DNA of 64,000 nucleotides, taken from positions 4,552,083 to 4,616,082 of the forward strand of contig CM026429.1 of assembly GCA_014871385.1 (NCBI GenBank). The letters run 5' to 3'. Under the pieces are notes generated by a model, which was given only the letters and a program-made list of their open reading frames with translations, did no database searches and was not told the DNA's origin. Shown piece after piece: positions 1 to 64,000 of the stretch (position 1 is the first letter of the stretch; each line of letters begins with the position of its first letter). This DNA is from Ceratodon purpureus (Eukaryota; Streptophyta; Bryopsida; Pseudoditrichales; Ditrichaceae). A program made the translations under genes and the position numbers.

Positions 1-300
1 TGGGCAGTGTGGGCACATAGCAAGCTGCAATGTGACAGTGATCAAGAACAATGACATGGGGACTTCGAACCTTTGAGATTGGATTAGCTTGAATAACCAG
101 AGTGCATTAGAGATTACAAAAAAACAAAAAGACAAGAAAGTCTGGATGGGGAAATAACGAATTTCTGCCAAAGATCCAAAAATAACGCAACTTGTAGTCT
201 AAAAAGAAAGTCGTGTAACAGTTATCACATTTTGGAAGGAGGAAAAACTAAGATGAGAGAGCGCAGTGTAATGGACACGATCGGGTAGTGGGAAGCTCAC

Positions 301-1748
301 CAGGAGTAGAGATGAAATTTCCCCATCGCTGAGGGGCTTCCCAGCATCGTCAAGGGGGGCTTTCAGCAGCACGTCTACCATGTCAGGCACATAGCTCTCA
401 TCCTTGGTCACGTCCTTTTCCCGTCGCTTATGGTTGTCCACTTCGATAATTTTAGCTACCATTTCTCTTCCGCGTCTTTGCAGCCCCAGAAGATACTCCT
501 CCCACCCTTGCAATTTTGTAATGAAGCTCAGCCATGGAACATAGTCGCTTATGACCAAGGCACCGTTCGCATCAACGGAGCGCCTCAGTACGTCATCGTA
601 ACCTCGTTTCTCCTGATTCTTGTCACGGATATCAAAGTACCTTGGCACACACGAAAACAATGTCAGACGAGATGAGCATAAACCCTAAATCTGGCCACTA
701 CAGTATGCAAACATTCAGCTAAGTTGCAGGGACACAGCACATTCGCATTCCCTCACAATCAATTGCAAATCAGTGACATTGTTGAATGCTCCTCACATTT
801 GACGATTTGCATCTGCGGGTAACCTTTACCTGTTTCTGGTGATCATCATGGTCATGTTATTGGACGTGACCCCAGTCAGCCATTTTTTGAGGTTGATGGT
901 ACTCGTCCCTTTCTGGGATTCCTCCACGAGTACCTTCATCATGTTACGAACCTCTCCATGTCTGATACCCTCGTGAGAAGCATGAGTAGCCGGAGAGAAC
1001 AGCCGGGTGTTGGCGAGTCTTCGCAGCTGCCGCCAGTATTGTCCATAAGGTGCAGCAGGCAGGCTTCTGTAAGTACCTGCTGTAAGAACGGTTAACACCA
1101 GGCTCCTTGGTCGGGAAGAAAATGCTTGGTCGTGCTTCTTAAACACCTCCTTGGCTGCTGCAGCAGTGGACACCACAAGACATCGCCTCTCACCTGACAA
1201 TTCATAATCATGACATGTCAGACGTTGCACAACTACGGTACCAAATTGGACTAGTACTCCAATCCCACCTGAACAAAAATCTGACCGACAGTTTCAAATC
1301 CAAATCCAAACCATCCCATTCAAAGCAAATCATAGACCCAAACCACCCTCTTCGCAAGGTCAATCTGGAGCCTTCACAACTAGTTTTGGGCACGAAATAA
1401 CCAATTAAAGTTAATTAGCACACCAGAAAGAAACACTTGAATCAAAATTTGAGCAAGGTGGATGGATCCTGAAAACCAGTAAGAGCGCATACCCAATTGA
1501 ATATACATGAGCCCTCCATAAGTCGCAGCCAGCTTCTGCAATTTTCTATGCGGTCGACCATTGAGAACAAACAGATTACCAACGACGGGCCATGGCCAAG
1601 GACCAGGGGGCAGCTTCTGGCGACGCTGGTACACCACCAGCAAGTGTATCAGCAGCGTCGTCACCACCAGTGCCGTCACGGTACCCACCAACGACGACCC
1701 ATGCGCTGCACGCGATGCTCGCGCTGCGAGATCTTGCCAGATCCACAT
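301..1748 (-). CDS. Cytochrome P450, A-type, 5' part (gene runs off the left edge)
   Basis: Haem-thiolate mono-oxygenase, expected to be anchored in the ER. Three exons are visible: 1493-1748, 830-1193 and 301-640, with GT-AG borders and matching phases, giving 320 residues. The start is the ATG at 1748; the upstream TTG at 1763 lies just behind an in-frame TGA. The N-terminus has a hydrophobic anchor (VGTVTALVVTTLLIHLLVV) followed by the proline hinge LPPGPWPWPVVGN. Exon 2 carries VVSTAAAAKEVFKKHD, FSSRP and YGQYWRQLRR (helix C WxxxR). Exon 3 starts RYFDIRDKNQ and ends DGEISSLLL, just before the I-helix. The oxygen-binding, ExxR and Cys haem-ligand regions lie in exon(s) outside the window; the last visible donor is at 300-299. 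CYP71-clan style is likely from the PPGP hinge and AAKEVFKKHD; the family and substrate cannot be set. Confidence 0.9.
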
Positions 1749-4690
1749 CCTCCCTGCCTCCAATCTTCAACTGCTCTGAGCTGCCGATTCCTTGCTGCAC
1801 TTAACTTACTAGTCTGGCGTTGCTGCTGAGCCCCTGCATGAGCCTCGCAGTCCTTGCAAAAGCTGGAGCGTGCATTTGTATCCAAAAACAAAACCAAAAT
1901 TAAATTAAAATAGGAAAAAAGATTCCTTTAGCTGTGCTTCACTAAACTTTAACATATTCCACCATGCTGGAGTTGCAGGGTGGCCTGCCGTAGGAACAGT
2001 GCTTGTGTTTCACGCAGAAAGTAACTTTATTTATCAAATTGCTTTTCGCGAAAAGGCTGTGTCTGTATTTCGGCTTTGAGGGCGAAGTCTCGGAATGGAT
2101 GGACCTTCAACGATGAAGAATTTGAAAGTTGTTGAGGCGGAGTAAGAGGTTGAGCTCTCTACGTTTCTAACTCACCTACTGTGATTTAAAGTTAGATTCT
2201 ATCTGATTGTGTCTTGTACCCTTCATCCGTAATGTTACTGTCGCCTTAAATTTGTAGATGTGGCATACAGGCGTTGCGTAAGAAGCAGAAGGAGGACAAG
2301 GATCAGGACATGGGTATTTCACATGGGCTGCTTTGAAGTTATCATGATATCTTTCATGTGTGTCCCTAAATTGATCACCATTGAAGGACATCGATCAATG
2401 TGTAATCATTGACGTTGTGTTGTGCGAGCAGCGAACTGGTTATGACCTCTCTCACCACACTCATGGCTGGGCAAGGTAATTTTTCATAACCACTCCTGCG
2501 TGGACAAGGTTAAGATCATAACCAGGAGCTGCTTGCAAATTACGTAGTCCAAAATGTTTCATTCAGTTTATCCAAGTTCTACCGCACTTTATTAGTACAT
2601 TACAGCAATTCAATTTTCTGCTTAGTAGATCTCTATCCTTTCATTATTTACTGCTTCTTTTCCCTGCTTCGTTTTCCCCTCTTGTTTTGCCTGAGTTTGC
2701 ATGTTTGCCTAATATGGTTGCATTATCAATGTTGCTGTTACAGTGAGCCGCTGCCACAGTTCATGTGGCTCTTTTGTGAAACCACGATAGAATGGGGGAA
2801 AAGCACCTAGAATTAGGATAAGTATGATGATGACAGATCTACGATGGGTCCAGCATTTGGCATGTGTGAAGAATTTGCTGCTTCCATCCACTTTGGATTT
2901 GTTCTCCTTCGTAGTGATTTCTCTGATAGTGGTGATTTCGTGGAAAAGTTAATGGAATTAAGGAACTGATTGCGCAGAACAGCATCCTTTTGGATACCGA
3001 ATATACAGTTTCTATTCCAGGATTCGCCACTTGAATACCATTTGGCTGTATCAGAACGAACAGTACTTTTGCAAGTCCTTTGGTAATGCTGAAGCTTCCT
3101 ATGGATTCATGATTGAGCAAGCTTGAGGCTTAATTACAATTATACGGACCCCATGAATAGGCTTCATAGACTCGGTGTTGTTCCTGACTTCCTAATTCTC
3201 CGTCTGATTCCAAAGCGTCTAAATTTCATGAACGACGGGGAATCTTACTTTCCATTTCAAAAGAATTCAACCTGTTAACTTAAACTCATGCACAATGCAC
3301 ATTCACAACGCACGTCGTTATGAACAGTAACTTGTCCGAAGCATTGTCGTAAAAAGCATCAGGAGGATCTGTCCAATTAGAAACATTAGCTTGGTGTAAG
3401 AGCGGACCAGCACTAACTTAAGTGCATATTTTTTGGAACACTAACAGATCACAATATTCTTGCAAAAGTGACAGTGTACATACTATCTTCGTCATGCAGA
3501 ATTGTCCACCAACAGAATTGTATGGATGTTGAAATGGGCACGTGGGACTTCAATCTTCTTCCTGTAATCGGATAGGTAGCAGTCAATCGGTGCATAAGAA
3601 GAGAAAGCTTATTAATCTTAACCAAGGTTTGCTTTGAAGCCATGATGTCTTCTTTTGAGATCCTTTTTTATTGATCATCATAACAGACGATTGAACAAGT
3701 ACCAACATTGTCGTTAGCTCTGAGAATACGAAAGCAGTCTGTGATTAGGAGAAACAACTTCTCTTGTGAGTCTCGTGGCTCTACATTGTTATCCTCACAA
3801 GCAGAAGTTGCTAAATTAGCATTACCTTGTCCAACATCTTGTTCCTCTTTTAGAGAAAATGAAGAATTGAGTCTGTTGAGAGGTCAATGAGGATAAAGTA
3901 AGGATAAGCATGCGTTACGTTCTTGCCGTTGCCAGAGGAAGTAGACCAGAGCTTTATAACCACATTCAAACATGAGTGCACGCATGAGCATTGGCGTGTT
4001 GTTTGCACATTTCGTACAAGCCTCACCGTACCGGAACAGAACAAATGGAGAGGAAGTCACATCTAGAGATGTATAACTGACAACAAGATGCTCAACAAGG
4101 TAACTGATGATCTTCGAACAAATTCTATTATATTAGGTCAATATAAATAAGTCCAATGGAAGGTACAGTACAATGATATCACCACCTGCATGAGGCCGAA
4201 CCTCGGAAAGTTCCATGATCTATACAAGCTCACAACAGCTACGACTACATCATACAGCCAAATTTTGGTGGAATGTAGAACCTAGTTGAATCATCTAATT
4301 GTAGAAGACTAATGTATAATGCTACACCTCAAAAGTTCAGAGGCTAAAATCAAACCTATCTCAAGTGGTTTCTAGCTATAAAAGGGTCTCTAGCTATACA
4401 AGGACCGTAGTTCTCTGTGAGCATTTGTCAGCATTAGTAGTGCCTCCGAGATTGCAATCTCGAAGATAGAGTTAGCAGTGTTGTGTGCCTCTTGGGAAGG
4501 TGAAATGCACGAGGGTTGTTGAATAAACAACCCACTTGGTGTGTGTCGAGAAGTAAAGATATTAAATTATCACAGCTAGAGATGAACCTACATTGCACTT
4601 TGGAGAAGAAAATTGCAGGCACCGAACCCACCACATTCCACATTGTACAGATTCATCACGATTGCCATCCATCTGACTTGCGGGCAGTCA
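1749..4690. other. Spacer between the P450 start and the SCAB-like 3' end
   Basis: About 2.9 kb with only short open frames that lack recognisable domains. It should contain the P450 promoter and 5' UTR next to 1749 and the SCAB-like 3' UTR next to 4690. I saw no RNA gene or clear transposon in it. Confidence 0.5.
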
Positions 4691-7600
4691 TCAATTCTCA
4701 GGTCCTCCAAGTATGACCTGCCAAAATAGGGGTAACGTTGTTAAGTTATCAATGGAATATACATTTCGTTTTTTTGTCAAAGGAAAGCTTTTAAAATAGA
4801 GCTGACGAGGACCATTCTAAAGTTCCATGAGTTACAACTACTGCTCGCCCAGCTAACTCCATGTGCTAAACTATCTACTTCCAAACACTGCCGTCTTGGC
4901 AATGGCTACGCATGAATTTCCAGGAGGTCAAATGAAATCTGGACAAAAAAATTCTGTGAAAAACGTCTATGAATGAGCCACACATCATGATGGGTAGTAA
5001 AAACGTAACGTCCATACATTGCAGTCGTAAGCAAATCTTCTTGCCAACATAATGGCTGCGTTTCGCTCTCGCTCGGAGTCCAAAACCAGCATGAAGGTGT
5101 GGTTCTTGTGTGCAACCCAATACATGCTTCGCGCGGCGGCATCACCTCCACCTCGTGCACCACACAACTGCATTCCCACAGAACCACAATTAAAAACATG
5201 CGTCTCAGTATTAATTATGATGTCCTTGGCGAGAATTTCAGAAACACACCCGCATACAGGAGGAAAAATACTTGCTAAACGGGCAATCTTATGTTTCTTA
5301 TAGTCACTTAGGAAACTCAAGATAAAGTTCCTATAATGAAACAGCTGCAACAAAAGTTAAGTCTCTGAAGATAGACGTGGCTCTCGCAAACCAAAATGAG
5401 AAGACTCCAATCTCTATATTGGTGATAAATACTAATTCCAAATACCTACATTCCGAGAGGAATGCTCCAGAAAAGCTCCATAATTTAATCAAACCTTCTA
5501 ACAAAAATTGCCTAGGTTCGGAAGGATGCACACCTGCATAGACGAAGAATAGTCCTCTTTTGCCCGAGTCGTGCGACCTTTGAAAAGCCTCATATGCGAC
5601 TTCTCAATAGTCAAGACCTGAAATGTGGACTTGGCCACATGTTCGCCATTCTCTTGGAAGATTCTGACCTGCATGCATTTACCAGTGACTTGTGTCAAGA
5701 ATGTCTGCCTTATATAGAGCCTAGCCCCATTGTCAATACAAATCATAATAGCAGCTCATGCAGCCAAATGTAAGTAGGCTAAGAGTTTCTAAGAATGACG
5801 TACATTAAACTCAGCTCCTCCTTTTCGTACCAAGGCTTCCACGTACTGGCCTAGTCCAGCAGCTGGCACAACCCACCAAACCTTCTTCAACACCAGACTA
5901 AAAAAATCGCATGCCCCACATTATCGTAATTGACTCAATACAACATACAGTAAACTCGACACTGATGTCCTGCATTCTATTCTGTAGGATACACTACATT
6001 TGTACTTGAAGAAAACCAACAGAAAGGTCGAATCGTTACTAAACTAGTAAAGATCTCTTACCTGCATCAATAGGTCCCGAACTAGAAAGGGACTCTCGAT
6101 CTCCATTCGGAAGAGCAATGTTAACTTTGAGCTGTTTTCCGACATCCAGGGGCTCAGGGGCATACTGAGGCCTCGTAGCACCTGTGCGTAGAAATCCATA
6201 CTTTAGCAAGATTAAAAGAGCCGAAGCTTCAGGGGTTGTGAAGTAATTCCCAAGAGAGCAATTATGAGCTTGCATTTGTAAAATGTATTCCAATAGTACA
6301 TTTTTGTTAACACATGATACTGCGAATATGGATGCGTAACTGCAAACAACCTAAAAATGTGGCATGGCTATGCCGTCATCCATAACTTCCACCGGAGTAT
6401 TGCATTTGAACAAAGATATTCTAGGTCACAATCGGTGATCGCTACTGCTTACCGATGATGGGTTCAGCCTTCAGTCCATGAAGGCGTTGCCACTGGAATT
6501 TGCACTTGCCCAGCTCTACGGAAACTGACTGAAGAGGAACGACCATCAGGGCCGACCCAAGTCGCTCCTCACCTTGAAGCTCGAAGTGCGAAGGTACTTG
6601 TGAGTTCAACGCCAAAGCATCCACCTATCATCCAGCAGAAACATTGTGAATGACTATGCACCGCAACAGGATCGTAATCGATTCGTTCAAAAACGGTCAA
6701 AATCCATCAACACAAGCCCTATTATGTCAAGTGCAGGACAACATTAACACGCTTCTAAGCACCCTGGGGTATTTGATTCCTAGATGAGGGTCTGATCAGA
6801 GAATCCTCTAATTCTTCACGCTCAAAATATTGTGAAGGGAAGAGTGGTAGACAGTTTAAGCTGCAAGCCAGGAATGAGAAGGAGACATTTAATCTACCGC
6901 GATCAATAGGATAGGACATTAGGTTCATAGCGTCACCTTCTTTCGGAGAAGAACAACCTCCTGTGATTTCTCAGACAATTGCTGCCGCAGTCCTGAAATC
7001 TCGAATTCCATGTCCATCACCTTACTTGGTGCGTGGAGCATTGTTATTCTGCGGGCTTCTTTGATCTCCACCCGCAGCTCCAACAGCTCCTGCATTCACC
7101 AATAAAAATTATTATACACCAGTGAAGTCATCGGAGGGGCTCTGCGAACTGTGCCACCAACTTCTCGTCATTGTAGCTTCAGATCCACTTGGGTTTGGAA
7201 AAAGAATGACATCAAGTTTCTGGTCCCCTACCTCGTGCTCGGATTCAGTCAGAGCATGAGCCTGCTCTTCCAACGCTTGTTGACAACGAAGTGCGGTGGC
7301 CCTCGCAGCCTCAATCTCAGCATGCGCTTGTAGTCGTTCCTTTTCAATGCTGTTCTTCGCATCCTCGGAAGCCTGAAACAAAGTACTAGAAGCGTAAATA
7401 CCTTTTTAACAATCGCAGCAAGTGGCTAGTGAAATTCGCAAGGCTGCACATCGCCATATTCCTACTGACCAGGACATGAACTCTAGGATTTTCTGATGGC
7501 GAGAAGAGCACACAATGACGCTGATGAAGGGAATGTGCCGTAACCTTCTGAAAAAGGGCAGCCAGCTTCCTTGACTCTTCTCTTTCCTGCAGAGACTCCG

Positions 7601-8772
7601 TCTCCAGTTGAGACCACTGAGCTTCTATTGCCTCCACCTGAGACAACCTCACAAATTCAGGGATCATAAGACACACTTGAATTGCGAGGAAGAACTTTCA
7701 CCGCATTTATCCAATTTATTGTGGCTCAAATTAGATGATCCAACAAGATGGGGTTTACACCCTAAAAACAAAACGCAGTGCTCACGATTACAAGTGTTTC
7801 TGTATGATGTTCCAGGTTTCTACTTTAAAATTTGTAGAGGAGAGAAAAACTTCACAAAAGAATTTACATACAGTAATGAGCGCTTCCGTGATATCATCCT
7901 TGATGCGGCCTGCAACTCGGCCTAAAAGGTCTCCAAGCAATCCGCGTAGCTTTTTCATAAGCGCTGGTTTGTCCAGAACAGCAACTTCTTTCGCCATTTG
8001 CTGCACACGACCACACCACGACATTCACAACTGGTTATGATACGGATATGAGGACGCATAACGAGTGATTTATCGAAAATGTATGAACTGTTTCGTAAGC
8101 ATTTCGTTCTTCGAAATGCGCTTTCAATTCAAAGTACAGTCATCATCGGTAATATACAATGCAATGAGCAACCTCCGCATCTTTTTTTCTTCTGAGATCG
8201 CAAATTTTTCCACGGCTTATGGCTGTTAATTCCCCATTCAAAACTTTCAGCTCTACATCTTCGAAAGTCTAGAGTCTCTCATATTCTAGCAATGAGGAAG
8301 AATTTCTTTCGCGACAGAATATGCAAGACAATTTCACGATTGTCTCATCTACAAATACAAACCGAGTTTTACAAGTTGCATCCAATTCGAACACAGAAAT
8401 CCTGAACAGCAACTACTCGTTGCGTCTTCAAAAAACTAGTATCCATCAAGTCCCTGACATCTTTGACGTGCTAGCAAAAATGCAGCCGGGAGAACCAAAC
8501 GTGGCTGATCCCAAAGACAACAAGTAAGAAGAGATGAAGAAAAGAAGGATTTCTGCAAATACCTCTTTAGCAAGCTTTGCAGCAGCTGCATTCGCAGCAG
8601 CTTGGCCCGACTCAAACTTACTCGCCAAATCGCGTACTGACATCCTCTTCACTCTTCCCCACAAGTCAGCTGATTCCTTACCCACCAGTTCCCTAGCGTT
8701 TGCGAGACCTTCAATTTCCTCCTGCGTCCGGTCATAGCTCACTTCCGCTGTGACGCCCTTCATTCTGGCCAT
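4691..8772 (-). CDS. SCAB1-like: SCAB-like plant actin-binding protein (stomatal closure-related actin-binding protein)
   Basis: SCAB proteins bind, bundle and stabilise actin filaments; Arabidopsis SCAB1 acts in guard-cell movement. Eleven exons join in frame: 8563-8772, 7872-8000, 7545-7637, 7232-7372, 6937-7089, 6453-6624, 6062-6181, 5804-5862, 5534-5704, 5018-5167 and 4691-4717, giving 474 aa (Arabidopsis SCAB1 is about 496). Family landmarks in order: RMSVRDLASKFESG; the coiled-coil stretch LMKKLRGLLGDLLGRVAGR, ASEDAKNSIEKERLQAHAEI and MDMEFEISGLRQQLSEKS; then the Ig/PH-like fused C-terminal region with YAPEPLDVGKQL, GLGQYVEALVRK, KEDYSSSMQLCGARGGG and SERERNAAIMLARRFAYDCN. The last exon adds only VILGGPEN before the stop, in place of a short unspliced tail. 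The N-terminus is shorter than in Arabidopsis. Exon 9 holds about a dozen extra residues (near KCMQVRIFQENGE) relative to my recollection of the Arabidopsis protein. Confidence 0.93.
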
Positions 8773-10020
8773 GGTGTCAAATGGAAGTCACCTCCTACGC
8801 TCCCAGCTCAGGCTACACTCCCAACCCCAGCAAACCACCTTCCACTTCCCTCTGTAGCTCAGAGCTCAACCCTGAATCATACTCTCTTGTGATACCAATC
8901 ACGAGATCAAAATCCTATGATCATCAATGCCGTTCCTGTCCAGCAAAATTACGGACTCCACTTCTGCATGGAACTGAAATTCAGAAGTGAAATCATCCAA
9001 TCGATGAAGCGCAAACCTAATCTGCCACTTCCAAACAAAATAAGCTCTTCGAAGCCTCCGCCTTCCTTGTCATTCCCCTTCGATCCACGAACTCACAGAC
9101 TAGTGATCACTCAACCACAAAAAAATAATCTCTTCCGCTAAAATTCTGCTCGTCCCTGTAATCCTCGAGGTAATCACAAAAACCACCCCAAATCACTTCC
9201 TCATCTACAGTATCCCACTTCCCACCTCTCCTGCACACAACCTCCAACCTCCTCTCTATCCTCGTTTCTCATCAAACTCTTTTCCAACCTTCACAAATCA
9301 AACCCAAGGGAATTCACTAGCAAACCCCATTGAGCTCTACCCTTCACAGATCTCCTAACCATCCAACCTCGCTCTGAAAAAACCAAAGCCGTACTTCAAA
9401 CGCAAACCTCGTGCAGACCACTGGAGGACCAATTCTCAACTCCCAAGCGACGACAAGTCCACGACCACGAAACTTTCCACCGCCCGGAGGATAAGCTCCA
9501 GTACCCTCGAAAAAAACCAAAAACAAATCCTACTAGATAATCTCCTCACTCACACCCTCCCGCATTCACCAAACACTGCAAAATCCACAGCTTTGATCCT
9601 CCACTCCCAGCTGATAATCGATTCATGCTCTGACGCAAAGCTCCTCAGAAACTCCTCACTAGGCGAATCCTGGAGATCAGCGCCAGTGGGCCCCGAGCGA
9701 AACTGCGACCAGGTCACCGGAGACGTACACCGAGCACTGACAGTCGACCAAGCTTGCTCCCAATCACTCCGAAAAGCCTCCGAGCTCGGTCTCCACATGA
9801 ATCCAACCAGTACCGAACTTCAATCAGTTCTAGCTTCCCACTCGCAACTGATTGCCGGTCCCGGCCATGACATGGTCGAAGCTCGAATCTACCTCGACTC
9901 CCGAATTCCTATCCCACCACCCCCGAGCCCCGAACCTCGCCAGTCCGATCGAACCTCCGGAGCCCAGTCGACTGCACTGATCGAAGTCTCTCCGACTGCG
10001 CTTGACTTCACCTCCGTACC

Positions 10021-10232
10021 GGCCCGGGCAGCGCGGGTCGGGGAGTTGGTGCGGGTTTAAAGCCGTCACTCTAGTTACATGGGTTCATCGAACGGTGGCG
10101 ATTAGCGGATATGGGGTGACGGATTTTGGGTGCAGCGCGGCCCGGGCGCGGGTCGGGGAGTTTGGTGTGTGTAAAGCCGTCACTCGAGCGATAGGGGGGT
10201 GAGGGTTTTGGGCGTAGTGGTGGGTTTGGGGG
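10021..10232. repeat. Diverged direct duplication, period 118 bp
   Basis: The segment beginning GGCCCGGGCAGCGCGGGTCG at 10021 recurs, with small indels, at 10139. Both copies continue through GGGGAGTT and AAAGCCGTCACTC, and then weakly through a GATA(T)GGGG...TGGG stretch. It lies in the G-rich upstream block. Confidence 0.7.
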
Positions 10233-10294
10233 TGGGATGAGCTGGGTTAGAGGGGGGGTTATGGGCCGGTGAGGTTTGTCGGGGGGGAGGGGTC

Positions 10295-10302
10295 CCACGT
10301 GG
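10295..10302. promoter_or_regulatory. G-box / ABRE-type palindrome
   Basis: CCACGTGG, the classic plant bZIP/bHLH G-box core. It lies about 1.5 kb upstream of the SCAB-like start codon. A single 8-mer so far from the gene is only suggestive. Confidence 0.25.
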
Positions 10303-10500
10303 CGGTGGGGGGGTGGAGGGGGGCTATTATTATATGGATTTTGGGTTTTGGGGGGGTAAGTTTGAGTTTGATTTTGGGAGGGGGGGTTAGGTCTTTTTTT
10401 TTTCCTCTTGTGTTCTCGAGGGTGTGATTTTGGGAATTGGGGCCCAGTTGTAGTCTTTCTGTTATGGTAGGTGGGGGTGGGTGCATGGTTTTTTGGGGCA

Positions 10501-12665
10501 CACTTTGTTTGTGAATGAGTTCTTGTATGTGGCGACTGATTCTAGAAGTTGAGAGTTTTGTCTCTCATGTTTGTCTAGGGAGGGTTTGTGAGCGGGCTCA
10601 CTGGCTCAGGGAGTCAGGGAGTCAGGGAGCTGGGGTGGAGTCCAAAGTGTATTTGTCAAATTTCTTGGGTGTATCTAAAGTGATTCATGAAAAGAGTCAA
10701 AGTTCTTGGGTGTGAAACTACGTGGGAATATACAAGTTGTTGCCTTCGGCTTGTCAAAGCGTCTATGAGTTGAATACTTAGAAATTAGTAGAATAAAATC
10801 ACCAAGATATTCTATTATTATTAGCTATTGAGAGGAGTAAATAAGATTATATTTTATCAAAACTCATGGTGTCTAAGTCAAATATCATATGCCGTTACAC
10901 ATAACAATATTACTAAATATATCATCTCCAATCATAATTATGGATTTTTGGGACCAAATTAAGGTTTGCACTAAGAAATGACAATGGATTAATAAATAAT
11001 GTATGACAAGGCTTATGGAGAAAGACTAGTATTTAATAGCCTGCTTTTCTTAATCTATGGGGCATAATTTTTTTGGACTTTTGAACTTTAGCAACAATGT
11101 GAAACAAGTCTTAGTAAATGGATAAAAAAATAAGAAAAGCCAATAAAAGTGTAAGCTACCATGATAAATAAATTTTTGACAGATTCAAAGTATCTTGTCG
11201 TAACTAAATTATACAACATTCGTCAATAATACCATGTGTTGCAATGCAAACTGGTAAGAAACATTGTCAATCACTATTACTCGCTAGTTTTAGCATTTTA
11301 AGGTGATTAATTATTAAAATGGGGTGGTTTATCAATCCATTCTAAATTGGAGAATTGGATTTAAAACAAATGATTCAATCCGTTATATGTAATTTCATAA
11401 TAGTCATGGCTCCCACCTAGTGATATTATCAAGTGATAGAATCTTTCGCATCCTACTAAGCCATATTGCCTAGCTAAGCTGAACAACTAGGTGAAAAAGT
11501 GGCTATTGGCAAGAGTTACTCAACTTCTGCAATGGGCTGAATTCTTATTTTGCAAATGGGCTAAAATTCTGAATCCTTATCATATTGTTTATAGACCAGA
11601 ATACAGAGAGATCATAATATTAACTTATTTTGTGCCTTTACAAGTGTCTTAATCCACACAGTCACCGGCTTACCATGTTAAGTAACTCATTGTAAACACC
11701 AGAGCCTAGGTGTCACCCAACTTTAAAAAGAGGCTGGAGTTCATCTAACCTTGAGGTACCTTCATAATTTTTTTGAAATTTTAAAATTGTTTTCATGAGA
11801 AATGGCCGCTCAATTTCAAAGTTCAAATTGTGAGGGCGTGAGAATCAAAAATAAATCCCATAACGCCCATTCTAAAATAGTTGATCTTTCCAATTCGAAA
11901 GTAGCACAAAGGTAATATATAGTTGGCAGGTACTAATGCAAGCTTGGAGGGAATTTTAACATCTCTGGGTATGGTATCAACTTTTAGTATTTTTATCAGC
12001 CCATATCCTCCAGAAAATTTAGATCCAGTTGAAATGTTCTTATGGACAAATATAGGGGCTCCAGCATTCATGTCAATTATGTAAAGACATCATCACCGCC
12101 CATGCAAATCCCATTTTGCATTATTGGTAAATATATTGGTGAGGTGTTCATGAATGATAAGGCTAGTTTGATGGATGAAGATTAAGAGACTAAATTTTAG
12201 TAGCAAACATCTTGTGGTTGTTGATTCAGCAAAGCCTTGAGTCAATGGAGGGGCTTTCATGTTTGAGAATTAAATCCAATGTTTGGTTGGATTGAATGAT
12301 GCTTAAACGAAGATTCTTTAAGATTCTCAAAGGAAAAGCTTGATCCATGGTGGAAAAGCTTGATCCATGGTAAAAAAGATTGATATATGTTATTAGATAA
12401 TAAAAGTTAGATCATATGCAATTTTGTTAAATTGATGATTTTTCTCAATTATATTTTTGTATAAATGTGAAAAATCAAATTGAATAAATTTCTATTTAGT
12501 TGAATCCTTGCATCTTGTTTTGAGTTGAAAAGCTACTTTGGGTGAATTTTCTATTTTAGAAATTAAATATACAAACAAGTAAATTCTAACATTGGATTGC
12601 AAGTTTGATTATCTTCAAATTGAACAAAATAATTTTAAGAAATTGCACAAATCTTGTTCGTAATC

Positions 12666-12721
<56 letters not shown>

Positions 12722-14525
12722 CACTCTAAGTTATCATGAACATCCTCCTTCACACAATCATATTGTCATTAGGTGTGAAAAGCCTCAAATAGAGGCCAAA
12801 TAAGACATTAATTATATAACAGTGAAAAATGTTGGAATAAATTGAACTGTAAAGTTCTATGTGTAGTGATTTTTGTATATTTAGTTGATTAAATAACATA
12901 AATTAATTTTGCAAGAACACTTTTGAAGTAAGAACTTAAAAGTCTTCTTGGATGAATCATTCTAATCTTGAATTTATATTGTAAACAAATACTGCCATCC
13001 ATGTGTTTGTCTATTTGGTCAACCATGGGCCAATTCTGTAAAAAATGTTACATGAAACCTGATTTATGCATATTTTCAAAACACACATTTTCTAATTACT
13101 AGAAATATTCAATATTTATTGATTAAAATATTTCAATAATTCTTTTTAAATACATTTTAATACAATCTACTAATTATGTATTTATGTATATCTTCACACA
13201 ATGAATCTTATAAATGCATTCATAATTTCTTTCTAAAATTTAAAAAAAAATTAAAATTAAAATAAGAAAATTAATTAAGAAAAGGATTGAAAATTTAGTG
13301 ATTCTTGTTGGAAGTGTTGAAAATTAAAAAGCTACTCAAAATCTCATAAATTTTTAGACATAAAATTTCAACGTAAAACCAATTGTCAATGCAAATATGT
13401 TTTGGCACATAATTATAATTTTACATATTTTTGTGTTTATATTCACAAAATATTAATTTTAACACGCAATTATAATTCTTTTATAAGATGTTTTATACAA
13501 AAACAGGTTAAACAAAAAAATTATGGTTCGATTATAATGTAAATTACTTGGAATATTTAGCTATTTTGTCAATGCAAAATGACTTTGATACCCTTTTTTA
13601 TATTGTATTTCTTTAAAATGGATTGTAAGTGTGATTTGTCAAAAAATGAATTTGCATTGGCACCATATCTATTAATGATTTGCGGTGGCTGATATGCCTC
13701 CAAATAATTTAGTAAAATTTAAAAATAAGGCATCATTTTCATCCTCAAAGTTTATACAATATTAAATTATTATGCTATAAAAATTCATAGTATTGTTTAA
13801 ATTGCAAAATATAACTTGTTAGATGGTTTTTTTTAACTTTTAAAATGAACTTAATTTTTCTCCTGAAGTTGCAAAAATTTTAGTTCAAATTTTTGAATCA
13901 ATTAATCAATATATCAAAAAATTAAAAAATCCTCAAATAACAAAGTGTGTTTTAATATCATAAATTTGCATCTTATTTTTTTAGATGCATGCAGTCTATT
14001 ATTGGATATATATTATTTATTTGAAATGAAATATACTCTATTCACTCCATTTTTTAATTTTTACCAGCCAAAGTTTTACGTTTTGTAGATTTTCTTTTAA
14101 AAATCACAATATCATGTCCAAATCTAAATTTAGATGCTGATGCAATTCTCAACACCGATGCATGCATATAATTTTCAATCAATCTTTTCTATACTATAGA
14201 AAAAATTAAACAATTGTTGTAGTGAAATACGCAGTTGTCATATAAACAATGGATTGTATGGTCATAGTAATGATGTCATACTAACTACATAATCTTCACA
14301 TAACATTTCAAGAACCACCCCAATGACACTTTATTACTATAAGAAATCACTGTACAAAAATATTTTTGATTTATACTATGTAATTTTTTTTCCTAAGAAA
14401 TCATCTCCATTCCCTCTATAACACACATGCATTGCTTCTCTTTGATGACCACTTAATCCATTGATAAATGTATTTCAATTGGATTAAAAAGTTCAAAGCT
14501 CATTATAGAACAATGATAACCTCAA
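10501..14525. other. AT-rich gene-free spacer
   Basis: About 4 kb of AT-rich DNA. The open frames are short and carry no domain I recognise. Apart from the TA microsatellite at 12669-12719, and an 18-21 bp direct repeat around 12338-12375 (AAAGCTTGATCCATGGT), I see nothing structured. Confidence 0.6.
12669..12719. repeat. (TA)n microsatellite
   Basis: About 25 uninterrupted TA units; likely length-polymorphic. Confidence 0.97.
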
Positions 14526-15261
14526 GGGGAAGCACAATAAAGTGGACCAAAAAAGTGCTTATCTTTTCCCCAATTTCAGCCCCTTCCGTAAACACTAGAG
14601 AAAGTGGGATCTCCGTTACGTCGATGCAAAATTAAGTTTGGGATACAGAAAGTAGACTTGATCTTCTTCAACTTCCCAAAGTTGCGGGAAAAGAAATTGA
14701 GTTTACAATGGAAAACGAAGACGTCGAAGTCGGACAAAGTGAATGCAGTCATTTGGGAAAGTGAACATAACAGTTTAGGGTTTTGTTCGAAATCACTTTC
14801 AATTTTGCGGTGCCCTATGTATGTTTAAAAGGTATTTTATAATAGTCAATTCATATACTCATTAATTGGTTTAGGATTCCAAAAGTATCGCAAGGATGTT
14901 TTTTAAGAGGATCACTTCCGCGGTACTTTTTGGCCGATTTTTTTCACCGAACATTGTTTTTTAAATTGAAAAAAACATCCTTTAAAGACAATAGAAGGCA
15001 CCAAATAAAAAAATTAAGACTTTGGAAAAGTTCATTTTCATGATTTAGAACTAGTGGTCAAATTTAGTTTCAAGTGAGGATGTTTTTTTTATGAAGATGC
15101 GTGTAAGATAGCTTATGACACTCTAGAAAGTGACTAAAATGCTCAAAAACTACACCAAAATGCTCAAAATCAGATTTGAGCTTTGAAAAACAGAACACTT
15201 TATAATCACTTCCAAATGATAACATGTATCACTTTGTGGTCCACTTTATTGTGCTCTCCCC
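14526..15261. mobile_element. Non-autonomous TIR element, copy 1 (736 bp)
   Basis: The left end reads GGGGAAGCACAATAAAGTGG; the right end, reverse-complemented, reads GGGGGAGAGCACAATAAAGTGG. The flanks carry a short direct repeat CTCAA (14521-14525 and 15262-15266), a target duplication of 4-5 bp. A second copy of almost identical length (737 bp) occurs at 49427-50163 with similar sequence through most of its length, including the stretch TTTTTTAAATTGAAAAAAAC and the repeated AAAATGCTCAAAA words. No long ORF is present, so the element would need a transposase in trans. The superfamily is unclear: the termini and duplication length do not clearly fit Mutator, hAT, PIF or CACTA. Confidence 0.85.
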
Positions 15262-16864
15262 CTCAAAGATTCCTTGTTAGAAGGCCACCTTAGCGCTGAT
15301 TATATAACGTTTTAGAGTTTCTACTCTAATTAAGGTAGCAACACCCATAAGCATCCTTGTGCCTGTAAAAATCCCTTCTAAAATCTCAAAAAATCTAGGG
15401 AAGTGAATAGATATGATTCCAAGGATGTACCACTTCTAAACATTTGACCTTAGTGTCGACATTAGGTGTCTCTATACTAAACTCTTCAAAAATTCATAAC
15501 TTATTCATACAATGTCCAAATAATGCATTTTGAAGTGCATTGGAATTATTTTTCTCTTGCTATTGTGATCCAATAAATTTTAAAAAATTCTAAGAATAGA
15601 TAAGCATGCTTAAAACCCTTAAAATGCGAGTGTATCAACTGCTGAACCACTGCTAAAGCAAGCAGAGTTGGAACCTTGAAACTTGAAACCTCCTGGAGTC
15701 ACCTGAGATACCGCATTATTAATCCCTGCAACTTACGTTGTACGTCTCTGCTTGCCTTCGAGTTACTCCCACACTTGCTGGACATTGACAGACACCTCTG
15801 GAGCAGATGCTTGGCAGCAAGCCTGTTCCCTGGCCCTTCACAACCTAGAGGGCACTTGCAAGTTGCAGCGTCTCTATCACAAACGGGACTACAAGCATCC
15901 CATGAGCTTCATGTTCAAAGTTCAGAGTCCAGACGAACTGTTCAGAGTACCAGACTTGAAGTAGTTAAAAGCATGTGCACGTACGTAGTGCTAGTAGTAC
16001 TGTCCTTCAGACGTCCTGGCTAAATTGATAACTTAGTGCCTGCTGCTGCTCCACCATGATGCAACTCACTCATCATCGACTCTACTCAAGTTTCTGCAGT
16101 TGAGACGTAAAGAGTAGGCCTTGTTAATGTGTCCTATTTCTAGCTCTGATGTTTGGAGGAGACGAGCTGCGGTTGTTTGTTCTTGGACGAAGAACAAGAG
16201 AGGTGTCTGGAATATTAGGGGTGATTTTATGGATAAGCGAATGGGTGTGATTGCTAGATGGTTGGATATAGTTGCATTTACAAAAGCAGAGACACCAACA
16301 GATATTGTTCTCCACCTCACAGAATTGGAGGTTATGGCCATCGACTGTGGTAGAGACTGTTATCTAGTATTGCATTGCCCTTGGAAGCAGCCTTTCGTAA
16401 TTTGGCAAAGGAGGCAAGCCTGAAGTTTACATCACTTATTCTGTCGAAGTTCGCAGAAGCTAATAGAAGTTCGACGACATTGTCCAGACTAGAAGAAACA
16501 TCACTAGAGAGCTCTTAACTTATACCAGATTAAGATTTTCTTTGAAGGGATAGTAATAGAATCATGAAGCAGACAACGAAGACCTTTATCTCCACACGTT
16601 TCAAATATATCTTGAAAATTCAGCAATGAATATGAATCAACGGAATGTATTTGTGTTATCACCATTACCTTTATTGTGGTTTAGAACAACTAAAAATTAC
16701 AAAACTGTTAAGTGTGGACATATGTGCATCTAATGACTTGTATAGTGCCGTACAGTACTTCCGAGTCTGCACAATTTAAGTCAAATATTCACCCAACGGA
16801 GTGCATCATTTGCATGAGGAGCAACTTTGTGGATTTCGACACAGTAGTAGTTTATCTCATGGGC
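15262..16864. other. Spacer with two unassigned open frames
   Basis: Besides the frame at 15752-15964, a plus-strand frame at 16121-16423 is open for 100 codons (for example IRGDFMDKRMGVIARWLDIV) but matches nothing I know and has no clear splice context. The part next to 16864 is expected to be the aquaporin 3' UTR. Confidence 0.35.
15752..15964 (+). pseudogene. Possible terminal exon or gene fragment, unknown family
   Basis: I do not recognise this product. The frame has balanced, coding-like composition and ends KVQSPDELFRVPDLK before TAG at 15962-15964. It also contains the stretches ADAWQQACSLALHNLEGTCK and RLYHKRDYKHPMSFMFK. It starts with a non-ATG codon, so if real it is an internal or last exon; the frame stays open a little upstream, through ATYVVRLC. 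No companion exons are visible in the AT-rich DNA to the left. It could be a stranded fragment of a gene or a chance frame. Confidence 0.25.
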
Positions 16865-18464
16865 TTACTCATAGAGACTTCTGAACTTGATTGAGCCTGC
16901 TTTCAGCACATAGGTGTGGTAGACAGCGGCGGCGGCAGCTCCCGCCAGGGGTCCGACCCAAAATATCCACTGCACATGAACCATTCAACAACGTCTGAAT
17001 TCTAATTACCACAAAACTTGACTCATAGAGAACATGCTGCTCATGATCCACAAGCAAGAGCTTATGTAGAAGCACTTTTCCAAGAACAAAGTTATCCTAA
17101 TGTTTCATACAGTAGCAAGTCACCATGATGGTTTCATCCCACTCTCATAACGTCCACCATGTAGACCACATTTTTGTAAATGTAGCCTGTAGGGGGTTAA
17201 AGCAAGAAGCTAACTTACATGTTGGGCCCAGTTGCCATGGAGAGGGTTAGCGACTGCGGCACCTAAGCTTCGAGCTGGATTAATTCCTGTTCCAGTGATG
17301 GGGATTGTTGCCAAGTGAACCACAAAAACTGCGAATCCAATAGGCAATGGAGCCAATACCTGCAGGTACAGATCAAATTCTCTGCCCGGTTTAAAACGAT
17401 TTCCACGCACTCGGTGTACATGACACTCGTACTTGTCAATCGAATAATTATGTCATTTTAAGATCAGACCAGACTGTTTTAATTCTAGCAACTTCAAGTA
17501 AGAAATTCGAACGAATGGGTGCTGGCAAAGTATTCGAGGAGACAGTTGTGATGTTCACTTTGGCAATAGTATATAGTTCTATTTCAACGATGAATTTCTG
17601 ACGTCGTCTCTATGATAAATTAAATGACTTGGATTTAGCTGTAAGATGTAAGTATGAAAGGCCTGATGAAGCTTACAGGAACATGAGAATCTCGAGCCAT
17701 TCGCGTTGGATCTGTTGCAGATAATACTGTAAACAGAAGCACAAAAGTGCCCATTAGTTCAGCAGCAAGAGCTTGTCCAATGCTGTGACCGGGCTTCACA
17801 CCATTCACTGCACCTTGGCCATAGGTGTGGAATTCTTCACTTCCTTGAACGCCCCTTGCAATTGCAGCACCGCACATGGCTCCCAAGCACTGGGCTACAA
17901 TGTAGGCTAGAGCTCTCGTGATGGTCACCTTCTTTGCAACGAAGAGACCGAATGTAACAGCTGGGTTGATGTGTCCACCTGCGACATAATAATCATCAAG
18001 TTAACTTGATGATATTCTCAAAATGAGTCAGATCCTAATCAGTGATGGCATTTTCAAAATTGCACACATCAAGGCATCTGTAAAATTCACAACGCCTGGT
18101 CTTCCTAATGAGAGCTTGAATCATTTGTAACGTACGTAAACAAAATATTAGCAACTGAGCAACATTCAAATTTCATGACGAGTTGAAGCTAGGAGGAGGT
18201 ACCTGAAATTCCAGCAATACAATAGACCAAAATGAAGATCATTCCTCCGAATGCCCAGGCGGTCTCAATGAGCCCAACGCTGCCAGCGCCAACTCTGATG
18301 GTGCCAACCAGAGTGGTGAGGCTAATGTAGAGGAACAGAAGTGTAGCCATGAATTCGGCAATGATAGCACGATAAAAACTCCAGTCACTCACTTCCTTCC
18401 TGTCCACCAATGGAGCAGGCGCTTCCGCTTCTGCCAGAGTCTTGGGGCGCTCTTCATTTGCCAT
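16865..18464 (-). CDS. Plasma-membrane intrinsic protein (PIP) aquaporin
   Basis: Membrane channel for water and possibly other small neutral solutes, expected at the plasma membrane. Four exons: 18203-18464, 17677-17978, 17219-17359 and 16865-16969, all GT-AG and phase-compatible, giving 269 aa. The ATG at 18464 is used; the TTG six bases upstream is not needed. Both pore motifs are intact: [11 protein letters not shown] in loop B and [11 protein letters not shown] in loop E. PIP signatures are [38 protein letters not shown] (loop D) and [12 protein letters not shown]. The aromatic/arginine filter keeps His (FVVHLATIP) and Arg (NPARS), as in water-selective PIPs. The N-terminus is short and acidic, and the tail is short ([12 protein letters not shown]), making the protein slightly smaller than typical 280-290 aa PIPs. 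PIP1 versus PIP2 cannot be decided. Confidence 0.95.
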
Positions 18465-20712
18465 CTCCAACTGCTACGACCTGATGGGAGTGACAAATAT
18501 TTCTGTATCCCACGGCTTGAAATCTTCCGCTTTGGGATATTCTGCACATGATTAACATTAACAGTTACGAAGACCCCAGACGCAGATTCCTAAACACTTG
18601 GGTCAAGGAACAAAGTTCAAGCGCCCTATCTAACATTTAACCAAATTCTGTAATGTTCACTCATATTTAAGGAACTAAATCGCCGATCGATTCGGACTAG
18701 GACTTCCCTTATCACAACAACGGCAGTGTGGCACATTCAACAAACCCTGTGTGTATTTTGTGTGTATATCATATCATATATCCACACTGAAGTCAACGAA
18801 AAGAGGTTTTAATTTGATCTCACTTACAGTACCGGTAGCAGGTCGTATCTCGAAGAGCTATGCACCGTTGTCTGGATCTGTGATTGAAGAAAAAGCAGAT
18901 CAACTCGCGATGAGTTATGGAATTCAGGTTGCACCTGAAAAGAGTTCAATCCTCAATAACCTTCGTGATATCATTCTGCAAGGCCCTTGAAAGCAAAATA
19001 GTGAAAAAACTGCAGCGCCCCTCCTGTCCAACTCAGATGGCACACAATCAGGTACGGCCTTGCCGTGGTGCAACCTGCAAAGCCTCTTCGGTTGAATTCC
19101 AAAAGCAAAAGATCAAAGTAGGAACAATGATCCTCCGGAAGCACACAGAAACCGCTTCAAGGTCTTGTGCTTCTTCAAAGAGTTCTCTATGATACTGTGT
19201 GGACAAGCTGGGGCTTCAAAGGCTTTGTAAATTGCTGACACTTGCCTAATCTAGCACTGCTTTTCAAATCTGAAGAATGTTCCACATATTGGTTCAATTA
19301 TGGAAATGCATGAAAAACTCAATTAAGTGTGAGGCATCGGTGCAGTCACACGTATGCAACTTTTGGTGTTGTTATTCTTCTAGAATATTAGTTTCTGGTG
19401 TTGTTAATCATTTTGGACTCTTTTAAGAATCTAAGTCCTGCCCTTATGACTCATGAGTTTTTGGATATTATTCTGAACTTACCTAAGAAATCAGAAAAAG
19501 GTTGTCTTGCTACTTGATTTGCTAAGTCAACTCTAGTTTTATTTCCAATAAGTTAAGAAAGATGATCCACCAAGCTTATTGTCCGCTTTATAAGAAACTT
19601 CTTCAATGAGTCTCTGAAATGCGCATGTGTTTATCCTAACAACTTACATTTGGAAATGTGGATATTACATGTGCACCACCGATTTTGCGGCAATAATTAC
19701 AGATGGAAGCAGCGCAAATTGCCGTTTTCGCACATTTTCTGGGTAAAAGTGTACTTCTCCACACTGCACAGTGATATGACTATTTAACCCCGGAAGGTAT
19801 CTGCATGATGAATCAACTATTGTGACAAGAAAATCAGAGCCTGTAACTTTTAGTAGAAAGTGAATTTTCACTTTGTTACTTTTGAGTAAAAAGTCCTGGA
19901 TGGGATTGGATGATTATGCTGTAACTCTACAGAGACACTGAAGACTTCAAAACAAGATAAAACTTTCTCATGCAATGGATTTTTCCTTTTGCGTCAAAAA
20001 AGAAAAAAAAAGAAAAAAGAAACAAAACAAAACAAAACAAGACAAAACATAAACAAAAAAAAGGAAGATTATCACAACATCATTGTTGTTGATGACAGTT
20101 TTGATATTGTACAGTGTTCAAGAGTAACTTACAGAAGTTTTGCTATATTGGGATGCTGATACGCACCCAAGAGCATGAAGTAATGCACCATGATGTCATG
20201 GCTAGTCAACAAATGACAGGTTGTAAATACAGGTGCCTCAGTCTAACCATCCAGTACTTAATCTATTTATGTTTGTGAAACAGCAATTTTAATTCTCAAT
20301 ACCTCAAGGTCATGGGTATGACTCACTGAGAAGCCAGCTTTAGCTAGCCAAGTGTCTTGTTTCAGGTTGCATGCTAATGGGAACGTCTGGAAACCATCAA
20401 CAATAAGTGTAGATGATCCCTGCAAGTTCCATAAACATTGCAAATTTGTGCAGAATGGGTTCCATTTCATTGAACATTGCTCTGGCATGAGAAACTTGCT
20501 TGATCATGTGAACCTTGCATTTCATGACATATTGGCTTCAGGTTGGTTCTCCTTAAACTACCAGGCTTAATTAAGCATTCTGACCTCTTTATGGCGTTGT
20601 TGAAAGTCTCTGAAAACTCTGCAATGGAATTCCTTGCTTCACAAAAAAAAAAAAAAAAAAAAAAAAAAATTCTCTGAAAAAAAGTCACCTCTTAAACTAA
20701 AATTTCTGATTA

Positions 20713-20784
20713 GGAATGTAAAAGATCCACATTTAGGTTGTTAAAATTGGAATGTAAAAGATCCACATTTAGGTTGTTAAAATT
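20713..20784. repeat. Tandem repeat, two exact 36-bp units
   Basis: The unit starting GGAATGTAAAAGATCCACAT is present twice head to tail, followed by the first few bases of a third unit. Confidence 0.9.
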
Positions 20785-21420
20785 GGAATTACTAGAGAAT
20801 CTAAAATTGTCAAGATGTATTTGTAAAGGCACTTGATAATTGATTAGATACTATGAATTTTGGTTAACATAATCTTATTTGTTCACTCTTTATGATAAAC
20901 ATACATGAAGAATTTGGTTGTCTCTGCATACTTATTGTATAAGAATTTGGTGGTTTTTAAACTCAAGAAAAACTAGATTTGGAGGTTGAAATGATGCCCA
21001 AACTAATTTTCTTTGATTTTAAAAACCACCATGATCTCCTATGCCTTTTAACTATTTGGAGTAAAAAGAACAATACAATAAAGAAAAAATCATAGTACCT
21101 TGTAAAATTCAAATTGACTTTAGTCGAGTCTAAAGTTCTTTTGATCCATAAGCAATCCAAACAATAATGAACAACTTAGATGAAGTAGTAAAAAACAATA
21201 TTTTGGATGATTTTTTTTTGTAAAGCAAGGGTTTACAAAAACATGATTTTGCAATTTTTGGGTGAATTTGTGATTTTTGGGGAATTTTTCATTGAAGAAC
21301 TCTCTCTCTCTCTCAAATGTGGATAGCTTAAAAGCTTTTATTTTAAAAGATTTTTTTGAGATTTTTTTTATTGCAATGCATTTCAAACCAAATTTCTATT
21401 CAAAATACCAATTTATCCAA

Positions 21421-21510
21421 ATTGTACTATACATGAGTTTTACAATATACAAGTTGTATTATACATGAGTTTTACAATATCAAGATTGTATTATATATGA
21501 CTTTTACAAG
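21421..21510. repeat. Short tandem repeat, three imperfect units of about 31 bp
   Basis: Three successive copies of a unit containing TATACATGAGTTTTACAATA, with small indels and substitutions. Confidence 0.8.
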
Positions 21511-22734
21511 GGTAGGTTTGAAAGTTAGGCAAGAAAAAAGTTCCATGTTTATTGAAAACAAATTTCAGCTACTTTGATCTTTATGATTTTACAAATGAAG
21601 AAAAATGAACATTGAAATTTTGGTATATAAGTAGTATATTAAATTATTTTCCAGGTGGTATAATTAAATCTACCAAAAAATGTTTAGATTGAGATTTATT
21701 TGGCTTGAAGTAGGAAGAACTTAATTTTGGCCAATTTGCAATGTGGATCTTTAGAGATTTACTATAACTTTATTGTAAATATTATATTGTCATATATTTT
21801 CTTCATCTTCAAAATCTAAAGAATTAGTGACCACTACTTTGAAGACCTTAAAAAAGTAAATCACTACTCACAAATTGTATGCGATCATGCCTATAAAGCA
21901 AACAAATGGCCTCACATCTCAAATGCTCATGTTCCTAAATAGGTTCATATGCCCTACGTGCAAAATGTGTACATTTGGATCATGTGTATATCTATCTACA
22001 CTCCGACCATGTGTACATTTATGCTCATTTTCTGAAACTCAACTCTTTATGTGTCATGAAGGGAAGCTTGATGGATCTTTTCTCCATCTCAAGAAAAAAG
22101 ACTGCTTTGTAGACTCTTCACTAACCTTCCATTGACCAAAATGCCATTCAATCATCCATGTCATATGGCCTAAAAGTGCATAAACAAATACATAGCATTA
22201 ATCAATAAAATTTCCAGGTCTCTTAACATTCATGATAGAACAAGATGGCATGAATTTTATTGCTCACAGAATTGGAAAAACACTCAAATTTTAGTGTGAA
22301 AGCAGATGAGCTAGTCACAAATGAAGGGCTGGGTTGCACACCGCATCAGGGCCCAAGTTTCAAAGCTTACAAAATTCTGAAGTGATGAGTACAAGCTGGA
22401 TCATTGTGTACAAATTACCAGTAAGAATGCGGCAAGGGTGTGAAATTGCCACCTGTTTGTCCAAGTGGAAGTGTGTACATTGCTCTCCCAGCGCTATCCT
22501 GTCATGGCCACCAGATTCACTGGCTCCTTGAAGCCTGGGTATCCTCCCAATTGCTAAGCACAAACTAGGAATGGTAGGAATACAAGGCGGCACTGCATCC
22601 CAAAACTGAATCAGTATTTTGGTATTTTCATTCTGAAATCTATTACATAAGAAATATGAATAGAACCTAATGGGGTAAGTGGGAGTGTGTAATGTGTGCT
22701 ATAATCCTACAAAAAATCCAAACAAAATCATTAA

Positions 22735-23662
22735 CCCCCAAAGGACAATTTTCGGCTTTTTTTTGAATTTGGGCATGTAGCTGTGACTTCAATTTAAGTT
22801 GAGATTTTTGAAACTTTTTGTGAATGTTTGCCGTAGCAAGGACTTTGAAGGAATATATATATATATATATATTCCCTGAATTAGACATTTAAAAAAATAG
22901 TTATGGTACCCAAAGTGAAATTTGGTGCTGGGCGGGCAGTTTGGGAAGCCATGCTAAATATATTTGTTACCTTTGAGATTTTTTTTATAAATACTTAATA
23001 TTGTCATCTTTGAGATTTTCCAAAAAATTCTTTCAGTACAAAAGGTTCACTCCATAAAATATCAAAGTTTTCTCACCGTTTTAGGCAGTGTATTAAAAAA
23101 ACTTCTTCTTTCCTTCATAAAAGTTAGAATTTTTTCTTCTCTTAGGTTTTTCCTTTTTTCCACTCAAAGTATGGACATCAATCTTTACTTTGGCAGTTTG
23201 GATTGGGACTATATAACATAATAGAATTTCTAGGAAAGAAATATGAAATAGAATTTTTTTGTATTCAACTTCATAAAAATATTTTTTTCAACATGCTACA
23301 CTTGTCTTTTATATGTATTTTTTTTATACAATTAGCTAACTTAGTCATCTTTGACATGCACCAAAACCTCCAAAATCCATAATGAAAAAAACCTAAGGAA
23401 AAAAAGTTAGACTGTGTCAACCTAAACAAACATTTTGTCAGAAAAGTATATTTTCAAATTTTAATTGCTATAATCTTCTAATCTCTACAATGTAACAATT
23501 GATTATGATGAAATTTATTGAGCTACTTATTACAATAGCTTATTAAAGATCTTATGGTTAGAATTAGAAAATAATGGTTTTTTAATCATTCATGTTTTTT
23601 TATTTTGGAAATGGCAGTTTTGAAGTGTTTTTTGGTGAAACATAGTCAAGGAACTTTAGGGG
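22735..23662. mobile_element. TTAA-flanked element, CCCC...GGGG ends (928 bp)
   Basis: Flanked by TTAA on both sides (22731-22734 and 23663-23666). The left end CCCCCAAAGGA faces the right end, reverse-complemented CCCCTAAAGTT, so about 8 of the first 9 bases agree. No coding capacity was seen. The call is weaker than for the other TTAA elements because the terminal repeat is short; it is supported by the same TTAA + CCC pattern at four other places in this window. Confidence 0.5.
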
Positions 23663-24204
23663 TTAAGATATACAAGTATGGTTAAATGTCCTAAAACCAC
23701 CAACTCCCCACATTTATGGCATTTAGACTTTTCTTAGTCCCACCACACTTGAGATCCAAAACCACCAATTTCACTATTCAAGTAGACCAATGCATGTCAA
23801 GCATTGCAAAAAAATAGTTAGTGGTTTTGGGTATCGTTGTAAGTGAGATTTTGTACAACATGGGGTAGCCTAGAGGTTTGATTTGGATTACTTTGTACTT
23901 TGGAATTTTGTAGAAAATTGAGAAATATATATTTCTCGTTGCATTTTTTTCCAATCCTTATGAAATCCTATTTTGAAGCCTCTCATAGTTTTTTTTCCGA
24001 AATTACCACTACTCAAATACTCTAAACTGCTTAAGTTGGTGGTTCTAGGACACTCAACCATAAGTGAAATCCGAATTGACCACCTCCTATTTGTTTGGTT
24101 CTTCAACCAATTCAAGAAACAATATAAATGATTATAAAGCTTTTTTTATGAGTCAAAACCATTTCATGATGGCTTCAAATGTTGTAAAAGGACATTTGAG
24201 ACCC

Positions 24205-24319
24205 ACCTTCATCATTGTTGTGGAAAGTAAACTCACTTATTCTTCAAAAATCATATAAAAACTAAAATTTTAGAAGAAATTCATCTGAATAGAAATTGAT
24301 GATTTTAATTTTAAAAAAG

Positions 24320-24324
<5 letters not shown>
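24205..24324. repeat. LINE target-site duplication, left copy (120 bp)
   Basis: Matches 31708-31827 base for base except one substitution (T against A near position 24214). It begins ACCTTCATCA and ends AAAAAAGGGTTT. The two copies bracket the LINE exactly. Confidence 0.95.
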
Positions 24325-24354
<30 letters not shown>

Positions 24355-24628
24355 ACACAAATAAAGGCGTAACCTTTACTGCAAGGAGAAGAAACAACAT
24401 GACAACCGCCCCGCCAGGACCGGCGAGGCAGTAGACGCACTAGACACTACTGATACATCTGTAGCTAGGACCGCTAAGGGACCAGCATGGCTGAGTCCCG
24501 TCTCACCTGGCAAATAGTTGTTTTCTACACCAGAGAGATGTGAACTGGAGCAGAAGTTGAGCAGCTTTGTCCGGGGACTCGGTATGTTTAGCAATGTTCT
24601 CTTGGGCCTTGGCCCACGCAATTCTCCC

Positions 24629-27600
24629 TTAATCAATCATTTCGAGCCAGAGTTTGCAGCATACTTTCTCGATATGCCAGTGTAGCCTGTTGAAAGCGGC
24701 GTCATTTCTTTCTTTCCACAAGGACCACATGATAGCTCCCCTAAGCAGCAGCCAGATACGACTCACCTGCTTGAAGCGTCGAGGCATCATGTGTGCAAAG
24801 ATCCCGTGCTTCCAAGATATGGCGGTCCTCAATTGCTGAGTCTGAGGGGAGGAGTGTCCCTGTGATATGTGCACCTGTGCCGGGTGGGTTACATCCCCTG
24901 GACCTGGTGGGGCCTCGTTTAGGTCGGGCACGTTAGGCACGGGCGGGGGTTGGGGTTGTGGTACCGTAGCACCAGCTCCTAGCATGGCACGCCTCGGTGA
25001 TGGTGGGTGGCCAGGATCTCCGGTCCTGCTATCTGCAACCAAGGCGGGTTGGCTGGGACTACCGGGAGGAGTCTGGGAGGCCCCTTGTCCGTAGGGGACG
25101 AGGGTGTTGAGGATGTAAGCTCCCCACTGCCATGCTTTCACCGCCGCGGGGCATTCCCAGAAGTGGTGAAGGATTGTTTCCTTGACACCGTTCAAGCATA
25201 CAGGACAACATTGATCGATGCCTTGAGGATTAAATTTCCCTCTCCATGCGTTGACTTCTACACCTTTGTGCCAGATGGCCCATATGAGGCCGGTCTCCTT
25301 CTTGATCCTACCAGGATCCCACGCATTAAGCCATCGAAGTTTGTACGAGGGGGGGAGGATCCCACTCCACTTCCTCGGAACTACCTCAGGAACAGGATGA
25401 GTCCGTAGCAAGAATTTGCGGGCCATACTTGCAGTGTAACTCATGAACTCAGTCTGATTGGGCCAAGAAAATCGGGCCGGATCCCATTCCAGGAGGTGTG
25501 TCTTATCGTAGTACATGCGAATAATGCGTTTCTTCGGGCCTCTTTTGGTTTCAGCCACTCTGACTCTCCTGACACACCCTGCCAGGATGTTCACAGTGTC
25601 GTCACCGCGGCTATCATAGGTCGCTCCCCTCATCCGAGTTGACCAGGGGATTTCCACCAAGCTCGCAGATTTGGGTCGAACGGTGTAGGCTACTACGTCT
25701 GTCGGGACAGAGTGGTAGTTCGGGCCGGCGAAAGGGTAAAAGGTCTCTCCCGTTTGGCACACCATCAGCGGGAGGGGGGTGTTATCATCCTCGAAGATTC
25801 CTATCCAATCTCCCATGATTGGATCCCGGGCTTGACGGAGAAGGGGAATCCAACGTTGCATGGCTCGAGAAGTGACTGCAGTCCAGGCACCTGCCTCCTC
25901 GGACCGCAGGCCGTAAGCTTGTAGTGCCTCCTCGGGGGTCATGAAACGCCCGCGTCTCCAGACGTCACGATAAAAGCGAAGGCCGGCCCTGTGCAGGGAG
26001 GCAGCCCTGAGTCTGGAAAAACCGGGGCCTATAGCTGGCACCTCGGGGTTCCACCACCAGCTGAGACTAAGGACTTCTTCCCAACATTTCGGGGGGACGA
26101 AGGTGAGGGCTGGCAGGAGGTTCTTCTAGGCAGGTGTGACCCTGTTCCATGTGATCGACCCCCTCCGTGCTTGATGTTTTGGGATTGTAAAGTACTCAAG
26201 GCTTTCGGTCCATCTACCTCCACTATACGGTTGGGCTTGGGCAAGCTTGTGGCGTAGTAGGAGGTGGAGGTTGGTTACCCCGGGTTCCATGGCTTTCACT
26301 ACCCATTTGACCATTAGGGCCGACACCGCATCTTCTGGGTTAATCAAATTGATCCCGCCCTCTGCCTTCGGTTGGCAGCAATGCAGCCAGCTTACTCTCG
26401 CCCGAGACTTCTCCACCTTGCCGGCAGCAAGGTAATTCAGGATGGATGATCGCAGTTTGGCCACGCCTTTTTTGGAGCCCCCCCATACTGAAAAGAAAAA
26501 GAACAAGCACGAGAGCAGGATACTGTTTACCACAATACCTCTACCCGTGCGGTTGATGTGGGTCGTGCTCCAGTGCGTGAGTTTGTTGGCCAGCCTCTTG
26601 TGGAGGAAGGCATTCACATCAGAGGTTGTGAGAGACAACCCGAACGGTGCTCCCAAGAGCTTGCTGACACTGGTATTGTCAGCCTACGTAACCCCCAAGT
26701 TTTCCGTCCAGGCTGGTCTCTCTAACTGAAGGCGACTCTTCCAGTAACCGTTAGATTTATTCCAGTTTAGTACAAGCCCAGTCGCCAGGCAAAAGACGTT
26801 GAGGGTTCGGACGAGCTGCATGGCCGACGACTCCTCCCCGAGGAGAGTAAACAAAGTGTCGTCAGCGTATTGTGCTAGCGTTTGCTGACGGCCTGGAAAG
26901 GGGAGCTGAATTCCTTTGACCCTTCCCTGTTGAATCTCCTTGGTGACCATAAGATCCAGCACCTCTGAGATAATTAGGAAGAGGTAGGGTGCTAGAGGGC
27001 ACCCTTGCCTGACCCCCCTTCCAATTTGAAACTGCGGTGACGGCGTGCCATTAACGTTCACAGCTGCGGCTGCCTTCGTGAAGAGCAGGGATACCATCTG
27101 TACAAACTCATGAGGGAAACCCATCTTGTACATAATTTTGAATAAGCATCCCCATTCGACCATATCATACGCCTTCGAGAAGTCAAGTTTCAAGAAGAGT
27201 AGAGGCTGGTCCGATTGTTCCACCCATGTCATCGTTTCTTGGGTGAGAAATAAGTTGTCGAGGATGAAACGCATTGGCAGAAATGCGGATTGATCGGGGC
27301 TGATAATCTCCATTAGGACCGGTTGGAACTTGGAGACGTAATTGCAGCGCTTTGGCGTAGATTTTGTAACCCATATTCAAGAGAGTAATGGGCCGCCAGT
27401 TTGTGAGAGCTTGGCGGGGTCCTCCCTTGTGTAAGAGGGTTATCATGCCATGGGTGACGCCGGCTGGGAGGCGGCCCTTGCAGATGCTCTCAAGAATCAT
27501 TAGGTGAAAATCCGCCCCTATGCAGTCCCAGAATTGCTTATAGAATTCCAGCACCGTGCCGTCTGGCCCCGGAGCTTTCCCAGGCTGCATCTCATCCACC

Positions 27601-29012
27601 GCCTTTTTCAGTTCGGCCTAGGTAATCGGGAGCTTGAGCTCTGTCTTCATGTCTCCCGGTATGCAGTCCTTCACGCATCCTAAGGCTGTGGCCTCGGCAA
27701 CTTCCGTTTCCGCTGTCGCAGCTCTGGCTGTGTATAGCCTCTGATAATATGCTTGACATATTTCCCCGATGGAGCTCTGACTCGTGTGCACTTGGCCCGC
27801 CTGGTCTTCTAATGCCGTGATGTGTGACGCTGTGGACCGGGCTTTATGAGCCTGAAAGAATTCTTTTGAACTCTGATCTCCCTTCTGTTTCCATTTAAGC
27901 CGGCTCCGCAACCTCTGGCCTTCTAGTTTCCTCGCCTCAACTTGGCTAAGGAAGTCCGAGGCCTCAAGAAGAGCAGCTTGGGCTGCAGGGTCTGTGGGGG
28001 CGACTTGAAGGATGGTGACAGCTTGCTCTAGCTTAGCCCTCCGATCGGCCTCCTCTGCTCTATTTTCTTGAGCTTTCTTCACGCAGAAGTCTTTATAAAA
28101 CTTGACGCATTTCCTCAATTTTCCGAAGAAGGGAAGTCGGGCGTTGTTGGACCAAATGGATCTGATCTTACGCCCAACCTCTGCATCCTTTAAGTACAGG
28201 GCGTTCATGACATATGTGGAGGCTCGCTTGACTTCCGGCTCCAACCACACTCGCCGTCTCACGGGCAGGTGGTCTGAGTGGTGGCAGTCGCCCATGATAG
28301 TGTAGTCATCCGCAGGTGAAGAGCCTTCAACCCCTTGGGGTGTGTATATTTTGTCGAGGCAGGCAAGCACCCGGGTCCCATCCCTGTGTTGACTGTCCCA
28401 GGTATACTTGAGCCTACTCTGAACTGGGAAGGAATCCTCTACTTGCAACGCTTCTTTCAGTTCTTGGAATATGCGTTTCTCTATTTCCGTGACACTTGAG
28501 GCGCGGCCTGACGACTTGTCCTCCCTGCGTTCGACAAAGTTCCAGTCACCGGCAAGAATCCACCGGCAGTCCCGGGGCAAGTCTTTTAAGAGCTCCCCCC
28601 AAAGTGCGCACCTTTCTACCGATGTGTGTGGAGCATAGACATTTACTATCGCAATGTCCTGCCCCGATACCCCTGAAAATCTCACCCACTGGGCATTTCC
28701 CCCCCTAGAGCAGCCGTCTGAATGGACCAAGTGGCTCATGGCTGGGGTCACCCAAATGCGGATGCCCCCGCTTCCTGCTCCATCTAAATTGGTGTCGTTG
28801 TTATAGGCGACTTGTGCCTCCTGTCCAAAAAACTTTGCTCCGGCCCACATGAGTTTGTGCATGGCTTGAAACTTTGCTCCCCGTAATTTCAATTCCTGAA
28901 AACAGATCACTTCTGTCTCCCGCAGGTGCTTCCTGTAGTAATCTTGCACAAGGTCCACTTTGGCCCGGTTGTTTAGGCCCTGGACGTTCTGGCTTAAGAT
29001 TGTAATCTTCAT
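24629..29012 (-). pseudogene. LINE ORF2: endonuclease / reverse transcriptase / zf-RVT, disrupted
   Basis: The ATG at 29012 overlaps the stop of a frame ending at 29009 (ATGA). The endonuclease shows SQNVQGLN, CFQELKL, ILAGDWNFV and HHSDHLPV. The RT shows GKAPGPDG, LKLDFSKAYD, RQGCPLAPYLF and YADD (about 26859-26870). The C-terminus has a CxxC...HHxxxxC finger and WKERNDAAFNR. Lesions in one otherwise continuous frame: TAG at 27620-27618, an apparent 7-bp insertion near 27324-27335 that shifts frame, TAG at 26686-26684, and TAG at 26128-26126. After TAA at 24631-24629 the frame stays open and protein-like for 41 more codons to TGA at 24505-24503, so that TAA may be a fourth premature stop. 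The role in an intact copy would be target nicking and cDNA synthesis. Confidence 0.93.
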
Positions 29013-29295
29013 ACAAACGATTGTGCGAGGTTGGCCACCACTGGCCGGGGATAAGGACTGCTTTGGTTGACTCTAAAGTTCCTTGCTTTGCGCAGGGACT
29101 TCGCCTTGCCTGGGGACGGTTCTTCGTTTCGTCTGGCTATCGTTTGCTGGGCAAGCCTTGGTTGGAAGGGGGATGCCGGGAAGTTCGCTTGAACTCCCTG
29201 TTCCTGTAGCCACGCCTTCATGGCTGGGAGGAGGTGGAGAGGGATTTGTGCTTCAAACCCTCGGCTTGGGAGGGGCGGTGGGGGGGGGGGGGGGG

Positions 29296-31166
29296 TTATC
29301 CTCCTTCCCCCGCGGGGGCTTGGCCGAATCCTAGGCTGTCTGTGTGGCGCTCCGAATCTCCTGAAGATGCCTCTTGGTGAGAGTCCGGTCCCACTTCGAA
29401 GCTTTGATCATATCCTCTTCGGGCGCATGCATACGAGTCGTCTTGCCCCCCTGGTGTTCGAAGTTCCCTCTGTCCCTTCTCTGACTCGTTTCCTGTGTTC
29501 TCCGTCATCTCTTCATCTTCTACGTATTGGTTTCGAGATTCCTCCAGAAATGTTGCGTGAGCGGGGTCGGTGTTGCCCGTTATTGGGCCTGATAGGCCGA
29601 ATCTTGCTATGGTCTGAGCTGCATGGGCGACCTGTGTCACGCTTTGCGAGGGCAAGTTGTTGTAGGGGGCCGGTTGAGCCTTGTCTACTGCATGGGCTCT
29701 CCTAGGCTGGCCAGTTTGATCTCTCGAGTTGCGGCGCAATTCTTGGGCCTGTAGGCTGCCCAGGGTTCCAGTTGGTGTGGCAGGTGGTTGCCCAGAGGTC
29801 CCTTGGTGTTGAGTCCTCCATTCCACTCTAGCCTTCTGGAATTCTAGTGCGTCCGGGAACTCATGGGAGTTCGGGGAGGACTCATATCCTCGCTCGACTT
29901 CCCTTCGTCTCCGACCCTCCAGGTCCAGACCGGCGGTCGGCATTCCCACACTTCCTTTCCTTTTGGCGTTACTCGGTGAGGTATGCCCTTGTTGTGTCTT
30001 TGTGCGCTCAACACTTGTTGGGCGCTTGAACTGTGGTGGCTCGGGGGGCTCCGGGGGTTCGCCCCCACCTGTGTCATGCTTCCTAGCTCCTTCTACTTCC
30101 TCTCTGCTCGGGTCTCTATGCCCTCCTCGTTTTGCTCCTTTTGGAAAAAACGCCTCATTCGATCCCTCCCCTGATAACGAACTTCCCTCCACTCGTTCGT
30201 TTCTCCTTTGGATTTGCTTGTAACGCCTTTGGACTTGCTCGGGGCAGAGGGTTGAGGTGCCTCAGTTGTTTCTGACGGCTTCTTCCCCCCATGCAGCGCA
30301 CTAGAATCCTTGATGAGGTGAGACGTCGACAGACAAAAACGACATCTAATCGGGAGATTGTTATAATCTACCTGGATCTGGGAAATGAGGCCTGTGACCG
30401 GATTGGCGGCCTCGATAGTCATGACGAAGGGGTCCCCAGTTTGTACTGCTATGCAGAACTTCTGGTCGGGATTTTGGGCATTCCCCCTGTGTTTCCCCAG
30501 GACTACCCCGAGACTCTCTGCCAAGTCGACCGCGCTGGTGATGAATTCGTCGGGGACGGTCTTCAAAGTGATCCAGATTGGCATTCTGGTACCTGTCGGT
30601 CTGCTGGCATTGAAGCCGGGGGACCATGGTTGCATGATGCACGTCCCCCACTTGGAGAGGTGGGGGGTGAGCATGAGGAGGCGCTGTGTGTTTGCTTCGT
30701 CCGTAGTCAGGATCTGAAAGAACCCACGGCCTAGGTCCCGGCCCAACTGGCATTCTCCCTTGACTTCCTGCCCTAATGCCGATAGCCACCCTTGCAGGCT
30801 TGGCAGCGATGGTCGGCACCCCACGAAATATGCGATTATGACTTTCTTCTGGTAGAAGTCCATCTCCTTCTGCACCTTCTCCTTGTTGAGCTCCACCTTC
30901 TGCGATGTTGTTTTGATTAGGAATCCCGCGCTACTCCGTTCCACTCCTGCTGGAAGTTCCTCCCCTGGTGTAGCAATGGTTGGATGTATCTTCGCGAATT
31001 TCCCTCAATGCGTTACCGTATGTACCAGTTCTAGTTCTACCCTCTCATGCCGTCTCAATTTCTCCGCCAGGGCTTGATCTTCGCTCGCTATGGGTTGGAC
31101 TGGGGCATGTGCCGTGTGCGCCCGAAGTGTCGCGGCATAGCTTGAGCTGCTCGCCAGATCCGCCAT
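29296..31166 (-). pseudogene. LINE ORF1: DUF4283-like RNA-binding protein with zinc knuckle, disrupted
   Basis: The first ATG in frame is at 31166 (MADLASSSSYAATLRAHTAH). TGA at 31007-31005 interrupts the frame, which continues in phase as GKFAKIHPTIATPGEELPAG. The central part resembles the DUF4283 region of plant LINE/gag-like proteins (KKVIIAYFVGCRPSLPSLQG, GRGFFQILTTDEAN). The zinc knuckle reads CRFCLSTSHLIKDS, with Ser where the last Cys is expected. An indel in the A6 run at 30145-30150 shifts frame; the new frame continues as a Pro/Gly/Glu-rich, probably disordered tail to TAA at 29298-29296. A further open frame (29221-29009) lies between this stop and ORF2, beyond a G16 run, and may be the original ORF1 end. 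Confidence 0.8.
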
Positions 31167-31707
31167 CGCAGAAACATGGTGTCTTCCGGATCGAGAGGGT
31201 GACTCCTGTCCTCCGCCACCTGCCCTTCTACTCTGTGTACACACAATACACTGACCACTCCACACGAGCGATACTAAACCCTAACTTTGTGAGATGCAGA
31301 TCTGACCCACTATTGCCCTAACAGAGCAGAGGTTAATCAAGGTCTTGACTCAAATGCACAACTAATGGAAGACCCAAAAGAACAAATACAACTAGCCGAT
31401 CTGACAGGGATTGAGTCGGAAAACCCTAGAACTTGTCTCCACGGTGTGAGTTGGTCTCCTCAACCAGTGTTGCGTGATACTGCAAACCACCAGGTGCTTG
31501 GACAGGACCTAATACGAACACGCATTGAGACACAGGTAATCCACTCAACAATCAAACGATGTGTGCATGCTGCACGCTACGATCAACCTGCTTCGCAGTA
31601 GGGCGCTCTCGGAGCCTCATTGCTCAACCCCATAGCCGCCGCCAGGTAAGTTTTCGATTCCCCCAATTGCTGATTCTGAGGGGAGGAGTGTCCCTCTAAA
31701 ACCCTAA

Positions 31708-31827
31708 ACCTTCATCAATGTTGTGGAAAGTAAACTCACTTATTCTTCAAAAATCATATAAAAACTAAAATTTTAGAAGAAATTCATCTGAATAGAAATT
31801 GATGATTTTAATTTTAAAAAAGGGTTT
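31708..31827. repeat. LINE target-site duplication, right copy (120 bp)
   Basis: Partner of 24205-24324, with 119 of 120 bases identical. It marks the 5' end of the LINE at 31707. Confidence 0.95.
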
Positions 31828-32280
31828 AGGGTGTCTTTACACGATAACTTAATAATAATATAAATTAAATTTCTACAAATCATATGTGATTTATCAAGTT
31901 GTAGAGGGAAAAGAACTAAATCATTGAGTCATTTTTGGAAGTCAGTGTAGGCTCAGCAAACTTGTATTTTTGCAATAATCTTGACTAGCAAAGCTGTTCA
32001 TGCGCTATTAAAAAAGTAATAAAATATTGAGGTTCTGCCAAATACATAGTAGGGAATCGAGGCTTAAATTAAAGTAAGTGAGAAACAATAATATCTGGGA
32101 ATCATGGATGGTTCAGGATGCAGAAGATGAGGCCTGAAGCTGGGCGAAATATGAGCCTTCTACTCTCGGAAAAGACGACAAAATAGAATAATTCAATTAT
32201 TCTGAAGGATTACAGTATATGCATCAAGACAATTTTTTATTTTTTATTTTTAAATTTTTTTTATTTTTTATTTTTTATTT

Positions 32281-32640
32281 TGACACATATGACCTCGTTT
32301 TTGGGGGGTTGGGGGTCGGGGTTCGAGGCAATGGACTCTAAACCCATGTAATTGGACCGAATTAGGTTGGGGGAAATTACACAAGTGGGAAAGGAGTCCT
32401 TCCCCTCAAAAAAATTGTAGAGGAATTGGTAATAGTTGGAGAAACTGTTATCGATTCCTCCAAATCTTCTCGAGGGAAAGAACTCCTTCTTCACTAATGT
32501 TACTCACGGGCCTTCCATCGGGATACCGGTGTAGGTTGATCGAGTCGCTAAAGGCGCCATAGAGAATCGAATCGACAACCTCATAGGTTTCAACCATAAG
32601 TACCTTCCACCAGAACTTGTCTTACGGGTAGTTTAGGGTT
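32281..32640 (-). mobile_element. SINE-like element with tRNA-like head (minus strand)
   Basis: Read on the minus strand, the right part contains an RNA polymerase III box-B-like string (GATTCGATTCTC, near 32572-32583), with a box-A-like TGGTGGAAGG about 40 bases before it. The left end is a T/A-rich run (32230-32280 in plus), i.e. an A-rich tail. Just before the tail the minus strand reads ATATGTGTCAAAA, almost the same as the LINE 3' end ATTTGTGTCAAAA. The 5' limit is a guess. No ORF is expected. Confidence 0.45.
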
Positions 32641-32875
32641 ATTTTGGATTTTCATGAAAACTTTCTTCAAAGACCCTCCTTCAAATGTTTTATCTAAGAA
32701 TACATCATTTTCTATTGGGCGGAACGTAAAAAATCCATTTTAAAACTATTGATGGAAATATGCTTGAAAAATTTAATAATTACTAGCATAGCATCTTAAT
32801 AATTTGATAATTTTTTGGAATGAGTAAGAAAGTATTTCAATGAGAAGGTTCATTTTGAACTTCAATTGATTTTAA

Positions 32876-33837
32876 CCCTTTCATGACCAATCAACCAAAT
32901 ATAGTCGTTGAGCTGTGGTTATTCCATAATTGAGTAAGATTGGTAAAGAAATAGCAAAATTGTAGGAAATAACGCCAAGGGAAAATGTATCTTGGATCTA
33001 CTACACAAAATGCGAATGCATTTGGACTCCTAATGCGCTTGCTAGACCTAATTATACATGACGATGAATTTCTTGAAATGCTAAAAAATGCTCCGAAAAT
33101 GCAATGCTCATTAGGTGCAAAACGGGGTCTGGAAAAGGCCGTGTAAGCGGCACGTGAGAAAAAAAAATGGCCGCTGCCCGCGTGCTTTTTGACATGGCAC
33201 CAAACGTGCCACCGTGGTGCCAGCAACCGCCACGGGGGCTCGAACCAATGACCTCCCCGCTAGGCGTGTGGAGGGCACAAGCTACAGTGGCAGGCTGACA
33301 ACATCTATCCACTTGGGACCAAACCCTGAGCCAACGCATTCATCTCTCAACTATTATTCCGAGGACCTTTGTTCACAGTGCGCCACGCAGTTCCGTGCGG
33401 GCAGCAATCCTGGCACCCACTGCCAGCGACAGTGCGGCTTTGGGCAGGGGGTTCACCAACCCCGGGCAGGCTTACACGGCCTTTTCCAGACCCCGTTTTG
33501 CACCTAATGCATGGTGTTGTTGGACAAATCTTCAAAGTCTTCACAACATCAATTCCATGTATTTTGCCCGTGTCTAGATCATTTGGTCGCTGATTCTAGA
33601 AAAATGCACAAAGGTCATGTATACGTTGTGTACTACACCCAACTTTAGACATCACAATACTCTGGTTTATATGATAGATTTCAACCATGTTTGGCCTTTA
33701 GCATATATACTAAAGAGACTACACATTTGTACGATTGGATCTCATTTTTGACCCTTGATTTATTCATTGCATTGCAAAGTACATTCACGCTCCTCAAAGA
33801 ACCTTGATTTTCAAAAACATAAGTGGACATGAAAGGG
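32876..33837. mobile_element. TTAA-flanked element with CCC...GGG ends (962 bp), host of a nested element
   Basis: TTAA at 32872-32875 and 33838-33841. The left end CCCTTTCATGACCA and the right end (reverse complement) CCCTTTCATGTCCA agree at 13 of 14 bases. No coding frame of note. The 401-bp inverted-repeat element at 33109-33509 sits inside it; without that the element would be about 561 bp. TTAA duplication with CCC termini is the hallmark of piggyBac-type insertion. Confidence 0.75.
33109..33509. mobile_element. Foldback/MITE-like element with perfect 40-bp inverted arms
   Basis: Arms at 33109-33148 and 33470-33509 are exact reverse complements over 40 bases (they start CATTAGGTGCAAAACGGGGT). 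The 320-bp interior is GC-rich, unlike the surrounding AT-rich DNA. On the minus strand it contains GGTTCGAGCCC, a box-B-like string. No clear target duplication was found. Short frames in the arms are not genes. Confidence 0.85.
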
Positions 33838-36390
33838 TTAATCCCTAAAGCACCGGTTGTATTTTTGGAAGGCATAGTGGCAAATTATTGTCATTTCAAT
33901 GATTCTTTTTATTTTTAGAAAAAAAAATCAAGAATTTAATTGTATAATCTTAAAGATCATGGTAATATGGTCTTATTAAAAAATAAAAAATAAAATAGAC
34001 CTTAGATGCACATGATTTCAAGATTATAACTCACAAACATTCTCCAAAGTTTTTTTCACCTGATGACCAGAGTGTGAAGCCACAATCAATGTTCATAAAT
34101 TCATACATTCATAAATTCACGTTTCAACATTTTGATGTACTTGTTTGAGTTATGAACAACCTCCTTAAAGAATAGATAAAATTGTTTTGTGAATCATGAG
34201 CAAATGAATCTGCAATAAGCTTGGATTTGCTTTTCACAAAATTATTTGTGAAGGCCAATATGAAATCCAAAAAAAAGACATGCTAAAAGTTAATGGTCAA
34301 ATTTTTGCAATGGTGTAACTTAAAATTCAAAAAAGAAAAATTACAAACATAATTTATTGCCAAAACTATTGGTTCTAAACCAAAATCTAGATTTTGAGGT
34401 ATATTTCTTGGGGCTACTGAAAATAAAGAATCTTTGTTCTCTAGTCTTTGATGAGGCATCCTTACATGGGATAGAATTATCTAAGTTGCACCTTCAAAAG
34501 ATTCCAAATGTCATAGCTATACCTAATTGGCTACACGTTTTTATATTCAGAACCTCTGAAGGAATTCTAGCGAATTAAGATGTACTATAGATTTATACTA
34601 CTATGACAACTTTGATCCTCTACAATGCTATCCAACCTATTTTTTGTCTTGAATATCATTTTTCATGAAAGGTTCTACCACAATATACTTTTAACAAATA
34701 AAAAACCAAATTATTTCTCTATTTATCAATTTGATTTGGTATAAGACGAATACATGTTTAACTAAATTTATAAACATAAAAATATATGAAATTTTAATCA
34801 AGCCTCATTTACATAGATTTTAGTTCAAAAAGTAGATTCAAAAAAGTGAGGTAAAAAATTCAAGAGTAGGAAAAATTTCAAAAGTTGTCACATCAACAAT
34901 ACCTCATATTAAAACTATTTCAAAAAAATCATCAAATATTTTTAAATATAGATTTGTTTGTGATCGAATTTAAAATTGTTTTTAGCTTGATTTTAATTTT
35001 ATGATGAAATTCTGGTCATAACATTAATGAATCATTCTAAAACTACCTCCAAAATATTCCTCCCAACAAGACATTATATTTATTTCCCTCAAACCATCAA
35101 ATTCAAAGACAAGCTGTGGCCTTCAGAGATTATTTGATGTTAGTTTCTCAATACATGATTCTATTTACAGAATTAAACTTTGTCCACAAAGATATCTGAA
35201 CATTCCAAGATAGAGTATAAATACCTATACCAAAGTAAGAAATACATCTGTTCTTGCTAAATCGCTTGGTGTTTGTTTAGTGACAATCTTATAACATGTA
35301 TGATCCAAAGCACACAAGTATACTCACTGCTCAGTATTGATGAGCAAGCTGTGTCTTTCACATCCTTCAAAATTGCAGAATATAAATTGCGAAAAATAAA
35401 ATTTCATGTGCAGTTGATCGAACACTGGACACCGGAAACCATTCACACACACATTCATTCGCTGCTTCACCACCTTGAGCTCGTGCTCTGCCTTGGTGGT
35501 GTGATGGTGCTCTGCACTTGCAGATTAAAACACACTGGGATCCTTTGCATGTGTAGCAATAGTATTTCTCTTCAGAGATTGTTCTGAACGAGTGTGAATG
35601 ATTTATCTGCAATTATCTCTTACTGAACTGCTAAGTTCACAGTCGTCGAGTTGTGAGGAACATTCAGGAGTCATTTGATGGGAATTGTTCTTGCGCATAT
35701 GGAGGTGATTGCAACCGAAACAGAGGAGCTCTAGGCGGTAAATTTGCTGCTAGAAACAGGTGGGGTAATGACACCTTATCTGTCTTGAGATTCTAGGCAA
35801 TTACTGTTTTAGAAGGATTCATTAATTGACACTAAAAGAGGCAGCAGTAGAAGAAATTGAGACAAAAATATCATTCGAAAATGACACAGCACCCTTACGA
35901 AAAAGTGTTGAAAATCCCACCTGGTAGTGGCAGCAAACCTTTAATTTCCTTCGACCACCCACTCTAAAGAAAACTTAAAACACAACTCCCCGGTAAAAAT
36001 TTCCATGCACAAGGAATACAGACTCCGTAAAGGAAAATTTAAACAGACCACAAAGCCTGTTTCTTGCATAATTAACCAGATCTGCATGTACACCAACCAT
36101 GTCTTCTCAAAAGGTTTATCTACGACAACCTTGGACCTCCTTTCTAACCTTTATTTTTCTGTTCCAAAGTTGCACCAAGTACTTAACCTATTTGCTAATT
36201 TCTTCGACAAAATATTATCACTTTACACTACTCAGTACTTGCAAGCATGCTCAATCTCTCATCCTTCAAAATTGCTGTGTATGGAGTGGAAAAAAATATA
36301 TCCCATACACTGGATCGGACAGGCACCGAACAAACATTTACAGACATTCTCTGCTTCACCACCGTGGGCGCGTCGTTCTCATGCTCTTGC
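33838..36390. other. AT-rich spacer and 3' flank of the HMA gene
   Basis: No recognisable coding region. The part nearest 36390 is probably the HMA-gene 3' UTR. A diverged copy of that flank lies at about 35310-35500 and is listed separately. Confidence 0.5.
35310..35500. repeat. Diverged duplicate of the HMA-gene 3' flank
   Basis: Shares blocks with 36225-36385 in the same orientation: CATCCTTCAAAATTGC, GATCG(A/G)AC...CACCG, and CTGCTTCACCACC. Between blocks it is strongly diverged. It looks like a leftover of a local duplication of the gene's 3' end. Confidence 0.6.
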
Positions 36391-37804
36391 TCAGTAGTAC
36401 TCAGTTGTGCCGTAGTCATCACAATATTCATATACTGCTCCGTATGAAGATGGGTGATGACCATAATCGAGAGAGCTCTCCAGTGGGTTCGAAAAGTAGG
36501 GAGTTCCAGTTGTGTAACTTTGAGACGCATCAATGGAAGCCATGAGAGGGGAGGAGACATGGCTTGGGATTTTGTACTGGTGCTCTACATCTGCGTAATA
36601 GAAATGAGGATCTTCTGAATGGGGTCCAAGAGATTTTCTCTTCATGTATTGAGTCTCCACAGGATCATATGATGATCTAGGGGACACATATCTCTGGTGT
36701 TGACCTGAAATACGTGAAGCGCTTCGGTGATGTGCAGGGTCTGATTTGTAGACGGGAATGTTCGAGCGTTGCGCCAGGCTAAGGTCGTAGTCGCGAGGTA
36801 GGCTTGGAACATGGCGAACGCCATGAAGGTTCCTGCCTCCACTCCAGAAGTAGGATTTCTTCTTGATGCGCTTGACCCTTTTCAGCAGCCGCTCGGGGTC
36901 CAGGGTGCTGTAAACTGTCACTCTTTGGTTGTGTTGATCACACAACACCTTGTACACACCTGCATACACAGATAAAAATGAGTGAAAACTAGCTCAGCAG
37001 AGATTTCACATGTATATGTACAGTGAATATCTAGATTGACTCATCAGTTCACAATTACTGGCTTTGGGGTCCACGGAATTAGTAACAACTGCTCACCTTC
37101 AACATTCTCAAGCTCCTCCCTCACTTTCTCTTCGCATTTCCCACAGCATAAGGGCACCATAAACTCAACAATCTGCAAGGGTTGATGTGCACTCTGTTAG
37201 CGTATGATCTCATTCAATTGGAGAAGTTCGGAGCATGATGCTAGTGTGTTCATTGGATGAAGGGGGAAAACATGATAAGTAATACCAACTTTGCGGGGAC
37301 AAAGAAAACTAGTAGAGTTTTCTGGGGTGCTTACAGGAATATTGCTGACAATGTTTGTGTTCAACGCATTGAACACAGGTCGATCTACAGTCCCGTGCGT
37401 CGCAGGGACAGCGTTGTACACGTATGCTTTGCGGTCTGCATTCACCATGGAAGGCTGTTCCAAGGGGTAACTCGACCTCTTTGCCAGGTTCTCACTTCTC
37501 CCGGGCGTGTGCACATCGGCATTGGTTTGGTAGACAGACGTTCGGATCTGGCGAACGCATCCACGACGATCGAAATGTGTCTGAACCTCCTTTGGACTCT
37601 CCACCAACCATTGGGGCTCAGGGCTTCCATAAAACGTCTACACACAATCCATTCGGAACACCACAGTAAGAATAAATCACATCAATAACACCAACCTACA
37701 TGCTATACCTCACCCACCAAGACCACAACCTCTCATAAAAACAAGCAATGAAGTTGCAACACTAAAGCTACAGCTTCTCATACCTCAGAGATAGTCTTCG
37801 ACAT
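36391..37804 (-). CDS. Heavy-metal-associated (HMA) domain protein
   Basis: Plant HMA/ATX1-fold protein, probably a metal chaperone or metal-responsive scaffold. Four exons: 37784-37804, 37335-37637, 37097-37172 and 36391-36959, GT-AG and in phase, 322 aa. The start is the ATG at 37804 (MSKTISE). The HMA domain follows residue ~108: IVEFMVPLCCGKCEEKVREE, then GVYKVLCDQHNQRVTV and PERLLKRVKRIKKKSYFW. It keeps the CCxKC form of the CxxC metal site. About 140 residues of low-complexity, Tyr/Ser/His-rich sequence follow, ending DDYGTTEYY. There is no C-terminal CaaX box, so it is not a typical isoprenylated HIPP. The first ~108 residues have no known domain. Confidence 0.88.
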
Positions 37805-39224
37805 GATGATCTGTTTCAAGTGCAAATCCCGACACCACAGGTCCCAGCAAATAAAAACTAGGAACTGAAAGGTGGCCCTCCAGATTCACCGAAGCCTGCA
37901 GTTTGGACAGAATCCCACTTCTGCAAGGCTCCCTGAACTCTAAGTGTGAGATAAATACTTGCTTCACCATGAACACAGTCTCGGTACTGCAGCTACCTGT
38001 TAGCCCCAATCGAACTGCTGACAGACCACTTCAGGCAACTTTGCTTGCCGAGATCGAGAGCTGAAGAGAGCTGGAGAGCGTTGAAGAGAAGACAGTATGA
38101 GATCGTTTGTGGAAAGGAACGTTGAGCTTAAATAAGTGAGAGGGTGGTCCATTTGGCGATGGAGGGCCTCCCGAGGACGTGGCGGAAGGAGGCCAACGGC
38201 ATAAGACCGACAGTGGCCGCCCCTGTGCTGTGAGTGGCCGAGCATTGGGTGGGGCCTCTCCGCAGCTCGAAAATCTGGCCATCGCCTGCCAAAAGAGGAC
38301 AAAGAATGTGGTCTCGCTAATGCAGATCGGAAAACAACTACGCTAGAGTTGATGGCGATGGCGTTGAAGTTAAAGCCCGAGCTTCGCAGGGAATGTTGTA
38401 CCGAATCAGGATTCAGAATGAGGAACAGGGATGGTAATTATTTAATTAATTCCTGCATGCATGCAGATTATCAGGACCTACCCCGCTGTGGTTGACGTGA
38501 TTAGGATCTGCACAGAAATTTGTAATTTATCTACTGATGAACTTGTTGATGCACCAATCTCTAGCAATGGAATGCACCTTTTGTACTCGGTCCCAATTTG
38601 TGCAAGTAATTACTGAGTGAATGAAAATTTGTACAGTGTAGGTTACTTCAATGAAAAACCCACATTATTTGAATTATGCTATGACCCATACTATTTGACA
38701 ACTTAAGTTAGAAAATATACTTATGAGTCTAATATTGTAATACAAATTAAAAAAACCCGCAATATTTCAAGATTGTAAGTACATTTAATGTAGGTTTTGT
38801 AAATTGAACATTGTATTATTTGATAACTTTATCAAAGGTGGACGTAAGACTAAGATGAAGCATAATATATGCATGCTTTTAAGGGATCGTAATGATCACC
38901 AAATTAAGTTATTCTTTGAGGAAAGGTCATGGTGTTAAAATTATGGCAACTTTATTACCAAAACATTAGATTAGTGTTTTGTTTTTTCCATAGATGATAA
39001 ATCTATCTAGGATCTCAGATGGCAAAAGTACAGATAGTGTTCTATTAGACTCTAATGCAATGATTTTAAGGATTCAATCATTCAACCTTTACCAACTTCA
39101 TAGTTATATATTTTTAGTTGAAAATTTTAATTCCAAATTTTTTAAATGTTTAAAATAAAACAAAATAATCTCAAGGCTAAGAATTCTCATTTTTTATATT
39201 TTTTATATTTACTTGATGATTTAA
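37805..39224. promoter_or_regulatory. Upstream region of the HMA gene and AT-rich spacer
   Basis: 37805-38340 is comparatively GC-rich and probably contains the 5' UTR and core promoter of the HMA gene. A GCATGC-repeat string (ATGCATGCAG) lies near 38456-38465. Beyond it the DNA is AT-rich with nothing recognisable. Confidence 0.4.
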
Positions 39225-39490
39225 TTTTGGTGTAGTGGTTTGAGTCCTAGCACACCGGTAAGGTGGTTGTGACTTCGAATCTCCATGCTGATGTGGTGCT
39301 TACCACCATAGTCTACTCAACTATGGTGAGGGGTCTTGAGACCTTGTTGTATGGTTATCCAAAAAGACCTTGGGGGCATGACATGTTCGTTGTCTTTTAC
39401 GCACGTATTTTAGAAAAGTGTTTACCTTCGAAAGGAGTAGCTCTGGATTCATTATCCTTTGTCGAGTGGCCGTTGGATTAGAAAATAAAA
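39225..39490 (+). mobile_element. tRNA-derived SINE-like element
   Basis: Begins TTTTGGTGTAGTGGTTTGAG, which fits an RNA polymerase III box A (TAGTGGTTTGAG). About 40 bases later comes ACTTCGAATCTCC, close to a box B. The unrelated body ends in an A-rich tail (GAAAATAAAATG) near 39490. The open frame 39263-39481 lies inside and is not a gene. No clear target duplication was found. Confidence 0.5.
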
Positions 39491-40790
39491 TGAACAAACA
39501 TTGTATTCACTTTGGCCCCTTCAGAGCTGGAGTCCTTCTTCTACACCAAACACAAGCCTACAACTCACTTATAGCTCTCTAATCAAAGCATGGAATTCTA
39601 CTAAAGGTATGAATATTATAAACTAAAATAACGAGGAATTTCATATAAAGAAGCTAAATAATTTCATATTTTCAAATTCAACGTTTTGGTTTATCTATAA
39701 ATCATTAATTGGCTTCTTCAAAATTGATATATGGACTAATCCACCATTCTATTTACTGGAGAGGAATTGCAGTAAGCAAATTGGTAAGCAAAAAATGATT
39801 TAAGGTATGTATTTCACTATTTTTTTACAAGTTTAGATTTTTGTACATGAAGGTGTTTTTACTTGGTATTATACCATATCAACTCACTTCCATGATTGTT
39901 TCAATTTGACCAGATTTTATGTTGTTTTCATTTGCTCTTTCTACCTGACTTGGTTGGATGAAAATCCAACTTGTTGACATTTGTTTCTTTTCTATTAATA
40001 CAAAAAACCCAAACGGGTTTCATGAAAACCCACATACAACACTCCCATCCAAAAACATGCAAGACACTTCATTTGTCATTGGGTCGGAGCCCAAGTTTGT
40101 ATGTAAACGAGCCCTCACCACAACTTTAATTATTGTAAATTGAGTAAAACAAGATCATTGCATACTGTAACAATTGGGCTTTCTTCATGCCCCTCTGGAG
40201 TTGTCAAATCCTTCTGTGTCAAAATATCTGAGTGAATCACATATGTTTCCCCTCAAACACAACAGCGTTTTGTGCAAGATATGCGCTGTCGCCCTTTGGT
40301 TACAAGGAGCAGCAACTTAGCCAGAGAAGTACTCAAGGATGTGCTATTATCTGGGAAGCGAGAACCAATGGACTCTCTTGGCAGCAAAAATCTTACTGTA
40401 TGATATGTATTATGCACCTCTGAAGGACTTCCGGACTGATTGGACCTGGAAAAGTACGAGAATTTCAATGAAAAGGGTGTTGGACGGTTTGGCAAGATCG
40501 TGGCCAGCCATGTGCAACTTTATTACTTTTATCACTATAGTACCCAAAGCTCCTCAAAGGAATCTGGCACATCCAGCAGCATGTGATTTTGGGCCTTTCA
40601 AACATGGTGGCTGAGTGGCTATGGACAAAGACGTCCTGGAATTAGAGTTGTTTGTAAATTTACCATGTTTTGTTGGAAAGTAGGTGAGCGTTTCAAGATT
40701 TTTACACTAAAACCAAAAATGCTTGCATTGAGATATGTCATGCCATCTAAACATTGGGCTCAAATAATATGGTATTCAAAATGTACTTAA
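39491..40790. other. AT-rich spacer
   Basis: No recognisable gene. Short plus-strand frames around 40232-40614 lack domains. Confidence 0.5.
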
Positions 40791-41708
40791 CCCCTAAAAA
40801 TCCAGCCGTTTTTGGAAGCTCCAAGTTCCAAAACTGTCATTTTTGACCGCTTTGTGGGAATGACGGTTTGGACCAGTTTTTTTTCCTTTTTCTAGACATC
40901 TAACCGTTAGATCTTGTACTTTACCCTATTTAGAAGTACGGATGAAATTTTCAACCGTTGGATGTTTACCATTTGTGAGATTATAATGTTTAAAGTTGCA
41001 GCAAAAGTTTTTTTTTGGTACAAACCGAACGACATAGGGTAAATGATGAAAATGGGGACTTGATGTTCATTATCCCAAACATTTTGCTCATATTTTTTTC
41101 CATGTAGGTAATCAAGTTGGGTACTTCCATGCAAAATTTTAGAGATTTATTCCTTTTTTAGGACCTTCATAAAAATTATTTTCTAGAAGCGGGTCTAAAA
41201 ACGTTGATATCGTAAAACATGTATGACGTTACGTATACTTGGTTTTAGAAAAATTTAAATGGTAGTTAGGTGCCTTTATACAATTTTTATTTTCGGGCGA
41301 AATTATTTTTGAAAAATTTCAAAATCTCAAATTTTGACGAATTTTGAAAGAAATAATTCAAAAATTTGAAGCTTGTCTTTGTAATTTTTGGAGGCTGCCC
41401 TTGTAAAATTGGTTTATTTTTTGACTTGGGTCTCTTTGGAATTTGAGTGGTGGTTTGGTTATGAAAATATTTCAAGAAAAAAAATTTAAAAAACCCTAAT
41501 TTTAAGCTGCCCGTTTTGGACTTGAAACCTAAAATTTCTAGATGAAGATTTTAAAATTGGAATTTGGCTTTGAAAATTTTACCACATACACCTTGCAGTA
41601 TAGGGAGCATCCAGTAAAAATCTTAGGCAAAAATATGAAATTTAACCCCTTCATCTTGGCTGCCCAATATAGCAAAAACCCATTTCGGCTTTCCTGGATT
41701 TTTAGGGG
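40791..41708. mobile_element. TTAA-flanked element with 15-bp perfect TIR (918 bp)
   Basis: TTAA at 40787-40790 and 41709-41712. Both ends read CCCCTAAAAATCCAG on their own strand, a perfect 15-bp inverted repeat. No ORF of note, so it is non-autonomous. Same insertion signature as the elements at 22735, 32876, 46505 and 61893, but different terminal sequence. Confidence 0.8.
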
Positions 41709-42595
41709 TTAAATTATTGATATGAGTGTAATGTAGAATAAGTTGAGATTTGAGGTGACATTGTGTGTGAGAGTGAGTTTACAAGTAGCTTTATTGTTAT
41801 TTGCATGTAAGACTTGCACTGCTTCAAATTTATTTGTCACTAATGAAGACAGATGATGTCCAACTAGCCAAGGATTGAAGGATATGATAAGTATGGTAGA
41901 TATAGTGTCTTTTTACCATGTCAAAAATCAACAAGAAATGGACTCATATAAATGGTCATGTAATAACACATTAATACCCTACTAATAATTTTTATTAAGT
42001 ACTCCAATAGCACTTAGTTCAATCTTTTAAATAAATGAATCTTCATGAAAAATCAAATTCTATCTTAAACATGAATGATCAGTCCTCTAATGATATAGTG
42101 AAATTTTGAATTTTTTCAAGATGACATTGGTTCACTTTTGTGCTAACAAATGTGAGTTTTATAAGACCATATAAATTAATGATGCATCCTTAGTGACACG
42201 TGAAAAGTAGAAAAACATAGATTGAATTTGATCTTGTGAGACAGAATTTGATCAAGGGTTTGTGTGAATCCTTTGTCCTGTAAGACAGAATTTGATCAGA
42301 CAAGTGCGAATACAATGGAATGATGCTTGGAAAGATGTTGGCCTCTGTTTCGTGACACTCTGAAAGTCGTAGGATACCTGAATCTGAACATGCCTGTTTC
42401 CGGAATGTTTGAATTCGTCCACATTTATGGGCGATTTCATGTTAGAGTCTGAGTCCCGGTACTGGAGTTTGTAAATGGCCTGGACTAAGGGCTCGTAGCG
42501 TGGGTCAGTTGAAAGTGTGAGGATGACACGGCGTTTAGGATCAGCGAGGCATTGGCCTGTACTTCAACGGATTCAGTGTCTTACGAGGGCTCTAT
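41709..42595. other. AT-rich spacer before the transposase relic
   Basis: Contains two nearby copies of AGACAGAATTTGATCA (about 42239 and 42283). No gene recognised. Confidence 0.5.
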
Positions 42596-43975
42596 CTGAT
42601 GTATTTATTTAATGGATGTGTGTGTGAGTGGCAGTTGGAGTTCCATGTGCGGTTCATGGAAGCTAACGAAGACAATAAGGTGGGGCTAAGGGCCTTCGAG
42701 CTTAAATTGAAGCCCTTCTACATTAGAAGGCTAAAAGAACTCAATACATGCACGTGTCGATATTACTGTGAAGTGGCTGAGCTGAGGATCTGGTGGAATA
42801 ATATGATAACCACGATGAAGGGCATACATGGGCGTCATTGTGGATGCCTTTGAGAGGTGTGCGTCAGTCTGGCTATTATAGAGTCATCATCACTAGACCA
42901 GCTAAACAGGTGCCATGCCGACCTCTCTCATTTTAATGGATTGACGGACATGTGGCATAGTGTCTTTTATCCGGTAGAGGGGGATGGATGACACGTACAG
43001 AAGTGCATCAAGGATTTGTGTGAACTCTTTGGGGTGGACATGCTGCAGTTGTGTCCCAGGGAAGTAGACGATACTATTCTGCTTAGGGTTCAGTGGCATA
43101 ATTTTGAGATGGTTGTTCATGGGAGGACTCGGGTTGTGAAGGAGAACAAGGTCCTCCATATGATATATCAAAGTACAGGGGCGCCAATCTTTGTCGAACA
43201 TCTCAAGCAGAAATTGCAGCCGTTCATTGTACACATTTACATAGCCAAGTGGCAAGCAGAGCAATTCAAGGTGTCTATTGATACCTTCCCGCTTGACTCG
43301 ATTTTGTCCGCTGTGGATTTTGCAGAGAATTACACATTTCAGCCATATCAAGAAGTGCAATTAATGCATTGGTTTCAACATCAAATCACAATACTTGTGC
43401 ACATTTGCTACCGTTGTAACCCTCTCTTCCTTGCTGATTCAGGATCAGGTGCACCAAAGTTGTTCACGGAATACCATTACTACATCAGTGATGCACCATA
43501 ACATGACACCCTTTTCATTTAGCACTACTAATTTGCACTACATTAGAAGCACATCACAGAGAAAGGAATCAAACCTAACGAACACATAGTCTGGTCCAAC
43601 GGGTGTGCGGCACAATTTAAGTTGAGAAGATACTAGTATCACGTCTTTAGATAAAGCTCCGACAACTCACTTCCATTTTTTTGTATCATTTTTGTTCAAC
43701 ATTTTGAAGGTACAATTGCTAGAATTTAAGTGGAGTGTTTGGAAAATATACTGTATGTCCAGGTATCCGTCTTCAACAGTCATGCTCGGGTTACTGAATG
43801 ATTCTCGGATGGTGTGGTCCTACTTCGGAAGTGGCCACGGCAAGGGGCTCCACGATGGAGCAGAAGTTATCAGGCTTAAATGTGCAATTCGTAATGAAGA
43901 TATGAATTTTGACTCACGGACAAAGCTTCAGAATGCAGCTAGTGTAGTGAGCTTCTGCAACCGCAAGGAGTAGGA
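42596..43975 (+). pseudogene. Decayed transposase-like gene (D/E-N-Y ... NGCAAQFK type)
   Basis: One frame runs from about 42599 through two stop codons (near 42851 and 42989) to TAA at about 43499-43501, then further stops, then a frame change after about 43640. Motifs in order: FMEANEDNKVGLRAF, Cys-rich NTCTCRYYCEVAELR, CHADLSHFNGLTDMW, VDFAENYTFQPYQEVQLMHW, ILVHICYRCNP, YHYYISDAP then HDTLF, IVWSNGCAAQFK, and SYFGSGHGKGLHDGAEVIR. I recall the ENYT / SDGCAxQxK / HGKGxCDG series from transposase-like proteins in several eukaryotes and non-seed plants, where the acidic residues are likely catalytic, but I cannot name the superfamily with certainty. No flanking terminal repeats were found. Confidence 0.7.
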
Positions 43976-46504
43976 GGAGCATCGGGCATGTGGGAAAGTG
44001 CGGATGACTCTAATTTGATATTTTCATTTAATTGAGCCCAGTTCAGCTGAAAGGTCCAGTTAATCCGTTGACCAAAGCTGCTTGTACTGACTTTGTTGCT
44101 CTTATCCTTCAACGCATCCTCAAGTTCTTGCAAATGGAGTGAAATGCCTTTACCTTGCATGTTAGAAATTTGGTGGATAGAAGGTAGAAATAGTTTACCA
44201 TTTGGTGGACTTTTGATGCCTTATGGCTAAGATAAAGGATAGATAAGGCTGAAGTAAAGTTGAAGGGGTTTTCCAATAAGTAGTTGAGGCCCATGAGGCG
44301 TAAGTATGGGCTCGTGTTGACTTTGGGAGGAGACAAAGGGGTCGGGTTTCCCTCTCTCCACCACCGTAGTTTAGTTTTCGGTGTGCAGTTTTTGGAGAGC
44401 GAAAGCTTAGTGTGTACTATGAGTTTTTCTATGAGATTTTGAGAGGTTGTACATCTTGTTGTTGTGGTTCTATAATGATATGGCATGCTCTATTTGAGAT
44501 TAATATGTAATTTCTATGTATGTTTGAATGGGAGAGTGTGCTGTAAAAAAAATTTGGAGGACTGAGACTTCAAAAGCTTGTAGAAACTTGTTTATAGAGT
44601 TTTTATTTACAAAATTTGAGCATGTTAAGTTTTATTGTGTTATTTTTTTATGGTGCTTTATAAGTTTTGATTTAGTTTGTTTGAGATAGATTTTTGGCTT
44701 TGAAAGTGAGAGGGTGTTGAGCTGCCAAATAGATTCAAGAGTGGAAGTAGGCATCAACTTCAACTGAGCATAGAAATTGTTTGGTATAGAAATTGTTTGG
44801 TATAGATTCTGAAGGTGAATTTTGGAGAGAATTTAGGTGATATTATCAGCTTTCTAGAAAGCTATCACTCGACCTTGGAAAAGCTTGTATGAAGTCAGAG
44901 TGTTCTTTGAAGCAAAAAGAGGTGCAGTTGATGCTAAATATGGGAGTACGACCTTTGGCGAGCTATGGACTCTTGACAGTAGCTTGTTGAGCTTCAATAT
45001 TTCTATTTCTCTGTGAAGCACTTTGATAGCTTTCCAAAATGCTAAAGCACTCCTGATTTGAAGTGTTTATGCTAATTTGGTGGTTAATTGAAGTTTGGCT
45101 ATTATTTTAGGGGGAGATTCGAGATTTTGAAGGTATGTACAAGACTTATACGGTTTTGTATATAGTAGACCGTATTTATACTTTATACATGTATGTATCA
45201 GAATATTATACTTGTATGTATAAATCATGTATTCATATAGTATGTTTTACTATATTTATACATGACAAATATACGTATAAAAGTACTCGACATGTATGTA
45301 TAAAAATACTTTATGTATACGGATAGGAATACTCTACATATACGTACAAAGGGGTATAAGTTCAAGTATATATACATGATGTGGTCAAGGATTATTATTT
45401 ATATTATCCTTAACTTTCATGTCTTGAGCCAAAACTAATTGTAGCCAGAAATCCAGTATTTTCCTAAGGCAAAGACTTCTCTACCCGATAGTGCTTTTTG
45501 GACCTCAGGGACAGTTTTTGTTTCCCTAATGTTTGATCGCGTTCATATTTTTGTCTTTCTATGTCACTTCATTTGTAGGACTAGAATTTATGTATAGGCT
45601 GAGCTCCTCCCGGGAGGGGCTCACTTTGAGTAAATCCCGTGGGAAACATATCGATCAAGGCAACTATGGTGCAGTGCGGTCACCAACGTTGTAGGCTATT
45701 TAACGAGCATTTGGCATGTGGCGGTGACGTGACAGCCGGTTTCCCTGGCCTCCTTGGTTTTTTCTGAGGTTGTTTTTTCATTTATTGCTTTAACCGCGGT
45801 GTGGATTTAAAAAGCTATAGTGTAGTGCAGCTAAGCGAACTAGCCTGACTACAGTTGATTGCCAAGGTTGTAAGGTGCGTGGGTTTGACTGGGGTGGTGT
45901 CAAGTTCTATTCCCGAAGGCGCTGAGAGTTATCAGGCTGCCCTTCTGAACTCCTAAAAAATCGACCTCTACTAGGACATTTGGGCGTGGCGGGCTTTTTG
46001 CTAGGGCGGGCATTCCGGGACGGGAGGTGCATCGGGGGAGAATACAAAATCTCCCCGTAGGGAGTTACGTTCTATTCGAAATGTTTTCAATCATATATAA
46101 TTCTAAGTACATCTTGGCCCTAAGAGCATTCCAAGTGGACCTCTAAGCCCTTAAACCTCCATCTGACTTCATCCGGGTTAACCGTTAGAGGCTTAAAGGT
46201 CCTCTAAGCTCCCAGTGGTGACCTATAAACACCTTTCTCATCCAAGCCGCGACCTCTAGAGGAAAAAAGATCTCTAAATTTCAACCCTTTAAAGGCCACG
46301 GTTAAATCGCCAGAAATAGTAAATTTCAAGTTCTCATCTTTTTATCTTCTTACTACTACACTTGGGTTTGGATTTCTTTCGCAACTTGTTAAAGAATTTC
46401 ACAACAACCAAGTAAAGAAATCGATTACAAGTCACCTTTAATGGAGGACCAAAATTCCACTCAACCTGTAATTGTGATGTAACTATGCGTTGAAGACCCT
46501 TTAA
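43976..46504. other. Spacer with simple repeats and SINE-like patches
   Basis: 45127-45365 is rich in degenerate TATACATGTATGTATAAA-type words (alternating purine-pyrimidine). 44770-44806 holds two copies of an 18-bp unit (ATAGAAATTGTTTGGTAT). 45601-45622 is a near-perfect 22-bp palindrome centred on CCCGGG. 45.5-46.1 kb is GC-richer than its surroundings. No gene recognised. Confidence 0.5.
45819..45990 (+). mobile_element. Possible tRNA-related SINE fragment
   Basis: CTATAGTGTAGTGCAGCTAAG resembles a pol III box A region, and AGTTCTATTCCCG further on resembles a box B. The spacing is longer than in a tRNA and no tail or target duplication is clear. Confidence 0.25.
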
Positions 46505-47241
46505 CCCCCAAATGCTTGAGCCTATGACGACGGAAATAGACTTTGACTTTGGATGCTCTATTTTGCTACTATAAATAATGTTAAATATGAATTTTTAATT
46601 TTTCTTCACTATATACACATGTTATCTACAAGAAATAATTTTATCAAAATTAGTGGTTCCATTATGTAATTAATATAAATTTTCAAATAAAAACAAACAA
46701 AGAAAATTCATATCAAATATAGGTTATACTAAAAAATTACCAAATATCTACCATAGATGTATATGACAACCAAGAACCTTATACTAGTTACCGTGCTTTA
46801 AAATTATATTTTAATTCAAAAACCTAGAACCGTGGAAAATCAAGTAATAGCCACGATAATACCCCTTCATCTTATGCCAGCTATAAATCACTCAATTTTA
46901 GGTATTTTTTAAATTTTAAATTAGACTGGAAAATAAAATTTTCAAGCTACATTTCATTAGTTTACCTCAATTGTAAAAAAAATCATCTCAATAGTCAAAA
47001 TTGTGTTTCAACTATATGTATTAAAGAATTTTTGAATACAAACACGATATTGATGTTTTGGACTTTAAGGAGGCACCAAAATTCATGAAATTATAATTTT
47101 GAAAATTCATTAATGAGATTAGATAGATTTCTCACAACTTTACAACATGAAAAAATGGATGAAAATTTGTCATTTGGATGACACTTATGAAACTTGGAAA
47201 AATGAGATCGACCAATTTTTGGTCGTTTAGGCGTCTTAGGG
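46505..47241. mobile_element. TTAA-flanked element, two-copy family, copy A (737 bp)
   Basis: TTAA at 46501-46504 and 47242-47245. The left end is CCCCCAAATGCTTGAGCC; the right end, reverse-complemented, starts CCCTAAGACGCCTAAACG. A clearly related copy lies at 61893-62645 in the same orientation, alignable end to end (for example GACTTTGACTTTGGATGCTC in both). The right subterminal region contains the palindrome CGACCAATTTTTGGTCG. Non-coding. Confidence 0.85.
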
Positions 47242-48936
47242 TTAAAGGTTCACAGTAAGGCGACTACTGGGGATGCTCTAAGTACGGTTGTTGGAGACCG
47301 ATCACGCTGGAAATCGATGGTTGTGTAACTGCAAGTCAGCTTCTGGGAGATGGGTGAATGTGGTCGGACTGAACCTTGTTCAGACTTTCAGGCACGAAGA
47401 GGACAGGGGCTCCTGCAGATGCAAGTGCGCTGGTGAACGCGGACGATCCGAATTGCAGAGGATAACGGAATTACGTTTTCCATCAGGTGTGTCTAAATAC
47501 ATATGTTCTGTTCCAATCTATGGCCAATCCAACTTGATCAGCGATCAAATGTTGGCTTCTACGAGCTGTCTCTCACGCTTTCTGTGTACTAGCCAGTTGG
47601 ATTGGCCTGGCTGCAAATTGACCCATGTACTGTGGCACAGAAACTACTGTGGAGGAGGGGCCTATTGCCGACGGAGAGGTCCTTCAAGCGAATGCAGTCC
47701 ATGCGTGTCGACAGGGGAATGGGAATTGAGAGGGTGACGCTCCGATCTGCAAGAGAAAATGAGCGCTCGTTGATACGAATGTAATATATGGCGTTATTTA
47801 GAAGGTACATACACATGAAACCAATCGAGCAGGCATTGATCGCTAATTGTGGTCACATTATGGACTTTGTTAAGCTGGTGTCAGGCACTTTTTCAATGTG
47901 TTCCTATTGGGATTCCTATATAAACTGTTCAGAGTACTTGTTTTCCTTTGAGCTTCTCTCGGGCCGGTTTCTGGATGGCTCACGTCCTGGTAATATTGCT
48001 GATCCTGTATGAGGGCTTCCACTTGCGATACACTCTGCCGACGGCATGACAATGACTGCTGTTCCTCATTTGTGGATTCTGACTCTGAATGTAAAGGTAA
48101 GGAAGGTCGGGAATGTATGTGAAGAAAAATTTGGAGGAGAGGTGTTCCTTACGCACGAGAAGTGTTGAAGGCTCCAGGAAGGGTTCTTTATTGGTTGAAT
48201 GCCTAGTAGAAGATTTCTATTTGCAGGCGTCGGATTATTACTCACTCACCGAAGCCACTGCTCCATCTGCGTGCCAAGACCTACCACAAGCGGGGCGTAC
48301 GGGCAACCATTGCCTAGAACGGAGGCACCCTCTCTACCCACTAGAAGGGAGCTGGATGAGCGACTCCTGCCGGCAGGGCGCCCAAGTTCTACCCCGCCGA
48401 TGATGTCCCGAAGCCTATGCACAAGAAAAACGTCATCAACCCGCCCAAGCTCAGATACGACTTTCCATCTTGCTGCCATTCTTGCTAACTATGTATGCAT
48501 ACCAAATAGAGTCAGAAATGTTCTTGTAGAATTCCAAACTTCAACTCATTGCCAGAGATGTTGACAAAGTTGAATCAGGTTCAATTCGCAAGTTCATAAA
48601 TTCTCTTCCAAATTCCAGCAATATCCGTCAGTTATCCTCGTCTAATTTAGTAGCCTACAATTAACCTTTCTGAAAAAGTCATAAAAAATGTGAAAGGAAG
48701 CTCTAAACCACAGGCTGAATTCATGTCACAAAGCTATGCTCGGCACAAATGAACATTCCATAGGCACATTAATTATCTTCTCTTCATGTTGGAATCTTGA
48801 GATTCTGCGCTTGCCCAGTTTGTGTCCAAAATGGCACCACACCAGGACGCTGCAACATCACCAAGGTTAATAATGATGCAGATCACAGAGAGAATTAGGA
48901 GATGGAGGTTCCTGGGAGCCCATCCAAGGTAAACTT
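47242..48936. other. Spacer and 3' flank of the NLR gene
   Basis: Higher in GC than the DNA to its left. Frames at plus 47288-47737 and 48199-48564 are open for more than 120 codons but match nothing known, and overlap frames on the other strand. The segment next to 48936 is expected to be the NLR 3' UTR. Confidence 0.4.
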
Positions 48937-51900
48937 CTAATCAACAATTTCCCACGTTTCGCCTGCATCATTGATCTCCACTTCTACATCAACATTACTT
49001 TCAGTGGGCAACAACACTGAGTTTGGATTTACCAAAGGACAATTTTTTAGACAGAGACTCGTCAATCCCTTAGAGCTGGAAAGGTCAGGCAAGGAAAACA
49101 GCTCTAAGCAGTCGTATACAAAGAGAGCTTCAAGTGCAGGCAAGCTCTTAGTGTTGTCCATTCTTTTCAGGAACCTGCATCCATGCACATCCAGAATCTT
49201 CAAGCTCGTCAAGCTACTCAAGTCTGGAAGACTGGCGATGGGAGTCTCCCCGCAATAAAGAGACTGGAGGACCTTGCAGTTCAGAACACCAGATATGTCC
49301 TCCACACTTGTACCGCTGATACACAAACCAGTCAAGGCTGATTCGATATTGAACTGTGGCAATGAATTCAGTCTCCAACTATTCTCTGCACTGATCACCT
49401 GTAAAGTTTCGGGTAAAATTGGGTGAGGGGGGAAGCACAATAAAGTGTACCAAAAAAGTGGTTAACTATTTGACAGTTTCAGCCCTATGTGTAAACGGTA
49501 GAGAAAGTGGCATGTAGGACTTCTTGATTGAAAATTAAGTTCGGGATATGGAATTTAGACTTGATGTTCTACAACTTCCCAAATTTGCGGAAGAAGATGT
49601 TGAGTTTAGACACCTCTACGAACACCATAAAGTCAGACAAAGTGAAAGCTGTCATTTGGAAAAGTGATCGTTTTACATTGTATTTACAACAAAAATCACT
49701 TTTGACTTCGCGGGGACCTCCGTTTGTACACTACGCATGTAGAAATGATCTGGACAGCTGAGGTTGGAATTCTAGATTGGCCAAAAGTGTCTAAAATACG
49801 TTTTTAAGACGCTGTTTTCCGTGAAACTTTTGGGGAGTTTTTTTTCACCGAACATTGTTTTTTAAATTGAAAAAAACATCCTCTAAAGACAATAGAGGTC
49901 CCCAAATGAAGAAATTAAGACTTTGAAAAAGTTCATTTTCGTGATTTAGAACTAGGGGTCAATATAAGTTTCAATTGAAGATATTTTTTTTATGAAGATG
50001 TATATAAGACACCTTGTGACACCCTAAAAAGTGACTAAAATGTTCAAAAACTACACCAAAATGCTCAAAATCAGCTTTGAACTTTAAAAAACAGCACACT
50101 TCATATTCACTTCCTAGTGATCACATGTTGCACTTTGTGGTCCACTTTATTGTGCTCTCACCCGTGAAGACTCCCAGTGTTGCCTGCACTTTCCAGAGCT
50201 TCACAGTTATCCAAAACTAAGTAGGTGAGCTTGCTGAGTTCACCGCACTCAGGCACATACCTTATCATGGTACCTGAAAGATTGATGGCCGTCAAACCCT
50301 TCATCGAAGAAATCCATGAAAAATCCTCGAGGTTCGTATCAGACAAGTCTAGCTCACTCAACCTGGTACTAGCCTCAATCCCAGGGAGTTCCTCCAGTTC
50401 TTCCCCACCCTTCAATGAGAGTCCTCGAAGCATAATCAAGTTGGCAAGTCCGTGTATCTCCTTCACTTTTGCAGCTCCTTCCAAGCGGAATGATTTCAAG
50501 GATGGGAAATTGCTCACTGAAGGAAACTCCAGGAGGGAAGAACACACACACAAGTCAACAAACTCCAACTTGACCAGAGCTTCGAGACCTTCGAATCTTT
50601 CCACGTATTGGCAACTATTGACCCTTAAAATTCTTAAGTTAACCGCTTCATGAAGGTTGAGACAATTGAGAGGCAGATAAGATAAGTGAAGAGTGTCCAA
50701 ATTGGGGTTACTACGGAAATCCAGAGACCCCCGGGGAGGTGGAGGTGACATCTCTTCAGCACTCAGCAGCCATAATCCTTCCAGCGACTCCAAACTAGTC
50801 AAATCTGGAAATTCCCCTTGAAAGCCTTCCCAACTCAAACATTGAAGGTTTACAGCTCCTTCTAGATTGATAGTTGTCAAATGAGGGCAACCACCGGTTA
50901 CTTCGAACATCTTGAGATTTTGCATGCCTGGAACATCTACACTCCTCAGGTTTGGGCAACCTTGAATAGTGATTAATTCTGCTGCTGAACATATTGTGCA
51001 TGACAATATATCTCTTGTACTTACACGTTGAATCAACTGATTTTGAATGCGAAGCCTTCGCTCTTGAACAGAACGTTGACGGTTAGCCGGACGAGTCAAA
51101 AAACAGCTTGGGCTGTGCACCAATCCTTTCTTTTCTACCTCGATTATTGCAAATTCATAGTAAAGATCATGAATGTATATTCTTCGAGACTCAACGTCGT
51201 AGAACTCAATAAGTGATTTTGCTTGAAGGTCTTTTACCTGTATAACATAAAACCATCAGAATAAACATAACGATCTACTGTCAAAACAACAAATTACATT
51301 TTCAGAAATGGTAAGGATGTGAGTTAGATATTCTTATCATTAGAAATCATTCTGACTCACATCCTTATCATTTCTAATGTTAGAAAAAAACATTCAACAT
51401 TGAGATTGTAAACAGGATTAAACTCACCAATTTGGAAATGAAGCAGTTTTTTCCTTGCTTGTTTTCACCATACAAACACCGCATTTGCCATTCCATATCA
51501 TATTCACTTATACCATCAATGTAATCACTTCTGCTTAATGCCAGATCCAAAAACATCCTTTGATAGCGAGGAATAAGAGCATCATAACTTGATCTTAGGA
51601 TTGAAAATATATGGTGTATATTTTCATTTTCAGAACGTTTGAAATCAATTTCAATATCACACCACTTTTCGGGATTAGGCCCAACTCGAGTACCCAACAC
51701 TTTCAATGCAAGTGGGTGATATTCTTGTCCAACCCTGTCTTCTGTTTTGAAATTACATTGTTCCACAAGCATCTCCACAGCACTCCTCTGATCTTTTGAG
51801 AGAAAAGATGTGCCACATCCTGTATGATGAATGAACAATGCCATGGCTTCATTTGTAGTTAAAGCTGGAACCTTCATCAAAGCTGTGATGTTCAAATCCT

Positions 51901-54724
51901 GTAAGATATATTTGCTTCGTGAAGTAACCAAAATAGAACTCCCTTCTTTAAAAGGAAGATTAAGAAGTATCCTAGCTTCTTCAAGGGATGTCTGAGTGTC
52001 TGAAACATTATCAATAACCAAACATATTTTGTACTTGGATATATGGTCCTTCAAAAGTCCTAAGATCTGTACAATGGAACATACAAAATGAAAAAGAGTA
52101 AGTGATATTGAATTCCATGATATCTACCATAATTGAATTCCATGATCTGTATGTAAAATACATCGATATAATTAGTAGTTTAGACATACCTCTCCTTCAT
52201 CCACTATAGTTGATAAGAACCCAGGATCAAGATAGCTGATGCATTGTAGTAGTTTTTTGCGCAATTGCAATGAATCCATAGTGCCCAATTCGATGTGGCA
52301 TGACCTTCCAAAGTAGTGTTGCATCATCTCATTACAAAACACCTTAGATATAGTAGTCTTTCCAGAACCTCCCATGCCATATAATCCCATGTAAGTTGTA
52401 TATGTTGATTCTACTTCTCCAGAAGCATTGTATGATCTTTGAAACTTCTGCATTAATAACAAAAGTTTTAAATAATTATGTACCCTCATAGTTTAAAACA
52501 ACAATCCCAGTACAAGATTTCACATGCATTGATGTCTTTAATTAACATCAATTAATGAATTCAAATTCTACCATGTTCTAAACAAAATTGAAATTACAAT
52601 GATATTGAAACAGGGTTTCTAATTCAATACATAGAGGTTTCAAATACATACCACTTCAATCATCTCATGCATGCGAGCTTTGCCTTGCACATGTGAATCA
52701 TCCCACAAAATTTCATGCTTCACTAGCTTACAAACTGTTTCCACAATTTTTAGTCTTAACGCCTTCTTCCCCATTGCTTTCCCCATTGCTTTGTCAAATT
52801 CAATTCCGTTAGTACGAGAAATCACTTTCAGTGCTTCTTTCCAATGCTGTATGTCATCCTCGGAAACAGACAACTGATTCCAAGTTTCCACATAAATTTT
52901 TTGCCGCTCAGGTTGCTTGAATTCCTCCACCGAAAGTTTGTAAAAGATAGGAAGTATCTTCAGCTCTAGCCGTGTCTTCTGAGCTTCTACAAAAGTAGCC
53001 AATTCCAACATAGGCCATTTTCGAGTAAAGTAGTCTGTGGAGATCACCACAATGGCCAATTCACAGTTCTTTGCTGCATCCAAAATCTTTTGAGGAAATG
53101 GCTCTGCTTTAGGCAAACTTCCGTCATCTTTATCAAAAAATGTTCCAAAATGATGTACTTTTAAAAGTTCTTGATGTAATTCTTCCACAAAATGTTTTTG
53201 AGCACCAGCATGACTTAAAAAGATCTTGTGTTTCTTGTGAGAATCCCTGCACTCACGTAGTACACAGTAATCAACAGTTGAAACAAATTTGACGGTAATA
53301 GTTCCTAGTAGTTAATAGAGTAAATTGGTGGAATGAAAAATGTGGCAAATACCAACTAGGACAACTTGACAAGTGATACAATAAAAGAACTCATCCAAAG
53401 TCTACACTCACCTTTTAGTGTAAGATGTCTCCAAACCTGGCTTTAGAGATAAACTTGTGTATTTGAGTCTGAGATTTTTCTGCCATGACAATATGTGCAA
53501 TATTTTTGGATGAGATTCAAATGACTGTCATGGAAAATCTCAAATAAAAAGCCACATCACATATTTACAGTAGATAATCATTTCATCCAACAAACGGTCA
53601 GGATCAATCATGATAAGCCGTGGGACTTCACAAATTGGCAAATGTAAGTTGGAACAAACCTAATTATTGTTGTACAAATTTGAATGGTGAGTCCCCTCTA
53701 CCTGTATTAAAGACATGTGAGCGTCGCTGTGGTTTTCTATCTTGGTTGATGATGGAGTAGTCGCAGTCTCTTCTGCACTGTTCACATGGCTCGTCATGTC
53801 TGTTTCTGTCAGTGGTTTTCTCCTTACCCACTGGAAATAACAGCTCGACAAATCTCTCTCTTCAATGTATGACCACTGGGGAACATTTGGCTTGCTGAAA
53901 CTTGATTGAATGCTTTTAGAAATATGAAAACTTCCCAGCCATATTTTTGTAGGTCCAAAGTGACCTAAACATTCTTGATGTAATTCTTCCACAAATTGTT
54001 TCTGAGCACCAGCATGACTTAAAAAGATCTTGTGTTTCTTGTGAGAATCTCTGCACTCACGTAGTACATAGATTTCAACATAAGATTTAAATAAAGCAGC
54101 AGTTGAATTGAATGTGACATTAAATAGTTCCTAGTAATTAATAGAATATTTCTGTTGATGAAAAATGTGGCATTACCATTAAATGAAAATAATATAATCA
54201 AAGGACTTGTTCAATGTCTATACAAACCTTTGCTCAGATGGATCTCTATCTCCCATGTATGACCACTGGGGATCCAATGGCTTGCTGTAAATCGACTTAG
54301 ATTTACAGTGTCTCTCTGGACACAGCACCTCAACAGCAATCATCGGATGCTCTCTAGAATGCTCAGGAGGCATGTCCACCGTATCCAATTCTCTGTAGCA
54401 TACTTCACAGAGGTCAAAATCAAAGCACTTCTTGCAACGCCAACGTTGGTTACAAATTGGAAATGATTGACAACCGCCGCAACCAAATGGCGTTACATGT
54501 GGTGACATGCAGTAGTCTTCAGTATGCACGTGATGAGGAGCCGATAGTACATCAGATTCTTCCAGTGGTCCCTTGTAGCAATTTTCACAGAGGAAGTAAT
54601 CCTGGCATAAATCACATTCCCACATCCGTGAGGTCCAGCCACCAAGTGTATCACAAGTAGCACAGTGCTTATTCAAAACACTGAAGGAGTGTGCCGACGC
54701 CATGACTGTGACGTCTTCAGCCAT
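48937..54724 (-). CDS. ZZ-ZZ-TIR-NB-ARC-LRR immune-receptor-like gene, LRR exon split by a transposon
   Basis: NLR family intracellular receptor. Exons: 54228-54724, 52652-53246, 52190-52447, 51428-52066, and 51237 down to the stop at 48937-48939 (TAG); phases agree (2,0,0,0). Exon 1 encodes two ZZ-type zinc fingers: CATC...CDLCQDYFLCENC...HHVH, and CGGC...RCKKCFDFDLCEVC...HSREH. Exon 2 is a TIR domain starting HKIFLSHAGAQKHFVEELHQ, with the likely catalytic Glu in WPMLEL. Exons 3-4 are NB-ARC: P-loop GMGGSGKTT, kinase-2 KICLVIDNV, RNBS-B GSSILVTSR, GLPL-like HPLALKVLG. Exon 5 begins with the MHD-like YIHDLYYEFA, then LRRs. The 737-bp element at 49427-50163 interrupts the LRR exon: as it stands, translation would stop two codons after the junction (GGG TGA). 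Without it the protein would be about 1180 aa. A truncated receptor lacking the last LRRs remains possible. Confidence 0.88.
49427..50163. mobile_element. Non-autonomous TIR element, copy 2 (737 bp), inside the NLR LRR exon
   Basis: Related to 14526-15261 and nearly the same length. Ends: GGGGGGAAGCACAATAAAGT at left; reverse complement of the right end GGGTGAGAGCACAATAAAGT. The flanks carry GTGA (49423-49426 and 50164-50167), a 4-bp target duplication (5 bp if one mismatch is allowed). Removing the element plus one GTGA restores an open LRR frame across the junction (minus strand ...GSLH|PILPETLQV...). Confidence 0.9.
53660..54050 (-). pseudogene. Partial duplicate of the NLR exon 1 tail and TIR exon start
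   Basis: After an acceptor at 54051-54053 the frame reads RDSHKKHKIFLSHAGAQKQF, almost the same as the TIR exon start at 53246. After VEELHQE it departs from the TIR and runs into SKPNVPQWSYIEERD, resembling the exon 1 tail SKPLDPQWSYMGDRD. The introns upstream of both TIR starts are also alike (for example GATGAAAAATGTGGCA / GAATGAAAAATGTGGCA), 804 bp apart. Visible donors in this segment leave phase 0, while the next TIR exon needs phase 2, so it is probably skipped. Confidence 0.65.
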
Positions 54725-57700
54725 TATAGCACTCGCGTTACAGGGGAGGAGGCGACCACTTCCATGAACCAGCTCAAGGTATTGAATCCCTGGCCCTGAT
54801 AAAACTGCAGATTTATACGTCTCTTGTCGGTAAAAACCATCTAATCGAGGCCAAGGAACAACTAATTAACAAAACTGATGCTTGTCGTGGATAACACCAT
54901 CACACTCCAGATCAAGCGTCACACCATCGATTTGTAATATATACAGTCAGGAAATTCCTTCAGTTTTATTCGTAAAGATAGATCTAGGGAAAATAATATG
55001 AGGTGCTATACTGGTACCGTTAACTACTAGTCTCACCGCCGCTCCACCCAGGAACCATTAGGCCTAAGCTTGCGGCATGCCAGAGACAATCTAGCATCCG
55101 AACTAGTAACTCTGCATCCGAAACAACTACACAATATCCAAACTACGCTCAATCTAAAACTACGGCGGTCTCTAACGCCCTTCGTGACAGCATTCCAACA
55201 TCAACAGACATAGTACTGATATCTTCAAGCGTAAAACGATGTATATTACGGTATACGAGATACGCCACTTCAAGTACTTCAAAAATCGGCTCACGGCAAC
55301 CTGCTGTAGAACAGACGCCTAAGCCTCGCTCGAAACTCAACAAAAAAAATTCTACTTTCTGCCCTACTTTCTCCACTAACATCGCAAGTCCTTAACACGG
55401 CAACCACTGTCCCGCTTCAAAGATGATCACAGCTGGGGTTTAGGCCCACAAGAGCATCCGTGCTTTCCACAATGGCTCCAACTTGGACTTCAACATCGTT
55501 ATCGCATAACAACCAACAGTGTAACTTACTGTTACTGTTACTATTACTGGAGGAAGAGTGCAAGTCACTGCACCGAGAGAGTGGCCAACGTGGGGTTCCA
55601 TGAGCAAGCAACAGGTGGAAGAGAGATATCTCAGTACTGTAGCTTAGTGGGTTCAGGTGAACTGTGGATCAGCGCGCTGCACAGCGCATACTGTTCCGCG
55701 TCCTCTGTATTAAATTCTGGATTATATGTCTGATAGTTCCATATTCTATTTATTGGAATGTTCAAGTGAAGAGCAATTATCCTGGAAGGAGAATAAAGAT
55801 TGCATCGTGATTTCACAATCTCCACGAAGGCATGCTTCTTTCCATTCAAGGTTGCTTGCACACTGATATTATTGAGTTCGTCTCAGATGCCGTATGATTT
55901 GTTGTTCAATGAACTTTGCAGCGCATTGACTATGAGAAACTTAGTAGAAGCAGTTGTCTTTGATACACCAAGCAACTTAGTAGAAGCATACTGTTGTCTG
56001 TGCCACACCATGTGTTCTTCATGTGTTTTGTGACGCGATGGAGGGAAAAATTTCCCAGTGCCTCCTTCGGGATGGACTTAACCAGTCGGAGTGGGAGGGT
56101 AGGCATGGGGTGATTACCTTGATAAACGCAGTCAGGCAATGATGAATTTTTATGATTCACAGATGAAACAAGACAGAAGCATGTACAAATCAAGAGGGCC
56201 TTTAAGTTTGGATTCTCTAAAAAATAATACTGAAAGTTTACTATTTTTATGACTTATTATCTTTAATTTCTTCATTAACAAATTTTATTCCAATCTAATC
56301 AAAGTATGCTAAGAGATAATTTATGTATTGAAATAAACCAATGTGTCATCTTGAGTTCTAAATTAATGTATCTTGTGGTGCATGTTGTTTACTACACTAG
56401 TCACTATAATGTGGAGCAACGTCGTCCATTCAACTTTAACAAAAAAAAACTCAAAGTCTAAGAAGGCACTTTGAGTTGGATGAAAATATTGTTCCTGAGC
56501 CTAATAAATGATATCTTTTTGTTTTTTCTATTTAAAGTATAACTAAAATTCAATTGGATTTTTAATAAAAAGAATTGGTGTATGATTGGATTATTTTTTT
56601 AATTTTTATTTTAATGTTAAAATATATAATTTATACTTGAGTTATAATGTGCATCTTAAATGTATTAATGATTACAATTTTTTATGGCTAATTATATTTT
56701 TCCAGTTGTGGTCCAATGTCCCTAAAATAACGCATATGACATGTAATGGAGCATTGAATAGAAAAAAAGGATTACACACAATTTGAAAAGTTTTTCAAAA
56801 GAATGGATTTTTAAATGTTAGTAAGAACTCATTTTTATGAATTTCAAAGAAAATGGGTACATGCAATATTGACTTTATGGAAAAGTGAAAAGAAAAATTT
56901 GTGGAATGAACTAAAAAATGATGGTGCAAATTTAAGATTTGAGGTGCAAATCATTACTTTACAAAGCCTTTGACTCTTGGCAAGCACAATTTAGCTCAAT
57001 TTAATTTCTACGAGAATGCCATGTTCATCAACATCTATTCAACTTGAAAGCACTTCAACTCAAGCAAACATCTTCTAGATTATAAATAGATTGGTAGTGG
57101 ATTGGTGTCAGACTTATACTAACTCTATTTATGAATTTGGATTATACTAACTCTATTTATAATTTGGATTATTACTTCAATTTTCTTTCAATACCAAATC
57201 TTCTTGATTAATATACTTCAAATTTTAATATTTAGTTTATTCCCATTTATACCTTCCAAAGTATGTAGTGAGCTTTAAATTTGACGAATAATTGACTCCA
57301 TGGTGGAAGGTCCAAGTGAGGAGTGGATCTTTTTGCCTTCAACTCTAATTCAAGAATCCAAAGAACTTTAGATGAATAAAAAATGCAACCATATAAGCAA
57401 AATAGAAGAGCTTTAGATGAATAAAAATGCAACCATATAAGCAAAATAGAAGATTAGATGGTTGCATTTTGCTTATATGGTTATATGCTCAGGGGTCAAA
57501 ATCTTCTATTTTGCTTATATGCTCAGGGGTCAAAATCTCAGATGACAACGCAGGCGAGTTTACAAATTCTAAAAAAACCAAGTATTTCCCAATGTTCTAT
57601 TCTGACACCTACTATTGCATTCGAGAACAATGAGTCCATAAGCGTGTATCGTTTGTAGTCAACTCATCAACATTTCATCACTACAGAGCTTACAGAGCTC

Positions 57701-57801
57701 TTGTGGGTGCCTAAGCTGATCCATATTTCCTGGTTGGGGTTGTTTGAATATCCCAATGACAGTGGTAGGTCACAAGAGAAATCTTTCCATCTTCACGAAA
57801 G
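54725..57801. other. Spacer between the NLR and WDR53-like genes
   Basis: 54725-55000 should hold the NLR promoter. Minus-strand frames at 55149-55382, 55417-55611 and 55631-55861 are open for 60-80 codons but match nothing I know. 56.2-57.2 kb is AT-rich. A compact set of direct and inverted repeats lies at 57366-57540. Confidence 0.45.
57366..57540. repeat. Mixed direct and inverted repeat cluster with hairpin potential
   Basis: Two direct copies of CTTTAGATGAATAAA...ATGCAACCATATAAGCAAAATAGAAG (57366-57408, 57411-57452) are followed by inverted copies of parts of the same unit (GGTTGCATTTTGCTTATATGG from 57459 and CTTCTATTTTGCTTATATG at 57503-57521) and two copies of TATGCTCAGGGGTCAAAATC. 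The arms could form a hairpin of about 20 bp. Confidence 0.8.
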
Positions 57802-60800
57802 CTACAAAACGGAATAGACACTCAAGACTTTAGAAGTATCGGCCACCACTAAATTCTCCACTTCTGACGAGGTAGTGCTCAGCCAATTGACCTGCAATAC
57901 ATGGAAGTTGGTCCAAGTCAGACAAGCAGAGCTAAAAGTGCACGAGGCAGTATGCACGTCTATGCCAGTCTCATACTTGAAGTGAATGACAAATACCAAA
58001 CACCTTGCCAGAAGGATCAAAATACATACCCTAAACAGATATGTATACCCTTCCATCATGCAGTTCGAGCAAGGTAGTAGGCCATAATTACCTTTCGTTT
58101 GTGCTTCAAATTCATAACCAAAGGACCTTGACTGCTTGTGGCAGCAACATCCGAAGATGGATTATCTTCAAGAGCCCAGTCCCAAACTTTGATAAACGTG
58201 TCATTTCCACCAGAAACTAAAAATTGGCCCCGCTGCCCAAATCTCGCGAAGGTTCTGAGTAGGAAAATAAATACAATGAATTAGTCTTTTGAGCGGGAAA
58301 CTAAACCCGTTGAATTTGCAGCTCATGAGCTTCCCAAGAAATCAAATTTTATCAAAAGACTCAGAGGATGGAGAATAACGTACACATGATTTACAATGCT
58401 GGCATGACCACCGATGCCTAGATGCAAATGTCGCTTTCTCCCAGGTACTAGAACATCCATTTGAGATGGGCTCTTCTTGTCATCAAGTCTTTTTACATCT
58501 TTGCTTGTGGAGGCCCTTCTCTTTGAGACAGCAGGTTGAGAGGACTGCTTTGGACTACCACTCTCTAAACCTGAGTCAAAAACATCAATAGCTCCATCCC
58601 CCCGGGCTACTGCCAATAGTTTTCCAGCTTCACCTGGAACGTCACCCTCAATTGACGCCAATGCATGTACAAAGGGAGGATTGCAGAAGCCACCTACTCC
58701 TTCACTACTGGTCACTGCTGCTGCAGCTGAACAAGTTGTATTAAAGTGTTAAATAAAGATAATTATAAACAAGGAAAACCTGCTTGGAACGTACCAGTAC
58801 TCTTACAATATATGTAAAAAGTAAAAACAAGACAAGAGAAGACTAAACAGTGAAACAATCTCACTCAACAGCATGTGCACATACTACAAAACCAAGCCAC
58901 AGTACCTAGAGATAAACCTTGGTGTGCCTAGAGGCGGAACAAAAGCCAGGTTAAAAGAAACAGCAAAATCCTGTGCCGTTAAACCATTATCACTTGAGAA
59001 TTAGGCATCTCACATAAAGTAAGTCCGTATTAGCAAAGGAAGAACTTACCAAGGTCAACAACTTGCAATGGTCTTCCACGATTGAAGTCCCACTTCACTA
59101 ACTTTGAGTCCAATCCTCCCGTTACAACTGTAAGAACCATTTCAAAGAAGTTCTTACAAGGCAAAACATAGTCACGTTTTCCTACAAGCAGTAGCAACGA
59201 GAACTAAGACTTTAATCATGAAATGGATTTCATGCATCGGATGAGACTGTCTGAGTATCTTACGGATCAAAACTTTATCAGAAAATTCAACCTGTCACAA
59301 ATGAAGTTGCTCTCACCTTCCCATGGTCTACGAGAATGAAATTGTACAGAGCTACAAATCTGCTCAAACACAGACACGATCGTCAGCATCAAACTTCTCA
59401 CTTCTGGGAAAATAAAAATTAGCTCTGCACTAAAAATGGCTAATAGTGGATATGAAATATCAAGTACATTCATTAAAATAGAAAAGGAAACCCGATATTT
59501 CAAAGAAAAATATAAAACGACTCAGGTAGAAAAGCAGGAAAACAACGCTGAGAATAAGAAAGGTTTTTTGAAATCTTACATTTGAATGAGCTCCTTGTAA
59601 GGTTTTGAAAAGCTTGTGCGTACGGGTATCTATGACCTGTGGACCGATAGACAACTCATTAAGTCGGCATCATAGTTGGTTATAATGGACAGGTTGCTCG
59701 TTTCTAAAAACCTAATAATGCCTCGCAGTACTGGTTAGCTACTTCTTGGAAAATCCTGCCACGCACCGAGAAAGAGAAAGAATTTGAATCTTTCGTCATA
59801 TGAAGTTCTGAGGTATTTCATCCTTCGTAAGCTTTCACAGTTATGAACTACTAATGACGAAGTTGAACATCGTGATTCATTTTGATGGTCAATATTAACA
59901 CCATCTTACATTTTTAGAACTATGCCATGAAAGCTGAAGTTGTAAGAGTACCTTGACAGCTCCGGAGTCGTCTGCCGCAGCAAGGTATGTGCCCTTAAAA
60001 TTCAACGCCACCTACACCGATCACAAAGTTGACACAAAAATGTACACATTATCAGATCTGACCACTTGGATCACATGGTGCTTAGTCCAAAAACTGGTTG
60101 CATTAAACATATATAGAATCATAATGCCTGGAAAGCCTGATTCTGCTCTTCGCATCAATCAGCTGGAAAACATGCAAATGCCAGAAACAGGAAATGACAC
60201 CAGGCTATGACAGTGAAATCACTAGCGTGCATATTCAAATGTTCAAAATATACCTGATTGATCTCCTCAACATTAAATGAATAAGTTTGTAAAGGGCTCC
60301 CTGTAGGCCCCTCCATTCAAGACAATCCCACAGACCTGTTAGCCATCGTTAGCCATGGCATTGTTGACAGTAAACAACTGGAAGTTCCATCATGAGCATA
60401 CAACTCACAAGAAAACTAGCAAGAGCCACATCTGACAACACCACAAAAGAAAAAAACTCACATGTCCAGAACTTCGAAACATACCTGACGCACGTCCAGG
60501 CAGTACACTGTGGAACCCGCTGCAGCATACAAGACATGCTCACTTCCTGTACCAAGAAAACAACGTCACTTATCTAGAATTCCAAAAAATCAAAGTTGAA
60601 AAAGTTCCTTAACAATCCAATTACCGAACTGCATTTACAACTAGAGCAGAGCATAACAGTCTTTGTTCTCATAATTTGGCGAATGGAAAGAGACAAACCA
60701 GGTGCTGGTAAAACGGAAACCACTGCCTGACCACCGAAACATTGCAGCCTATGACAGCACATGGCGGTTCGGATGTCAAAAATGCACACACTCCCATCCT

Positions 60801-61098
60801 GAGAGCCAACAACACACCAACCCATCAGAAAAAAATTCGACCACAATCACAGCATCACCACTCAGTAAACTTCAATTAAAATCACCAAATCCAGACTGAA
60901 ATCATCAAGTCCAAAACAACATACGATTCAACGAAAGGGCAAAATCAAAGCTCCAGCTCCAGCTACCTCGCTAGACGAAGCGACAACATGGGGCGAATCG
61001 GGACGGGAAGCGCAGCACAAGACGGAGTCCGTATGGCCGCGCAAGCGCCGCACTGGTAGCTTCAGCTGAACGTCCTGCTGCTGGCCCGCCATCGCCAT
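57802..61098 (-). CDS. WDR53-like: WD40-repeat protein, WDR53-like
   Basis: Beta-propeller scaffold protein related to animal WDR53; WDR53 is reported as a DDB1-CUL4-associated WD protein, so a ubiquitin-ligase adaptor role is possible. Eleven exons: 60967-61098, 60699-60798, 60485-60546, 60254-60310, 59952-60011, 59580-59636, 59317-59359, 59050-59127, 58384-58726, 58092-58254 and 57802-57891, giving 394 aa. The start is the ATG at 61098 (MAMAGQQQDVQ). WD landmarks: RRLRGHTDSVLCCASRPDSP, DGSVCIFDIRTAMCC, NVEEINQVALN, TYLAAADDSGAVKVIDTRT, ICSSVQFHSRRPWEVVTGGL, DSKLVKWDFNRGRPLQVVDL, FLVSGGNDTFIKVWDWALED, and the C-terminal VNWLSTTSSEVENLVVADTS. The order EEIN / ADDSGA / HSN-ICSSV / TGGLD / GGND-WD / VNWL follows WDR53. 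A Lys/Ser-rich linker lies in exon 9. Exon 4's acceptor (after GGAG at 60311) is the least certain border. Confidence 0.9.
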
Positions 61099-61892
61099 GC
61101 ATGAGATCGACAAAAGCTTGATTGATTAGTTGGTGCAAAGTTCTGAGACTCGCCAGGTCTGGACTAGAAAGAGATCTTCATCTCAGGAAGGGCTTACTCC
61201 ACATCAGGCCTTGTTCCGGAGCTTGAAAGAATGGGAACAATCTATGCAGCATGAATCGAACCCAGTTGAAGAAACTGACAAACGCATGCGAAATCGGAGT
61301 CGACGCAAATTCACTGCAAAACTGGAAACCCTAATCTGCCATCGCCATCGCCTTCGGATGACTCTGTTCTTTCGTCATCATTTGTTCATATGAATGATGA
61401 TGCGTTCTGTCATTTTTGTTCATTCAGATGAATGAGTAAGTGTTCTAAATTTGGGTAAGTATTGTACATTGATAGCAGGTTTGTTCATAAATAGTTCTTT
61501 TAAAAATAAATAAAAATGGAAATTTCAAGGATGGAAAAACAAAAATATGATAAATCATTTTATGTTTAAGGACATTTTTAGTATATTTAAAATAAAACAA
61601 AAATTAAAATATATAAAATTTAAAATATTGAAAAAACGAGATTTATTTTTCCAAAAATAAATAAATATCACTTCAAAGGTGAACAAACCTTCTGTCAATG
61701 TACGGTATCCATGTCCGCAACGAAAAGGATTGTATGGTCAAACTTAGATTATATTCAAAGGTCGTTTTATTTGAAAAAATTAGCTAGGTCGGGAAAAATA
61801 AAATAATACCAATGATTGTGAGTGATCTTATTTCAAGAGTAATGGAGCTCATTTCCATGTCCATAAAAAAATTAGTCCATGAAGTAAGTTAA
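61099..61892. promoter_or_regulatory. Upstream region of the WDR53-like gene
   Basis: 61099-61400 is probably the 5' leader and core promoter. A plus-strand frame 61130-61393 starts with TTG and has no recognisable domain. The rest is AT-rich. Confidence 0.35.
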
Positions 61893-62645
61893 CCCCCAAA
61901 TGCCTGAGCCTATGACCACGGAAATAGACTTTGACTTTGGATGCTCTATTTTGCTACTATAAATAATGTAAAATATGAATTTTAAACTTTTCTTAGCTAG
62001 ATACTCATGTTATCTACAAGAAACAATTTTATCAAAATTAAATGTTTCAAAATGTATTTAATATAAATTTTCAAATAAAAACAAACAAAGAAAATTCATA
62101 TCAAATATAGATTATACTAAAAAATTATGAAATATTTACCATAGATGAATATGACAACCAGAAACCTTATATTAGTTACCGTGCTCAAAAATTATGTTTT
62201 AATTCAAAAATATGATGAAAAAACCTAAAACCGTGGAAAATCAAGAAGTAGCCACGGTTATACCCCTTCATCTTATACCAGCTATAAATCACTCAATTTT
62301 AGGTATTTTTCAAAATTTTAAATTGGACTAGAAAATAGATTTCCAAACTACATTTCAGTAGTTTACCTCTACTCCAAAAAAGATCATCCCGATAGTCCAA
62401 ATTGTGTTTCAGCTGTCTGTATCAAGGAATTTTTGAATATACACACGGTTTTGATCTTTTTGACTTTAGAGAGGCACCAAAATTCATGAAATTATTATTT
62501 TGAGAATGTGTTAATGAGATTAAATAGATTTCTCACAACTTTACAACATGAAAAAAAAATGGATGAAAAATTGTCATTTGGATGACAGTTATGGAACTTG
62601 GAAAAATGAAAACGATCAATTTTTGGTCGTTTAGGCGTTTAGGGG
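61893..62645. mobile_element. TTAA-flanked element, two-copy family, copy B (753 bp)
   Basis: TTAA at 61889-61892 and 62646-62649. Left end CCCCCAAATGCCTGAGCC; right end reverse-complemented CCCCTAAACGCCTAAACG, so 13 of the first 17 terminal bases pair. Related along its length to 46505-47241, with many substitutions and small indels, indicating independent old insertions. Non-coding. Confidence 0.85.
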
Positions 62646-63129
62646 TTAAAGTTGCTCAAATCCAGTAATTAGTGTTTTAGAGATAAAGGAGAAATTTAAA
62701 AATTAGACCTTAAAGACAAAAATGGACTATCTTAGCTTTGAATATTGATATCTCTTATTTATTTATTTGGAAGTCAACCAATTTCATCTAAAAATAGTCA
62801 AATTTTACTACACTTAATCGTATAAAAGAAAAATGAATATAATCCCATGAAATCTATTGGTTTTGGACATGCATTCCATATTCACATGGTCCACCAAAGA
62901 CCCAAAACCCGTCAATGCACCAAATTACTTAACCTTCACACTAGACTTCTAAGCCACGTGTACAAATCCAGTAAACAGTACCGGTTTTGCGTACTTCAAC
63001 TGTTTTGCAATACAGTAACGGTAATCAACACCCCGACGAAGATAAAAGGCTCCGATCATCTTCTAAGCTCCACTTATCAACACATACTCAAAACCGTCAT
63101 AACACCTAATCCCGCCAAAAAAACCACAA
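62646..63129. other. AT-rich spacer
   Basis: Nothing recognisable; a plus-strand ATG frame starts at 62847 but its composition is not coding-like. Confidence 0.4.
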
Positions 63130-63584
63130 GATTACTGCATATCAGATGTACAACGCCTGTAGATAATGCCGGCTTTGGAGACTCAATAACGCGTTTGGGC
63201 TCCACTCTCTGGCAGAGCTTTCGCGTGAAGCTAGGATGCGATGTCCGGAGGAAATGCCATGATGGGAGGAATGCCAAGTGGTATTCCACGCCGCCATTGT
63301 CTGGATTCCGCCACAATTGCAATCAGGAGCCATCTGTGAAGCTCTCGCAACTTCAATTCGGAGCCAAATCTGTAGAGAAACCGGAGTCTCGGCTCAAGAG
63401 TTCAGGTGTTGGCAGCTGAAGGTTTAAGAAGTGGAAGTGGTTTGCTTCGTTCGGAGTTCGAGACATTGGGGAGTTGAAGTGGAGGCGTCAGTATGTGTGG
63501 GAGAGCTCGGTGCACGGTGCGAGTGGACTCAGTGGGCGCTGCTTGTGGGTTTCGAGCTCCCTTGCGTGCCGTCAATGCCGACAG
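63130..63584 (+). other. Possible 5' UTR or first exon of a plus-strand gene running off the right edge
   Basis: Composition shifts from AT-rich to GC-richer from about 63130 on, and a good donor ACAG|GTATGG occurs at 63584/63585. ATG frames here are short (for example one starting MMGGMPSGIPRRHC). It may be a leader exon with the coding region outside the window. No product can be named. Confidence 0.25.
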
Positions 63585-64000
63585 GTATGGTAGAATTTCA
63601 GGTATTTCTGGGTTTTGTTGATTGTGGGTTGGTTGCCTCCAGGCGCCATTGTTTGATTTGGATTTGGGTTCTCTGGTTTCATTGAATTTGAGCAGAGAAA
63701 GGTGTTGGAATTCTCAGTTTTTGGGTTTCATAACTTGTTGTGATCAACTACCAATTGCTTGAAGGCATTGGTAGTTGAGTACCATTCCACGAATTTCATT
63801 TGGGTGGGTATGTTCAGGAGCTTAGGTCGATCTAGTAACGTTCGTGGTACGACCCTAGTTTTATAGTCTCATTGCGCAATTTTGCTTGGAGGGATGTGCA
63901 TGTTTCTTCTTGTACTCCTGGTCTTTGAATCCACGGTGGGTGATATAGTGGAAATCCTCAAACGTGTGTGTGTACAGTCAGGGGATGTGATTCTATGTGG
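63585..64000. other. Right edge, possible intron
   Basis: T- and G-rich DNA following the donor at 63585, in keeping with an intron if the preceding call is right. No other feature seen. Confidence 0.2.

Follow-up and report, generated by a model that had tools for sequence, protein, structure and literature searches.

Plant NLR receptors with integrated domains carry an extra host-like domain at the N- or C-terminus, patchily distributed among paralogues, as far as the excerpts of Sarris 2016 and Chia 2024 at hand describe them. Such receptors have been reported in mosses (Sarris 2016, in the part available). The accessible text of Chia 2024 (PMC11218826) gives more than 315 receptors for Ceratodon and describes NLRs with N- or C-terminal integrated domains as expanded in that genus and in Sphagnum; zinc fingers appear in its list of domains integrated into the NLRs of non-flowering plants. 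The ZZ finger (PF00569) is mentioned among the NLR-like genes of P. patens (Andolfo 2019, PMC7145615), in a passage that does not state finger position, finger number or N-terminal class. Among the papers listed by text searches of the open-access literature, preprints excluded, no further report on ZZ fingers with NLRs was found. The association of a ZZ finger with an NLR in a moss is already in print, and the gene described here would be a variant of the known NLR-with-integrated-domain kind. The preliminary description of this DNA knew of no double ZZ module ahead of a TIR domain; in view of Andolfo 2019 and Chia 2024, the combination of ZZ and NLR is less novel than it had stated. The Ceratodon gene shares with the P. 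patens genes a ZZ finger and an NLR in a moss. It differs from other receptors with integrated domains in that the double ZZ stands ahead of the TIR and that its closest relatives are proteins of the N-degron pathway.

The ZZ fingers of the N-recognins p62 and PRT1 hold the alpha-amine of a free N-terminus by means of two Asp residues (PMC6197226, PMC6098011, PMC11668491, in the parts available). According to the portion of PMC11668491 at hand, it remained to be determined whether the ZZ of BIG, the plant UBR4, binds N-degrons.

The gene was analysed in a stretch of 64,000 nucleotides of Ceratodon purpureus, here called the window (C9:4552083-4616082), which belongs to a genome of 362.5 Mb in 151 contigs; the comparisons cover other loci of this same genome. 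Its features are the following.

54228..54724, minus strand: exon 1, with the start codon, two ZZ fingers and the first copy of an SKPxxPQWSY tail; donor gtttgt
54506..54664, minus strand: first finger (ZZ1), residues 21-73, ZZ by homology with the C6 copy
54329..54487, minus strand: second finger (ZZ2), residues 80-132, BIG-like; Gly83 at the position of the first amine-binding Asp, Asp102 and Asp104 kept
53966..54231, minus strand: tandem copy of 53162-53415, which takes in the donor region, intron 2 and the beginning of the TIR exon
53702..54050, minus strand: possible middle exon, which would be in frame and hold a partial TIR start with the exon-1 tail in its second copy
53412..53479, minus strand: small exon 2 of 68 nt, entered in phase 0 and left in phase 2; the paralogues share its position and phases
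52652..53246, minus strand: TIR exon; the Glu of its KWPMLEL aligns with flax L6 (KWCLMEL)
52190..52447, minus strand: NB-ARC exon with P-loop GMGGSGKTT
51428..52066, minus strand: rest of the NB-ARC, with a Pfam NB-ARC match
50162..51237, minus strand: first LRR exon, with an IHD motif in the place of MHD (by eye)
48937..49390, minus strand: last LRR exon, with the stop

Exon 1 opens with an ATG-started frame of 165 aa (54724-54230, minus strand), within which lie two C-x2-C...C-x2-C-x5-C-x2-C modules. When 54724-54228, 53246-52652, 52447-52190, 52066-51428, 51237-50162 and 49390-48937 are joined, 1,172 aa stay open up to the stop at 48937. The phase-2 end of exon 1 at donor 54228 and the phase-2 start at acceptor 53246 are thereby confirmed, as is the continuous frame through NB-ARC and LRRs; for the last LRR exon two acceptors were tried, of which 49390 is in frame and 49398 is not. 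The TIR exon scores 56.8 bits against Pfam TIR, both NB-ARC pieces exceed the cut-off of 23.5 (25.0 and 26.8 bits), and several LRR models pass on the LRR exons. TIR, NB-ARC with P-loop and LRR in one frame make the gene a TNL at the DNA level, and we infer from the frame the splicing that would unite them and the ZZ exon in one transcript. The Glu shared by KWPMLEL and KWCLMEL is presumably the catalytic residue of the TIR NADase; its alignment with L6 and the retained P-loop make it plausible that the window receptor is competent to signal.

The last NLR intron consists mostly of a 0.75-kb repeat (window 49429-50174), 77% identical to a copy at 14526-15273; by eye its ends resemble inverted repeats, with the splice donor supplied by one of them, and the intron was possibly made by a transposon. 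Elsewhere in the window, open frames on the minus strand at 24632-29072 resemble by eye a non-LTR retroelement with reverse transcriptase, and 46501-47247 and 61889-62651 form a direct repeat, 87.6% identical over 764 columns. Of 4,227 RNA families searched, none matched the window.

The two fingers differ in how readily they are recognized. ZZ2 matches Pfam ZZ at E 5e-9 (36.2 bits, cut-off 21.4), which places it in the family. When ZZ1 of the window copy was scanned alone with Pfam, the ZZ model was unmatched and weak FYVE/C1 matches appeared. Scanned in the same way, ZZ1 reaches 13.8 bits in a paralogue on C3 and 25.6 bits in another on C6, against the same cut-off. Its six Cys are conserved across the window, C3 and C6 copies, and the window ZZ1 weakly matches the ZZ of CBP (E 0.003). 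Homology with the C6 paralogue and the weak CBP match identify ZZ1 as a ZZ, although it is recognizable only through a paralogue. The two fingers of the preliminary description accordingly stand with different backing, the second over the Pfam cut-off and the first by homology. Structure prediction for residues 1-165, run on the single sequence, gave a mean pLDDT of 40.8 and no usable model.

Between the ZZ exon and the TIR exon lies a tandem duplication of 0.27 kb that had been missed. Segments 53966-54231 and 53162-53415 are 75% identical over 276 aligned columns, with 121/157 bases identical in the intron part and 82/87 in the TIR part (two acceptor bases counted). The tandem copy holds a second TIR start, followed by the second exon-1 tail copy and then by the small exon at 53479-53412; the tail copies read SKPNVPQWSYIEERD... 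and SKPLDPQWSYMGDRD.... Donor 54228 pairs with the donor of the small exon in the alignment of the duplicates. Three routes from ZZ to TIR are in frame: the direct 54228/53246 junction; a middle piece, 54050-53702, plus the small exon at 53479-53412; and 53894-53702 plus the small exon, where acceptor 53894 takes up the tail only. Owing to the duplication, the direct junction proposed earlier is in phase but has two in-frame alternatives; it is not the route that is conserved. A first exon beginning with the ATG that opens the small exon (MAEKSQ...) is not supported as the general case, the C3 and C6 copies being by eye without a donor in the required phase; in the window copy alone such a first exon is possible.

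Searching the genome with the ZZ exon finds C3:8578204 (55%), C6:68571591 (54%) and, in part, C4:8507850 (36%). All three loci have TIR and NB-ARC matches downstream on the same strand, that at C6 reaching the first NB-ARC piece only. One exon chain is common to all four loci, namely a ZZ exon ending in phase 0, a small exon and a TIR exon in phase 2; in the window the phase-0 end is the end of the second tail copy. The small exon runs from phase 0 to 2 everywhere and measures 68 nt in the window, 74 at C3, 68 at C6 and 68 at C4. With an open frame and matching phases at 4/4 loci, the module is a candidate integrated domain. The proposed ZZ-TIR fusion is not a one-off within this genome, and the order of ZZ ahead of TIR-NB-ARC given in the preliminary description recurs at paralogous loci with conserved exon phases. 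The copies are unequally complete. LRRs are reached in two of the four, at the window and at C4. The C3 copy keeps TIR and NB-ARC, with LRR models unmatched on the last piece scanned. At C4 there are NB-ARC matches to the window protein and an LRR frame, the Pfam family being unmatched on the second NB-ARC piece; this copy has a single finger that has lost one zinc ligand and still passes Pfam ZZ at 27.8 bits. In the C6 copy the TIR frame is broken. This copy (L030, C6:68.57 Mb) lies on a large, sex-chromosome-like contig, and its ZZ exon is open.

The ZZ exon is under net purifying selection: dN/dS is 0.35, 0.45 and 0.52 in the three pairwise comparisons among the copies at the window, C3 and C6, two of which involve the C6 copy with its broken TIR. 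These values indicate that selection maintained the ZZ module over some period.

Of the solved structures, BIG comes nearest to ZZ2 (E 4e-16), followed by HERC2 (4e-8) and PRT1 (5e-5), and most of the best solved relatives of ZZ2 are labelled E3 ubiquitin ligases or BIG. The sequence DFDLCE...H(S/T)R(E/D)HPM is common to ZZ2 and the BIG finger. The genome has its own BIG at C3:16.7 Mb (E 4e-213 to BIG), and this moss BIG is the best match of the ZZ exon after the two paralogues. In a small tree ZZ2 falls beside BIG, a placing without support (0.03). The ZZ exon does not make the gene a member of the BIG/UBR4 family, as it matches full-length BIG over residues 65-133 only. Unlike the finger of BIG, ZZ2 sits in a receptor and has Gly in the place of the first amine-binding Asp. 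The p62 and PRT1 fingers belong to the same Pfam family and are the best matches of C-terminal fingers in two TNLs of this genome (L046 and L048); RING families, however, are unmatched in the NLR pieces scanned, and the finger of L046 is without two zinc Cys.

The genome-wide ZZ search lists 24 places, and 22 were examined with their surrounding DNA. The N-terminal family accounts for three (window, C3, C6), and in eight the finger is C-terminal to NB-ARC and LRR (L032, L033, L034, L037, L038, L040, L042, L044). Two are C-terminal in TNLs:

L046:4668-4925: C-terminal ZZ, best match PRT1 (E 4e-7), then HERC2 (1e-6); without the second Cys pair
L048:4619-4846: C-terminal ZZ, best match PRT1 (E 1e-8), then HERC2 (1e-7)

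Both group with PRT1 in the small tree (support 0.95). Fingers of the same type as the C-terminal ones occur at two further places where NB-ARC was not seen nearby (L039, L041), and no NLR was seen alongside the remaining 7/22: BIG; L045, which has two RING stretches and whose ZZ is nearest to PRT1; L004 and L007, PRT1-like by alignment; L047, where ZZ accompanies Peptidase_C78; and L002 and L003, which we take to be HAC-like and ADA2-like. Of the two places outside the 22, one (C1:3961619) has an NB-ARC match on its own strand about 3.3 kb upstream. The ZZ-exon search, besides the C4 locus, supplied L035 and L036, also NLRs with C-terminal ZZ. As background, the NB-ARC model matched at least 121 places, all that were scored, of 311 candidates. 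The gain of ZZ fingers by NLRs is, judging from these placements, recurrent in this genome.

NB-ARC together with a C-terminal BIG-like ZZ was found at 10 loci examined. Six of these receptors (L034, L035, L038, L040, L042, L044) have DUF676, the hydrolase-type N-terminus, a count to be read with the frames of L033 and L036 beginning at the edge of the examined stretch; in L032 and L037 DUF676 was not found at E 1e-4. With DUF676 in six and NB-ARC in all ten they resemble the bryophyte hydrolase-type NLRs, from which they differ by an added, hypervariable C-terminal ZZ. A search with one C-terminal finger returned 13 close copies (at least 80% identity), of which 12 are in the analysed set; the 13th, on C10, has a stop. 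L041 (C7:2.66 Mb) and L042 (C2:17.48 Mb) have an identical ZZ protein end on two chromosomes. Close to L041 is a frame that matches a transposase below threshold; NB-ARC was not seen in the stretch examined, and the ZZ end of L041 looks as if captured.

The 12 C-terminal BIG-like fingers (L032-L042 and L044, from C3:8.17 Mb, C2 and C7) are similar in DNA apart from a few codons. At five of 68 aligned codons (columns 11, 13, 20, 21 and 34) at least five residues occur. For 11 of the 12 sequences, L041 being dropped because it is here the same protein as L042, pN/pS is 0.653/0.318 at the five codons, a value biased by their having been picked for variability, and 0.035/0.124 at the other 63. A fairer measure is overlap with the pocket: three of the five columns fall on positions that the p62 and PRT1 papers assign to the pocket (P 0.0099, with the mapping made by eye, across a one-residue length difference and after the columns had been seen). 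These three correspond to the residue that precedes the first Cys (p62 Ile127), to PRT1 Tyr317 and to p62 Asp147; columns 11 and 21 are close neighbours. The two amine-binding columns hold Asp in 10/12 and 11/12 fingers. In the same comparison the adjoining LRRs at 10 of these loci likewise differ at a small number of constant positions in each repeat. Variation of this kind, in fingers and LRRs, is what a contact surface under diversifying selection shows. The hypervariability was observed in the C-terminal fingers of other NLRs; the window's own family comprises three sequences, too few for such a comparison.

Our reading, held at slightly less than even confidence, is that the gene may encode a TIR-type NLR whose N-terminal double ZZ serves as an integrated sensor, with ZZ2 nearest to the ZZ of BIG. 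Sister genes with ZZ ahead and other receptors with ZZ at the far end suggest that mosses use these fingers to sense pathogens, and an integrated sensor, one of the two roles proposed in the preliminary description, is the best guess for the module. We infer the sensing, trigger and output as follows. The module would be engaged either by a pathogen effector whose target or binding partner is a ZZ domain of this kind or by a protein end to which such a domain would bind; the NB-ARC would then switch, and the TIR domains would assemble and act as NADase. In the window copy the pocket looks degenerate, and the module would more likely be a bait than a true reader of N-termini, whereas the ZZ of other NLRs in the genome may be such a reader. 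In favour of the sensor reading are the exon chain and phases common to four loci, the purifying selection, the match of ZZ2 to BIG, the repeated gain of ZZ by NLRs and the variation centred on the pocket of the C-terminal fingers. Weighing against it are the three possible splice routes, the defects of the C3, C4 and C6 copies, a possible ZZ-only product, the in-frame Met codons ahead of TIR at C3, C6 and C4, the origin of the hypervariability data in other NLRs, and the unsupported tree position of ZZ2. A wider proposal, which we regard as doubtful, is that moss NLRs repeatedly recruited the ZZ of BIG and PRT1 and that selection diversified its specificity pocket; the resulting panel of receptors would read new N-termini, for example those made by pathogen proteases, the window gene being its N-terminal, TIR-linked branch.

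The other role proposed at the outset, that of an N-degron reader, would make the module a working reader of N-termini and the receptor a sensor of the ends made by pathogen proteases, much as N-degron E3s read cleaved host proteins. This we consider unlikely for the window gene. The position of p62 Asp129 and PRT1 Asp312 is Gly83 in its ZZ2, the second Asp being Asp104; at the two positions the C6 copy has Asn and Asp, and ZZ1 is without either Asp in all three copies. For p62, single mutants at these residues, D129N included, lower the affinity nearly 30-fold in the text at hand, and the finger nearest to ZZ2, that of BIG, is itself one for which N-degron binding remained to be determined. 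The loss of the first Asp makes bait likelier than reader here. The idea fares better beyond the window: the C3 copy keeps both residues (CDGC...DFDLC) and thus passes, at the sequence level, the two-Asp test for an N-recognin that the window copy does not; the Asp columns are nearly fixed in the 12 C-terminal fingers while flanking pocket columns vary; and RIN4 fragments cut by effectors, with exposed Asn/Asp ends, are known (PMC8777003, in the part available).

Alternatively, the module may sense nothing and regulate the receptor itself, through folding, partner binding or turnover by the ubiquitin machinery. Purifying selection on the ZZ exon would agree with such a function, as would the E3 ubiquitin ligases and BIG among the best solved relatives of ZZ2. 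It predicts neither the pocket hypervariability of related NLR fingers nor the occurrence of ZZ at either end of the receptor with two kinds of closest relative, and we hold it to be rather unlikely. Less likely still is an arrangement in which the ZZ exon forms a small gene of its own, or gives a ZZ-only isoform, adjoining a TNL. In favour of it, three loci have an open frame that continues beyond the donor for 12-13 codons and then stops, the endings being similar (T(H/Y)HSN), which makes a ZZ-only product possible; the C3 TIR exon begins with Met (MVDQKYK); and the C3, C6 and C4 copies have in-frame Met codons slightly ahead of the TIR acceptor. Against it, ZZ and TIR are close, on the same strand and in matching phases with a small exon between them at all four loci, and in the window no Met precedes the TIR fold within the TIR frame, which hence needs an upstream exon.

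Integrated domains reveal which host parts are under pathogen attack. In the sensor reading, ZZ fingers most similar to two different proteins of the N-degron pathway, found at either end of two NLR classes in a single moss, would point to the N-degron machinery as a target of effectors. If it is true that the variable pocket reads N-termini, these receptors would constitute a plant receptor class that detects the products of proteolysis directly, an idea that can be addressed on domains of 60 residues.
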